Source: Aphrophora alni (taxonomy: Eukaryota > Arthropoda > Insecta > Hemiptera > Aphrophoridae). Taken from it: 64,000 bases of DNA. A program made the position numbers and the translations under genes. The stretch spans positions 104,393,291 through 104,457,290 of the forward strand of contig OY740773.1 of NCBI GenBank assembly GCA_963513935.1. The letters run 5' to 3'. Under the pieces are notes generated by a model. That model was not told where the DNA came from and did not search any database. It saw nothing but the letters and a program-made list of their open reading frames with translations. Positions 1 through 64,000 of this stretch are shown here, in pieces. Each line of letters begins with the position of its first letter. Positions within the stretch are counted from its first letter, which is position 1.

Positions 1-535
1 ACATATCTCATCTCTAGTTAGTTGGAAGCCAGCTTTGATGAGACAATCCGATCTGTTTTCTTTCGGTCCACAACTGTCAAATTATTAACTGAAAATTAAG
101 TTACAAAATATTTATTTTTTTCGGGAAATAATATTGGCAAACCTGTTTTTTTATAGTTGAGACATTGTAACATTCATTGACAATTTTTGTAACAAAAGTA
201 AATTGTGCTCAAGTTATTTTTTAATTTTATTATTATTAGTAGTACGATTTTGTCCACTAAATCGTCGTTATATATTTTATAACAGTCCAGATGTACTGAC
301 ACCAAGTAAAGGTTACATAAGTCGACAATAAGTTTTGATAAAAAACTTTGGAATTTGTATCGGATAGATAGTGGACGAGTAGGTTAGATCTACGTTGGTG
401 TCACTTTGTTATTTTACTTTTATTTAAAGGTGCTTTAGGTTTTTGAGTTTTATTTTAAAGATTCCTTAGGGAATGCATTTGAAGAAGTTTAATCAAAATA
501 ATTAATACAAATAAAACAAACAAATTCTTTAGTTA
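1..535. other. no recognisable feature
   Basis: AT-rich single-copy-looking DNA. I see no supported coding region, RNA gene or repeat copy here. Confidence 0.5.
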
Positions 536-539
536 AATT

Positions 540-591
540 CTACAATTTATTGGTCTAGCCAACGATGGTCAGCTAGACTAATAAATTGTAT
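540..591. repeat. 20-bp-arm hairpin, PLE-terminus-like
   Basis: The arms (540-558 and 573-591) are inverted copies with one mismatch around a 12-nt loop. The right arm and the following 50 bp (GGAATTCTATCAAGTACCGT, then a GTCATCA block) match the tail of the PLE fragment at 28855-28955. It therefore looks like a terminal piece of the same PLE family, with the inverted part newly formed. Confidence 0.5.
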
Positions 592-1035
592 AATAATTTG
601 TATAACATGGAATTCTATCAAGTACCGTCAGTCATCAATATAAACTAAAACAAATAATTAAATCTGATTCAATACAAATTAAACCTCAATATCAATTATC
701 TTCGCCCACAAAAATTTTATATTTACGTGTAATACTGAATAATCAATATAGAGTGAGAAGCTAAAATCTTTAATCGTTTGTATTGCAAAGTGTCTATATT
801 TTTACTTTAAAAAACGACAAATTTTAAAATCTAATTCTACCAGATTCAATTTAAATTTTAAGGCGGTTTTATCTTAACAAATATTTTAAACATACAACTG
901 GTAAAATGACTGGGGTTGTGGTGATTAGTTTTAAAATAACAATTTTAAGTTCTGGAATTTTCACTGTTGTTAAAGGAAAAAAAGTCTTGGTTATTATTAC
1001 TTTATAAAAAAGTAAGAAAATGATGTACAATGAAA

Positions 1036-1255
1036 ACCACTAGCCTTCACTCAAAAGCCTTCAGAGTAAAGGTCGGAAGAGAACAAGAGTTGGTCAAGGG
1101 AGATGTAATAATATGAAAGTAGTAATAATAATAGTAAATACGAAAATCAGGGATTTAGCCCAAGATAGTATTTAAAAAAAGATGTAGATTCAGCTAGGAA
1201 CACTTGGTAGTGCCAAGCTCGTACTCAATGAATTAAACTCCTAAAAGTTCAATCC
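1036..1255 (+). repeat. repeat A copy (diverged)
   Basis: Shares GAACAAGAGTTGGTCAAGGG and the GATGTAGATTCAGCTAGGA block with the family; the start hairpin is lost. Confidence 0.65.
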
Positions 1256-2250
1256 TGGAGCCAACAAGCATAAATCAAACAATTGGAATGCATAAAATAA
1301 CTTAACACAAAAATAGTAAAGTTAAAACATTAAAAAAAAATCTGCTTTTTTAGCTAATGGATTCGTTTTTACAAAACAATAAAAGCAAATACTAAATTAC
1401 GAAATGTACTAATTTAAAATAAAATGGTAATGTTGCTATTTGCCTCCTTTCTCGGGAAAGTGATTCAGAATAAATGCCACAAGTCAAACTGCATTACCAA
1501 AATGTTCTGAAATATGTAATCTGATGATTAAAATGTTGAATTAAATTAAAAAGACATTATTCCCACCTACCTAAAGTTAACTATAAACATTGAAAACACA
1601 TTGAAAATAATAAAATTTGATTTTCTATCGAATTTAAAACAAAATTAAGTTTTTTATTTAATTTCTATTTGTCTTCTTTTTCCAATGTGGAAAGTCACCG
1701 TTTTAAACTTTACTATAAGCAACTTTTTCTAATAAATAAGATTTCTGAGAGTCTTTATGTACAATAAACTGACCTACTAGCCTAGAGTTTGTCCTATAAA
1801 CAATAATCAATTCTAGACTGACACCCAGAGAGGTCAAAGCACAACATTGTCATGACTTCAACCAATATAAATCACAGTCCAGGACGACATTTATATAGTC
1901 CATCTGTCTCAATGCAATTAGTAACTCCCCCCCCTCTTCATGTCAACAGGTTGCTTGATGACCCTTCAGCCCCCTGGGTGTTTGATTATTTCTGTGTCTG
2001 CAACAGCAATCAACGCCATTTCAATGTTGCAACGCCAACTAAAGTGAGAGATTTGTCTTTAATTTATTGCATAGGATGATGGTTGGTATATACTTTAAGT
2101 TTTTTTCTTCAACGTTGCACTGTCTGTGATTTTATTCTTAAATCATATTTAATTTTTAACCAAATATTTTCTAGATAAGATATTGTATGGTGTTAAAAAT
2201 CTTTCCCTAGCCAACTACTGTCTTGTGATATATCATTGGAAGGATTTTTT
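1256..2250. other. no recognisable feature
   Basis: AT-rich DNA. A 75-codon open frame at 1852-2079 resembles no family I know and has no splice or codon support, so I do not call it a gene. Confidence 0.4.
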
Positions 2251-2252
2251 TT

Positions 2253-2857
2253 TTTATGTGAAACATAACGTCACCGAGAAAAAGCTTCTATGACACCCCT
2301 AACCAAAATTGCAAGAGAAAATCATCACGCCAATGCAAAAACTCGTACATTTTTGACATCCTCAAAATTCGTGTAAGGGTTCTTTCGCTACGAGGGGGGA
2401 AGAAACATTAAAAGATTAATTTAAGTTTTCTGCTTTCTATTTATAAGAACAATTAAAATAAAAAGGATAGTAAATTACATTAATTTCCTTGTGATATTAG
2501 TCAGTAAATTTAACTTAAGAAAGGATGCTGTGGAATGGCCAACACGGTTTCCTGACCTTAATCCACTTGACTGTTTCTTTTAGGGTCACATAAAAACTTT
2601 GTGTACATGAAGCCAACTGACGTCCATGACCTACAAGATAGAATTAAAAAAAAAAACGACTCAATCCATTCCTAGGGAATTAATTTAGAATGCTGTCTCA
2701 AGTTTTTACACACTGTTAGAACATTGCCAAAACACTCAAGGTCAAATAATGTGTAATATTATCTAATTTATTAGTAATGTATATATATTATATAATATAA
2801 TATTCTTTACAAGGTTATATGGATCTTATAAATTTGCGCTGTTGTGTTTCACATAAA
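2253..2857 (+). mobile_element. small DNA transposon remnant with DDE C-terminal fragment
   Basis: Two 17-bp sequences, 2253-2269 and 2841-2857, are inverted repeats of each other with 16 matches and bracket about 600 bp. Inside, at 2533-2650, the plus strand reads EWPTRFPDLNPLDCFF, a stop, then GHIK, and after a frameshift KPTDVHDLQDRIKK. This matches the C-terminal WPPRSPDLNPLDFFLWG signature of Tc1/mariner-related DDE transposases, including the last catalytic Asp region. The coding part is broken by a stop and a frameshift and the N-terminal half is missing, so this is an internally deleted, dead copy. The link between inverted ends and coding fragment is inferred from position. Confidence 0.6.
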
Positions 2858-3154
2858 TGACGAATTGTTTTGACTACAATAAAGTAAAAGATTTATTTAT
2901 TTAATTAAATTATAAATTATAGTAATATATATTATATTAAGTGACTTATCAGGAAAGGAAGCATTTAACAGAATCATATGAGTTGAAACCCAACTTTTAT
3001 TAGAATGTTTTACAAATAATAACCCTCAATTCAGTGTGTTTCTGTTTGTTTCAATCAAAGTTTTTAAAGTGTTAGGATTATTAAATTCAAATGTCCTCAA
3101 TTTAGTACATCGTGCAACTTCATCGCGACATTAATAAAGGATCGAACGATGCCA

Positions 3155-3199
3155 AGGATCTGATGATGACATGTCTGACGTGTCGAAACGGGTAATCCT
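3155..3199 (+). ncRNA. type I hammerhead ribozyme (PLE-type)
   Basis: All core elements are present in order. CTGATGA is at 3160-3166. Stem II pairs GACATG (3168-3173) with CGTGTC (3179-3184) around a 5-nt loop. GAAA is at 3185-3188, followed by a very short stem III (CGGG, 3189-3192) and a GUA cleavage triplet. Stem I pairs AGGAT (3155-3159) with ATCCT (3195-3199) and may extend past one bulged base (CAA with TTG). Predicted cleavage lies between 3194 and 3195. Minimal type I hammerheads with a tiny stem III are known from Penelope-like retroelements, where they sit in the terminal repeats; no PLE coding sequence is adjacent here. The pairing is seen directly; activity is not tested. Confidence 0.75.
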
Positions 3200-3209
3200 C
3201 TTGCGTTTC

Positions 3210-4415
3210 TAAGGATTGTTTGACGAATATTGAAAAGTAAATAACCTAATAACTATATATTCAAGGTCAACAAATCCAACTTTTTTTTTTGCAAAAAAGA
3301 CAGCACATGTCAAAAAATGTACAACTTTTGCATACAGTGATAATTTTGCCTTAAAAAGGAAATTATCAATGTCTTAAAAACTTTTTCTAGATGCCATTAT
3401 TTTTCTTTTAAATATATCATTCCAATGTTAAGTACTTAAATAGGGGTTATGTATAATTTTCTCCTTTTAAGTCTCCTTTAGAAAGGGGTGCAAGATGTTT
3501 AACCTCCACAAAAGTCATAAAACGTTCTGGAGGTCTCTCTTTGATATCTCAAACCATTTTAATTTCACTCATGTATTTACATTAAGTATATTTCCAGTCT
3601 GTACAATCTATACAGATAACGCGTCTTTCTGTTAGCTACAGTTTTGTTATTTTAATGTCTTTATATCGAGCTATGTAGTGTTTTATTGTTGTCTGTATTG
3701 ATTTCAAAACCAAAATACGATTTAAAACAGGTGAAATTCATTATTTATGATCGTATCATTGAAGATTTTCACAGCGAACATTGTAGAATAAAATATTAAA
3801 TAAACATTGAACACCCTTAAACCCTCAATCTTCAACATGAAAAACAATTCCAAGCTTTAAACATAAAACACTGGGAATAAAGTCACAAACTTATAAAAAG
3901 TGACTTCTGTTTAAGCGGAAAACTAGACAAGAGATATTATTCAAGACGGTTTTTTGCTGGGAAAGAATTTTATCTGAAATGAGAACGATGATTGAAGATA
4001 AAGAAGGAGGAAAATGAGATTTGTAATGAAGTGAAAACGGGAGTTAGAACAGAATCTACGATTGTCTATTACAACTTGGTAGGAAAAACTTTGTTGCGTT
4101 AGATTCAACCTTATTGTTTCATAAACCAAGGTAGATTATGTTTATTTCACTTTTATATCCTGTTTAAAGTAGTAAAAAAGTGTATAAATATAGACCTACA
4201 AGAAACAAAAGAACAACCGAACACTTGCAATTATTCAAACATACTTTCATACCACTCTCTCTTTATAGTGTGAAATTATGGTTGGGGTAGGTTTCTTCCT
4301 CTCTATTTATTCCCCCCATATTGTTCCTTTGTTTGTTGTAGGTCTATAGAAGTTTGAGGAAAAACTGTATACTAATTATCTATGAAACTATTTATACTAA
4401 AGACCGTAGGTACTT
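3210..4415. other. no recognisable feature
   Basis: AT-rich DNA without supported genes or repeats. The part from about 4150 may hold unreadable upstream remains of the PLE reverse transcriptase that follows. Confidence 0.35.
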
Positions 4416-4419
4416 GGTG

Positions 4420-4895
4420 GTATTCCATTTTATAAAATTGTGTGAAACAAAATTATTTTCAATTTCAAGAAAAATTTTATGCACAAATAGAGGGTTTGGC
4501 TATGGGGTCACCTCTATCTCCATTATTAAAATAATTTCTTTAAAAGTAAAAACAAGTTTCAATTTTAAAAAATCATTTATTGGTACAGATTTGTAGATGA
4601 TGTGATATGTTTGTTTGATGGTTCGGAACGCCAACTTCAATTGTTTTTTTTTTAATTTCTAATCTCTATTAATAAGGCGATACAATTTACTATGGATATA
4701 AGTCAGCAAAATCTAATTAGTTATTTAGACCTTAATATCAAAATTTAAAACGGTAAACATATTTTTAGTATTTATAGAGAGCCTACTTTTACAGACAACG
4801 TGATTCAAGCTAATTCTCAACATCCAGTTAACCATAAGCAAGCAGCTTTCTATACTATGTTGCATCGTTTAATTAATATTCCTATTCAAGGATAA
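4420..4895 (+). pseudogene. Penelope-like element reverse transcriptase fragment
   Basis: Reading across frames, the plus strand encodes NYFQFQEKFYAQIEGLAMGS followed by PLSPLL (about 4448-4530), then WYRFVDDVICLFDGSERQLQ (from 4581), then YLDLNIKI, FSIYREPTFTD and HPVNHKQAAFYTMLHRLI (about 4720-4880). These are the GLAMGSPLSP motif, the catalytic F-V-D-D box and the HPxxHKxAA-LLHRL region of PLE reverse transcriptases, in the family order. At least three frameshifts and several stops separate them, and no GIY-YIG endonuclease follows directly, so this is a decayed internal fragment. Retroviral and LINE enzymes do not carry this HKxAAxxxxxHRL stretch, which makes the PLE call firm. Confidence 0.85.
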
Positions 4896-5214
4896 AATAA
4901 ATCAATAAAGCTTAAAGTTTCAAAATATTTTAATAATATAAATGAGCTACAATTGTTTCGCCTTGCGGCATCAACTGAACCAATGTAATTGTTTACATCT
5001 TAACCTTCGTATGTAATTAACTACACAAGGAAATGTGTTATTCGTAGAGTTAATAAGGACATGTCACCGACATCATTACAAGGAGTGGAAGCTCCTTCAT
5101 ATGTATGCATCTTCAAAGTTGGTCAGGATCAAAACACTGAAACGAGCTAAGCGAGTGGAAACATTTCAATATATACCTAGAAGCTCCTTAGAAGATAACA
5201 GACTGTAAGAATAT

Positions 5215-5345
5215 ATTACGAAGTTCAGAAAAATTGTTTAACAACTGTTTTAAACAAACTTACCCAGCTGGATATTGATCTGACACTATAATATGATATT
5301 TCCTACAAAGCACAAAAACAAACGTTTGTACATTACATTTAAAGG
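5215..5345 (+). repeat. dispersed repeat B, copy 1
   Basis: Shares TTAACAACTGTTTTAAACAA and a downstream ATTTCCTACAA block with copies near 18280 and 27295. Function unknown; possibly part of a PLE. Confidence 0.5.
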
Positions 5346-5882
5346 ATTTATTACTATGTATAATGAGGGCCGGAAGACGTCTAACTTGTTTAAGAATCAA
5401 TAAAAGTTGTTAGAAACTCTCTGTAAATTCTATAACACCAAAGAGGATACTAAAAGTAAAGTGAGACATGACAGAAACGTTACAGAGCGAAGATAAAAAT
5501 GAACAGTTGACATAATATAATTCCCGCCTGTCTAGTTCCATTAATCCCCTTCCTTGTAACAAATTAACCCTCAGAAATCATCCATTGTCTTATTGCATTA
5601 CAACTCTTGTAATTTTAAGAGACAACATTTCTTAAATTTATTGACTTTAACAAAAAGACGCCCCCACCTCACCCCGCTTCTTACATCTGTATTGTAACAA
5701 ATGAACTCTGGATGACAGTCCAATGTTTTATAAATGTGAATATATCCCTTCTCTTCCTGCGAAACAATTCAACACTGTCATTAATAAATGAAGTTAGATG
5801 TAGAACAATTGAATTTCTACTTTATGATATAATAATAACTGCAGACAAGTTGATGAGCGACATGATGGTACTTGTGGAACCC

Positions 5883-6020
5883 TATCGTATAATGTATTAC
5901 AAAGATATCTTCTAAATGTTACCCCTAAACATAGGTTTCCTTAGCCTGTATGAATTGTTTAATTGTATTGATAGGTCAAGGGGTGTTACCCCAGTGGGAT
6001 AAGTTTATTTAAAACAATTT
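5883..6020 (-). pseudogene. mariner 3' fragment
   Basis: Aligns by eye with 60306-60440, the C-terminal end of the mariner pseudogene (shared TGTATGAATTGTT and TCAAGGGGT blocks). The upstream 5841-5870 stretch resembles the left flank of the 40-bp satellite at 37573-37602. Confidence 0.55.
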
Positions 6021-6124
6021 TCCAAAGCTCTTACTTATGTTTACCATTACTTTCTTGGAAGCAGGAAGGCCTCATAGATGTGTATATTTAAAAGTCTCCA
6101 CTCTTTATGTTTGTATCTGTGACT

Positions 6125-6232
6125 AGACGATGGTGGGCCTCGAAGCGAGAAGTTGGTTGAGCATTGACGCGTAAATCCAAAAGTTCTGGGTTCAATTCCC
6201 AGTCTATGTCGTATATTTTTCACTTGAAATAT
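6125..6232 (+). repeat. tRNA-derived SINE-like sequence
   Basis: Contains a perfect T-arm (CTGGG, 7-nt loop TTCAATT, CCCAG) matching a polymerase III B box and an A-box-like TGGTTGAGCAT about 35 nt upstream. A related sequence with the same tail (CGTATATTTTTCACTTGAAA) occurs at 49680-49740. A complete cloverleaf is not obvious, so a SINE head or tRNA pseudogene is more likely than a functional tRNA. Confidence 0.6.
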
Positions 6233-6244
6233 TGATCAATTTAC

Positions 6245-6480
6245 TAATATTAGTAGAAATACAGTATAACAAACACACAGAACACAATTCTCACAAAAAA
6301 ATACACCTAAGTATCAGACGCGTTTAACGACAAGGTCGTCCTCTTCAGTGATACACGAGCTACACCAATCAAACTATAACTGATTATAGTTAGATTAAAC
6401 TGGTTAGTGAGTTATAGTTTGATTGGTGTACCTCGTGTATCAATGAAGAGGACGACCTTGTCGTTGAAACGCTTAGTAGA
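6245..6480. mobile_element. palindromic PLE terminal repeat with two decayed hammerheads
   Basis: Inverted arms of about 62 bp (6320-6381 and 6410-6472) surround a 28-nt loop. The outer left 75 bp match the region downstream of the hammerhead at 26730 in inverted form. The left arm carries a minus-strand hammerhead (6311-6354) in which the GAAA core has lost its G. The right arm carries a plus-strand copy (about 6438-6476) with ATGAAGA for CTGAAGA and a destroyed stem III. Both are therefore probably inactive. Confidence 0.65.
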
Positions 6481-6589
6481 AGTGTTGAACAACAATCGCG
6501 TGTTTTCACACATCATGAAAAGCTGTTTCTCAAGGGAGGTTCTGTACCACCATGTTAATTTAGGTACATATTACATAGGAAATACCATT

Positions 6590-6752
6590 TACTTATAGTG
6601 GGCCCTGATTCCATCTTACCTCAGGTTGGAAAAAACCAAACTTTATAGAATAAACGTTTTGTCCAGGTTGGATTAGAATCCACAATTCCAGGCACCACTC
6701 TTGATCAGAGAAGTGACGACCATAACCACTGAGCTACCAGAACACTTAGGGC
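6590..6752 (-). repeat. tRNA-derived SINE, copy 1
   Basis: On the minus strand the head has an A box (TGGTAGCTCAGTGGTTA) and a B box (GGATTCTAATCC) 45 nt apart, then a non-tRNA body ending CCAACCTGAGGTAAGATGG and AGGGCCCACT. The copy at 14300-14465 shares head, CCAACCTG and GGGCCCACT, which defines a SINE family. Confidence 0.7.
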
Positions 6753-6884
6753 TAGTTACTTTAACAATATTTGAGTAGTGAGATTCTTCTTTTAGTGTAA
6801 TCAAATAAAGCAGTAGTTGATCAAATTTTGTACTGTATTCTTCCTGTTGCTCTGATAGAGTGAAATTTCCGTTTTCCTTTACTA

Positions 6885-7490
6885 TAGAAGAATTTAATAC
6901 AATAATATATATTTCCACCTAAAAAGGTTACAAAGCGTCAATCATTAAAAAAATATACAACAAACAGGAAAGGAAAAACAAAATCAAAAATCTGAATAAG
7001 CTAATAAAAGACAAATTCTTGGTGTTCAATTATTTTAAGCAATTTGAACACATATTCAGAAATTTACTCCAAATTCAATAATATAAAATGACCTACAGAA
7101 CAACAAATAATCTAAAGAGTCTTATAACCCCCCCCCCCCCCAAGCACATTGATGAATTTGCAGAAACAGGAATATTGAACTATCATGCAATGACTGTCCA
7201 AGGAAATATATAGGACACACAGGAATATCCTTAAATAAAAATTTAAAGAAGACATTCCATCCGCCAAACAAATTGCACATTTAACAAAATCCGAATTTTA
7301 ATTTACCGAACACCTTATTCAAGCCGACCATGGATATTGTTGCATAAAAGACACACTTAAAATATTACACCGATGTAAAAAGGGCCAAATTATGAATTCT
7401 CTTGAGCAATTTTAAATATACAGGAAATATAAAATCGACAATAATATTTGATTGACTAAATTAGAAATGTCACTTTGATTACAACGTATT
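6885..7490 (+). pseudogene. PLE GIY-YIG endonuclease fragment, copy 1
   Basis: Homologous in inverted orientation to 10480-11070. Readable pieces include KGYKAS, HIDEF, and the Cys-rich start of the GIY-YIG domain (NYHAMTVQGNI in the wrong frame; the correct frame reads NDCPRKYIG). A run of 14 C at 7128-7141 lies inside the former coding region, just before the domain. Stops and frameshifts throughout; dead copy. Confidence 0.75.
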
Positions 7491-7634
7491 ATTCTATTTC
7501 CTTTACTATATAAAAGTAACACTTTGCATACTTTGTAATATCAAGTGTAAACAAGAGATTTGATAGAATCATAACTGGTTAAAACTTTTAAATGGTTGAA
7601 CAAAATATTTGTATACCTGTTCAACTAGGGATTA

Positions 7635-7825
7635 TTTAAAAACGTGAAATGTGTTTTGAACACAACTCCATTCAATGGTGATAGTGATTATGATTTGTAA
7701 ACTCATATTACAGAATTAAGTTGAATTATAAACTTACAGAATACTTTCTGTAAACTGACTTTATAGATCAATCCTTCGTTTATTTAAATATTTAAACAGA
7801 TCTTAAATTTATTTACGATATATTA
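7635..7825 (+). repeat. dispersed repeat F, copy 1
   Basis: About 190 bp resembling 10065-10250 in direct orientation (shared CAATGGTGA, TGTAAACTC, CTTAAATTT blocks). No function recognised. The rest of 7490-8270 shows nothing. Confidence 0.45.
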
Positions 7826-8270
7826 AATGAAAATCGCTACAATAAAACAAATTTTACAATTTCAAACGTATGAAACTGTATAAAGTCAACTCAAATAGAT
7901 ATTCAACAGATAATGTATTTCCTAATTTAAATACAATCATTCATAATAGTTATCTCATAAAATGAAACTCGTCCCCAATTCGTGGAAATGTAACTGAAAG
8001 TGTAATGCTGTGTGAGAAATGTGAATCTGATCTGTCCTATTTATCATCGAGATGGTGTCATTTGATAGGAAGTCTTGCTGAGGTAAAAGTCACGGCTAGA
8101 CAAAAGGAAGACTAATATTTTTCAAATAGGTAAAGCTGGTCGATGATTGCACTGAGCAAGTTTATTCCGCAGTTAAGAAAGTTTAAATTGAAAGTCAATT
8201 GATGACTGTAAATGTTATTTATTTATTTTTTCTTTTACTTTGAAAGTGGAAATCTTATTACTTTTTAGAA

Positions 8271-8459
8271 AATAATAAGACAATACCATAAAGATACTAG
8301 CCCTTGAATTCTCTAATAGTCTCTGCGTTGGAAGAGAACAAGAGTTGGTTAAGAGAAACCTGTTAGGAAAGATAAACAGAGAAGGATCTAACCTTAAACA
8401 ACACTAACATAGGTGTAGATCCAGCTAAGCTATCTCAGGATTGGCACACCCATACTTAG
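8271..8459 (+). repeat. repeat A copy
   Basis: Well-preserved GGAAGAGAACAAGAGTTGGT and GGTGTAGATCCAGCTAAG blocks; ends abruptly where the GC-rich LTR-like segment starts. Confidence 0.75.
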
Positions 8460-8474
8460 GACAAGTTGCCATCG

Positions 8475-9180
8475 CCCTTTACATTGGAAATAATTTACCC
8501 GACTCACTCGAGCCCACACTTCTCAGCATTTGGTCACACCAAACGCTGAGAACAGTTCCCCACACTTCTCCCGGACCTCTGTGCCGGAAACCTTGGGCCA
8601 ACCAAACATCTACATCTCCCTTACTCTCGAACAGAAAAGGGCAGCTCATTGATTGGTCCAGACTCAATTCGCGAGGGGCCGCGGACGGTTTCTTGCCAAA
8701 CATAAAAAATTCTAACTGTACGACCCAATCACAGCACGCTACGCCACCCACGCCTCTAACCGGCCTGTGATTGGATTCGCATTACAGTAAAAGTCAAACA
8801 ATGGAGAAGCTCAGAAAACGTATAAAACCAGACGTTTTCTCAAAAAACTAAACACACACTCTTCGGTCTCTCTCCTACCCCGCCCCTATACCTACACCGT
8901 CCCCGGACTTCCCCACTACGACCCTAGATCTCCCTATTACCTCTGTTTTTAAAACCGGTCGTAAAAGACCTCATCATTCCCCGTACTAAGAATCCTTCCC
9001 CGGCTAGACAGCCGCCATTAACAGAAAGCACCTATTACTCTACCCACAGGGCGAGCCGACGTCAAAGTTACTCCTTGAAGATTTAATAGTTGTGATTTTT
9101 ATAAGAAATTACAATAAAACTAATATTTATTTCTGGTATCTGGGTTTAGAATGTCGTAACTAAGTCTACTTGTCGGAAAA
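8475..9180 (+). promoter_or_regulatory. GC-rich promoter island, probable solo LTR
   Basis: This segment is far more GC- and CpG-rich than its surroundings. It holds several CCAAT/ATTGG boxes (about 8655, 8725, 8770), a TATA box (GTATAAAAC, 8819-8827), pyrimidine-rich sequence from about 8850 where transcription would start, and AATAAA at 9112 followed by an AT-rich stretch. That order (U3, R with polyadenylation signal, U5) fits a retrotransposon LTR. No convincing target duplication, primer-binding site or gag/pol was found, so it would be a solo or truncated LTR. A host promoter is the alternative. Overlapping open frames on both strands look like by-products of base composition. Confidence 0.45.
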
Positions 9181-9470
9181 TAGGCTACTCGAAATTACAT
9201 AAAATGTCCACAACTTATTGATTTGATTTTACAATATTATAATAAATTTATGAGGAACGATAATGGAATTACGTCAATTACTTAGAGATGAATACAAGAT
9301 TTGCTCTTTCCAATGATGTAAAACGACTGAACATTGGCAAACACTGTTATTGTGTATTAAAAAGAACCTCAGGTGCTTAATTTAGTAAGTAGTCTGGTAG
9401 TTATTCCAAAGGACCCTACTAACTAAATATACACTTTTTTTATAATATGGTCTTGGGTTATATTGATCTT

Positions 9471-9635
9471 TTTCATCTTTCCTCTCAGGTATTCATTAAC
9501 CAACACTTGTGATCTTCCGACCCTGACTATATTAGAGTATTGGAGAGCAAGGGGGGGAGGTCTTTGATGGTCTTTTCTTCATTTTATATAAAGCGATGAC
9601 ACCGATAGGTTTTTTTGCCTTAAAACAAGTTTTAA
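9471..9635 (-). repeat. repeat A copy
   Basis: Minus orientation; keeps the start hairpin region (GCGATGACACCGATAGGTTT) and the CGACCCTGACTATATTAGAG block. The GC-rich stretch is interrupted by a G run. Confidence 0.7.
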
Positions 9636-9965
9636 ACTAATATTTAATTGACGGTAGTCCCTCAATTAGGAATTAAAATCAGGATCTGTTACCAGTACAT
9701 TTTCAAATGTGGATTTCCCATCCTGGAAGAATAGAGTGGGTTTCCAGTTAAAGTTTTTTAACCCCCACGTACTTGTTTGTTTGTGAAAAAAAATATCAAA
9801 ATTTCTCTTTATAAAAATAGTGTTAATCTTAAACTACTATAGTGAAAAAATATTGATAGAACAGTGACTACATGTAATTTGTTTCTTATCATTTTCTTTT
9901 CTTTTCGTTTAATACTCCAATAGTTGTGGAAAAAAACAAGATTTTATCAATTGAAACTAGATAAA

Positions 9966-10044
9966 AAAGATGGAAGAAAAGGATCTAATCGCAAGAACAC
10001 GTGGAACTTGGGATTACCACGCTAAAAATGAACTTCAGAGGGAC
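9966..10044 (+). repeat. repeat A fragment
   Basis: Only the middle and end survive: AAAAGGATCTAATCGCAAGA, then GGGATTACCACGC and CAGAGGG. Confidence 0.5.
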
Positions 10045-10064
10045 TCTAGTTATATTGTAAAGCT

Positions 10065-10250
10065 GTTTCTTTATAATGTAAAATGTGTATTAAACACAAG
10101 GCGAACCAATGGTGACAGTCGTTATAATATGTAAACTCGTATAGAGTTAAGTTACAACATAACTTTACAGCATATCTTCTGAAAAGTGACTAAAAAGATA
10201 TACTTTAGATAAGTATTTTAATATTTCCAGATCTTAAATTTCAAATTTTT
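10065..10250 (+). repeat. dispersed repeat F, copy 2
   Basis: Direct-orientation relative of 7635-7825, about 2.4 kb away. Confidence 0.45.
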
Positions 10251-10299
10251 TTTGTCACCATTCCAAATATCGATTTATTAATAATAAATGTTGAGACTT

Positions 10300-11070
10300 A
10301 CCGTTTACAATATTCTATTTTCATTGCCGTATTACGACGGCCGTTTCGGCTATTCGGCCATTTTCAAGCTTTGTAGCCTAATTCAAATGTCATCGACTAG
10401 TTGGGCCCAACACTCCGGTTTGTACTGCGGATGATGGTCCTCATGCTGAACAATAGAGGGGGTTGTTTATCTCTGACATCGTATAGAATAATACGTTGTG
10501 ACGTTTCTAATTTAGTCAAATATTATTGTCGATTTTATATTTCCTGTATGTTTAAAATTACTCAAGAGAATTCATAATTTGGCCCTTTTTACACCGGTGT
10601 AATATTTTAAGTGTGTCTTTCATGCAAGAATATCCATGGTCGGCTTGATTTAAAGTTTAGATTCCGTAAATTTAGATTCGGATTTTGTTAAATATGTTTG
10701 GCGGGTGGAATGTCTTCTTTAATGTTTTTTAAGGGTCTTCCTGTCTGTCCTATATATTTCCTTGGACAGTCATTGCATGATAGTTTAATATTCCTGTTTC
10801 TTCAAATTCATCAATGTGGAGCTTTTGGGGGGGGGGGGAGTTATAAGACTCTTTAGATCATTTGTTGTTCTGTAGGTCATTTTATATTGTTGAATTTGGA
10901 GTAAATTTCTGAATATGTGTTCAAATTGTTTAAAATTATTGAACACTTTGTCTTTTTTTAGCTTATTCAGATTTTTTATTTTGTTTTTCCTTTCCTGTTT
11001 GTTGTATATTTTTTTAATGACGCTTTGTAACCATTTTGGGTGGCAATATATTTTGTTGTATTAAATTCTT
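10300..11070 (-). pseudogene. PLE fragment: GIY-YIG endonuclease and 3' end
   Basis: Minus-strand reading gives EEFNTTKYIATQNGYKASLK near 11050-11000 and IKLSCNDCPRKYIGQTGRPL near 10780-10720, the Cys-x2-Cys and YIG-QTGR parts of the PLE GIY-YIG domain with the catalytic Arg. A 12-G run at 10827-10838 corresponds to the C run in copy 1. Downstream, at 10336-10368, the strand shows a GGC/GCC stem, GAAA, the palindrome CGGCCG and UC: a hammerhead-like 3' end, but with TTGAAAA in place of CTGAAGA, so probably inactive. Stops and frameshifts make the protein non-functional. Confidence 0.8.
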
Positions 11071-11302
11071 CATGAATATCTACTTCGTACATTGCCACGT
11101 CACCTGACGATGATGACCAATTTTTATCCTCCTCCTAAAAAAATCATAAATAACTTAAAAAGTTTACAAAGGTCCGAACAATTGGTTTAGCTGATCATCA
11201 GTTTTATTATTATATTTATTTATTTATATTTAGTGATTTAATAATTAAATATAACTTTTGAGGTTATGTTAACATCAAGTATATAAAATAAATCCAGATA
11301 GT

Positions 11303-12707
11303 TTGTGAAATAATAAAATAATAAAAAGAAACATAACCTCAATGTTTTTGTTGTTTACTGGTTGTTTTTTAACTTTTGTTAACTGAAGTAAGTTTGTATA
11401 TTTAAGCGAATAATAAATTAAACATAATCTAGTAGGCATTGATACGACGATGCACTATATTTATGATATAGGTAAAGTAATCAATCAGGCCTGAAATGAC
11501 CTTAACTTGAATATTGTAACTTAGGCCTTGTTTATGTTTCGTATGAATTAGGTCCTGGTGAAAATAATCTTGCATTATCTTAAATGTTTCTTTTCTTTAA
11601 ATGTATTTTAAAATGTGCTGCTTTTAGTCCAGTGTAGCTATATAAAAGTGTTGGTTTATTAATTTTAAAAAATGATTTCAAATAGTTTTGGTTATTTGTA
11701 AGGTAAGACAAAATAAGGTAAGGTTTGTCTTAATAATCTAAGATGCATAATGGATAAATAATGATTGATAATGTGATTTCCTCTCTCAAGACACCAGTAT
11801 ATCATGAAGAGCAGTCTATATTGCCTTCCTTCCTCTTCATTAATCTAATATACAAGATTATATTGTTAAAAAACGTGAACACAAAACTTTGTTTAATTTC
11901 GCCATTCTAACAGACTTATATGTCTTAGATATAAATCTACTGCAGTGTGCAATATTTTTCAGGAATAACGAGATGAGCCATCTATTAGAAAAGTATAAAG
12001 ACATAGAGAGAGAAAGATGATGACAACGCAATAAGAAGATAAAGAAGAAGGAAGCAACGTAAGTGATTGATTGAACGTTATACTTAGTGAAAAGGAAATC
12101 TACACAATAACCTAATATTAATGTTTTGTAGACACCTTATTTAACAATATAATCTTGTATATTAGATTAATGAAGAGGAAGGAAGGCAATATAGACTGCT
12201 CTTCATGATATACTGGTGTCTTGAGAGAGGAAATCACATTATCAATCATTATTTATCCATTATGCATCTTAGATTATTAAGACAAACCTTACCTTATTTT
12301 GTCTTACCTTACAAATAACCAAAACTATTTGAAATCATTTTTTAAAATTAATAAACCAACACTTTTATATAGCTACACTGGACTAAAAGCAGCACATTTT
12401 AAAATACATTTAAAGAAAAGAAACATTTAAGATAATGCAAGATTATTTTCACCAGGACCTAATTCATACGAAACATAAACAAGGCCTAAGTTACAATATT
12501 CAAGTTAAGGTCATTTCAGGCCTGATTGATTACTTTACCTATATCATAAATATAGTGCATCGTCGTATCAATGCCTACTAGATTATGTTTAATTTATTAT
12601 TCGCTTAAATATACAAACTTACTTCAGTTAACAAAAGTTAAAAAACAACCAGTAAACAACAAAAACATTGAGGTTATGTTTCTTTTTATTATTTTATTAT
12701 TTCACAA
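11303..12707. repeat. long palindrome, 2 x 568 bp arms, 269-nt spacer
   Basis: 11303-11870 and 12140-12707 are inverted copies that look identical over their whole length where read; the sum of paired coordinates stays 24010 from end to end, so there are no net indels. The arms have no readable coding sequence or known terminal motif. The spacer holds nothing recognised. Absence of divergence suggests a recent inverted duplication or gene conversion. A transcript across it would fold into long dsRNA. Confidence 0.9.
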
Positions 12708-12744
12708 GAACCGTCACTGTTTTACGTGTGATTTATGACAACAG

Positions 12745-12873
12745 TTTGATCAAAATTGGTTTCCCCAAGTTTGAGATAATACAGTTTTTCAACGACGTTT
12801 TTAACTGTTTGAATGATAACTTCCGAATCGGAATTTTTGCGGGATATGACGTCCAATATGTTGTGTTTGAATC
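12745..12873 (+). CDS. candidate orphan exon (weak)
   Basis: An open frame just right of the palindrome reads SLIKIGFPKFEIIQFFNDVF and then NCLNDNFRIGIFAGYDVQYV-VFES. It is preceded by ACAACAG (acceptor-like) and followed by TCA/GTAAGG (good donor match). The composition looks more protein-like than nearby frames, but I recognise no family, and chance is quite possible. Confidence 0.2.
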
Positions 12874-12889
12874 AGTAAGGGCTGTTTGA

Positions 12890-14295
12890 CTTTTTCCAAA
12901 AACCATTTTAAGGGGGGGGGAGGTTTTCCTATCACAAAAAAAGTAAAATTCCTTTTCAGATTAATTTAAGTGCTTATAATAAACATGAAATAATATCTTC
13001 GCCTTTTGTTTTAGATTCCACCGCTGAATTTCTTTAGAGCATTACGAAACTTTACCACATTGTTGCACCCGTCAAAAATACAACAAGAAACTCTCATTAA
13101 TATAAGATACATAAACAGTAATGTCACCATAAAATTTTGTGTAAATCGTTTGCTTGAATTTGTGATTTTACAGATATCAGGTTATGCCTTCGTTCCTTAG
13201 ATTAAATATTACTGTATTTATCCGTGCGTAGTTTTTCAGACTTGTGGTTTTTTTTATTATGTTTGTATCTTGTTATTTGAGTGCTCTGTCTTGGGTTCCT
13301 TTATTAGATTATAAGTGTAATTTTAGAGTCTAAACATGCCCTAAACTAGTAAGCAATGTTACCGGTTTCCGTATAATTCTAGGTTTGTCACTTGATATCG
13401 AGAGTTGATTTATATTATCGAAACTTTGTGTATTCGTCAACACAAATGATGGTAAATGTTTCGATTAAACTTTATCAATAACGTAAACTATTTATGACAC
13501 TGAAATAACTTTAAAACACTAATGTATTAGTGTTTAAAATTGTATTAGGGCCTACGCTCATGGTTTTTAAATATTTTGCATACTTTTAAAGTTATTACGA
13601 AATAAATGTTTATGAAAAATAATGATATTGGTTCTACGGACACAAAGAAATTTATGCTAAAAATAATGAATGTTTATAAATGACAGTAGAGAAATGTTGA
13701 TGGATTACCACAAGGAGCAGTGTTTTCAACTCGCTGATGTTGATTAAAGCGTGTCCTACTTATTTGAGAGTTTATAATCACCTGGTTACTGGTAACGCAA
13801 GACGGTAACGATCAACCAAACTAACCTATTTCAACAACATTAGTTAAAGATATTGTACTTTATGCACAATACTTAAAACTACATATACATTTGTAATCAT
13901 GGCTGTCAAGGTACAAATACCTTGATTGTAATTGGTTATTGCTCACTCAGTACAAATACAAAGACAAGTATAGGGTAAGTTTGGCTCTTCTTTATTTGTA
14001 TTTTTTGGGGGGAAATGAGACGTAATTTTAACATATACTATGATTCAAGTTTTTATTCGTAGTGGGGAAATTTCTGTGTAGGCTAGTTTGGTTGGCTCTA
14101 CTGTTTGCAGGTTTTGTGATGTCCTCCGTTTTTTATATTGTTTCCTTACAGTTATTAAGTGTATCGAATTTGGTTACTATTTGACGTATAGAAATTATCA
14201 GGAACTAGTAGAAAACCAATGAACGTCTGGATTGTTTGTCAAACTAAGAGGTAAAATAGACGATCTGACATTTCTCAAGTGATTTTAAATACCGT
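12890..14295. other. no recognisable feature
   Basis: AT-rich DNA with one 9-G run (12912-12920); no supported genes or repeats. Confidence 0.45.
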
Positions 14296-14299
14296 TGTG

Positions 14300-14465
14300 T
14301 CTTAGTAATTGAGAGGTTTAAAGCGGTAATCCCTTGATCAGGGATTGGTGCAGATGGTTGTGGTTTCGAATCCAACTTAAAGCGGAAGGATTTTTCTGTG
14401 CATTTTGATCCACTCCAACCTGTAGTATGGTGGTGGTGGGGGGAGGGCCCACTTTAAATAAACGG
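14300..14465 (+). repeat. tRNA-derived SINE, copy 2
   Basis: Canonical B box GGTTTCGAATCC at about 14362-14373 with an A-box-like TAATTGAGAGG about 45 nt upstream. The body shares CCAACCTG and GGGCCCACTTTA with the copy at 6590-6752; a G-rich expansion (GTGGTGGTGGGGGG) is private to this copy. Confidence 0.7.
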
Positions 14466-14799
14466 TGGGCCAATTGTATAGAAAAACAACCTAATTTTAT
14501 TTTAGTAGCTGGTTACGTAAAAATAGAAATTGCATAATAAATTATTAATGTTCATTTTAAAAACATCTAGAAACTTTTATTTTTTTTTAACTTGAAATTT
14601 AAAGTATCAAATTTAAATACAATTATAAAAGTTACTAATTTTACCAACAAATTGTTAAATAATGTATTAATATATTGGAAACTAACATCTCATTGGTTGC
14701 GTATATTATTCAGGAAAATGTTAAACGTGAAGTTGACAGTAGATCATATCAAAGTACACTAAATGAAATATACAATCTGTCGTGACTGTTCTCTCTGTT

Positions 14800-15790
14800 A
14801 TATATATATATTTATATATATATATATATAAGGTGTTTCAAAATTCCACGGAAATATTACGTGAGCTGATTTTAAACAAAAATATAACTAAAAATGTTTA
14901 GATAAAATGTTTAGATAGGTTTTGGAAACGTTTAGTTTTCCGTAGGGAATTTTGTGTTTTTTTTCAAAAACAATATATCTTTGATTATAAATAAGATAGT
15001 CATTGAATATTTGGTACAGGCATTATTTGAGTAACCTTTTACCAGTAGAATAAAAAACCCAGATTTAATTTTGTACTTTTAAAAATGGCGGTCGTTTAAA
15101 ATGTTTAATATTGAATATCTCGAAAACCAACAACATCCGAAAATAGTTACAAGGAACAAAGGATTGTCTTTCTTTAACGAAAAGCCAAAACTTTTCTTTT
15201 TTTTCTCTGTAGGTTAAACGATAACCGAGTTATCGACAACAAAATATTTTAATTAGTATTAAAACACCATTTTGAAAATGTTAAGAGAAACATTTTCATT
15301 TTTGTTACAATTCTGGATAATGGGTTAAGATATTATAATAAATAATAATTGTCATAATTACATAATATTTTACTTTAGGCTGATTTTCTGTTGTTGTAGA
15401 ACATTACTGAAAACTTTTTGTTGAACTTTGACCTACAGAAAAAAATTAAAAAAAGGTATTTGGTTTTTCGTTAAAAAGAGGAAATCTTTGGTTTCATGAA
15501 AATATTTCACTATGTTAATGGTTTTTAAATATTCGATATTACAAACTTTAAACTCCTGTAATTTCTTTCTTGGTTGTCTGGTATACTGGTAAAAGTTTAC
15601 ATAAATAACGTGATATTTTCAAATCTTCACTCAACATCTTATTTATTTCCAAAGACATAATACTTTTATAAATACAAAATGGCGGACAGACGCTATACAA
15701 AAGGTTTCCGGAGGTATATTTAAATGAGGGAATAAAATAAAGATATACGAACTTGTTTTGTTTACACTCTACCTCTTTACACAAGTTCTC
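14800..15790. mobile_element. foldback element with (TA)n-AGGTG terminus
   Basis: Starts in a TA microsatellite (14800-14831) followed by AGGTGTTTCAAAATTCCACG, the (TA)n-CAGGGTG type of end seen again at 43911. Imperfect inverted arms run from about 14930-15235 and back from about 15760 to 15395; shared blocks include CTTTTACCAGTA, AATATTGAATAT/ATTCGATATT, TTTAACGAAAA and CTGTAGGT. Arms have drifted strongly, so the insertion is old. No transposase seen. A 78-codon minus-strand open frame in the right arm is not supported as a gene. Confidence 0.55.
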
Positions 15791-16139
15791 TGAACCTAGT
15801 AATTGTGTATATCACAACCCTAACAAAGTAGGTGTGCATATTTTTTTAACGTTTTCACTCTCTTCGCTCTTGCCACGCAGTAATTAAAGGAATGTAATAT
15901 TTTCTTGAGAGGTCACGAAGTTACATTTTTGACAAAAACTGCTTTATTTCTCATCGTAGAGAGGTTGACATTACGTTCAGAATTGAAATCTAATTTAAGG
16001 TTTTAATTTGAATACACGAGGTACGAACTAAAAACTGTTTTCAATGCTGGATATTTAACATTTTAAATTAAATGTTTCTGAATTTAAATTAAGTTCCATA
16101 TAAACACACTACCTTTTGTTCCCTGTACCAATTTCATGT

Positions 16140-17069
16140 TTCTATCTGATCATGTAGGAGCCCAGGTTTGGTAGTTGTGGCGTGCAAGGTGAAGGATAGG
16201 AGTTACCTTACAAATTACCTTGTAAGTGAATTTATTGGAGGAGCTACAAGCTACATCTTCTTCTGCTGCCTACTCGATAAAAATAAGCTGCAAGATTAGA
16301 CTGCATGCAACTGCATCCTGGTGGCGACAGCTTGGCTCATGCCGCTGCGGTGCACCCTTTGGTCTGAAACAGAGCTAGAAAGCAAAGAGGTGAAGTTTCG
16401 GTATGTAGTAGGCTATGCATGGCTTTATAGGCCCAAACGAGAGATCAAGGTCGGTCGTGCGAATAAGGACAGCGGCCGTCTGTGTTTGTCAAATGTTGTG
16501 TCGTATGTACCTAGTGAAGAGATTAGCGTTGATGTTGGGTGTGCGTGGACCCCCTTGTAGAGATTAGCTGATAATCGTTGAATGTGTTGTTTGATGAACG
16601 GCACATTTAAGTCTTTATGTAAGGTCCACATTGGTGCTTTAGTGATTATTCTCAAAACCTTGTTTTGGAATATATTTGTAGCCTGCGCATGTGTGTGTCC
16701 CCAGACGGGCGCTGCAAAGGTTATGACGCTTCTAAGTATAGATAAATAGATTATGGTGGCTGTTCTCAATTCCAGAGAACTTGTTTTATTGAGCAATTTA
16801 TATAGTTGTGACAGTGTCATGTTTGCTCTTTTAATTGTGTCGGATATGTGGGCAGACCAAGTCAATTTCCTATCTAGGATGACCCCGAGGTACATGCCAG
16901 TGTATGTCTTCGTTGACTTAGCGTAAAATGTTTCTATCTCTATTTGTGCGGCCGTTGTCGTGTTTACGTAATGACAACGACGACGGACGGACGGCATGTT
17001 AAAATTCAATTTTCCGATTATCAAACTCATCCAATAATTCGTAAACTGGTTAGTTAATGAAAATAACAA
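16140..17069 (-). pseudogene. jockey-like LINE reverse transcriptase, 3' end
   Basis: The minus-strand open frame (17069-16425, 214 codons) matches the C-terminal part of jockey-clade LINE ORF2. Near residues 60-75 it reads YLGVILDRKLTWSAHI, the conserved thumb motif; around 121-149 PVWGHTHAQATNIFQNKVLR then IITKAPMW; and around 150-170 LHKDLNVPFIKQHIQ. The frame is open to its stop, but the catalytic FADD region and endonuclease are missing and the 5' end stops near 17040, typical of 5' truncation during insertion. The first Met is not a real start. 16140-16424 would be its 3' untranslated region. Confidence 0.88.
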
Positions 17070-17139
17070 ATAAATGATATTTTTCCAATATTCATATTCA
17101 AATTATTTTCGTTTTCTTAAAGATGACAAATCTTTGCAT

Positions 17140-17372
17140 TTGTATTATTTCTGGTTATAAATAATAAAGTCTGATCTCAATATATTTATGTATTAAACGG
17201 AAGCAAAGGCGAGGAACTACGAGGATAATATATTCATACAGTGAACAAGGTCTACATCACGTTCCTAGGTTTCCATTGTTCTATTTAGAAATTGCAGTTT
17301 AAACAAATGGCGCAGCATTTAAATGAATGTAGAAATAAAATTCAAGTCAAAACTCGTTTAGAAAATTTCCGG
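17140..17372 (+). repeat. dispersed repeat C, copy 1
   Basis: About 230 bp closely matching 24015-24245 in inverted orientation (shared GAGGAACTACGAGGATAATA and TCCTAGGTTTCCATTGTTCT). No coding or terminal motif recognised. Confidence 0.75.
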
Positions 17373-17504
17373 TGTTTAACAAAGTTTGTGATTTATTTTG
17401 TTTGAACGCCACGTAAAAATTATAGTGTATTTTTTATTTATTCTGTTTTTGTTGTTTAAAGTGGGAAAACATATCTGTCGTCAACGTGTTTAAAAAAAAG
17501 AAGG

Positions 17505-17665
17505 AAAGATAATAAAAGTATCCTTGGAATAGTCCAATGGCATCAGAGTTGGAAGAGAACAAGACTTGGTCCTGTGAGACCAGATTGGAAAGATGAAAGA
17601 GCGGGATCTAAACCAAGACTAGATAAAAAAGTTGTAGAACTAGATAGAATACCTCGGGATAGCTG
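17505..17665 (+). repeat. repeat A copy
   Basis: Clear GTTGGAAGAGAACAAGACTT and ATACCTCGGGAT blocks; end hairpin lost. Confidence 0.7.
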
Positions 17666-17669
17666 AGGG

Positions 17670-18225
17670 TTATTTAAGATACAATCACTATCAGGGAAAA
17701 CAACTATTGTTTTAATTTAAAGAGAATTCTATTTACGGTATATTGTGAAGTCAAAGCTATAGATTTTTGAATACCATTATATTTATGGTCTAGTTTCATT
17801 AAGATTAGCCCAGTAGGTTTTGAGAATTGATAAATTAATACACACAGGCAGAGGGGGGGGGGGAGTTATAGGCGTAAACACGACATAGCAGTTATAATCA
17901 CAATTGAACATAAATTGCTCCTTAAACTATGAACTACAATTATTACTAATTAAGAATTAAATAATTTAAACAAAAATAACAATTGTAAAACAATGGTAAT
18001 TGATAACATTTAACAGACAAAATAAAGGGTTCTATTCCGTTACGGAGTTTCTGGCATCGTAAAATATGCATTCTTTTAAATTTAATAACAATTTGTTATT
18101 AATATAATATTGATCTAACATATACTATTTATTTTAGGGTTGTAAATAAGTAAATAACACCCCCTACATTACTGTAAAGAGGCACACCAACATAACTTTA
18201 AATGTCATAAACAATTTTCAGGCGA
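17670..18225. other. no recognisable feature
   Basis: AT-rich DNA with an 11-G run at 17853-17863; otherwise nothing seen. Confidence 0.4.
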
Positions 18226-18430
18226 CACTAGAAGGACAACACTCAATCGAGGGTGTCATCATCCCCGACGTCAAGAAAATATATAATTCCAAATTTCGGA
18301 AAAACTGTGTAACAACTGTTTTAAACAAACATAGACACTGTGATCTATCTTTTAAATTTCCTACAAGCCCCAAGAAACCAACTTTTGGGTATTATATTTG
18401 TAGGATCTGCTTGTATTATGAGCCAGGAAA
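18225..18430 (+). repeat. dispersed repeat B, copy 2
   Basis: Shares TGTAACAACTGTTTTAAACA and AATTTCCTACAAG with 5215-5345, and a GTGTCATCATCCCCGACGTC lead-in reminiscent of PLE ends. Confidence 0.5.
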
Positions 18431-19995
18431 AATATCATTTTAAGTTTGTTTCGCCTGTTAAAGATTTTTTAAATATTTAAATTGTAAGATCGCAAACCAT
18501 TGATTTACGTTTGCCAAGTTTTGTAAAAAAACTAAACCAATATTTCTAGATAATTTTTAATCAGACAGATATGAAATGTTATTTTGGAACACATAAATTT
18601 AAAAATATGATATTAAATTATTTTTAATTGACAAAAATTGGAATTTGAATTGGACAAAAATTTACGAATTCTTTAGTTTAATATAATTGAAGGAAATATT
18701 GTGTAGGTCTTAATATGTAAAATGAGAAAACCCTACGAATATCAGCAAATATTTCTTCCCAGACTATGGTGTCTCTTCACAATCGCTTCCAATCTTCTCA
18801 AATATAACTCCTCTTACCATTTTGATTTCATTCTCGTGTGGGTTGTACCAACGCCATACATCCAAATCTTGCTCTGCCCTTTCTTCTTGTGTGGTAAAGC
18901 ACTCCTCTTTGGATTCTTCAACTCAGATATGTATTTGTGAACCGATTGAGCTGCAAAATAGAGATAATAAATCTGATTTTATAAATATATTTTTCTTCTG
19001 TTTCATTATAAGATTGTAGAACGTAATATTTTATAAAATATTGACAACGTTAAACGAGCAGATCATCTCTACCTAAGCCCAACAGTGTGGGAAATGAATA
19101 CAATACAATACGAAACAAACCTAATCTCTCCTTTAATTTTTATAATACAATATCCCTCAGAAATATTTATATTCAGATAATTAAAAACATGATCCAACAG
19201 AAATTAAACAACATGTTTTGAAGTAACAATTAGTTCATGTTATTACTTGTGTAGTAAGCAACATGAACATAAGAGAGAATGTAATATGTGATATAGAGAG
19301 AAAGAAGCGTCCTTTAAGATGTTTTGCAGGATCAAACAGGAGCAATAAGGATTGTTTATTGAAAATATCTTGTTACGTTGACTGGAAAAAAGAAGGAAAT
19401 TAAAGACTTCAACAGAAAGACATTCACTTGTACTTACATATGTTATAAATATGATTTTCTTTTATTATAATAATGATATTTTATTTATAATTTTTTTCAA
19501 ATAACAGAGGTAAATTATTATTAAATACTTTATTAAAAATAATAAAATTACCATTTTCCAGGCGTTATTATTAAATATTATGCAAAATTTAGACATATAG
19601 GAATCTAAATTTTTAATTTTTTGACGGGTTTGTTAAAATTTTTGATATGAAATTTGAAACAAAAAATAAAAATTCTAGTTTCATAAATTATCCAGATTGG
19701 AAATTGGTATCTATATAACTTTAAAGATTCAATTCCTAATTTAATGCCTCAAAAGTTTTTCTCTAACATATATCCAAAAAGATGACATTGTTCTTTTCTT
19801 TTATGGTGTCTGATAATTTTTACGTTTTATGAAAAAGGTTTTAAATAAATGTTTCTGTTGGAAAAAGGAACGCAATTTTTTATTTTATAAAATCAAAAAC
19901 GCACAATGTTTATGCAGAGTAATTTAAGATAATTAAATAAATTGTTTATTTTCATTTCTTACAAATTTTGTTAATGAAATTGATAGACTTATAAA
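18431..19995. other. no recognisable feature
   Basis: AT-rich DNA. Pyrimidine-rich open frames around 18722-19019 lack any family resemblance and are not called. Confidence 0.4.
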
Positions 19996-19998
19996 ACA

Positions 19999-20235
19999 AC
20001 CCTCAGGGGCAGAGTGAGTCCGGGTTTGGCAATCCCAAAGACATATAGCTTGATCTACTGTTTTTTTCATGTTATTTTGGGTTATATCTCTCTCTTTCAA
20101 CTCTTATATAAGGTCTCCCTTGACCTACTCTTGTTCTTTTCGCACTGACGCTATTAAAACATTCGAGGGGTAGGGGTCTTAATTTTATGTTATTTTCTTA
20201 TTTGTTTTTATAATGAGACGATGACGTAAAAGTAT
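19999..20235 (-). repeat. repeat A copy (near full length)
   Basis: Minus orientation with almost all blocks: GGCAATCCCAAAG, CTTGATCTAC, CTCTCTCTTTCAAC, CCCTTGACCTACTCTTGTTC, GACGCTATTAAAAC and the GACGATGACG remnant of the start hairpin. Confidence 0.8.
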
Positions 20236-20559
20236 TTCGCTTACTTTACAACAAATAAAATGTAATGTTACACAAAAAAAGCTCTTTGGAGCGTAAGATG
20301 GGAATCGCGCGAGTAAGCGTTAATACTAAAATTACGGAAAGTTTTTAAAATATCGAAAAAATTGAATTTTCGATGAGTTTATCGTAGGAACTTTTTTTAA
20401 AAACAGTCAGTAGAAGTTAGGGAATATTAGAAACCTGTATTCAATTCAGTTGTGAACATCCTACTGGCAATATCTCTTATCATAGTACATTGCCATTGTT
20501 TTAATTAAGAAATGCGTCTTTTTTTCAAGGTGGACATACATACATCATTGTCACTATAG

Positions 20560-20960
20560 TCCATTGGAGAACAGCTGGCTTCTTTCTGCAATAACCTCCT
20601 AACCTCCAATTACTTCTATATTCTGCAACTCCCGGTTTACCTCCGTCCAGACACCCATTCCTCCTAAGTCCTCCTCAACGTTATCAAACCACCTTATTTT
20701 TGAATTTCCCCTGTGCCTTCTTCCTCTTGGCCTTCTTTGGAATATCTTCTTTACTGTTGCTTCTTTTTGGATCCTTTGTAAATGGCATGCCCATTTTAGT
20801 CCTGCCATTTTCTTTTAGGATTACATATTCACCATAAACTGTTGGAACCCGTTGTTTTCTTATTCTCCAAATTTTATCCTACCTAATAACAGTGAATACC
20901 TTCCTATATATTGTGTCCACTAGTTCTTCCTCTGAATGTCCACTTTTCCGTGCTATAGAT
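20560..20960 (-). pseudogene. LINE reverse transcriptase C-terminal fragment
   Basis: The minus strand reads GRTKMGMPF/LKWACHLQRIQKEATVKK, then FQRRPRGRRHRGNSKIRWFD and NVEEDLGGMGV. This matches the W-x-GH-x-x-RM, P-x-GRRxRGRPxxRW-x-DxVxxDL tail found at the end of many insect LINE reverse transcriptases (endonuclease-reverse transcriptase proteins). Upstream pieces (IRKQRVPTVYGEYVI) are in another frame. Only the tail is left, with frameshifts. Confidence 0.75.
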
Positions 20961-21061
20961 GACAAATGTCCTTAGTATACTGTAGTGCTACAAATTATAA
21001 TTTTTTTGGTGCTCTCTGATTTGGATTTAAATAGTATTGTATTTAGTTCCTTTTAAAAAAT

Positions 21062-21262
21062 AGAGAAGAAATATTAGACACCTATAGCCCTATAGCGTTA
21101 GGTTCGAAAGAGAATAAGAATTGGTCAAAAGAGAACTAATAGTAAAAAATGAAAGAGAGGGATCTAACCAAATACTAGATGAAGAAAGATGTAGATCCAG
21201 TGAGGGCATCGGAATTGCTACACCTGTACTCACAATAAGTGAGTCCCTGGAAGACAACATAT
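21062..21262 (+). repeat. repeat A copy
   Basis: Good copy from TATAGCCCTATAGCGTTAGG through GAGAGGGATCTAACC and GATGTAGATCCAG to the end hairpin ACTCACAATAAGTGAGT. Directly followed by inverted repeat A units. Confidence 0.8.
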
Positions 21263-21300
21263 ATATGTCCTTCAGGGGCACATTTAATGTGAGTGCGAGT

Positions 21301-21745
21301 ATATTAATCCCAATGTACTACTCTAGTTGGATATATACCTTTATTCTTTTAGTCTTGGGTTAGGTTAGGTTAGGTTAATATTAATCCTAATGTACTCTAG
21401 TTGGATCTATACTTACCTTTATTCATTTAGTCTTGGGTTAGGTTAGGTTAGGTTAGGTTAATATTAATCCCAATGTACTACTCTAGTTGGATCTATACCT
21501 TTATTCATTTAGTCTTGGGTTAGGTTAGGTTAGGTGAGGTGAGGTTAGGTTAGGTTAGGTTAGGTTAGGTTAATATCAATCCTAATGTACTCTAGTTGGA
21601 TCTATACCTTTATTCATTTAGTCTTGGGTTAGATCCCTCTCTTTCAAGTTTATCATGACGCTATTACTCTGAGGCTATTAGAGTGTTCTAGATCTCTATA
21701 TTATGCTCTTTTATTTAAAATGATAATTGCGAGGTTTTCTCGCCT
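21301..21745 (-). repeat. tandem repeat A units with TTAGG telomere-like arrays
   Basis: Four head-to-tail units of about 70-110 bp, each with CTCTAGTTGGAT...CTTTATTC...TTAGTCTTGGGTTAG. In the first three the terminal GGGTTAG runs on as (TTAGG)n: about 3 units at 21358-21377, 4 at 21436-21459 and about 10, with two TGAGG variants, at 21519-21570. The fourth unit keeps the ancestral GGGTTAGATCCCTC and continues as a normal repeat A end to 21745. TTAGG is the insect telomere repeat, but here it most likely arose by slippage inside the element. Confidence 0.8.
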
Positions 21746-22102
21746 TTAAGCAACTACAAATATAAAAAAAAAACACGACTTTTATGAAATAGAGGGAAAC
21801 TTTGTAAACGTGTATAAATAAGCACACAACATTTATGACGATTATAAATCAGTCTTACTGATAGATGAGAGAAACACTAATGAATTACCCTCTAAAGCTT
21901 TGTACCAGTCACTGATTTACCACTTAATGTTACTTTTTCTCGCATTAATCTTATTGTTAGTAGAGCACGTGTTTCTCTCACTTGTAGATAAAAGTAATTA
22001 CCTGACTTTAAGGTTTGTAATGGTGGCAATAATTACGAGAAGATTGAAAACTACAGTCAGCATTGGATTTGAGCAGATTGTTTGTTTCTTGTTTGTCGTT
22101 TG

Positions 22103-22345
22103 AAGGCGAAAAATCTCTCGGTAATCATCGCCTTATTAAAAAAATTAAGAAAAGGTACTTAAAATAAAGACCCCTAGCCCTTGAATATTATAATAGCTTC
22201 AAGTTCGGCAGAGAACAAGAGTCCTGATAGGAAAAATGTGAAGAGAGGGGTGAAAAGACTACATGAAAAAATGAGAAGTGTAGAACCAACTAGGATACCT
22301 TGAGATTGTCATGCCCGTACTCACCGTAAGGAGCCCCTGAGGATT
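22103..22345 (+). repeat. repeat A copy (reference, full length)
   Basis: Best copy for defining the family. Order: start hairpin AAGGCGAAAAATCTCTCGGT with ATCATCGCCTT (arms AAGGCGA and TCGCCTT, inner ACC/GGT pair); an A-rich linker; AGACCCCTAGCCCTTGAATA; a GTCGG..AGAGAACAAGAGT block; a purine-rich GATGAAAGAGAGGG-type middle; GATCTAACCCAAGACTACATG; GTGTAGATCCAGCTAGGATA; CCTCGGGATTGCCAC; then the end hairpin CTCACT-ATA-AGTGAG, followed by CTCTGAGGG. Length 230-300 bp. There is no polymerase III box, no poly(A) and no terminal inverted repeat typical of known superfamilies, so its class is open. In this copy the GTTGGTCAAGAGAGA part is deleted. Confidence 0.85.
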
Positions 22346-22384
22346 TCGAGCAATTCGTTTAATTAAAATAAATACAGTAAGTTT

Positions 22385-23185
22385 CTCACAGTAGCGACTT
22401 TTGCTGACGACAGAGCAATTTTAACAGTGGGTGACAACATTTTAGAAGTCACAAAGAAATTACAGAGTGCTACCAACGCAGTAAGTCTATGGACAAAAAA
22501 TGGAGAGTTAAACTTAATGAAGAAAAATATGTGCGTATTATTTTTACGAACAGAAGGTATGAACTAGCGTCAATAACAATTAATGAAAGGCAAATAACAT
22601 TTGCAAACAGTGCAAAATATCTCGGAATGACACTCGATGCAAAGATCCGATGGAAGGAGCACGTAAAAAAGAAAAAAGAGGAGCTAAAGCTCAAATTCAA
22701 TAAAATGTATTGGGTTATTGGAAGAAATTCCGAACTTTCAATAAGCAACAAAATACTATTGTACAAGCAAGTTCTGAGGCCAATATGGACTTATTGAGCA
22801 CCACAGTGGGGGTGTACAAAAAAAGCAACAGTAGAATAATACAAGTTTTCCAAAATAAAGTATTGAGAACGATTGTCAACGCCCCCTGTTATGTGAGGAA
22901 CGACAAGATACATAAGGACCTAGGCATTGAATCTGTGGAGGAAGTCATCAAGCAGCTCGATGTTAAGCAACGTCGCAGGTTAGAGCATCACAAAAATACA
23001 GAGATTGTCAAATTGCTGTATCGTAGTGACAACATCACAAGAAGGCTGAAAAGGACCAAGCCAATGAACCTCTCTAGGCCATAAACACATTGGGACCAGC
23101 CGTCAGACTGCACCCCAGCACACAGTGAACACATAATCTTAAAGAAAAATTGCTAGATGAGGCACACTTCAGTTGTAATATAAAT
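22385..23185 (+). pseudogene. jockey-like LINE reverse transcriptase fragment
   Basis: Begins TVATFADDRAIL (FADD catalytic box at 22400-22411), continues ILEVTKKLQSATNAVSLWTK, then after loss of one A in the A6 run at 22495-22500 goes on in the next frame as KWRVKLNEEKYVRIIFTNRR, FANSAKYLGMTLDAKIRW and LYKQVLRPIWTY. A stop at 22795-22797 and a frame change lead into VFQNKVLRTIVNAPCYVRND, KIHKDLGIESVEEVIKQ and NLSRP. This is the finger-palm-thumb order of jockey-clade ORF2. The 3' end is a TAAATAAATAAATATT tail near 23185. 5'-truncated and frameshifted, hence dead. Confidence 0.9.
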
Positions 23186-23189
23186 AAAT

Positions 23190-23820
23190 AAATATTTAAA
23201 AAAGTAAGTTTCTATACAGTACTTTTCCCCGTAAAATATCCAATCATCATATTATGATCTCGAACAAGACAAATTAAACCAATATATTTTTTAAATCTTT
23301 GTCTGTATACTTTATATGTATCTGTAGGGATAATGTTATAGGCACGAGTGAAGTAGGGGGTGAAGTTATTCAAGGGCTGTGTGATATTTAAAGAAAGATT
23401 TTAAGCTAAAATAGTGTAATTTTTAAAATTTTCTTCCCTTTTAAAAAACTTCTTCAGAAAGGAAAAACTACGTCAAAATACACTCGAAAATATCATAAAC
23501 TACTCGTTGCTTGTACTTTTTTTTCTTCAAAATACTGTAATGTAATTCTCTTATTTTAGAGCCTATAAAAAATAAATTAGCGTGACAAAATAAAAATTGT
23601 ACACTTGATTAAGACGATTATTGCAATTATTTTCAATGTCTCTATACGTATTAAATTTACAATTCTCCGAAACTATTCGCTCCATTACAATGAAGCTTGG
23701 TAATAACTAAAATGGTTCTCAAAAATTTAAATATGAAATATACCGTAAATACAATTCCGTTTAAATTAAAACAATGACTATTTTACTTGTTTCACTTTAA
23801 ATAACCAAAGGGGATAATTT
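23190..23820. other. no recognisable feature
   Basis: AT-rich DNA, nothing seen. Confidence 0.45.
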
Positions 23821-23821
23821 A

Positions 23822-23990
23822 TAGTGAGTAATGGTGTAGCAATTCCGAGGTAACCTAGCTGGATCTACACCTATCTCGGGTTAATTCCCTTTCTTTTGTT
23901 TGTCCTCTCAGGTCTCTCAGTCGCTAGGGGTCTCTATAACATGTTATATTTTGGTTTTAAAGCCCTTATAACCGAGTGGTTTTTTCTCCT
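23822..23990 (-). repeat. repeat A copy
   Basis: Minus orientation: GTGTAGCAATTCCGAGGTA, CTAGCTGGATCTACACCTA, GCTAGGGGTCTCTATAAC and an ACCGAGTGGTTTT hairpin remnant. Confidence 0.75.
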
Positions 23991-24014
23991 TCACACAATA
24001 AGATAAAAATATGC

Positions 24015-24245
24015 ATAATTTTCTACACGAGTTTTGATTTGAATTTATTTCTATTTTCATTTAAATGCTGCACAAAGTTTATTTAAACTGCGATTACTAA
24101 ACAGAACAATGGAAACCTAGGAACGTGATCTAGACCTTGTTCACTGTATGAATATATTATCCTCGTAGTTCCTCGCCTTTACTTCCGTTTAATACATAAA
24201 TATACTGAGATCAGAGTTTATTATTTACAAGCAAAAACAGATATG
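24015..24245 (-). repeat. dispersed repeat C, copy 2
   Basis: Inverted partner of 17140-17372. Confidence 0.75.
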
Positions 24246-25419
24246 ACAACTTTTAGAGGGAAACAAAAAGTTTGCAAAGAGGATTATTTTTATCCTCTTT
24301 ATTATCTACAATTATTTCTACCGATAAAGGATACTTTAATTAACGGAGAACAGAGAAAGTTGAATCATTATCCTTTCTAGAACTAAGTCGCCATTAGTTA
24401 AACATCAAATGGCTTTTAAGTATAAATCTCATAATTTAAAAACAAAAATTCTCTCTGTTTGTTCAGGATAAAAAACAATAGCTTTTTGCAGAAAAATTCT
24501 CTCTTTAAAAATGTTTTATTAGAAGTCTTGATTAGTAAAATTCCTTGTCGACTTTAAGTGCTTTTCTAAAAAAGTCGTTGTCAACGTCACATAATAAAAT
24601 GGCTGCCAAAGCGATGGAGGTGATTTTAATAATAACTTTGGCAATATGATTTACCATTGTAACATTTCGTCTTTTATTGTTTGATACAGCTGAGAATTGG
24701 GAGAATATTTAAAGTTAAAAACAGGACACAATTTAAATACGTTTTGAACTTTTGATTTGTTCCTGTTAAGGATAATAGAAATGTAGAATTTTCTTAGATC
24801 CTTAAAACTAACACCTTAGTGGGAGTTGTTTGTGTTTAGAAGATATTAATATAAATTTACTGCCTATAACAAAGTAGAGTAAACATTTATTTAAAAGAGA
24901 CAACTTAAAGAGATAAAATAAAATTTGTATGCTATTGATGTTTACAAAGAAAATTTATTTGTTTTTTTCTTTTTAACTATCATCATTTTCAATGGGAAAA
25001 ATACTTTGAATTCAACAAAATAATTTGCGAAATTGTAGTACTATCTTTCCCACACAAACTTTGTATAGTATTTGGAATCAAAAATAACAAAATTGTGTAA
25101 AGGAAAAGATATGACCAAAAAAGGAAATACAAAACTATTTGAATACAATTAACAGAAAATATGACTTTTTAAACAAGTATTTAATTGTTCGTATTTTGTT
25201 TATTTATTTATTATTATTTTAAAATAGGAGGAATCTTTGCTATAAACAAACATTGAAAATCTCTGATTTCAAAAAAAAGGAAAATTACACAGTTTTTCTA
25301 AAAACATTATGCAGCTTGACTTTTGTCATTTATTAACACCTAAACTCATAAAAAACCGACACTATCAGTATGACTGACACCCTGACGTCTTTCATTTCCC
25401 TCGGGTTGTTTAAAGAAGT
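24246..25419. other. no recognisable feature
   Basis: Strongly AT-rich; no coding or repeat signal recognised. Confidence 0.45.
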
Positions 25420-25655
25420 TAAAGCTCTCTGTCATCATCGCTTTTTAAAAACACAGAAGAAAAGGAGAAGAAAATTTAAAAAAAGCGATCTCTAGTCTTC
25501 AAACTGTCTAATAGTGTCTAAGAAAACAAGAGTTGGTTAGGCAAGATGAAAGAAAAGGATCTAACCTAAGACTACTTGAAAAAGGTGTAAATCCAGCTAG
25601 GATACTCCGGGATTTCCATACCCGTTCTCAATATTAAGTGAACCTCTTTGGGCTT
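25420..25655 (+). repeat. repeat A copy (near full length)
   Basis: Has AGCTCTCTGTCATCATCGCT of the start hairpin, AACAAGAGTTGGTTAGGCAA, GGATCTAACCTAAGACTAC and GTGTAAATCCAGCTAGGATA, ending in a diverged hairpin. Confidence 0.8.
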
Positions 25656-25689
25656 TTCATCATTCAAATTACGTATTTCAAGAAAAGAA

Positions 25690-26045
25690 AAAAATATCTT
25701 CATGAGAGAGACTTTCTGCTCTCAACTGATCACCCAGAAATCCCATCTTTTTGTACTTCCTCCTTGGTTAATTAAACCTTTTCCATCTTCCATAAACTCT
25801 GTCAATTTTACAAATGCAAAGTACACCAGTATGCATAGTCAGCATATTCACAATTTTTTTCCTTTGCACCACCTATTCACAAAACTAAACCTACTTATGT
25901 TTTTAAACTATAAATCTCTCTCTTACTCAATCACTATTCTCACAAATCTTACATTTAACTTATTTCTAACAACTTCCTCTTCCTTCTGAGGATAAGTGGA
26001 AGGGTGAACCCATTGGTCTTAACCTCGCCTCATAAATAAATATTG
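25690..26045 (+). repeat. possible LINE 3' tail
   Basis: A pyrimidine-rich block ends in AACCTCGCCTCATAAATAAA-TATTGTTATTATG, the kind of TAAA-rich 3' terminus common in insect LINEs. No coding motif is readable, so the call rests on the tail alone. Confidence 0.25.
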
Positions 26046-26689
26046 TTATTATGTTATCCCAACTTTTCAATGAGCTAACTATTTCACACTGATTGTTTAA
26101 CTAATTCACTTCATAACAGATAGTCTGACTTATTGGCTGACTAATAAACTAAAACATTGTCATAACCATCATTGAATGAAACTTGCACGCCGGGTTTTCT
26201 TGTCACAGGAGTTGAAGTACATAAAGTACAGTCCACAATAAAAGCAAATCTCTGATATTTCCATTTTAACTGAGGAGTGTAACCGACTTTTCTGTACAGA
26301 TTTATTTCTACCGGATACATTATATAGCTTTATATATAGGACTGAGTATTTGAACCGTCAACACATGGTAACATAAAATAACAATAAATCTCAGCCTTTT
26401 GTTTACTTTTATACCTCAGTTTGACAATTACTCTGTCCGTTGTTGTACATTGATACATTGTATGGTGGGACAATTTGTGTTATTGTCAGTGAAATGTAGA
26501 CTTTGAATTGAGACTTTTAATTAGTTTTGTGATGTTTTGGTATTATTTTATATTGTTTGGAGTATTAAATATTATTTTTAATTGATTCCTTTAAGGGCGG
26601 AGCAGCAATTAATGATTGGTTTTAGTTTCCAATGGTCTCCAGTCTTTGGAATCGTTCAAATTACATTATTACTACATATCGTTAATATA

Positions 26690-26845
26690 GTTATATATCA
26701 AGAGTTATAGTTTGATTGGTGTAGCTCGTGTATCACTGAAGAGGACGACCTTGTCGTTGAAACGCGTCTGATACTTAGGCGTATTTTTTGTGAGCATTGT
26801 GTTCTGTGTGTTTGTTATACTGTTTATTACTACATGCCCAGGAAG
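26690..26845 (+). mobile_element. PLE terminal repeat, single arm
   Basis: Same unit that forms the palindrome at 6245-6480, here as one arm: AGTTATAGTTTGATTGGTGT, the hammerhead, then TTTTTTGTGAG, TTGTGTTCTGTGTGTTTGTT. Carries the intact ribozyme described next. No PLE coding region is adjacent. Confidence 0.7.
26730..26774 (+). ncRNA. type I hammerhead ribozyme, intact
   Basis: Stem I pairs GTATCA (26730-26735) with TGATAC (26769-26774), six Watson-Crick pairs. Core CTGAAGA (26736-26742) fits the hammerhead consensus CUGANGA. Stem II pairs GACGAC (26744-26749) with GTCGTT (26753-26758) around a CTT loop. GAAA is at 26759-26762, stem III is reduced to the self-complementary CGCG (26763-26766), and the cleavage triplet is GUC with cutting expected after 26768. 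Nothing of the core is missing. A self-complementary stem III suggests action as a dimer, as proposed for PLE hammerheads. Related decayed copies lie at 6311-6354, 29874-29923 and in the palindromes near 40.0 and 55.4 kb. Confidence 0.85.
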
Positions 26846-27214
26846 TTTGGTAATAGTCCAAAATTTCAACTTCCGTTTTTTACTAAACTTTGCGTTTTAT
26901 TACCTCCAGACACCGAAAAAGTTACACTCGACAAACCGTCCATTAGACGTCGTTCTTTGTAGCTGTCATAAACTTAAAATAAAATCATGAAATTTATTTA
27001 GTGTGTCCTTGTAGAACTCAATTTAAATCCAGTCAATCGAATTGCAAATTTCAAAAAGGCAAATTTTAAACAGTTTTTTATTCATGTCTCATGGTTTTTA
27101 ATGTTATAACCCACTAAATTTGATTGAAATAAGCTAATTTCACAAAATGTAATGGTACCAACTTCACCTCTCTATAATACAAAATAGCAAAGCTATTGTC
27201 AGAAATGTAGGGCC

Positions 27215-27430
27215 GCGTCACCGGCACGAGCGTAGCGAGTGGAGACTCCTTCGAAGCGCTCAGGCGTAGCAATTGAAGAGCCTGCTAATCAAGAAATTAC
27301 CAGGTTCAGAAAACCTGTATAACAACAGATTTTTTATAACTGTATAACAACTGTATCGGATCCTTTGATCCACCAATATAATTTAACATTTCCTACTTTT
27401 GTTGGATCAGTGATAATATTTTAATTAAAT
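27215..27430 (+). repeat. dispersed repeat B, copy 3
   Basis: Shares GGTTCAGAAAA...TGTATAACAAC and TTTCCTAC with the copies at 5215 and 18225; an internal 25-bp duplication (TGTATAACAAC twice) is private. The CGAGCGTAGCGAGTGGA lead-in resembles 5145-5160. Confidence 0.45.
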
Positions 27431-27779
27431 TAAAATATGAAATTTTATTATTAGCAGCGTTAATACAATACATAGCAACTTAATTTAATCTAGGCGCAAG
27501 GTAGGCAATATGAGTACAGGGTTGTGTGGCACGTCACGGCTTTATTTCTTTTCAATAAATATGGTTTAATTTAACCTGAGAACCTATAGAATGGAAATAA
27601 ATCTTTGTAATATACTTTATTTATATTAAAATACTTATATTGCGGCAAGACTGTGAATTTTAATTAATTAAGAAATGGAAAAATCGATGTAGGTTATAAT
27701 TGCCTAAAAAAAGGAAGAGAACAACGTAATATAAAGACGTTTATAAATCCTTGCTATATTTCAGAAAACTAATTTTTTT

Positions 27780-27992
27780 TGCAGGATAACCTCCTGGTCA
27801 TTATCATCTATAACAAAATAAAATAGTATAATATAGAGAACCCCCCCCCCCCAGAGTCGGATAAGAAAAAGAACAAGATTTGGTCAAGAGAGAGCTGATA
27901 GAAAAGATGACGTGAATAAAGGTCTAGATCCAATTAAAGTCCCAAGGGATTGACTCTGTTGTACTCACTACATATGAGGCTCTGAGGGCACG
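27780..27992 (+). repeat. repeat A copy
   Basis: AGACCCC has expanded to a 12-C run (27841-27852); GGTCAAGAGAGAGCTGATAG and GAGGCTCTGAGGGC blocks are clear. Confidence 0.75.
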
Positions 27993-28103
27993 AAGTACCA
28001 GTACCATATAAACTGGCTAACTCCCACCTCAATTAAAGGAGATCATAATTAATTCCACTATGAAGTAAAGCAACATAATAAGGATTTTTCAAGAAAATAA
28101 TAA

Positions 28104-28549
28104 TATAGCTAGGCTGGTGAATGTTCATTTTTTTTCTTGTCATTTAAAAGTCTCTTAATTTCTAAAATTTCCAAAACATTTAATTTTCTACTTTTTACGT
28201 TAACATGTAGAATTTCAAAATTAACATTAGAATAAAAATCTGTCAATGCATGATTTTTTAAATGGTTAGAAAAACTAGAATCATTATAACCTAACTGCCA
28301 ACTCCTTTCATGCTCACTTAACCTACACTTAAAACTACGGCCTGTTTGGCCAACATAAACAGCATTACAAATACTACATGTCAGTTTGTACACACCACTT
28401 TTTTGCATTTTTTCTATTTTATCTTTGGAATTTACTAACATCGTTCCTAAATTTTGTTTACAATAATAAGCTGGTTTATAGCTTGTAATTTTACATGCAC
28501 AAACGTTTACATTTACAGCTGGTTTACATGTAATTTTGAAATTGTACAT
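28104..28549 (-). CDS. PLE GIY-YIG endonuclease domain, partial open frame
   Basis: An uninterrupted 146-codon minus-strand frame carries the C-terminal endonuclease of a Penelope-like element. GVY is at residues 52-54, Cys58 and Cys61 form a Cys-x2-Cys pair, YVG is at 65-67, the catalytic Arg at 71 in QTGRSFK, then LSEH (His80) and SNHLKNH (His96, His100), matching the CCHH finger plus GIY-YIG layout of PLE proteins. These nucleases nick target DNA for reverse transcription. The reverse transcriptase is absent and the last residues (after IKRLL) run into unrelated sequence, so the protein is truncated at both ends. Of the PLE fragments here this is the least decayed. Confidence 0.88.
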
Positions 28550-28607
28550 GTTAACGTAAAAAGTAGAAAATTAAATGTTTTGGAAATTTTAGAAATTAAG
28601 AGACTTT
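28147..28607. repeat. head-to-head inverted junction of two PLE copies
   Basis: 28147-28223 and 28531-28607 are inverted repeats of about 77 bp. The right arm starts a second, plus-strand PLE 3' end, so two copies of the same element meet with their 5' sides. Confidence 0.85.
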
Positions 28608-28960
28608 TGTGTAATGATGATAATCTAGTTTTAAATGACCAAACGGAATTTTTGTCATTTTCTCCTTTACTTCAACCTCTATTCAAGGTTGGTTAATACC
28701 AGTGTGAATGACCTGTGGGGTTTCCCCCGGGTCTTTGTGCTTTGTTTGTTAACGGGAATTTCCTGCCTTTCTCAACCTTTTATAATAGTTATGGTGTGCT
28801 TTGTATTTAGTCTTTAGTAAAAGCCTCGTCAATGCCGTAACTGGCGAAACCATGGTCGGCTAGACCAAATAAATTATAGAATTTTACAAAAGAAAATTTG
28901 TATTTTATTTGTTAAAATGGAATTCTATCAAGTACCGTCGGTCATCAGTGTTAACAATAT
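28538..28960 (+). pseudogene. PLE C-terminus and 3' terminal region
   Basis: Reads FEIVHVNVKSRKLNVLEILE-IKRLL as in the minus copy, then continues CNDDNLVLNDQTEFLSFSPL-LQPLF, giving the real C-terminus the other copy lacks. Downstream at 28834-28865 is a hammerhead-like structure (GCC/GGC stem, GAAA, palindrome CCATGG, UC, GGCTAGAC), but the expected CTGANGA is replaced by TCGTCAA, so cleavage is doubtful. The tail to 28955 matches 573-640; a more decayed relative lies at 56184-56262. Confidence 0.75.
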
Positions 28961-28963
28961 AAA

Positions 28964-29180
28964 ACCAATTGGTCAAGAGAAATTTGTTAGGGAATATAGA
29001 AGCCAAGTTGTATCTAAGCGTTGAATATATAAGCGTTGAATATATAATGTTGAATTCTAAGTTGAATATAGAAGCGTTGTGTATCTAAGCCAAGTTTATA
29101 TGAAGAAATGTGTAGATCCAGCAATGATACCTCGGGACTTCCACACATGCGCTCACTATAAATGAGCCTCAAAGAGGAAT
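28964..29180 (+). repeat. repeat A copy with internal small duplications
   Basis: TTGGTCAAGAGAAA start and GTGTAGATCCAGCAATGATA, TACCTCGGGAC, hairpin CTCACTATAAATGAG. The middle is replaced by repeated AAGCGTTGAATATATAAGCG-type units (29020-29090). Confidence 0.7.
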
Positions 29181-29184
29181 TTTT

Positions 29185-29795
29185 ATAAACAACACGTCTT
29201 TATATATTTTGGATGTTTAAAACTAACGGAACCAAACATAGGAAAAAATGTTTTGTGACGTTACGTCCATTAATAACTGGATTACATTTAAATTAAAGAT
29301 CCGTTACGGGTGCATGGAAAAGAAACATTAAAACGTAATGTGAATAAATCGAATGAAATGTAATAATTAATATTATATAAATAGAATATTATTAAATCAC
29401 AAAACCATTCTTAATCCATTTGTGGTTAATTAGGTTTGTAGCCATTGAATTGCTCTGGGTTTAATATTATGAAAATAAATCATTCAACGATTTAATATTA
29501 TTTTGAATTTAATCATTTCAATTATTTGTTAAATAATTATTTGAAATTTATCTTTAGTAATGGCATGTAAAGAATAGTATTTTTCTAATTAGTTCTAATT
29601 ACACTAACACTTGTAACGAGGGTTAATGCACAATGCAGAAAAAAACCGATGAAATATAATTTAAAATTTAGTCTCCCCTTTATAAATGGCTTCAGCCACG
29701 GCAGACAATCACAAAATATGTACACATTCTCCAATACTCATCAAAATGTCTTTGTTTTATTTTTGTAAATATCATTAGTTTGTTTGTTCAAACTG
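29185..29795. other. no recognisable feature
   Basis: AT-rich DNA, nothing seen. Confidence 0.45.
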
Positions 29796-29799
29796 TATA

Positions 29800-29950
29800 T
29801 TTAATAAGTGTTGAGTTTGACTTGTCAGATAATTTAGACTCGAACATAAGATCTCACATAATTTATGTTTACTTAATATAACGCGTTTCAACGACAAAGT
29901 CGCCATCCTCAGTGATACATGAGCTACAATAACAAAACTAGCACTGCGTC
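29800..29950 (-). mobile_element. PLE terminal repeat, second subfamily, single arm
   Basis: Contains GACTTGTCAGATAAT, AATTTATGTTTACTTAATA, then a minus-strand hammerhead-like unit (29874-29923): CTGAGGA core, GGCGAC/GTCGTT stem II, GAAA, CGCG, GUU. Stem I does not pair, so activity is doubtful. The same subfamily forms the palindromes at 39888-40140 and 55279-55570. Confidence 0.65.
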
Positions 29951-30130
29951 ATTATACCCTCGTATACACACACCCACTAAAGGGGCGTGGCCTAAACCTA
30001 CTTTCTAAAATAATAATTTAACAAGTGCCTCGCGTCATTCTAAATAACTTTATAGTTATCATCTAATTAATACTGTAACGAAAAGGTGCTGGCTAGGGTC
30101 AGTGAATGGTAAGTCATCAATTTAACAAGG

Positions 30131-30165
30131 AATAAAAGAGTTGACAGCTCATGGACAAGCCCAAA

Positions 30166-30204
<39 letters not shown>
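30131..30204 (+). other. AATAAA signal and 36-A tail, retroposed transcript end
   Basis: AATAAA at 30131-30136 lies 32 nt before an uninterrupted A36 run (30169-30204), the spacing of a cleaved and polyadenylated mRNA. I could not recognise the transcript body upstream (about 29950-30130) or a target duplication. Confidence 0.5.
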
Positions 30205-30206
<2 letters not shown>

Positions 30207-30997
30207 GAAGGGTTTAAAGGCAAGAAACTCATTTAGAGATACGTTGAAGTAAGGAGAGGTCAACGGACAAAGTTTAAAGTAACCAATAGGGAAGGAAGCA
30301 TTACATTCTAAATTTCAGTCAACTTTGAATCCCACCAATGAAAAATAAAGCTGTGGTGTGACTGTTGAAGACGAGGAAATTATAAATATAGGTCCGAGAG
30401 AAAGAAACTGGGTTGTTCCTCAAGATAATTTGTACAAAATTGTTGTTCTGCGAAGTTTTTGGTAAAAGGTTGTTCTAATAGATAATTTTTCTTCATAAAG
30501 TTTTGTTAAAACATTTATAATAAATTGTAAATCTTCTAGGAAATTGGTAAACATTTGAAAGTAATCGCGAAGAATATTAAATTAAAGAAATACGTCGAAA
30601 GTGAAGTGTTGAATTAAAACCAATTACGTTGAGAAGTGAGTTAATAAAACATTAAAAGAAATACATCGAACAGTGAATTAGTTAAAGTTAAAGAATAAGT
30701 CGTAAAGTGAATATAGTCAGCGAAAAGTTAATAAATAGATGAAATAATAGCGTCTAGGATAAGAAGAGCGATTCTGCGAGAAATCGGCCAGACCAGATTA
30801 CAGCTTTGTAAGGACAAAGGAGATTATTGGACGCCAAATCAACATCGAGCTTATCCGCTGGAACAACCACGCTTCGGATTGTGAAAGGACTTCAAATTCC
30901 ATAAGTAGACTGTGAAAATTTGTATAAATAATTAACCACCAACAACATTTTGATTCAGTAACTAAAGTTTAAATTATAGTCACCAAAGAACCACACG

Positions 30998-31046
<49 letters not shown>

Positions 31047-31100
31047 ATTTTATTTTAAATCAATCTTTAAGTAAAACAAGCTAGCCAGGGAAGTAAATTA
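30205..31100. other. unclassified, possible LTR-like segment with GA microsatellite
   Basis: Less AT-rich than its surroundings, with a TATA-like ATTATAAATATAGG at about 30378-30391. A (GA)n run at about 31003-31042 is followed by TTTTATTTTATTTT. No coding frame or paired LTR was found. Confidence 0.3.
31003..31042 (+). repeat. (GA)n microsatellite
   Basis: About 20 uninterrupted GA units. Confidence 0.95.
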
Positions 31101-31714
31101 ATTAAATTTGGCACATAATTACTAAATGAAATTACAGAAAAATAAAAATCATTATAAATAATTCAGACTCATAACAATTTTTATACACTCTTTGTTACCT
31201 TTTTTATTGTTAAGGAAGCATTGTATAATCTTATTACATTGTGTTTAATAGTTATTGTGATTTATTCGAGGTATTTTCATTTGTTTAGGTTAAGAAATAT
31301 TGCAGTTATTTCATTTGTTAAATTAAGGAATTAGACTATTGCTGTAATTAAATAAGTGCATCCTTAGCAAATTAAAATTATCTGTAAAAAATTATCATAA
31401 CAATAAAAACAAAGAGATTGTAACAATACAAGCTCATTTGCATTAAAAAGTCAAAAGTGCATTTGTTATAATACAATATTCTGAACTAATCTTATATCTA
31501 ACAATACATTCTATATTTCACTTTAATATAGAACTTAGTGTCGGTCTTAATTCATTATTAACAGTTATATTACGGTAACTGGTAATATATAAAAAGTATG
31601 CCATGCATCTAGTGTGTTTAATTTAGTAACATTTTTCAACAACACAGTTTTTTATTTTGAAAAAAAAGTTTTCCCTCTAAACAATGTTTAGTCATGGTTG
31701 ATTTATTACGCCTC

Positions 31715-31939
31715 TTATATTTGAAATGGGTAAAGTTCTTTTGATCTTATCCTGACATTTCGTTTTGTTTGGCCTATATATTTTTCGAAAATATATTTCA
31801 GAAGGGTGCAATAATTTGAAACAGTTTGTTGAGGTTTTCCTTGTTTGTTAGTGGTTGAGAGTTTAGTCCTTTGATCAATACCACATTTTGGCCTGGCAAG
31901 ACCATTTTCAAAGGATTGTAGGTAATTAAAAATCGCCAA
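31715..31939 (-). pseudogene. PLE GIY-YIG fragment
   Basis: A 74-codon minus-strand frame ends EKYIGQTKRNVRIRSKELYP, matching the YIG-QTKRN-RxRxKEH core of PLE endonucleases. LSTTNKQGKP upstream resembles the linker before the domain; the GIY half is scrambled (NYCTLLKYIF). A different PLE lineage from the copy at 28104. Confidence 0.65.
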
Positions 31940-33070
31940 ACGGAAAGAAATTGGATTTACACTTTGTTTATAGATCTAAAAGACAAAGTAATTGGTGCAT
32001 AAAAAAGTTTTATCATCAATATAAAATAACGTCCGATGGAAATTATTGCATTTAAATATTGTTAGGTTGTCATCTTGTCAAATATTACTCTAATAAATTT
32101 GTTTTAATATTTCTTTAAAAGAAGTGAGCTCGCTCAAACCTGAAAAATATAATACAGTATGGGGTTGTTGGGGAGTGTAATGGCAGAGTGTGTGATATTT
32201 CGATTTAAAAAGTTATATATAAATTATAAGAAGAAACATTTTTAATCTGAGGCTCTGATTGCAGTTAATTATTGTAGCAGGAAATAAATGAAAATTACCA
32301 GTATACTATGTATAATTTATTAAATGATAACTGAAAGTAGTGGCCTAGTTTGGTACATTACTGTAGAGGCATTGTTTATCTCTTAAATAAAATGGAAAGA
32401 TTTATGTTTTGGTAATATCCCAAACTGACACAATATGGTGGCACAACCTGTGTGTAACAGCAACTATCTATTACATGCAGTTGTGTTGCTGTTTGACCGC
32501 ATTTTGCTATACATTATAATTCAGGTAAAATTGGTTATAGAAATAACGATTGTAGGGACTTGATATAAGATAAGAGTTTTTTTGCAATATTTGTCTTTAG
32601 GTTCGTTTCAAATTATTTTTACAGAAACTAATACACCAATTTGACTGTTTAAAATCATCTCAACACTATGTACAAAATGAAGATCAATAATTGCCTAAAA
32701 TTGCAGTCTAACGTTTTTATACAAACTCCATAATAAGATTACATCATCCCTTTACATCAGGGGTTGAAAGAAAACTTTAAATATTGTTTCAAAAGATATA
32801 AATGTAAAATTAAGAATTTAGTGCACTTAAGTTAAACAAAAAAACTCTTGAAAAACCTAGTTCTGGAACAGACTAATAGAAAAATGTCAATCATTTTGGA
32901 AGAAAAATTATGAAGTGTGCATCGCCTATGAAAAATATTTAAAAGACAGTCTTAAAATAAAGTATGGATGAAGCAAACTATATAGTTATGGAAAGGAAGC
33001 AAGGAGAAGAATGGTTCTAGCAATTCTTATAAATGATAACAGATTTGAAAATGTGTCTAATGTTACACAC
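31940..33070. other. no recognisable feature
   Basis: AT-rich. If the exon at 33071-33226 is real, this would be its downstream intron. Confidence 0.4.
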
Positions 33071-33226
33071 CTCGGCTCTTTCTAACTGAAATTCAATGTC
33101 ACGTGACACGAAGAAAATATTATTACAGACTCTGTCATCAGTTTGCCTTTCCAGAATATTTAACATAAAGCCAATAGAGTCACCGGAGGTGTCATACTTT
33201 TTATTAACCATCGCAGTCATTACCGC
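33071..33226 (-). CDS. candidate host-gene internal exon (156 bp, phase 0-0)
   Basis: On the minus strand a pyrimidine-rich stretch (TTTTATGCTCTGTTTACTTC) ends in AAG at 33227, a plausible 3' splice site. A 52-codon frame follows: AVMTAMVNKKYDTSGDSIGF, MLNILERQTDDRVCNNIFFV, SRDIEFQLERAE. It ends GAG/GTGTGT at 33071/33070, a good 5' splice site. Length is a multiple of three, the frame is open over the whole exon, and base use is less AT-biased than around it. I do not recognise the family; the sequence is soluble-looking, with charged helices and no signal or membrane segment. No neighbouring exon of the same gene was found, so introns would be long. Confidence 0.45.
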
Positions 33227-33354
33227 CTTGAAGTAAACAGAGCATAAAATCTCTTCACTAAAAACCAAATAGCAGTTGAATAAAATTTTAATTTCACACT
33301 ATGGAACTGGGAGATCTGATCCTCTGCACTGTGGATAAATTATTTTTCTTTCAC

Positions 33355-33475
33355 CTGATAGGAAAGATAAAAGAGAGGAATGTTACCTAAGATTAAATAA
33401 AGAAATTTATAGATTCAGTAGAGTATCTTGGGATGCCAAAACCATAAGCATTACATGTAAGCTCCCGAAGGGAAA
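33355..33475 (+). repeat. repeat A fragment
   Basis: CCTGATAGGAAAGATAAAAG, TTACCTAAGATTA, GATTCAGTAGAGTAT; end hairpin diverged. Confidence 0.6.
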
Positions 33476-33591
33476 ATCAGTAGTGTCAAATTCCTCAGAG
33501 GTATGAATGTTATATTGAGAAATATTGTTTGAGAGGGTGGGAACAAACAATGTCCTGTAAAAATACACCGGTCATCATCGGTGTGAAAAAA

Positions 33592-33770
33592 AGAGTATCC
33601 TATAACTCTCGAATATTATAGTGACGTCAGGTGACGGAAAATAGCAAGAATTGGTCAATAGAGTAGCTCTAATAAGGAAGATTATTTAGACTAGATAAAG
33701 AAAGATGTAGTTCCAGCGAGGTTATCTCGGCGTTGCCACGCCCTTTACTCTCTACAGCTACAGTGGGTAG
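33592..33770 (+). repeat. repeat A copy
   Basis: CGAATATTATAGTGACGTCA, AAGAATTGGTCAATAGAG, GATGTAGTTCCAGCGAGG. Confidence 0.7.
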
Positions 33771-34012
33771 CAAACATTAGAGTATAAAGGTTAACAATTT
33801 TTAACGAGGTTAACTAGTTTTTGTTTTTAATAAAAAAAAAAAGTTTTTAAAAAGCTAGAAATCTACATCAAAATATCAATTTTGTTTTGTGTATTATTAA
33901 TCTATGACAATATTAGTAAAAATTAGAATAAAGAGGTATAAATTTTAGGATATAAAAACACATATTCATACCATTTAATTTATTATTTCAAAACTGAAGT
34001 ATAGTTTATATT

Positions 34013-34299
34013 AATGATTCGAATTTGCCCCTAACCACAATCACTAGAAACTTTAAAATAAAACACAATTATCTGATTAATTGTTCTTTATTTAATTTTT
34101 CTACTAAATTCCCTTGATGTACATTTCGATAGCATGGTTATCATCATCGGAGGTTCTTGCTTATAAACTAAATCTAAACTAACATATCTACTAATGAAAT
34201 AAAATTAAACCTAAAACTATAATAACCTGAGTGCAAGCTAAAATCCCTCCCTCTCCACAGATCAGTAGAGGGTGAATTTAGGGGCAAATTCGAATGATT
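34013..34299. mobile_element. 273-bp MITE-like element with 7-bp target duplication
   Basis: Perfect 15-bp terminal inverted repeats, CGAATTTGCCCCTAA (34020-34034) and its complement (34278-34292), are flanked on both sides by AATGATT (34013-34019, 34293-34299). The interior is AT-rich and non-coding. On its minus strand near 34110-34170 it has a hammerhead-like arrangement (CCGATGA, GATA/TATC stem, GAAA, TGTACA, UC) with the core U changed to C. Confidence 0.7.
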
Positions 34300-34570
34300 A
34301 TTGTGAATTTCACCACAGTGCTCAACAAGATTTTATCTATAGATTATATGTCAAGTTAACAGTAAAAACTTCTGATTAAATATTTATAAAAATTATAGAA
34401 TTGTTTTAGTAACACATGATAGTCAATATTACAAGTTTATTATTTCCAAGTTATCTGAAACGAGAACCTATAGAGAAGTACTGCAGAAATCAGGATACCT
34501 AAACTGACACAGGAAAGAAAATTTGATATGCATTTCAATTTTGTTTTTACGGAACCGAGTCACAATTAAA

Positions 34571-35509
34571 TAATATAGATAAGAATTACCTTAGTAGGTC
34601 CGTCTTGTGACTTCAATTTATATCTGGTTTTGCTATGACATGTTTCAAAGTTCAAGACTTCATCATCAGATACATGTAGATTAATTAATTCATTCACACG
34701 ATGAATGCGTCACACATCAAATGTTAAAACACAAAACACAAACACAAACACAATTAAAATAAATATTCCCGTTCGGCACCGGTGCGCATTATCCTATGTC
34801 TGGTGGAACACTGTCGTTGTTAGGAATAAACCCTCTGATGGTTATCTCTATTGAGTCTAGATAAATGCTTGAGAGCTGTGTCGTATAGATAGTGTGAGTT
34901 AAAAGATAGCTGGTCGTTTAAAATTTCATCTGGTTTATTTTTGAACGCTTTATATATCTCAAACTCTTCTTGAGCGTTCATTAATCTTCCCTTTGTACAC
35001 ACTTGCAATGCCTCCACACTGGAATGGAAAACAAACACATCCCAGATAATTTCCATTCCAGTGTGGAGGCATTGCAAGTGTGTACAAAGGGAAGATTAAT
35101 GAACGCTCAAGAAGAGTTTGAGATATATAAAGCGTTCAAAAATAAACCAGATGAAATTTTAAACGACCAGCTATCTTTTAACTCACACTATCTATACGAC
35201 ACAGCTCTCAAGCATTTATCTAGACTCAATAGAGATAACCATCAGAGGGTTTATTCCTAACAACGACAGTGTTCCACCAGACATAGGATAATGCGCACCG
35301 GTGCCGAACGGGAATATTTATTTTAATTGTGTTTGTGTTTGTGTTTTGTGTTTTAACATTTGATGTGTGACGCATTCATCGTGTGAATGAATTAATTAAT
35401 CTACATGTATCTGATGATGAAGTCTTGAACTTTGAAACATGTCATAGCAAAACCAGATATAAATTGAAGTCACAAGACGGACCTACTAAGGTAATTCTTA
35501 TCTATATTA
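34571..35509. mobile_element. PLE palindrome, 2 x 460 bp arms, 19-nt spacer
   Basis: 34571-35030 and 35050-35509 are inverted copies with paired coordinates always summing to 70080, so no net indel over 460 bp. Each arm encodes the same PLE endonuclease C-terminus (minus 35018-34820, plus 35062-35260): SSVEALQVCTKGRLMNAQEE, then FEIYKAFKNKPDEILNDQLS and LYDTALKHLSRLNRD, a stop and the 3' region. Each 3' region carries a hammerhead-like core (plus 35411-35443: CTGATGA, GAAGT/ACTTT stem, GAAA, CATG, UC); its stem I has only three sure pairs. The two copies are head-to-head with 3' ends outward. Identical arms imply recent origin or ongoing conversion. Confidence 0.92.
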
Positions 35510-35689
35510 AAGAAAATTTAGTTGACTGTGAGGTACTTTGAATGTAGGGAGGAAGGTGAAGTGAGTAGACAGACTGGAATCCATAGGGAAACAGAAAAGT
35601 GGGCAGACCCAGGAACACATAAAGCAGAACGATGCAGGGAGTGGAGATGTCGAAGTATTGGCAGGAGATATAGTTTGGTAGCGAGGCTT

Positions 35690-36240
35690 TGTCTTACGTC
35701 TTGCGCGGGAATAAAGGAAATAAGTCAAGAAAGTCGGTGATCGTCATATTGGAAAAGAGGAGGCAGACAGGTGTGCTAAAGTAGGAGTTGAATGTCCCTT
35801 CATCGGCCTAGAACCTGTGTGTGGAGTATCTTATAATTTGGCATGTAGTTGTATCTCCCAATGGATCTCGAAGGAACACGAGAAGACTTGGGAGATAATA
35901 TTATAGTCTAAAAGGATATTCAAGGATACTTCTAGAATCAATATAAAGGAAACTTAGACTGAACAAGACGGAACGTGGTTGGATTGTTGTTAGGTCACTG
36001 GATATTTTGTAGTCAAATGGAGTTTCATGTATCAGAAATTCTGTGTAGGAAATGTCAAAGTTGAGAAGACATCTTAACACATAATATTTGATTGTCCAGT
36101 GCTCTATGAAGAACAATTCCTCAAACCTGAGATTAGACTAAAAAGGAATGACCTGTGAATGAGTGTACGATTTAAGGTTCATAGTTGAGAGGTAAATCCA
36201 GGACTGGAATCCTTGTCGTCTTAAAATAATAATAAATATA
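35690..36240 (+). pseudogene. LINE fragment with RNase H end and zinc-knuckle-like tail
   Basis: The plus strand reads GKEEADRCAKVGVECPFIGL, EPVCGVSYNLACSCISQWIS and KEHEKTWE from about 35752 to 35895. This is the GNExADxxAK end of a LINE RNase H domain and the sequence that normally follows it. Further on, ILCRKCQS, EDILTHNIFDCPVLYEEQ (about 36030-36115) gives the C-x2-C ... H ... C pattern closing such ORF2 proteins. Stops and frameshifts separate the pieces. The element ends in TCTTAAAATAATAATAAATA near 36238. 35510-35690 may be an earlier RNase H part but is not readable. Confidence 0.75.
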
Positions 36241-36699
36241 AACCTACCTGATATCTTTATCAACTACCACGACTTTATTAATAAAACTTATCTAAACTAA
36301 GTAGAGAATTATACAACGAAAATATCGAAACTCAAACTTTAAGGTATTAAAATGAAGATTTAACTACACAACATTAAGGACAAAAGTGACAATAGGGAAT
36401 AGACAAATGGTAGTTTTACAATAAAAACATATCTGTGAAATGTAAATTTTAATTGCAGCAATAAACCTATTTTGCTTTACATGTTTATAACTAAAGGAAA
36501 TTCAGACTGGATTTATTTAAAAGTAGCTGCAATATATCTGTCAGAAGGAAGGGAAACAAAGCCACTATTGTCTTATTTGTTTAAATATATAATTAAATTA
36601 ACTATGTATGTAAGAAAACAACTTTTCGTAAAACTATTTTAATGTGGTTAGTTTGTTAACACGTCTATTTCAAAACAGTGTAATCGAATGTTTAAAATT

Positions 36700-36865
36700 A
36701 AATAAAAACCCTTAGCATTCAAATACGATAATAGCCACAAGGTAAGACAAGAAAAATATTTGATTCAAAGAAGACAAATAGGGAAGATTAAAAAGAGGGA
36801 TCTAACCCAAGACTACTTAAAGAAAGGGGTAGATCCAACTAAAGTACCCGAGATTTTTACACTCT
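36700..36865 (+). repeat. repeat A copy
   Basis: AAACCCTTAGCATTCAAATA, AGAGGGATCTAACCCAAGAC, GGGGTAGATCCAACTAAAGT; the GTTGGTCAAG block is lost. Confidence 0.75.
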
Positions 36866-36969
36866 CTTAACCAAGTATTGACATATGTTTTATTTAAATC
36901 TTGGTATAATTTATTTGTTAGTTTCATCATCATTATATGTTTCTCTATTTTGTTTTTTTAGTTTTTCTA

Positions 36970-37185
36970 AAAGCGATAAACCTCTTGGTTATCATCGCCT
37001 TGTTAAGAAAGGAAGTAAAGAACTTAAAATATAAAACTCCTATACTTTGAATACCCTATTAGGGTCAGTATCGGATTGAAAGAAGTGATCCAAGTAAAGG
37101 CTACAAGGAATAAGGTGTCGATCCAACAAGGATTCTTCGAGATTATCATACTCCTACTAACTATAGCAACCTCCTGAGGGTGTAT
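36970..37185 (+). repeat. repeat A copy (hairpin preserved)
   Basis: Start hairpin AAGCGATAAACCTCTTGGTT-ATCATCGCCTTG is well kept; middle partly deleted; GTGTCGATCCAACAAGGATT and CTCCTGAGGG end. Confidence 0.75.
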
Positions 37186-37612
37186 TATTATCCATGTACA
37201 GTTTATTTTATTATATTTGTTTTAAGTTTACAGATTTTATAAAACAGTTTCCCTACTTGTTACAGTTTGCTGTGCTTTAAACTGTATTTAAGCTATCAAA
37301 TAAAATAGTAAACTACAATTCGGCAAACATAACAGTTCAGTCAAAAATATTCCCGAATATCCCACAAACATTGTATAAATATAATATGTATTCATATCTT
37401 TACACTAGATTTCCGGTGTGAAAGCTGAAATGTATTTCCAGTTCAGTAGAAAATCCTTGAAGCGAAATACGTTACGAGCTAATGTCAATAAACAAATCCA
37501 GATTTGAAAACATTTTTAGAGATTCAGGAACGATATATTTTAAAACAAATATTCGTTGTTAATAATGTTACAAAAACAAGTCGATGAGCGGCATGATGGT
37601 ACTTGCCCAGCT

Positions 37613-38775
37613 GCAAAGAAATTTATAGATACATCATTCAGCCTAGCTAGCTGTAATGAACCTTATAGATACATAATTCAGCCTAGCTAGCTGTAATGAA
37701 CCTTATAGATACATCATTCAGCCTAGCTAGCTGTAATGAACCTTATAGATACATAATTTAGTCTATCTAGCTGTAATGAACCTTATAGATACATCATTTA
37801 GCCTATCTAGCTGTAATGAACCTTATAGATACATCATTCAGCCTAGCTAGCTGTAATGAACCTTATAGATACATCATTGAGCCATGCTAGCTGTAATGAA
37901 CCTTATAGATACATCATTTAGCCTAGCTCTAAATAACCTTAAAGATACATCATTCAACCTAGCTAGCTGTAATGAACCTTATAGATACATCATTTAGCCT
38001 AGCTCTAAATAACCTTAAAGATACATCATTTAGCCTATCTAGCTGTAATGAACCTTATAGATACATCATTTAGCCTATCTAGCTGTAATGAACCTTATAG
38101 ATACATCATTCAGTCTAGCTAGCTGTAATGACCCTTATAGATACATAATTCAGCCTAGCTAGCTGTAATGAACCTTATAGATACATCATTCAGCCTAGCT
38201 AGCTGTAATGAACCTTATAGATACATCATTTAGCCTAGCTCTAAATAACCTTAAAGATACATCATTCAGCCTAGCTAGCTGTAATGAACCTTATAGATAC
38301 ATCATTCAGCCTAGCTAGCTGTAATGAACCTTATAGATACATCATTTAGCCTAGCTCTAAATAACCTTAAAGATACATCATTCAGCCTAGCTAGCTGTAA
38401 TGAACCTTATAGATACATCATTCAGCCTAGCTAGCTGTAATGAACCTTATAGATACATCATTCAGTCTAGCTAGCTCTAATGAACCTTATAGATACATCA
38501 TTCAGCCTAACTAGCTGCAAAGAACCTTATAGATACATCATTTAGCCTAGCTTTAAAGAACCTTAAAGATACATCATTTAGCCTAGCTAGCTTCAAAGAA
38601 CCTTATAGATACATTTTTATCCTAGCTCTAAAGAACCTTAAAGATACATCATTCAGCCTACCTGCAAAGAACCTTATAGATACATCATTCAGCCTAGCTA
38701 GCTGTAATGAACCTTATAGATACATCATTTAGCCTAACTCTAATGAATCTTAAAGAATGCTGCAAAGAACCTTAT
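37613..38775 (+). repeat. satellite-like tandem array, 40-bp unit, about 29 copies
   Basis: Unit: CCTTATAGATACATCATTCA followed by GCCTAGCTAGCTGTAATGAA. A shorter 36-bp variant (GCCTAGCTCTAAATAACC, with CTTAAAGAT) is interspersed at intervals, showing some higher-order order (37922-38035, 38228-38262, 38341-38376). The last 250 bp are more diverged. AGCTAGCT palindromes recur in each unit. The left flank (37573-37602) resembles 5841-5870. No coding. Confidence 0.95.
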
Positions 38776-38789
38776 GTTTAAATTTCATA

Positions 38790-39885
38790 ATGATTGGGAG
38801 ACGAGTGTGGCCGAACTTCTTAATAAACATACTAAGATAGAAACTTACAGAGGAAATTGTAAATGAAACAGATAACACATAAACCGTTTCGCTCCGGCTG
38901 TAACACTAGAGGTTTTAATTTCACTTTTTTCAAAACAATATTAGAGTAGTACAGGTAATTTAAATTTTCTTTATACCTTAAATTAACATTTAAAATTTTT
39001 TTTCTCTATCCTAATGTTCTTTCAAATGGAATGTTAAAGGATTTTAAATATAAATCAACATGTGTAAAAAGATATTTTTCAATTCTAATATTGTTTGTCA
39101 ACATCTTTAACGACAGTTTAAAGCAATGTTTTACAAATTTAGTAAAAATATCATACTTCAAAGTTTAGAGTGAATAAAATCTAATTTTATTTTATACTTG
39201 TCTTTAAGGTGAAAAACTTTTCTATCTTAATGACGTTATATAAAAAAAAAAAAGGAAAAAAAAGGAAATATTACAAAATACAAAATACAAAATAGCCTCT
39301 AATACTTTAATAGCGTCAGGGGGAAATTCATAAATAGTTTGTTATTTTTTTAAAATAAATGATTACAGCAAACACAGAATGATTGATTGTATTAAACAGT
39401 TCAATGTTGACATTGTTTCAGCAATACATTCACTGAATGACCTAATTGTGACGTAGAGACATCAAGTTCAATACAATTACCGCAGTTTGACATGTTGTAA
39501 TCTAACCCTAGATTAGTGTCCTGTTATATGCTACTTTAAGTTTACAGGAAGTTTGTAACGTTTATTTAATAACTTTACACAGATTCAACTTGTCAACGTC
39601 TGTAAACTTGCTGCGTTAAATATTGTTGTATCTGTGCTTGGTAATTTATTAATACAATGGATTTATGTTAACGTATTCAATCATTTCTCACCCAGTATAA
39701 GAAGTATGGGGTGGGTTAGATAATCGCTAAATACTTCACCCTCTGTTTTTCTTCCTGATCTTCTCGTTTCAAGGTCTCACGATACCGAAAATATTATCGG
39801 CAACCCGTCTGTCCGTCGTCGTTGTCGTCTAAACCTAAAAACGACAGCGACCACGAAACATAATATAGAAGCATGAAATTTGATA
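38790..39885. other. mostly unassigned; repeat A remnant at 39236-39320
   Basis: AT-rich. 39236-39320 keeps only the A-rich linker and CTCTAATACTTTAATAGCGT-CAGG of repeat A. Confidence 0.4.
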
Positions 39886-39887
39886 TA

Positions 39888-40140
39888 TATAAATATTGAG
39901 CTTGACTTGTCAGATAATATTAGATAGAGTAAAACTACAACACAAAATCTCACAAAAATTACGTTTACTTAATCAAACGGGTTTCAACGAGAAAATCGCC
40001 ATCCTCAGTGATACATGAGCTACAATAACTAAACTACAACAGTTATAGTATGTATCACTGAGGATGGCGCTTTATCGTTGAAACGCGTTAAGTAAACGTA
40101 ATTTTTGTGAGATCTTGTGTTCGAGTTTTATTTTATATAA
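39888..40140. mobile_element. palindromic PLE terminal repeat, second subfamily
   Basis: Arms about 39928-40019 and 40049-40133 surround a short loop. Both contain CTGAGGATGGCG, GAAAC and GCGTT: minus-strand and plus-strand hammerhead relics facing outward. One arm reads CCCG for CGCG; stem II pairing is damaged in both. Confidence 0.7.
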
Positions 40141-40539
40141 GGGACTATAGTTTGTTCATGTAGAAACCTAATGAAACTCTGAAAAATTGATTTGAAAATA
40201 TTTAAATGACGGAAATTTTACAGTTTTTTACTCGTATCTCGTTTGTAATTCAACTTATAACACAAATTAAGATTTCAATTCTGCATGTAATGGTTTTATA
40301 TCCACACCTCTACGTTGACAAATAGGAAAGTTTGTGTCAAAAAAGTAATTTCAAGTCCTGACCCACAAAAAAAATATGGCATTCGTTGGAGGAATAAAGT
40401 AAAAATGCCATCAAAGTTTGATATTTTCATTTGTGATAGTTACAACTCTTTTTGACCTTTAGAATTGTATTTTTACTTTTATTTACATCTGTCTGTGGGA
40501 AAAGTTTACACAAATTCCTCCTTCCTCTTTCTTCAGTAC

Positions 40540-40900
40540 TCCTTCATCTTGACTTGGTTCTTTCTTTATCTAAAAATAATCTTCCTCCTTGTTTTTGTTT
40601 TTCCGTAGTTAAATTGTCGTTCTTTACACATCTCTGTTTTCCTTGTCTTCCAGCATTCAAACTGTTTCAAATCCTGGTCGATTTTTCAATCCACAAAATC
40701 TACACTTTACCATTTTCTCAAATTATGATTTACGTTGGTCCTCCGTTTGAATAAATCCTTTAGACATGTCCATAAAAGGCAATTTCCTTTTTCTCATCAT
40801 CGTCGATATCTTTTCGGAATTCGTATACGATTTCTGGGCCGTCTTGGGCCCCAGAATGTTTCATAAGATCTTCCAATCCTCCTTTTCCACCTCCAACAAG
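40540..40900 (-). pseudogene. probable LINE ORF2 C-terminal fragment
   Basis: The minus strand reads KGGLEDLMKHSGAQDGPEIV, YEFRKDIDDDEKKEIAFYGH, V, stop, then RI and, in frame, ILWIEKSTRI. The FYGHV-x-RI ... WI-x-x-x-x-R spacing resembles the tail of insect LINE reverse transcriptases (FYGHLxRM ... WFxEVxxDL). Similarity is limited, so the call is tentative. Confidence 0.4.
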
Positions 40901-41985
40901 TCTGTGCAAACATTCCAGTCCGACTGCCTAAATTTATGATTGCCTGATATGATAATGATAAGTATTTTGACTTTCATCTCTTCAGTCACAGAGTCTTAAT
41001 TTATGTACTAGTGCTTAAATGTTAATTAAACTGGATCAAAATTAAAGAAATAAAACAAGATCACTAGTGAGAATAATACATAAGCTATCATTATATCTCT
41101 GATCCAATTTCACCCTCTTTCTTTAAAAGGTTCTTCAAAATCTAACCTCATATAATAAAATCTAATTATATGAGAAAACCGAGCATAAAACTCTAAATTT
41201 TTTAATCAATTGGATTTGACATAAAGAACAAAATTTAAACAGACAGAAAACATTCTCAAAATATCTTCAAAAGTGTCAAGAAGTTTCAAAAGCGTGATAT
41301 CAAAATTTTCAAATCATAAAAATAATTTCCTTACATCGTAATTGTAAAATAGAATTAAACTATTTAAGAGTTTGACAAATATTGTTTGAGATTCGTTGAA
41401 TAAGTTGCAAATAAATTAATAATCCACTTAAACTCTAATAGAAGCCCTCAATGTCAGTCACAGCATTACATTAAATGATAACTACAACAATATAAACTAA
41501 ATTCAATTAAATTTCAAGAGAGGTTAACAATAATGCTGTGTGTCTTTGACACTTGTTGTATAACAGTAGGAAACTTGTCAGTGAGTTGAAAACATTTCAA
41601 TCTTTCTCTCTAAATATACTCAGATTGGAAAATTATATTTAGCAGATCTTTCTGATCCAATGGAGTTAAAAAATGTTAATTAAAGCGTGAACCGAAAAAG
41701 TTTTCTATTGTTTATAATATTCAAATAAATTTAGCAAATTAGAATTATAATTAATAAGAATTATACTGTACAAGTAGAAAGTACCAATATTAATTTCGCA
41801 GCTCTGATTGGTTGTAAGTGATCACGTATTCCCCCCTCCACTAATAATGAGCCACGCCCTCAAGAATTTATATTCTGACTGAACAACAAAATAAAGTGTG
41901 CACGAACACTTCCAAAATTAAAATTAAATTATACAAAATTAAACAAATGTTTTTTATGTAGGAATTTACTTTATTTTACTTTACT
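40900..41985. other. no recognisable feature
   Basis: AT-rich; an ATTGG box and GC-richer patch near 41808-41870 stand out but lead to nothing recognisable. Confidence 0.4.
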
Positions 41986-41989
41986 TTCT

Positions 41990-42055
41990 ATCCTAAAACA
42001 GTTTCGCTGATCATAACGACATCATCAATGACAAAAATAAAAACAACACACACTG
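41990..42055 (-). other. hammerhead-like relic
   Basis: Minus strand: TTGATGATGTCGTTATGATC, AGCGAAACTGTTTTAGG. The TGATGA and GCGAAAC spacing is that of the PLE ribozymes, but the core C, stem II and the stem III closing pair do not fit. Confidence 0.3.
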
Positions 42056-42289
42056 ATATAGGACCCAGACACTGTAACAGATATATTCGAGTAAAATAAC
42101 ACCTAAAATACGATTTGTTGGGGGGACAATTTTATTCTTATACTAGTTCTAAAATATTTCTAAATTAAACAAAAATTACTCTGTAGAGAAATGTCTAATT
42201 TGGTATTAACAATTTAAATTGAAATTTATCATTTGGTATCTGTTCTAATATTTCTTTTTTTCCACCTTTAATACCTCCATTCCTTAAGC

Positions 42290-43090
42290 TTTCCAAAATA
42301 AAAACGTAATAAAGAAATTTATTGGTTATAAAGAGAACACAGTTATGTACTTTTTGGGCTCAGCAGACGTCAAAACGGATGTGTCCGAAATTACTCGATG
42401 TAGATTGTTTGATCCAACAGATAACTCTCTCCGTGTTATGTTATACACATCTACAAAGCTTTGCACATTGTTAATGGACACCAAAACCTATTTTTGGACC
42501 CTACCTTTCCAGGAGGACGACCCACAAGGAGTAAGTAGGAAAGCTTAAATGGGATCATAGGTCGAGCATACTTGCTTTAGGTTGTTGTTATTTGCGGCAT
42601 TGTACTCTACTAATAAAGACCTTTAATTTGAATTAATTTAAGATTTCCTTTTGACTCCTTGAGGGCCGTCCCTCATTGGAGGTAAAGAGCTAGTGAGCAG
42701 TCTGGAAAATAGTTTTTTAAACCAGATATTGATTTGCAAAGTTTTAATTTCATAACCTCTACTTAGTAAACAGCTGTTTTCAACATACCTGACGTTGTAG
42801 CTAATATGAACTTTAAAACCCACGCTATTTTAGATAGGGTAAACCTTTTGAGGTGGGGTTTGGTGGTTTGTCTTCTATTCCCGCCTTTAATTCGTTTTAT
42901 AATTCGACCTTTGCACTCATTAAGATATCCTACTTACTCCTTGTGGGTCATCCTCCTAGAAAGTTAGGGGTCCAAAAATAGGTTTTGGTGTCCATTAACA
43001 ATGTGGAAAGCTTTGTAGTAACTCTATCTGTAATGGTTAAACAAATATTAAGCCGTCCAGGGACTTATTTACCACGCTGTATAAGGGTCA
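42290..43090. mobile_element. foldback element, (TA)CAGxGTG type, DPQGV motif
   Basis: 42440-42555 and 42935-43040 are inverted copies (shared AATGGACACCAAAACCTATT and CCCACAAGGAGTAAGTAGGA). The minus-strand end reads ATACAGCGTGGTAAATAAGT, like 57841. A more diverged copy of the CAAGGAGT block sits at 42645-42690. In each copy a frame reads DTKTYF..TLPF..DDPQGV, which may be a relic of coding or chance. Another piece is at 57838-58030. Confidence 0.55.
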
Positions 43091-43192
43091 ATGTGTAGGA
43101 TTCATGTTTTAAAACAACTGTAGAACGAAAACAACGAATGAATTGTTGCTGACATAATAAAACCTATCTATAAACAAATTAATTAAAAAAAT

Positions 43193-43425
43193 ATCCCCTC
43201 AAGGTGTTCACAATAATGAAGACGGGAATGGTAGTCCCGAGACATCCTAGCTGGATCTACACCTTTTTCTTGTCTTGGGTGAGATCCATCTTTTGTATCA
43301 CATTTATCTTGATCAAATCTTGTTCTTTTTCAACCCTAACGCTATTAGAGAATTCAAGAGCTTAAGGATAATTGTTTTTATATTCTATTTTTTATAAGGC
43401 AATGATGACAGAGAAGTTTTTATTA
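43193..43425 (-). repeat. repeat A copy (near full length)
   Basis: GGTAGTCCCGAGACATCCTA, GCTGGATCTACACCTTTTTC, TTGGGTGAGATCCATC, CAACCCTAACGCTATTAGAG, start hairpin AAGGCAATGATGACAGAGAA. Confidence 0.8.
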
Positions 43426-43910
43426 AACAAGGAAAGATACAAACTTGACCCACATCCCTATATTTATATCCTCAAACACTGACTTCATTAAAATCTATGG
43501 CCTACAAGCTGAAGTTCAAACCAATATAGAATACATTAATTTCAATTCCAGTAAAGTGTACCGGGAACAATGCACGTGCATGTATGCCTGGATTGGAATT
43601 AATTATACGTAACAGGAAATACATTTCTATAATCCCGGAGTATGTATTCACAGGATAATAACAAATCGATATCATCACACATTGATGACTTTAGCTTCAC
43701 AGGAGAATGCAAGCTGATGGATCCTAATACACGTATAAATATTTGTTAGCTTTTTTACGTTTTTGTTTCTACGAATTTAATAGCTTTTCCAGGATTGAAT
43801 AAAATTATGAATTGAGATAGTTTCGTTCAATGAGAAACATTTAGCTGAAGTTCGAATTGCAATTTAACTATCAGCCATCTTATAAAAACATAATAATGAG
43901 TCCTCTAAAC

Positions 43911-44770
43911 AGTTTATATATATATATATATATACAGGGTGGTTTTTAAGTATGGAAACGGCTTTATACTGCATAACTTGGAGGCAAAAACAAATGCGGA
44001 TTTACGTAGTGTAAAAAATTATACTTTTTTTTAGCTTTAAATTTTTGTACGCCATCTTGGATCCGCCATATTGAATAACACTTTTTAAATAGGAAGATGG
44101 ACATGGGATACATGTTTTTCATGTAAATTTTTACTAGAAAAACGATTGTAAAAGGCGTTTTTAGGAAAAATACGTTTTAAGTTGTAACCATTCAAAGTTG
44201 CAATGACGGAAAAATCGCGTTAATAATAAAACGGAGTAAAATGCGCCTTCGAAACTTTTTTATTTAGTTTTTTTCCTGCAGAATACATCCATTAACGAAC
44301 CAGAAAACAACTTAATTTCACAGGCTAAATGAGTATTTAATAAGCTGCATTGTTGTAACGTAATGCAAACAGCTGATTTAAACTAGACCTACTTTCATAA
44401 ACGGATATTACTTGAGGTGCATTGACAATCTGTAGAGGAGAAGCACTTTGAACATTTATTGTTAGAATGGTATGCTTTCAAAATTTATTGTATTAGTAAT
44501 GTATGATCGAAAACATTTATATACATTTTAAAATTACATTTTGTCGTGTTTAAAGGGAATATTATTAGTTGAGATTTAATTTGTAGTTGTGTTGTTAATT
44601 ATTGTTTATTACTATCATCATTATACAATAAGTAAGTTCCTTACTGGGTGTATTCTACAGGGAAAATATAATACAAAAGTTTCGTAGACGCATTTACCAT
44701 CGTTTTTCTTGACAAATTGTAACATGGAAATCTTGTATCATAAGTCCTATTTAAAAAAAAAATGAACTTT
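43911..44770. mobile_element. foldback element with (TA)n-CAGGGTG terminus
   Basis: (TA)n at 43917-43934 leads into CAGGGTGGTTTTTAAGTATG. Imperfect inverted arms: about 44080-44310 against 44770-44640 (shared CTTTTTAAATAGGA, AAAAACGATTGTAAA, CGAAACTTTT and CTGCAGAATACATCCATTAA). Same architecture as 14800-15790 but different sequence. No transposase. Confidence 0.55.
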
Positions 44771-45117
44771 GAAATCTAACAAGACTCGATAGAACAGAAG
44801 GAAACCAAAGAACATAAACAGGAAATAATATCGTCTGATTTTGACAGGTTTTTTTTATAAATAAATAAAGTTTATTTAAAGAGTAAGTTAATAATTATGT
44901 CGATGTCATCCTCGGAAGCAAAAATAAAGTTTAGAGTTTTCATTTTATTTCATCAAAATTAATTAATTTATATATCGAGTTGTTCTTGTTCTAAAGAAGA
45001 ACTTTGAGTGATGACACTTGTAAGTTAACAGCTTTCCAATCTGTAGTTAAACAGACAAGTGGATTTATTTATAGGGTTTAATTATAAACTTATGCTCTTC
45101 GGAACTAAATGTAGTAA

Positions 45118-45275
45118 ATACAATCTTGAGAGTCTCATGTAGTCTTTAGTTAAATCTCTTTCTTCCTATCAATTCTTTCTGGCGTTATTAGAGTATTCGA
45201 GAGCTAGGAAACTTTATTTTATCTGCTTTTCCTACTTTTTTGATTTTGAGAAGAGGAAGACCGAGAGGGTTTTTT
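45118..45275 (-). repeat. repeat A copy
   Basis: CATGTAGTCTTTAGTTAAAT, GCGTTATTAGAGTATTCGAG and AGACCGAGAGGGTTTTTT. Confidence 0.7.
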
Positions 45276-45559
45276 ATCATTTAAAAATATGACCAGGAAA
45301 TATGAACTTATGTTTTAGCAGTTTATGTTCAAAAAAGCCTAAGTTGAGTAACATTACATTGCCAACCTTTGGTGTACTCATCGCCCAGTGGTCATCCAGT
45401 GTAAACAGCCTCCCCGTGACATGCTCTCTTTCGTCCTCCCATGAAGGTGTATCCTTATTGATCTACATCTTAACTCCCACGTACTTAGTTTTCATCTACC
45501 TCCCTCTTCTTCTGTTTCTTCAGTTCAATTCTAAAGTGTAAAGTAACCTGCTTCGATAG

Positions 45560-46255
45560 GTCGAATAGCACCGAGCCTAAGTTGTCGCATACGGAACCTG
45601 TAGGATACTTGGACAGTATTTAGTCTTACTCGCCTTAGCGGAACGCGGGACTCTGGTCAGGTGGACCATTCATTCCCCAGCTTATCGTGGGAGAAACGTT
45701 TGCTCTGGATGTGATGATGGAGCATGGGGAGTCGTTAGAGCGTCGAGATTTCCTCAACTAATAAACTTAGTAGAGAAACATCGAACAAGCCAATCAATAA
45801 AAATTGTATTACTCAAAAAATAAGTCAGAGAAAGAGAAGTAGACAGGTCTAAAACGCCAAAAAACATAAGAAGGAACATCCAGATCTTGTCACTAGGGCG
45901 ACTAGATTGCGGGATTGATGACTCATTGAGAAAGGCCTAACTGGAACAGAAGTAAGATATTACCTGCGATTACTAGTTGAGAGTAAGTCACCAGAGGAAA
46001 CCAGGAATTGAATCGAAAGAAACCCCAAGAGGAAACGTTGACTGGGTTTCTATCGGGACATTATAAACACAAGGAACACCATAGAAGGAATGGAATAGAA
46101 AATGATGGGATCTGAAGATTCTACCGAGAGGGGAGAAGACACCACACCATGTATTATTCGGATGTGGTGCAGTAATGTACAAAACATCTGGGAAAATACC
46201 AGATGATGTAGAAGAGATACCCTAAACCAACTTCATGTGTTTCACTTCTGCCAGG
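45560..46255 (+). pseudogene. LINE 3' fragment with RNase H remnant and CCHC-like tail
   Basis: Readable plus-strand pieces, in different frames: LTGFLSGHYKHKEHHRRNGI, ENDGI, then RFYRE and RGEKTPHHVLFGCGAVMY (about 46040-46178). This fits the LTGH ... CxFC-xxxEExxHxLxxC close of LINE ORF2 after RNase H. REREVDRSKTP near 45830-45860 may be the ExADxxAK motif. Same broad clade as 35690-36240 but not a close copy. Many frameshifts. Confidence 0.6.
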
Positions 46256-46974
46256 AGGGACAACTACTAACTTTGCCAAGTAGTTATTATATTGTAATGA
46301 TGAACAAAATAGACTGTGAAGATAATATTACCGTTTGAAACAATGTACATAGTTAAGAAGGTAAGAGAAGATGTACTAGAATAATTATAAAAATGGAAGT
46401 TATAATATTATTAACTTTAGAAAGAGTTTAGTTTATAAAAACAGAATAAATCGTTAAAAATATATAAAATAGAATGAAAGACGCCTGAATATATATTAGC
46501 AGATAAATAGTGAATGCAATTAATATGAGATATAAACAAAAATTGAAGTTGTTATATCCAAAACCGTAAACGTGTTAAAACTTAATTAAGGTTTAGAAAA
46601 GTTTAATCACAATTAAATAAAAAGGTTAGTTAATGGAGATAAAATTAGATTCCTAAGATGACAGCAGAAACCACAAGAAAACGCAACAAAACAATAATAA
46701 ATGGGAAAACATCAAAAGCAACTAATAATTGAGAAAAATCAATATTCTGACAAACGAATAATTTAGTGGAAAAAAGCAACAAGTTCGGAAAATTCAATCA
46801 CCAAATGAAAACAAATTGAACTTTCCACAAATATTTATAACTAATTTTATAACTTTACTATTAAAAGTGTTCAATTATTGATGCATGAGAATTTAGTTTT
46901 AAATATTCCCCAAACATCGTAAGCAAATATATTTTAATTAAAACATTTGTTTTTCGTTTAAAAGCCAAAAATTA
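46256..46974. other. no recognisable feature
   Basis: AT-rich DNA, nothing seen. Confidence 0.45.
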
Positions 46975-47100
46975 AGCAATACTCATCACCTTAAAAAAGA
47001 CAAAAGAACATAAAACAGAAACCCCGATCCCACGAATGCTCAAAAAGCGTCGGTGGAGGAAGGAAACAAGACTTTGGTCAATAGAGAAAAGAGACAACTT
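46975..47100 (+). repeat. repeat A fragment
   Basis: ACTCATCACCTTAAAAAAGA, AAACCCCGATCCCACGAATG, AACAAGACTTTGGTCAATAG. Confidence 0.6.
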
Positions 47101-47364
47101 TTACACAAAACTATTTTCGGTGTTAAAGTTGAAAACTATCCCGGCCTTCACAAAAATGCTCCTCAACATAAAACTAACAATAATAAATAGTTGTAAACTT
47201 AGTAAACTATGATAAAAATCAACAACAAAACAAGTTACAGAGCAGTAAAAGCAACAAGTTAACTGAGGTAAAATACCAAATAAAATATTAAAGGGCTGTA
47301 ACAAAGTCTTCTAACGTGCTAACAAAGGTAACATTTGATAAAACATAAAGGATGACATAGTATT

Positions 47365-48480
47365 AGTAATTAAGAAAACCAGACGTAACGCTAATTAGAT
47401 CTTACGAAATATCAAAGAGCAAAGAGCAAATATCAAAGAGCAAAGAGTTCGGCTGTAAAAACATGAAGAACTGAGGGTAATCCAAAGATATACGTCTGTC
47501 CTAATGGGTAATACACACAACCAATTACTGCTGAAAAGGTAGGTTATACTTTATGAATATGGAGGAAAGTAAATCAATATAAAACATTTTAATAAACATG
47601 GAGACATAAACTATGGAGAGTACTCCAACACTAAAGGAAGTGTTGGATACAAACATGACCTGATTCTTGAAGTTATTATAATGAAAACAATGCAACTCCA
47701 ATGATATTCCTACTTGTTCAGTATTTATGTAAACTGACTGTATTTCTATGGATGAGTTGGAGCTACAGTTCATAAGTGGAATGTTTTCAACCAATACATT
47801 ATGCTGAATATATTACCATATCATAAAAGTAAAACTAGTCTGGTAGTAGAGCTATACATTTATTAGAAACACAGATTGGAAATGAATTTCAATCTTGTAT
47901 TCGTGAAATAAGTATTATGTTGTTATTGTAGTTTTATTTTTATGGGTGTTGTGTTTACAACTGGAATTATAAATATCGGTAGAGCGGTTGCAGAGTAGTC
48001 TCGTGGTTTGGTAAAGTTGGTAGTTAAGTGTAGAACGGCATCTAGGCTAGTAAATAAGTTTTTCCTTGTTGTAAAAGCAAAAAACTATTCGGTCTCATTG
48101 TTTTATGAAAAACGGAACAAAATATTATAATAAAAAATATCTAGCTCTTGAGTATACTAAGTGACAAAGAGAACAAGAGTTGGTCAAGAGAAACCTGATA
48201 GAATAAATGAAAGAGAGGAATCTATCCTAACACTACATAAAAAAAGGAGTAGAAACAACTGGGAACCTTCGGGATTATCACTACAGTGGGCCTCTGAGGG
48301 GTTGGAGAAAGGAAACAATTAATCCTAATGGCGAATAGGGTTAATTTGACTTTCAAAATTACTGGTGTAGGTCATTTGTTTAATGATTATTATTTGAAGT
48401 TTGATACATTATTTTGTGTATAAGCTTCCACATTCATCAATATTATTTTATGGGATTTAAAAGGCTACGTTTTAGCTAAA
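47365..48480. repeat. 1.1-kb duplicated segment, copy 1
   Basis: Aligns in direct orientation with 50335-51450, including its own repeat A copy (48075-48302). Minus-strand LINE remains are inside: 47530-47440 reads GCVYYPLGQTYIFGLPSVLH, VFTAELFAL (RNase H-like), and upstream on that strand (47794-47525) an open 89-codon frame reads VENIPLMNCSSN ... QSVYINTEQVGISLELHCFH. Copy 2 keeps much of this protein but shifted in frame. Confidence 0.7.
48075..48302 (+). repeat. repeat A copy (near full length)
   Basis: GAGAACAAGAGTTGGTCAAG, AAACCTGATAGAATAAATGA, AGAGGAATCTATCCTAAC, GGGCCTCTGAGGGG; start hairpin diverged. Confidence 0.8.
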
Positions 48481-49605
48481 CTAGAACAAAATGTTTTTTT
48501 AAAAACATTTTATGGCCTTTTTTAAAGGAAAAGGTCAATTCAAACTTTTCTACAGTATGAAAGTAATACTTCTACTTTTGTTTAGTGAATGGATAGAAGA
48601 ATAAATACAAGTATAAATATTTAAAAAAAATTAACATTGAAAGAGAGTAAAATATGTATTTACTTTTTACTTTATACCTATTGGCGTTAAAGTCTCCCTC
48701 AACAGCTATTACACTAAAACATATTACCTGCACTGAAGTGCCATAATATTGTAGTGACATTAACGCTAGTCCACTCTCCCATTAATCAGGATTAAATGAA
48801 ACTAAAATGACACGACTATAAAGTAATTAAATCCACCCTCGAGAGTACGAGGAATGTAATCAGATTGGATTGGGGATGGGGTTAATGGTAAACTACCCTG
48901 TGTATTTCATTATGTGGACAATGATTTCAGCTGATGTGGCCTGCTGCAATATATTCGGTATTGGATTGTAATAATCGTAATGAAGATAAATTTACGGAGG
49001 GAATGTGTGCCTTACTTAAAGTATGTCAATTTATATTAACAGTTTATACTTTCTCACATGTAGGAAGTATATAGAGAGAGTTATGCGCTGGGTCGAAACG
49101 AAGTCGAGTATTTTGCTGATATATCCGTTTCGAGGTAGGCTGAGGTAATAAAATGACGTCTGTCTGTTCAGTTTAGTAGCTCAAATTTTGAGAGGTTTTT
49201 GCCTTTAAATAGCAAAACAAAAACTGAACGACCGATTTCATTGAAACTTTTTATGTGAATATAGTTTGGTCATATCTCGGGAATTTTTGATTTGTTAATA
49301 ATATAATATCAATAGTTGTGATAAAACAAATTTACGATTTTCTGAAAATAAGCAATAACAATTTTGATCGCATTTTCCTCAAGTGTAGCCAAACGAAACT
49401 TATTAGTTGCCATCTCTCCAAGAAAATTCGGTTGCTGAGATTTCGGTAAAAACAAGCAATCGGAACGGAACTATTATAAAATATTTTTATATTTTAAATC
49501 GCTGTCATTCAAATTGTATACAACATCTGTTAGCTAAATCTGAAGTAAATAATTATTGATTTTTTATACGGTTTATATACCAGCTATTATTTCTAATTAA
49601 ATAAT
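48481..49605. other. no recognisable feature
   Basis: AT-rich. 49140-49280 has a GTCTGTCTGTTCAG ... CTGAACGACCGATTTCATTG pattern common in dispersed insect repeats, unassigned. Confidence 0.35.
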
Positions 49606-49610
49606 ACATC

Positions 49611-49740
49611 AAGTGAAAAATATGCAACCTAAACTGGGAATTGAACCCAGGATCTTTGACTTTGCATAGATCTTTGGCGTATAAAAGTTCTGGGTTCAAA
49701 TCGCAGTCTAGATCGTATATTTTTCACTTGAAATAATTTT
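49611..49740. repeat. inverted pair of tRNA-SINE tails
   Basis: 49611-49661 and about 49685-49737 are inverted copies of the sequence at 6170-6232, each with B box (GGGTTCAA) and CGTATATTTTTCACTTG-like tail. The 25 bp between them is unmatched. Confidence 0.65.
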
Positions 49741-50330
49741 AAGTTATTAATTATTATAACACTGGAACTAATTAACTATGATAAAATTAAACAAATTACC
49801 AAATAAAATATTATAGTGGTGTGAAAATGTCCTGCAACAAGTTGACAATTATAAATTGTAGTGAAACTCAATAACCAACAAAAAATTATAACCTAGGGGA
49901 GTGAAAGTTCCCTGAAACAATTAAATCTAAATATTTTTATTTTAACAAAAACATTTTAGCGACACTACCCGATCAAACATCTCAATACAACTTAGTCAGT
50001 TAGAATCTGTCCAACTGTTAGAAGATCTCGATAGAATGATCATTGCGGCAGTTGATTAGAAATCATGGGTACTACAAGACCTGGAGTTGGTTGTACTTCC
50101 CGGAGTTCTTTGAACGCTACAGTTATTCATTCCTTCTGTCATTGACAATGTAATACCAATTTAACTGTTCATAAAAAGTCTAGGTGACTATTATCTGATT
50201 TATAGCTTCCTTTGTTGCATTTACGTTTCTAATTGTGACCTATTCAACCAAATGATACTCCATCACCCTGTAATATACTTCTGGGTTATCTAGCATATAT
50301 ATCTTGGATTGCTTATAAAGCAATTTTGTA
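49741..50330. other. no recognisable feature
   Basis: AT-rich DNA, nothing seen. Confidence 0.4.
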
Positions 50331-50334
50331 ATTG

Positions 50335-51450
50335 GAGTTAAAAAAATAACGGAAACCCGATGTAACCTTAGTAGTAAAAATAGTTTAGTAGTAAAAATAT
50401 TAGAAACAGAGAGTAATCCATACATATATGTCCTTAACGATGGGTAATACGCACAACTGACTTTATTGCCAGTTTTAAAACCATCTGTCAAAATAATCGC
50501 ACTAGACAGCTACTCATAAGTTGTATCTAAACTGGTGACTACATATTTTAACCATATTCTCCATATTAATAAACATGGAGGAATAAATTACGGAGAGTAC
50601 TCCAAACACTAAAGTGTTGGTTACAAACATGATCTGCTTTTTGAAGTTATTCTAATGAAAACAATGCAACTCCAATGATATTCCTTCTTGTTCAATATTT
50701 ATGTAAACTGATTGTACATATATGTATGAGTGGAGCTACAGTTCATATGTGGAATGTTTTCAACCAATACATTATGGTGAATATATTACCATAGCATAAA
50801 AGTAAAACTAGTGTGGTATTAGAGCTGTACACTTATTAGAAAAAACAGATTGGAAATGAATTTCAATCTTGTATTCGTGAATTGAGTATTCTTTTGTTAT
50901 TGTAGTTTTATGGTTTTGGATGTTGTGTTTACAACTGAAATTATAAATATCTGTAGAGTGGTTGCAGAGTAGTCTCGTGGTTTGGTAAAGTTCGTATATT
51001 ATCATTTTACTAATTAATTGTAGAACGGCATCTAGGCTAGTAAACAAGTTTTATTTTTCCTCTTTTTTAAGGTAAAAAAACCTCTGTAATTAACGCCGTA
51101 AAAAACATCATAAATTAAAATACCTCTCCCTTCTAATCGTCGATACTCTAATAGCGGGAGAATCGGAAAAGAACAAAAACTGGTCAAGAGAGATCTAATA
51201 GGAGAGAAGAAAGAAAGGGATCTAAACCATAACTACATGAAAATAGTGTAGATCCAGCTAGATCCTTTGGGATTGCCACCGTTGTCAAGGAAACAAAGAA
51301 TCTAATAGCGACCATAGTTTATTTTGATTTGACAAATTACTGTCGTATTTAATTGTTTTCAATTTGAGAATTAATACATTGGTTTGAAGTTTCACATTCA
51401 TCAACATTATTGTTTTATCTAAATTGGATTTAAAATGGTATTTTAGAAAA
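50335..51450. repeat. 1.1-kb duplicated segment, copy 2, with LINE RNase H fragment
   Basis: Minus-strand frame 50491-50350 starts TDGFKTGNKVSCAYYPSLRT, YMYGLLSVSNIFTTKLFLLL, matching the TDGSK ... GCAxx ... IFTAELxAI start of a LINE RNase H domain with its first Asp. Upstream on that strand QSVYINIEQEGISLELHCFH is shared with copy 1. The repeat A copy at 51062-51300 is part of the duplicated unit. Confidence 0.65.
51062..51300 (+). repeat. repeat A copy (near full length)
   Basis: ATACTCTAATAGCGGGAGAA, AAAACTGGTCAAGAGAGATC, GTGTAGATCCAGCTAGATCC. Orthologous position to 48075-48302 within the duplication. Confidence 0.8.
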
Positions 51451-51980
51451 AGAAATCAAAATACAAAGTGCTAATCGTTATTAGTATTTAAGATGCTTCA
51501 TTTAATTTTGTCGCATTTATAAACTTTTTGTAGATAATTCAATAGATAAGAAACTACAGGTGTTGTAAAATACCTGAAAACTCATGTACATATCTTCTTC
51601 AACGTTTCCTTCATATGCAAGTAGTTCCGATAAACCTCTCGCAACATTCTGCGAAATATATACCCGCTTTCTTTATTCACATCATTCGTGGGGATCTTCA
51701 TGGTAAAACCTAAGCCTGGAACCATTATCATGGTTCTTACCGTCCATGAAACTTAGATGTGCTGGTGGGGTCATCAGTCCTTACCACTCAAGGCTGCTAT
51801 AGACAAAAAGGCTCAAATATGTGTGTGTTAAGAAGTCTCCAATACCATCATAGGTGGGTCAAAAAACTACTCATATAAGAACGATTCTTTTTTATCTGTT
51901 CTTCAAAATAACACCAAAATATTCCAAACATTCTTTTACACACAATACAGCAATACAGTTTACTATCTAATATTTAATGA
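51451..51980. other. no recognisable feature
   Basis: A GC-richer patch (51680-51860) with TGGTGGGGTCATCAGTCCTT may be repeat-derived; no family recognised. Confidence 0.35.
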
Positions 51981-51981
51981 T

Positions 51982-52205
51982 CATTTCGAGTAAGTACATT
52001 GTGGCAATCCCGAGGTACTTTAGCTAAACCGTCATTCATCCACTATTGGGTTAGATCACTTTTATCTTTCCTATAACGTCGCTCTTTAACAACTCCTGTT
52101 TTCCAAACTTGTCACCATTATAATATTTAAAAGTTCGAGGTCTCTAGTTTATTCTCTTTTCTTCTTTTTGTTCAGGCGATGATGAACGAGTGATTTTTAA
52201 CATCA
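51982..52205 (-). repeat. repeat A copy (near full length)
   Basis: GTGGCAATCCCGAGGTACTT, TATTGGGTTAGATCAC, AGTTCGAGGTCTCTAG, hairpin AGGCGATGATGAACGAGTGA. Confidence 0.8.
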
Positions 52206-52272
52206 AAGCTAAAAATCACAATTTCCGTTAAACCAGTGTTGCAATAATTTAAATTTGGCGGGAATTATAATG

Positions 52273-52365
52273 ACTACGGGGGTGTGGGGATCCCAAGGTC
52301 CACTCTTCATCTAGTTTCTCCTATGGCGTCTCTTTTGAAAAACTCCGACTTATCCAAGAGCTCGT
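52273..52365 (-). repeat. repeat A fragment
   Basis: GTGTGGGGATCCCAAGGTCC and CTCTTCATCTAGTTT, followed by degenerate sequence. Confidence 0.5.
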
Positions 52366-52387
52366 TTATTTGTAGTACAGGATCACT

Positions 52388-52526
52388 TGATTTATACACT
52401 TTCATGTAGTCTTGGATTAGATTCCTCTCTTTCGTCTTTCCTGTTATGTCTCTCTTGACCTAGTTTAAGTAATTTACGGCTAGGGTTCTTATCTAACCTC
52501 GTCTTTACAAGGTGATGATGACCGAG
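52388..52526 (-). repeat. repeat A copy, split by a foldback insertion
   Basis: TTCATGTAGTCTTGGATTAG to AAGGTGATGATGACCGAG; its hairpin resumes at 53130 (ACCGAGAGGTTTT) on the other side of the inserted element. Confidence 0.85.
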
Positions 52527-53129
52527 GGTGTCGTGGGGTTGGCTCGACATATTGGCCACCCCAGTTAATAGCAATCACTTCCTGGAAATGTGAACGGTTC
52601 AGGTACCAGTCGGGCGGGTATAATTAAAATCAATAAAGATCAAATAGAAAATAAATATCACTATTTAGGTTAGGTTAGGTTAAGATTTTTTCCATACAAA
52701 TTCTAACTTTTAATTTGGTAATACTAACCATTAAATATGTACGTATAAACACTCTAGGTGCAGTATCATTTAACAATTTTGAATTAAAATAAATTCATAC
52801 AAACTATAACAAACTAGAGATTTAGATTGAACATATTTAAAATTGTTAAAAGGAATAAAAATATTGTCTTTAGATAGTGTTTATGTCAATCTTCACAGAA
52901 GTATGGTCATCACAATCATAAAGCCCATCGACAATATGACATATCATCGAATTGGATACTTAAATAAATTTCAACAGTGCCTTATGAGTTCAGAATTGTT
53001 ATGATTGGTTTTGTGCTTTCTGTTAATTTTAAAGGATACCAGGTTAGCCATTTAAGCAGGAGTTTGAACAGATGACCCTAGTTCCCCAAAGTGTCGAGCC
53101 AACCCCACGTCGAGCCAACCCCACGTAAT
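52527..53129 (-). mobile_element. Foldback/MULE-like element U, copy 1
   Basis: 603 bp flanked by imperfect 9-bp target duplications ATGACCGAG (52518-52526) and ATAACCGAG (53130-53138). Removing it restores the repeat A hairpin. Left terminus contains CGTGGGGTTGGCTCGACA (52532-52549); the right terminus has the inverse, twice in tandem (about 53094-53125). The interior is AT-rich, non-coding, and holds a short (TTAGG)3 at 52664-52680. 9-bp duplications and tandemly repeated inverted ends are features of Foldback and Mutator-like elements. Non-autonomous. Confidence 0.8.
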
Positions 53130-53260
53130 ATAACCGAGAGGTTTTGAACCTTTAAACAAAACTCCCCTCTCACGTTATTACACTATTAAAAGAATTCTAT
53201 TTTATGTTCTTGCCTTCTTCTTTTAAGACAACGAAGACAAAAAAGTTTTTCAACTTTAAA
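53130..53260 (-). repeat. repeat A, remainder plus partial second copy
   Basis: Continuation of the split hairpin, then a short second minus-strand copy (GTTATTACACTATTAAAAG, ACAACGAAGACAAAAAAG). Confidence 0.55.
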
Positions 53261-53504
53261 CAATAAAAAAAACAGACATGAAATTAATTTTATTCACATT
53301 TAAATAAATAAAACTTTATTAAACCAGTATTTCATTAGTTTCAAATTTTGACTTATTTCAAAATTAATATTTTCAGTTTGTATTACATTGTAGTACAAAG
53401 GATATTTGTAAAGCATTTAGTTTTATTATATTAGAGGGACAAAATAGACTGCTAGACACTTAATAATCATACACATGTACAAACAGGTTTTTATGAGGAA
53501 AGCA

Positions 53505-53640
53505 GAAAACAAATGTTACACGCTTCAAATCTTTCGTAGTTTCTCTCAACTCAAAGGATTTAACCACGCTTTGTTACTTACTTAAAGCTGTAAACACACA
53601 TGGACGGGTACGCGAACATATTTACAAAAGTACTCTTTGT
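53505..53640 (+). repeat. dispersed repeat D, copy 1
   Basis: TTACACGCTTC and TTTCTCTCAACTCAAAG are shared with the minus strand of 61880-62060. Confidence 0.35.
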
Positions 53641-53768
53641 AAATAAAATGATATTTAACGTTCCAAATAAAAACCATTTCCGGAATTTACTTCAGTGGTG
53701 TAAATAATGTGTAAACGAGTGGTCTATAGAAGTAGAAAATATTTTAGACACTTCCTGTTGATTACATG

Positions 53769-54557
53769 ATTACGTGGGGTTGTCTCGACGTGGGGTTGGC
53801 TCGACGTGGGGTTGGCTCGACGTGGGGTTGGCTCGACGTGGGGTTGGCTCGACGTGGGGTTGGCTCGACGTGGGGTTGGCTCGACGTGGGGTTGGCTCGA
53901 CGTGGGGTTAGCTCGACACTTGTATACCGTGGGGTTAGCTCGACACTTTGGGGAACTAGGGTCATCTGTTCAAACTTCTGTCTAATTGGTTAACCTGGTA
54001 TCCTTTAAAATTAACAGAAAGCACAATTCCAATCGTAACTATTCTGAACTCATAAGGCACTGTTGAAGTTTATTTAAGTATCCAATTCGATGATATGTCA
54101 TATTGTCGATGGGCTTTATGATTGCGATGACCATACTTCTGTGAAGATTGACTAAGAGATACATAAACACTATCTAAAGACAATATCTTTATTCCTTTTA
54201 ACAATTTAAATATGTTGAATCTAATTCTCTAGTTTGTTCGAATTGATTTTAATTCAAAATTGTTAAATGATACTGTACCTAGAGGGTTTATATGTACATA
54301 TTTAATCATTAGTATTACCAAATTAAAAGTTAGAATTTGTTGGGGGAAAATCTTAACCTTACCTAACGTAAATAGTGATATTTATTTTCTATTTGATCTT
54401 TATTGATTTTAATTATACCCGCCCGACTGGTACCTGATCCGTTCACATTTCCAAGAAGTGATTGCTATTGACTGGGGCGGCCAATATGTCGAGCCAACCC
54501 CACTTCGAGCCAACCCCACGTCGAGCTAACTCCACGTCGAGCCAACCCCACGACACT
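53769..54557 (+). mobile_element. Foldback/MULE-like element U, copy 2, expanded minisatellite end
   Basis: 789 bp flanked by perfect 9-bp target duplications GATTACATG (53760-53768, 54558-54566). Body homologous to copy 1 in inverted orientation. The left end has nine contiguous 16-bp units CGTGGGGTTGGCTCGA (53773-53916) and a tenth after an 11-nt interruption (53928-53943); the right end has four inverse units (54489-54552). Unit number thus differs 1, 2, 4 and 10 between the four ends of the two copies. Open frames on both strands here are products of the 16-bp repeat. Confidence 0.88.
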
Positions 54558-54566
54558 GATTACATG

Positions 54567-54995
54567 TTGCATAACAATAGATGTTCACATATAATTAGCT
54601 ATATTCTGAATTAGTATATGCGAAGACTATATTTCTAAAAGTTCCTATTTGTGCAGTACATCTCATAGGTGGATTTTCCTCTTTTGGCAATTGAGCAATG
54701 CTAATGTCCCCTCGTGTCTGTTACAGCTAGGAATGGTGATGGCATTCTGATTCCCTTGGCATAATCAAGTATTTGGATTCTGATCTATGGATTGCACTGC
54801 CGATCTTAACAGTTCGAGTATAGAAACAGCCACCTATATGTGCTAAGAAGCAAGTGGACCTTAGGGTTAATGAAGGTCGGAACCAATAAGCTACACGGGT
54901 GGTTGGCCGATAGTATATGACTGGCTAGGCAGTAGTAATCTAGGAGAGGATAATGCTTAACGACGTGCCGGAACTCCACTGAGGAGGGCGTTATA
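54567..54995. other. no recognisable feature
   Basis: Less AT-rich than average (54660-55000), but no motif or family recognised. Confidence 0.35.
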
Positions 54996-55165
54996 CTGAG
55001 TACGGATGAGATAATACCGAGGGGTGCTAACTAGATCTACCCCTTCTCCCATGAAGTCTTCAGTTAGATCCCTCTATTTCATCTTCCCTATCAAGTGTCT
55101 CTTGAAATATTCTTATTCTTTTCTAATCCTATTAGAGCGTTTGAGGTAAAGTATTTAGCCTTTAA
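54996..55165 (-). repeat. repeat A copy
   Basis: AATACCGAGGGGTGCTAACT, AGTTAGATCCCTCTATTTCA, AATCCTATTAGAGCGTTTGA. Confidence 0.75.
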
Positions 55166-55278
55166 AAGAAAAAGACAAAAACCTTAACGGAAATCACGAA
55201 TGTTTATTTTGGCATCACAATTTTAAGTGACCTCAGTAATAACAGCTGTCATTTAAATCGTTACACAATAAACAGTCA

Positions 55279-55570
55279 ATAAATAATAAATAAATATTGA
55301 ACTTGACTTGTGAGATAATACTAGATAGAATAAAACTCGAACAGTTCTCACAAAAATGACGTTTATTTAATCAAACGCGTTCCAACGAACTCGCCATCCT
55401 CAGTGATACATGAGCTACAATAACTAGACTATAACTAAGTTAATACATGAACTACTAAGTTATTGTAGTTCATGTATTACTGAGAATGACAACGTTGTCG
55501 TTGAAACGCGTTTGATTGAAGTAAACGTAAATTTTGTGACAACTTGTATTCGAGTTTTATTCTATCAGAG
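55279..55570. mobile_element. palindromic PLE terminal repeat, second subfamily
   Basis: Arms about 55324-55425 and 55458-55566. Outward-facing hammerhead relics: left arm (minus) CTGAGGATGGCGAG ... GGAACGCGTT, right arm (plus) CTGAGAATGACAACGTTGTC, GTTGAAACGCGTTTGAT. The right one has a good stem II (ACAAC/GTTGT) but CTGAGAA for CTGANGA. Confidence 0.7.
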
Positions 55571-56183
55571 TCGATAATGTTTTAATAATACCGATAAATT
55601 GTTAATATTTAATCAGCTTTGATTAGTGAGGTTAGTTGTTTACAATGCAATCAAAACAATGACTTTTTTCATTAACATAAATTTTATATTAAATTCAAAT
55701 CCAAGTGAAAACCAATTAGTAACTCAATTATAATTGGACATTTGTCTAAATTTAATATAGTTCATACAGTGATCGTAAATATTATTAAATAATTAATTGA
55801 ATGTACAATCATAAACTCTGTACAAAGTTATATGTTGCTATTTTTATGTATAAACTATCGAGTACAATAATCTTAATGCCTTTCTTTGGTTCCATATCGT
55901 GATGTGTCTTCTGGAGGTTCATAAGATTTTCTAGATCATTTATATCAGAAGGAAAGAAATGAACGTAATGTGGGTTTAAGAACTGTAGTTTTTTAAATCA
56001 TCTTCTAACCAAAAAGAAATTACGATTTAGTAGTTAACAAACGTAGAAACAACGACCCAAAGTAGCACGCGGTGTTGTACGAAATACAGAGACTATATTA
56101 AGAGATATTCTACAATTCATTGAGTCTTGCCGTCCATTGTTTTGCCAGTTATAGCACTTTAATACATATCTTTGTTAAGCTGC

Positions 56184-56262
56184 CTCGTAAATTAATGCCG
56201 TAACTAGCAAAAGCATGGCCGAGAATATTCGATAAACTGTAGAATCTTACTAAATATCGTGT
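56184..56262 (+). repeat. PLE 3'-end relic
   Basis: Matches 28823-28890 (AATGCCGTAACTAGCAAAAG, CATGGCCGAGAA); hammerhead-like elements are degraded. Confidence 0.5.
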
Positions 56263-56477
56263 TTGTTTTTTTTTTATTTTAAACAAAAGGAGAATGTAAG
56301 ATAAAATGAAGAGGTAGGACAATGTTATAATGCAATCATGAATGGGATGGAATGTGTAAATAAAATTTTAATTGTAAATCATGACAAATAGTAGCAAAAT
56401 AGTAGTTAATTTATTTATTCTATCTTCAACATGAGTATATCTGGCTATTATAAGTCTGTTTGATCACCCATCAACCT

Positions 56478-56666
<189 letters not shown>

Positions 56667-56929
56667 AAATAATATTTTATGTTAAAATTGTTTCTAAATC
56701 AATACTTGTTTTAATTTTCATCTTTAAAATTGTGATTTATTTTGTTACAAATGAATTTTTATTTTAGTTTTCTATTTTTTTTTTTACAAACTCCATCCCA
56801 TTCATGACTCCAGATTAACAGTGCTCTGTTGGTTGACACTTCTGGATGAATCATTTGAGAGAAAAAACTTTGAAAGATAATAATATAAACTGAAATCAGC
56901 TGTGAGAAAAAAATATAAGGATAGACGTT

Positions 56930-57022
56930 ATGGAATCGGTCGAGTCAAATCCGTTGTGGGTGGAGCCAACGGACAATGTGACCTTGAAGAAACCAATCGG
57001 GACCGTGGGAGTTTACCAACTG
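56930..57022 (+). CDS. candidate short coding exon (weak)
   Basis: Frame starting at ATG 56930: MESVESNPLWVEPTDNVTLK, KPIGTVGVYQL, stop at 57023-57025. Base use is clearly richer in GC at third positions than in the region. It could be a first coding exon, spliced at CT/GTGACA just before the stop. An overlapping longer frame (56902-57240) is less codon-like. No family recognised. Confidence 0.22.
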
Positions 57023-57239
57023 TGACAGCGCTTTTTACCGCGATTCTGCTGCAGTTACGTTCATTTAAGATGTTTGGAAAAATCATAAATATCTTAAAAC
57101 CCTGTCCACTACATTTCCTAAACCCATATCACATTAATTTCTTTCTTTTTGAAATAAGTGACGTCACGAATGCCTGGAACCTAATGAAGACAACAATAAC
57201 ACGTCGGAATAAATACGACACTGAGTCTATTAAGATTTG

Positions 57240-57837
57240 AACTTTGTCGGTTTAAACAAGAAATACAAAGTATAATTGTGTACAGTGTTTACTATTAAAT
57301 ATTCACATAATTATTATTTACAGTGCTTTTTTTTATAACTTTATCATTTGTTCTATTATATTTAAACAGGACGGTGAAAGGGTTGGTGATAGACGAGGGA
57401 GGTGGAGGGAGAGGGATTGTGTGTGATGAAACTTTGCCTCTATTATATTATTGAATTACTTTTTATTTTTCCATCTTGTGTAATATTAAGACCTTTATAA
57501 TCAATTGATGTAATATTATTCATTTTTAACAAAAATATTTATTTTGTAGTATAGTTGATTTCAATTTATTGAAAAACTCGTGCTACTTAGAAACTGTTAA
57601 ACGACAAATTGTGTATTAGTGAATTAAATATAATGTTATTTTATTTGTAATAAGGAAATATACGATTATTGTAGGTCTAGAATCTAAAACGATTTCCAAG
57701 TATTAATTTGTCTTATTATTAATTAGTATCAAAACTAAATGTTGCTTTAAATTCTCTTTAGTAGATTGAGTTTTTACATTAACATTTTTTCAATTTACCA
57801 AAATTTAGTCAGTTGGTGGGTACCATCATATACAATG
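57240..57837. other. no recognisable feature
   Basis: AT-rich DNA, nothing seen. Confidence 0.4.
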
Positions 57838-58030
57838 TTATACAGAGTGTTAAATTAGTCCTGGGACGGCTTAATATTTTTGTTTAATGATTATAAAGAT
57901 ACAGATAGAGCTACAAAGCTTTGCACATCGTTTATGAACACCAAAACCTATTTTAGTACGTATTCAGTGGACCGCTACCTTTCCAGGGAGTAAGTAGGAA
58001 ATCTTAAACAAGAGCATAGGTCGAGTTGTA
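57838..58030 (+). repeat. fragment of the DPQGV foldback family
   Basis: TATACAGAGTGTTAAATTAG, GGACGGCTTAATATTTTTGT, ACACCAAAACCTATTTTAGT and GGAGTAAGTAGGAAATCTTA are shared with 42440-43085; begins with the CAGxGTG terminus. Confidence 0.65.
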
Positions 58031-58119
58031 CATCGAATTAAAGACATTTATGAGTAGAACAAAATGCTGTAAACCCGACCTCAAAAGGTTCACCCTAACC
58101 AGTGGCAATCTATAATAAA

Positions 58120-58600
58120 CACGAAATAATACCGGGTCTAATTGGCATAACTACCCACTCTAAATAAAGTGGGAGGAAGGATATTACATCTGTACAATAC
58201 GAACTTTATGTAGAGCCTTTAATAACCCTTGACCTCATTCCTCTATTGTCTATTGTGTTTACTTAAGCGCCGGTATTCCCTGTCTAACATCTGGGATATT
58301 AATCACGTAAGAATAATATTAAATATGAATTTAAATTACATCTTTAGTAATTGTTAGAGAATTACTATTCTAACGGAGTTTTAAACAGCAAAAGAACTTT
58401 TACGGTTATTCCAAGTTAAAGTTTTTGAAAAAAATAATAAAAACATACGCTCTCATGGTACTTAATCAACCCGTCATACAAAGTAATACAACCAGATTCC
58501 CTAAGGTGAAGCTCAAAAGTTGGTTTTTTGGGCCTTGTGAGAAATGATAAGTTATATTGGTAGATCAAAGAGTCTTATCTAGCAAAGTTTTATTTTGTAA
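58120..58600 (+). repeat. direct duplication, copy 1 (flank plus mariner 3' end)
   Basis: 58150-58400 is about 95% identical by eye to 59997-60245 (CTAACATCTGGGATATTAAT etc.). The homology continues more loosely into the mariner C-terminal part (58474-58590 against 60306-60420). Both elements are in the same orientation, 1.84 kb apart. Confidence 0.8.
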
Positions 58601-59650
58601 GTTTTATTTTTGTACAAGTGATAAGTAAAAGAAGAATAGAATTGCTGCATTATTGGGCGTTGTCGTAGTTATGTCTAAAATACAACATTTAAAACATTGT
58701 AAATTCAAAAGATACAAAAAATGATAAGCCACTATGGTTATAAAGCCGGTGTAAGTTGGAATAAATTGAGCTTTCAGAAAGTCTAATACATTTACATCAA
58801 ATCAAATCGATTATAAAATTTTTTTAAACATTTTTTCCGGTTTCTGAAAAAAGAGTACCTGAAAAAGGGAGTCCGCACCCCCTTAAAAATACATTATATT
58901 TATAAATATAATACTGTAAGTTGTACGAAGGATAATTTTGTCTATTATTATATTTAAAAATATAATAACGTAATGTAATTGTAAACAAATTATACTAGGT
59001 GTTAAATATTAAACACTGTGAAACGAATTCGTTTGAACGTAGAAAAATGAGTTTAATCCTAACCTAAACTAACCTAACCTAACCTAACCTAATCAATTAG
59101 GTAAACACAAATTTGAACAAAAGAAATGTGCAGCCGTCTTTAAACGTATAATGAAGTGTTTTCCAACAACTAAAAAACAATAACAAATGTACTGTAGTTT
59201 CCCCCAATTTAAATATATTCACCAATATATACTTTACCATATCTTTTATAATGTATTCCTGTATTCATCTGGAAAGAATCTTTGATACAAGATGTCAGCT
59301 CATGAATAATTGACTAGAACAATACATTCAAACATCTCAGTTTTATTTCAGAATTTTACTGTGCAAAGTTAAACCTAACAGATGTTGCGTCCCTTGTAGA
59401 AAGGTTTTGTTTGGGTTGGTGACGGTTTTATGAATTGAATAGCATTCGAAACAAATAGTGCAAAACATTTTCCCTTAAGGCTAAAATGGAATTTTAACTG
59501 ATTTCAGAAGCTTTAACCTGAATTCATATTTTTAAATTTTTTTATATACATGAAATAAAACCTTTCTTTGTTTCAAAAACATCAAAGAAATTATTTTTCT
59601 TTGAATTGGTTTTAAGTATATAAATTTCTCGGATATCCTGGCCTTAAAAC
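58600..59650. other. unassigned; (CTAAC)n at 59063-59090
   Basis: AT-rich. CCTAACCTAAACTAACCTAA-CCTAACC at 59058-59090 is a short TTAGG-type array in reverse orientation. Confidence 0.5.
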
Positions 59651-59765
59651 AGAAGAAGAAAGGAGTATAAAATAGATGGGAAAGAAGAAAGAGAGGGATC
59701 TTACCATAGACTAAATTAAGGAAGAAGTAGATCCAGCTAGGCTACCTTGGTATTACTACTGGGGG
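59650..59765 (+). repeat. repeat A copy, 3' part
   Basis: AGAGAGGGATCTTACCATAG, GAAGTAGATCCAGCTAGGCT, CTTGGTATTACTACTG. Confidence 0.7.
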
Positions 59766-59984
59766 AATACCAAACACTAAGGCTAACTTCAAATCCAACA
59801 ATGCAGTTTTGCAAAATCTACCACTATAAGAGCAATAAATCCATACTGAATACAAATCACCAGATGAAAGGCTTAAAGGACTGTTGTGCTCGTGATGTGT
59901 TTAAAGAAAAACCTGTTCATGACCTACATTTTTCTTTTGTGTTTATGTGACTTTCGAAGCTTCGGTTAAATTGTGTTCAAAAAT

Positions 59985-60245
59985 AATGCCTGGTGTAAGT
60001 AGCATAACTACCCCTTCTAAATGAAGTGGGAGGAAGGATATTACATCTGTACAATACGACCTTTATGTAGAGCCTTTAATAACCCTTGACCTCATTCCTC
60101 TATTGTCTATTGTGTTTACTTAAGCGCCGGTATTCCCTGTCTAACATCTGGAATATTAATTACGTAAGAATAATATTAAATATGAATTTAAATTACATCT
60201 TTAGTAATTGTTAGAGAATTACAATTCTTAGGGGGTTTTAAACAG
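59985..60245 (+). repeat. direct duplication, copy 2
   Basis: Partner of 58120-58400, directly next to the 3' end of the mariner pseudogene. It may be the mariner 3' untranslated/terminal region or the sequence into which it inserted. Confidence 0.8.
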
Positions 60246-61345
60246 CTTTTTCTATTTCTGTTAATTACTTTTTCTGAAAAAAAGGAATGGTACTTACCCA
60301 GCCCTATCATACAATGTAATACAAGCAGATCCTCTAAATTTAATGTCAAAAAGTTGTTTTCTTGGGCCTTGTATGAATTGTTAAATTGTATTGGTAGATC
60401 AAGGGGTCTTATCCAGTGGCGTAATTTCATTTTTAAACAACTGTTTTTTTGATGGGCCAAAAAGATGAAAATCGCTAGAGCCAAGTCCGTACTATATGAA
60501 GGGTGGACCAACAGTTGAAAACCAAAGTTTTAAAGGGCAAAAGACTGTGGTTTTTGGCCTATGTGGTCGAGCATAATCCTGAAGCAAAATCACGCCTTTT
60601 GAAATTTTACCACCTTTTTTGGATTTGATTTTTTGCTTCAATAAACACAGTAGCTGTCACTATTTATTGTTTGACCTTTAAGTTAGAAGTCAATCAAAAT
60701 TTGACCTTCCGTATCCCAGAAAATCTACATCATAACCATTCCTGCAGACATCAGAGTTTTGAACTTTTTTGCTGTAGGAGATGAAGGATGTTTCCACACC
60801 AAACTTTGTCTTTTAATTTCTGGTTTAAAATGATGGACCCATGTTTCATCAACGGTTATTATTTGCTTAAGAAATGAGTTTCCTTCTTCTTCATAACGTT
60901 CCAAATTCTTCTGGAAAATTTTCAAACGATTGTTTGTGTGGATGCTGGTCAATTGACGTGGAACCCAGCGAGCACAGACTTTTCAAAAGTTTAAAGAATC
61001 GTGGATGATTTAATATGCCGAGCCATGACTTACTTTTAACTCACTTGCAATTTCATCAACTTTAATTCGTCGATTATTGAGAATCATTTGTTTAACCGCT
61101 TCAATATTATCATTAGTCTTTGAAGTGGAAGGCCTACCAGGACGTTGTTCATCAGACAGATTAATCCTACCACTATTACAGCGATCAATCCATTCGTAGA
61201 TCTTGCTTCTACTTAAACAACTCTCTCTATTTGCTGCTGCATTCGACGAATAATCTCTGCTGGTTTCACACCTTCTGAGGAAACGTATCACTTCTCGCAT
61301 TTCTTTCTTGGTGCAATCAGACAAAGAACAACTCATTTCATACAG
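60235..61345 (-). pseudogene. mariner transposase pseudogene
   Basis: Minus-strand open frames 61363-61010 and 60952-60725 plus shorter pieces give nearly the whole mariner transposase. N-terminal helix-turn-helix part: IYEWIDRCNSGRINLSDEQR, PGRPSTSKT and KVDEIASELKVSHGSAY. First catalytic Asp: ITVDETWVHHFKPEIKRQS. Then AKKFKTLMSAGMVMM, stop, FWDTEGQILIDF. Second Asp: VILLQDYARPHRPKTT (DNARPH with N to Y). Third region: HPSYSTDLALA and FHLFGPSKK. C-terminus: RKQLFDIK and CITLYD. This is the D,D34D order. At least two stops and three frameshifts inactivate it. Terminal inverted repeats were not identified. Confidence 0.93.
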
Positions 61346-61499
61346 TCTTTTAAACACAAACACAAATAGCTAACAATGAAACAATAATTTCAATGAACAG
61401 CTGATGGACGTTATGAGTTGTAATAAAACAATCAGTGCTACCATACATGTGATTAGGAGCGAAATCAAAATTTCCCTTTAATTTTTGACTTTCCCTCTT

Positions 61500-62250
61500 T
61501 TTTGACAAATATCTTTCCTATTTGTTGTCGTGAGTTTGGTAGCATTACATAGAGAAATAAAATTTACAATTTGTATCTAATAATTTAGTGTGTTGTAATT
61601 TGAATAACACACGAGATATGAAAAAAAAATTAATGACAGCTATTTTCATATTTCCAAATAAATTCTTTATGAAAGCATAGAAATGCGAAAGTCAGTCAAT
61701 ATTTATGAAATGAAACTGAAATATTTTAACGATTATCAAACTTTGCATTACGGAATGGATTTATTGATATAACGATTTTTTAAATATTATATTTGCAGTA
61801 TATTGAAGTAATGTGTCTCGTTTAGGACGAGCATATTTCATGAAACAATTTGTTTATACAAGTAATAAGCAAATAATAGTATATTGTTATAAATACATGA
61901 AATGGTTTTAACTTGAATCTCAGTTCTCCAGAGAGCGTTTCTAAAAACAAAGCAAATTTGTCTGTCCATGCGTGTTATACTGACGAACAAATGCTTTGAG
62001 TTGAGAAAAACTGTGAACCTACGAAGCGTGTAATATTTATTTCCTGTACGCAACGCTTTTCCCCCGCTCAAAAAAAAGTAATTGTAAACCTCTAAACACA
62101 CATATAAAGAGTGTTCAGAAGTGATAAAAACACAATAATTGGTACAAAAACATCCCTCATCTCGTGCCCCTCGATGGAAAGTTTTTAATTTATTAACTAC
62201 TGGGCTACGATTACAACGATATAAGCTAGAAGAATCCACGTTCAATTTGC
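61500..62250. other. unassigned; dispersed repeat D copy 2 on minus strand
   Basis: A 135-codon minus-strand open frame (62245-61838) resembles no family I know. Part of it (TLRRFTVFLNSKHLFVS) overlaps sequence shared with 53505-53640, which suggests a repeat rather than a host gene. Confidence 0.35.
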
Positions 62251-63005
62251 ATGAAACTATAAATAAGAATATATTCCAAATGTAATATACTACAGCAATG
62301 TGTTTGAGTTATCTGTTTACACAAGTAGTTTATTTGTAGGTAAAAGCATTTTATACGTTTTTATTTCTGCAGAAATTTATTAATTCGAATTTCAAAGAAC
62401 AAAATTGATTGAATCAGCCAGACAATTTACAAGTTCAATTTTTGTTTTTCAAATTAAGATTTACAATTTTTTTTTACGAACAAGAATTTAATATTTGTCA
62501 ACTTTAAATTTTAAGCTTCAATTTTGATAATAAAAACTAACCTAAAACAAAAATATACACATTATTATTTTTTTAAAGGTAGAAAAAAAGAATTTTAGAG
62601 TCGTGACTTATTTAAAGAAAATATTGAAGGACTTCCTGAATGACTGACAATTTGAAATAATGATTTTGTTTTATACCTTTTTTTGTTTTTTTGAAAACAC
62701 AAACTCTTACTGACATTAGGAAGAATTACAAGTTAATCAAAATCTAACTTGCACATATAGTTGACAAAATTAACTTCAACATTCGTATTTTTTTTTTTTT
62801 TAAGTTGTTTATTTCAGAATCGGTTGAAAGATGCTTGAAAGGTTTCACAAGTTGAACCTTTAGAATACCCCAATTCTGAAACAAGTGAGTTGCACACTAT
62901 ATAAGAAAGGAATAACAAAATTATTAAATTCTTGTTTAAAATGTTGTTGAATAAATAAATTTCTTTTAACCCAAATTTTTAAAAAATCGTATGATATACT
63001 GACAG
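62251..63005. other. no recognisable feature
   Basis: AT-rich with long T runs; nothing seen. Confidence 0.45.
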
Positions 63006-63009
63006 CAAT

Positions 63010-63140
63010 CCCAGTGACCCTAGTTGGACCACCAACTACATCCAATCCTGGTGTAGATCTCTTTCACTTCAACTATTAAATCTCTTTGAACTATTCTTAT
63101 TCCCTTCCAACCCTGACACTATTACAGTATTTGAGAGCTT
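63010..63140 (-). repeat. repeat A copy
   Basis: AGCAATCCCAGTGACCCTAG, GGTGTAGATCTCTTTCA, CCAACCCTGACACTATTACA. Confidence 0.7.
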
Positions 63141-63188
63141 TGTTAAATAAATACAATTTCTATTAAACAATTGTCTCCAATGGTTTCG

Positions 63189-63520
63189 TTTTGGGTTCAC
63201 CTATTGTAAGTATGGGTGTAGCAATCCTTAGGTACTTTAGCTGGATCTTATTTCATATAGACTTGAGTTAGATTCCATTCATCTCTCCTATCAGGTTCCT
63301 TTTGAACAAATCTTCCATAACCGATTTATCCTTAGAGACTTACTTATTGTCAGGTCAGCATCCCAAGTGGACCACACTTTTTCGGTCATTCTCTTTCATT
63401 TTTCTTGGTTTCTCTTGACTCAGCTAATGTATATTCGTGGCCTTGGAAGTCTTTTTATGTTTTTTAATAACCTTGTCTTTTTAAAGGCGATGATGACCGA
63501 AATTGTTTTCACTTTTAAAA
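63189..63520 (-). repeat. repeat A copy
   Basis: GGGTGTAGCAATCCTTAGGT, ACTTTAGCTGGATC, ACTTGAGTTAGATTCCA, and hairpin AAGGCGATGATGACCGAAAT. Confidence 0.8.
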
Positions 63521-63875
63521 CAAGGGAACAAAAACCACCCCTAACCCCATTACAGTATCGAAATCATGGGGTCTATATTTTACGCTCTTTTCTACTTCTT
63601 TATAAAGCGTTGATGGCCGAGAGGTTTTTACATTTAAATCAAGGGAACAAAAACCACCCCTATCGCCATTACAGTATCGAAAGCTTGGGGTCTATATTTT
63701 ACGCTCTTTTCTACTTCTTTATAAAGCATTGATGACCGAGAGGTTTTTACTTTTAAATCAAGGTAACAAAAACCACCCCTAACGCCATTACAGTATCGAA
63801 AGCTAGGGGTCTCTATTTTACGCTCTTTTCTACTTCTTTATAAAGCATTGATGTCCTAGAGGTTTTTCGTCCTTA
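63490..63875 (-). repeat. 119-bp tandem repeat of the repeat A start region
   Basis: AACAAAAACCACCCCTA occurs at 63527, 63646 and 63765, an exact 119-bp period. Each unit holds the hairpin region (TTGATGACCGAGAGGTTTTT), the A-rich linker and the CCCCTAG-GCTATTA-type region, so only the 5' third of repeat A has been amplified. Confidence 0.9.
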
Positions 63876-64000
63876 AAAAATAAAAATAAAATAAATATGC
63901 AATTAATTTTAAACCATTACATTCATCAGTTTTAAATTCTGATTTATTTCGAAATTAATATTATCAGAGTAGATTTCAGTGTAGTATGAAGTCAATTTGA

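What the first reader, a model, noticed from the sequence alone, without database searches (positions are those of the whole stretch)
26730..26774. Structurally complete hammerhead ribozyme in a lone PLE terminal repeat
Stem I (6 pairs), CTGAAGA, stem II, GAAA, CGCG and GUC are all in place. The unit stands alone, without PLE coding sequence, so it may be a non-autonomous, ribozyme-only retroelement. Hammerheads in PLEs are known; this family and its solo spread may not be described.
Basis: partly seen in the sequence, partly recalled or inferred. Interest (0 to 1): 0.75.

Follow-up and report, generated by a model that had tools for sequence, protein, structure and literature searches.

The report
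Solo Penelope terminal repeat with ribozyme
A short stretch of animal DNA carries a complete-looking self-cutting RNA motif (a hammerhead ribozyme) inside a 146-base insertion that looks like a lone end-piece left by a Penelope-type jumping gene, which is a recognised kind of genomic debris rather than a new kind of element.

Summary
The motif is real and at the stated place: 6-bp stem I, CUGAAGA, 6-bp stem II, GAA, a 2-bp palindromic stem III (ACGCGU), cut site after C26768. One hit this strong appeared in 2,500 shuffled windows. Its family has 8 copies at 5 loci here. Two hammerheads unrelated to it by BLAST, but of the same build, lie at 3160 and 34669/35411; the latter is joined to Penelope-like (PLE) endonuclease coding sequence.

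The unit is a 146-bp insertion (26678-26823) between 12-bp target duplications. Three of the 5 loci are head-to-head palindromes; two of these have a 31-44 nt longer 'tail' on one arm. Most 3' ends lie about 75-83 or 109-119 nt past the core, near the internal RT start of the anole PLE. This is the published anatomy of solo and inverted Penelope pseudo-LTRs.

Best reading: a solo PLE pseudo-LTR made by internally initiated reverse transcription; a new member of a known kind. No copy of this family is joined to PLE coding sequence here. Cleavage is undemonstrated, and folds with native flanks disfavour it. The genome-wide count could not be run.

The parts
26666..26677 (.). left target-site duplication TTATTACTACAT
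   Evidence: 12-bp exact repeat flanking the unit; 0.3% of 2,000 random flank pairs from the window reach 12 bp; flank ranges were chosen after seeing the homology limits
26678..26823 (+). solo pseudo-LTR unit (146 bp); its 3' end GTTATACTGT is shared with locus 6259-6472
   Evidence: TSD boundaries; homology to 6253-6398 minus strand, 91% over 153 bp
26730..26774 (+). hammerhead motif, PLE type: 6-bp stem I, CUGAAGA, extra G, 6-bp stem II, GAA, ACGCGU, C^
26768..26768 (+). predicted cleavage after this C (GUC^U)
   Evidence: position of C17 in the hammerhead core; not shown by experiment
26824..26835 (.). right target-site duplication TTATTACTACAT
6250..6481 (.). related head-to-head double unit 6259-6472 with 9-bp TSD TTAGTAGAA; minus arm lacks G12, plus arm has C3 to A and ends inside stem III
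   Evidence: a 9-bp repeat is reached by 1.65% of random flank pairs
29797..29940 (-). related single unit (subfamily 2), no stem I next to the core, longer 'tail' end; no TSD found
39883..40140 (.). related head-to-head double unit; minus arm with tail, plus arm without; no TSD above chance
55283..55566 (.). related head-to-head double unit; minus arm with tail, plus arm without; both cores mutated; no TSD above chance
34571..35509 (.). perfect 460-bp inverted repeat with 19-nt loop; each arm holds the C-terminus of a PLE endonuclease reading frame, then non-coding sequence, a second hammerhead family (34631-34675 minus, 35405-35449 plus) and a tail
3154..3200 (+). third hammerhead family, same build, 1.5 kb upstream of a PLE fragment on the same strand (4686-4871)
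   Evidence: that the two belong to one element is inference
28109..28570 (-). PLE GIY-YIG endonuclease fragment
   Evidence: Pfam PF01541 E=0.0016, below its curated cut-off; 16 homologues, best E=5.3e-23, 3 of the 16 with precomputed PF01541

Best explanation
The unit is a solo Penelope-like pseudo-LTR (pLTR) carrying the minimal, dimer-type hammerhead of that superfamily. Proposed steps: (1) a PLE transcript carrying this pLTR binds the PLE RT/GIY-YIG protein (inferred); (2) the protein cuts an AT-rich target and starts reverse transcription inside the RNA, about 75-83 or 109-119 nt past the hammerhead core (inferred from the 3' ends of the units plus published PLE biochemistry); (3) synthesis runs back through the hammerhead and ends 28-58 nt upstream of it, here leaving 146 bp between 12-bp target duplications (the product is seen in the sequence; why it ends there is unknown); (4) when both target strands prime, or the cDNA primes itself, head-to-head double units result (product seen at 3 of 5 loci; mechanism inferred). 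The hammerhead would cleave tandem or dimeric PLE RNA after C26768 through a double hammerhead with the palindromic ACGCGU stem III (inferred, not shown). In this solo copy it is most likely a passenger.
For: Complete motif, rare by chance. Changes on both sides in 6 of 14 pairs over 10 aligned copies, against 1-3 pairs when the partner is slid. Two BLAST-unrelated hammerheads of the same build in the window, one just downstream of PLE endonuclease coding sequence. TSDs of 12 and 9 bp at two loci that share their 3' end. 3' ends at C3+82 to +90 (4 arms) and C3+116 to +126 (3 arms), i.e. tail absent or present, beside an RT start 111-118 bp into the ORF and an optional 30-40 bp tail in PMC11167929. 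Head-to-head pLTRs, a 31-bp tail on one of the inverted pLTRs, TSDs of 8-10 bp and solo pLTRs in PMC3846280. Double hammerhead of the bare 45-mer -25.1 kcal/mol against a dimer optimum of -26.1 containing the same three helices.
Against: No copy of this family is joined to PLE coding sequence in the window, so the parent PLE is not identified. TSDs at 2 of 5 loci only; the best repeats at the other three are at chance level. Not every arm end fits: the plus arm at 6 kb ends inside the hammerhead, one alignment ends the 40 kb plus arm at C3+69 rather than +82/83, and the local alignment of the finding with its 6 kb relative runs 6-10 nt past the TSD-defined ends. With 5 or more native bases on each side, predicted monomer and dimer ensembles give stem I a probability near 0; the 56-nt stretch is no more stable than shuffles (z -1.26). 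Of 5 motifs folded as dimers only this one comes near its optimum as a double hammerhead. Rfam gives no hammerhead match. The 5' ends cluster (28-58 nt upstream of C3), which random truncation would not predict.
Confidence: 0.68

Rival explanations
1. A dedicated non-autonomous, ribozyme-only short element (SINE-like, an interspersed retrozyme) with its own 5' and 3' ends, multiplied in trans by PLE enzymes.
For: At all 5 loci the unit contains no coding sequence; 5' ends cluster 28-58 nt upstream of C3 and most 3' ends fall near two positions; the finding is TSD-flanked. Small metazoan retrozymes of about 170-400 nt are known (PMC7229834).
Against: Animal retrozymes are described as tandem repeats giving circular RNA; copies here are single or head-to-head. 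Tail on one arm and inverted arrangement are those of PLE pLTRs. Sequence alone cannot separate a short template from early termination on a PLE transcript.
Confidence: 0.18
2. A solo pLTR left by recombination between two direct pLTRs of a full PLE, or by deletion, rather than inserted as a short unit.
For: PMC3846280 proposes recombination or deletion for several solo pLTRs without TSDs; pLTR-pLTR recombination would also leave the original TSD in place (established for LTR elements, recalled).
Against: The unit is shorter than the 181-218 bp pLTRs of that paper; related loci at 6, 40 and 55 kb are head-to-head pairs that such recombination does not make.
Confidence: 0.08
3. A tandem-repeat retrozyme of the circular-RNA class, of which one monomer remains.
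For: Type I topology and near the lower end of the size range; retrozymes and PLEs co-occur in animals (PMC7229834).
Against: Only one match to the 39-base core at up to 3 mismatches in the window; Tandem Repeats Finder lists no array at 26.7 kb.
Confidence: 0.03
4. A chance look-alike, or a relic with no history as a ribozyme.
For: Fold prediction in context disfavours the motif; 6 of the 11 motifs fail the scan for core plus stems.
Against: Shuffle controls, covariation with slid controls, and two BLAST-unrelated motifs of the same build.
Confidence: 0.03

Closest known systems
Minimal hammerheads in pLTRs of Penelope-like elements (Cervera and De la Pena 2014; Lunse, Weinberg and Breaker 2017: not held; known here from citing passages in PMC7761336 and from recall)
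   Same: Type I topology, diminished stem III, dimer use proposed, dispersed copies in non-coding DNA.
   Different: Sequence family not found in the two collections searched (viral contigs; plasmids), neither of which is an animal collection; one extra nucleotide before stem II in all three families of this window.
Solo and inverted Penelope pLTRs of Adineta vaga (PMC3846280, passages)
   Same: Head-to-head inverted pLTRs with palindromic junctions, a 31-bp tail on one of the inverted pLTRs, TSDs of 8-10 bp, solo pLTRs.
   Different: Arms here are shorter (about 60-160 bp against 181-218 bp), and the finding has a TSD whereas several of the rotifer solo pLTRs had none.
PAc, a Poseidon-clade PLE of Anolis (PMC11167929, main text read)
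   Same: Insertions end at internal RT starts, one 111-118 bp past the start of stem II; 30-40 bp tail; AT-rich targets.
   Different: No ORF attached to this family here; no ATG at the start of stem II in the finding; parent protein unknown.
Metazoan non-LTR retrozymes (PMC7229834: abstract, introduction, one results section and discussion read)
   Same: Small, non-coding, type I hammerhead, non-autonomous.
   Different: Not tandem; no evidence of circular RNA; PLE-type rather than classical hammerhead.

Membership tests
Hammerhead ribozyme (type I) | Conserved core CUGANGA / GAAA / UH with three stems in type I order | tested here: met
   with one extra nucleotide between A9 and stem II
Hammerhead ribozyme (type I) | Covariation in stems I and II | tested here: met
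   6 of 14 pairs change on both sides (slid controls 1-3; 1 of 500 shuffles as high); the count of further pair types is not exceptional (49 of 500). Stem I pairs in only 64.8% of cells. Eight of the ten rows are one family, and the structure was taken from one member
Hammerhead ribozyme (type I) | Match to Rfam hammerhead models | tested here: not met
   for this locus, for 3100-3260: no hammerhead match; stem III may be too short for those models (inference)
Hammerhead ribozyme (type I) | Self-cleavage | not testable with these tools
   folding in native context is unfavourable
Penelope-like element pLTR | Minimal hammerhead lacking a full stem III | tested here: met
   2-bp stem III, palindromic ACGCGU
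Penelope-like element pLTR | Extra tail on one of a pair of inverted pLTRs | tested here: met
   40 kb and 55 kb loci: arm ends differ by 41-44 and 31-34 nt; not seen at the 6 kb locus, whose plus arm ends inside the hammerhead; not applicable to the finding, which is single
Penelope-like element pLTR | Short TSD | tested here: inconclusive
   12 bp (the finding) and 9 bp at 2 of 5 loci; chance-level repeats at the other 3
Penelope-like element pLTR | Physical link to RT/GIY-YIG coding sequence | tested here: not met
   no joined copy of this family in the window; nearest same-strand PLE pieces are 0.4 kb from the 6 kb locus (outside its TSD) and 1.3 kb from the 29 kb unit. Met for the 34571-35509 family. 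Whole genome not searchable
Metazoan retrozyme | Tandem repeats with a hammerhead in each | tested here: not met
   single or head-to-head in this window
Metazoan retrozyme | Circular RNA expression | not testable with these tools
   no transcript data

The most novel reading that the evidence does not exclude
Short ribozyme-only units of roughly 140-160 bp are a self-standing class of PLE-moved parasite with set ends: the 3' end set by the PLE internal RT start and the 5' end by the end of a short template RNA, integrated singly or as head-to-head double-ribozyme palindromes when both target strands prime. They would be interspersed, non-circular counterparts of retrozymes and direct fossils of internally initiated, two-sided PLE reverse transcription.
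Probability: 0.18. Interest if true: 0.5.

Novelty: new member of a known kind. Interest (0 to 1): 0.3.

Why it matters
Taken plainly it adds one family to the known link between PLEs and minimal hammerheads. The useful part is structural: copies with and without a tail, at two distances from the hammerhead, in single and head-to-head form, look like the genomic footprint expected from the internal RT start measured in vitro for a lizard PLE. If the genome-wide set confirms two sharp 3' ends and a common 5' end, it would test whether internal initiation on both strands explains the old puzzle of inverted Penelope repeats, and why animal genomes carry so many scattered solo hammerheads.

Tried and rejected
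Rfam cmscan of the whole window at gathering score gave no match at all, and of 26600-26900 at E up to 10 none; on 3100-3260 at E up to 10 it gave 5 matches, none of them a hammerhead and all far below their gathering scores. A pattern scan of viral contigs found nothing and blastn of the 146-bp unit against plasmids found nothing, as expected for animal DNA. Pfam on the 153-aa GIY-YIG ORF gave nothing at E 1e-3 and PF01541 at E 0.0016, below its cut-off. A 147-aa piece at 4.3-4.9 kb that I read by eye as RT-like had no Pfam match at E up to 1, so I claim no RT domain there, only the tblastn match at 4686-4871. The idea that the 29912-minus copy encodes an ORF start at the hammerhead, as in PAc, was dropped: two relatives (40 kb minus, 55 kb minus) read TGA in that frame. 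A TATA-based transcription start as cause of the common 5' edge was considered from the flank of the 29 kb copy and left as unproven. Snap-back as the maker of the 40 kb and 55 kb palindromes is neither shown nor excluded: their two arms are not each other's closest relatives.

Full report
What is there. The 45 bases at 26730-26774 read GTATCA-CTGAAGA-G-GACGAC-CTT-GTCGTT-GAA-ACGCGT-C-TGATAC. They form a type I hammerhead: 6-bp stem I, intact core, 6-bp stem II, a predicted cut after C26768. Stem III is only two pairs around a 2-nt loop, but ACGCGU is self-complementary, so two molecules can complete each other. One extra base (G26743) separates the core from stem II. A scan asking for core plus all three stems found 5 motifs in the window; the same scan found 31 hits in 2,500 dinucleotide shuffles, and at the strength of this motif 1 real and 1 in 2,500 shuffles. 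In an earlier run of 300 shuffles, 5 hits, one equalled its 12 pairs in stems I and II together. A looser sequence pattern gave 4 matches against 0.09 expected.

The family. Iterated nhmmer found 8 copies at 5 loci: 26704+ (the finding), 29845-, and three head-to-head pairs 6285-/6411+, 39941-/40032+ and 55343-/55458+. They split into two subfamilies: over 98-103 aligned positions the finding is 98% identical to 6285- and 61-72% identical to the 29, 40 and 55 kb arms. Two further motifs share the build (extra base before stem II, GAAAC-NN-GU): 3160+, and 34669-/35411+, which are identical to each other. BLAST at E up to 1e-3, with 1.5 kb either side of 3160+, the finding, 29912- and 40058+ as queries, connects neither to the family. 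A covariance model built from 10 of these 11 motifs finds all 11 at E 1.2e-10 or better and nothing else below E 0.28; this shows the gap to background, not independent support, since 10 are its training set and the 11th is a twin of one. On the 10-row alignment 80.3% of cells pair and 6 of 14 pairs have a change on both sides; sliding the partner by 1-3 columns gives 17-45% and 1-3 pairs. Against: stem I pairs in only 64.8% of cells, its two outermost pairs in 2 of 9 and 3 of 8; further pair types are not exceptional (49 of 500 shuffles as high); eight of the ten rows are one family; the 3160 row is out of register in stem II. Only 5 of the 11 motifs pass the scan. The other 6 have a lost G12 (6285-), C3 to A and truncation (6411+), no stem I at the core (29845-, 40032+), GGAA for GAAA (55343-) or a changed G8 (55458+). 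So most copies have decayed.

The insertion. TTATTACTACAT stands at 26666-26677 and 26824-26835, leaving a 146-bp insert. A repeat that long appears in 0.3% of 2,000 random flank pairs; I chose the flank ranges after seeing the homology limits. The 6 kb locus has TTAGTAGAA at 6250-6258 and 6473-6481 (1.65% of random pairs), and its minus arm ends at the same 3' sequence, GTTATACTGT, within 2 nt. The other three loci show only chance-level repeats.

The link to Penelope-like elements. 34571-35509 is a perfect 460-bp inverted repeat with a 19-nt loop. Each arm reads ...VEALQVCTKGRLMNAQEEFEIYKAFKNKPDEILNDQLSFNSHYLYDTAL... and carries the hammerhead about 0.15 kb downstream of the stop codon. That protein stretch matches P0006, one of 16 homologues of the window's GIY-YIG fragment at 28109-28570 (E 3e-9 against the window); a search with it in the large protein collection found no candidate. 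Further PLE fragments lie at 4686-4871+, 6866-7448+, 10486-10801-, 28115-28528- and 28523-28675+. None is joined to the finding's own family. The nearest on the same strand are 0.4 kb from the 6 kb locus, outside its TSD, and 1.3 kb from the 29 kb unit. Membership of the finding is therefore inferred from anatomy, not shown by linkage.

Anatomy compared with published PLEs. I read the main text of PMC11167929: in the anole PLE the hammerhead sits at the pLTR-ORF junction, the ORF begins at stem II, RT starts mainly 111-118 bp into the ORF, and a 30-40 bp 'tail' corresponds to the sequence between two RT start sites; both target strands are cut and extended, with no apparent difference in RT start. 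Measured from C3, arm ends here are +82/83 (40 kb plus; +69 in one alignment), +87 (55 kb plus), +88 (finding, by TSD) and +90 (6 kb minus, by TSD), against +116 (29 kb), +118-121 (55 kb minus) and +124-126 (40 kb minus). The local alignment of the finding with 6 kb minus runs on to +98/+96, into the TSDs. The eighth arm, 6 kb plus, ends inside the hammerhead. Subtracting the 7-nt core gives about 75-83 and 109-119. The paper does not say in the text I read on which side of 111-118 its second start lies, so the match is to one start and to the tail length, not to both positions. In passages of PMC3846280, rotifer Penelope elements have head-to-head pLTRs with palindromic junctions (read there as self-priming), a 31-bp tail on one of the inverted pLTRs, TSDs of 8-10 bp, and solo pLTRs, several of which are put down to recombination or deletion. 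The match in orientation, tail and TSD is close. The 5' ends here lie 28-58 nt upstream of C3, shorter than the pLTRs of that paper, and they cluster; I have no proven cause for that.

Does it cleave? Unknown. For the bare 45-mer, stems I and II have mean pair probability 0.89 and 0.88, and a double hammerhead scores -25.1 kcal/mol against a dimer optimum of -26.1 that contains the same three helices. The four other motifs folded the same way fall 11-17 kcal/mol short of their dimer optima. With 5 or more native bases on each side stem I of the finding falls to about 0 in monomer and dimer, and the 56-nt stretch is not unusually stable (z -1.26). The anole hammerhead needed its protein to cleave, and its mutants did not affect insertion in vitro, so this does not settle the matter, but it counts against autonomous activity in this context.

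What is known. [quoted passage not shown] PMC6155905 (passages) says all available PLE sequences display such motifs; its reference list names a 2001 paper on an extra nucleotide in a viroid hammerhead core (title only seen). PMC7229834 (abstract, introduction, one results section, discussion) describes small non-autonomous animal retrozymes as tandem repeats with circular RNA. The two primary papers on PLE hammerheads (2014, 2017) are not held; what I say of them is recalled or second-hand. My eight answered literature searches did not turn up a description of this sequence family; none of them searched by sequence, so this is weak evidence.

Host. The window carries TTAGG-type arrays at 21436-21460, 21518-21572 and 59058-59092, which suggests an arthropod; this is inference. 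The assembly could not be searched.

Verdict. A real, rare-by-chance and structurally complete PLE-type hammerhead in a TSD-flanked solo unit. It is a new member of a known kind; the two-position 3' ends and the head-to-head pairs are the part worth a genome-wide follow-up.

Noticed in passing
34571-35509: Perfect 460-bp inverted repeat with a 19-nt loop holding two copies of a PLE 3' end plus hammerhead; no mismatch between the arms suggests a recent event.
   Followed up: partly
28146-28223 and 28531-28608: A PLE endonuclease fragment with a 78-bp inverted duplicate (98.7%) in front of it; the plus-strand piece reads on into a different C-terminus (28523-28675), so two PLE pieces are joined head to head.
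   Followed up: partly
28819-28866 +: Hammerhead-like remnant by eye (GCC...GGC stem, GAAACCATGGTC) after the plus-strand PLE C-terminus, core CTGANGA not recognisable, followed by AATAAA; the model did not report it.
   Followed up: no
21301-21572 and 59058-59092: Internal TTAGG-type arrays, the first within an 82-bp tandem repeat; telomere-like repeats inside a transposon-rich stretch.
   Followed up: no
37609-38736: Tandem array, about 29 copies of a 40-bp unit, 1.1 kb from the 40 kb hammerhead pair.
   Followed up: no
53093-54552: Several arrays of a 16-bp unit GTCGAGCCAACCCCAC in both orientations.
   Followed up: no
61010-61369 -: ORF with HTH_32 (E 4.9e-6) and HTH_29 matches, both below the curated cut-offs; looks like the N-terminal part of a mariner-type transposase (name recalled).
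   Followed up: no
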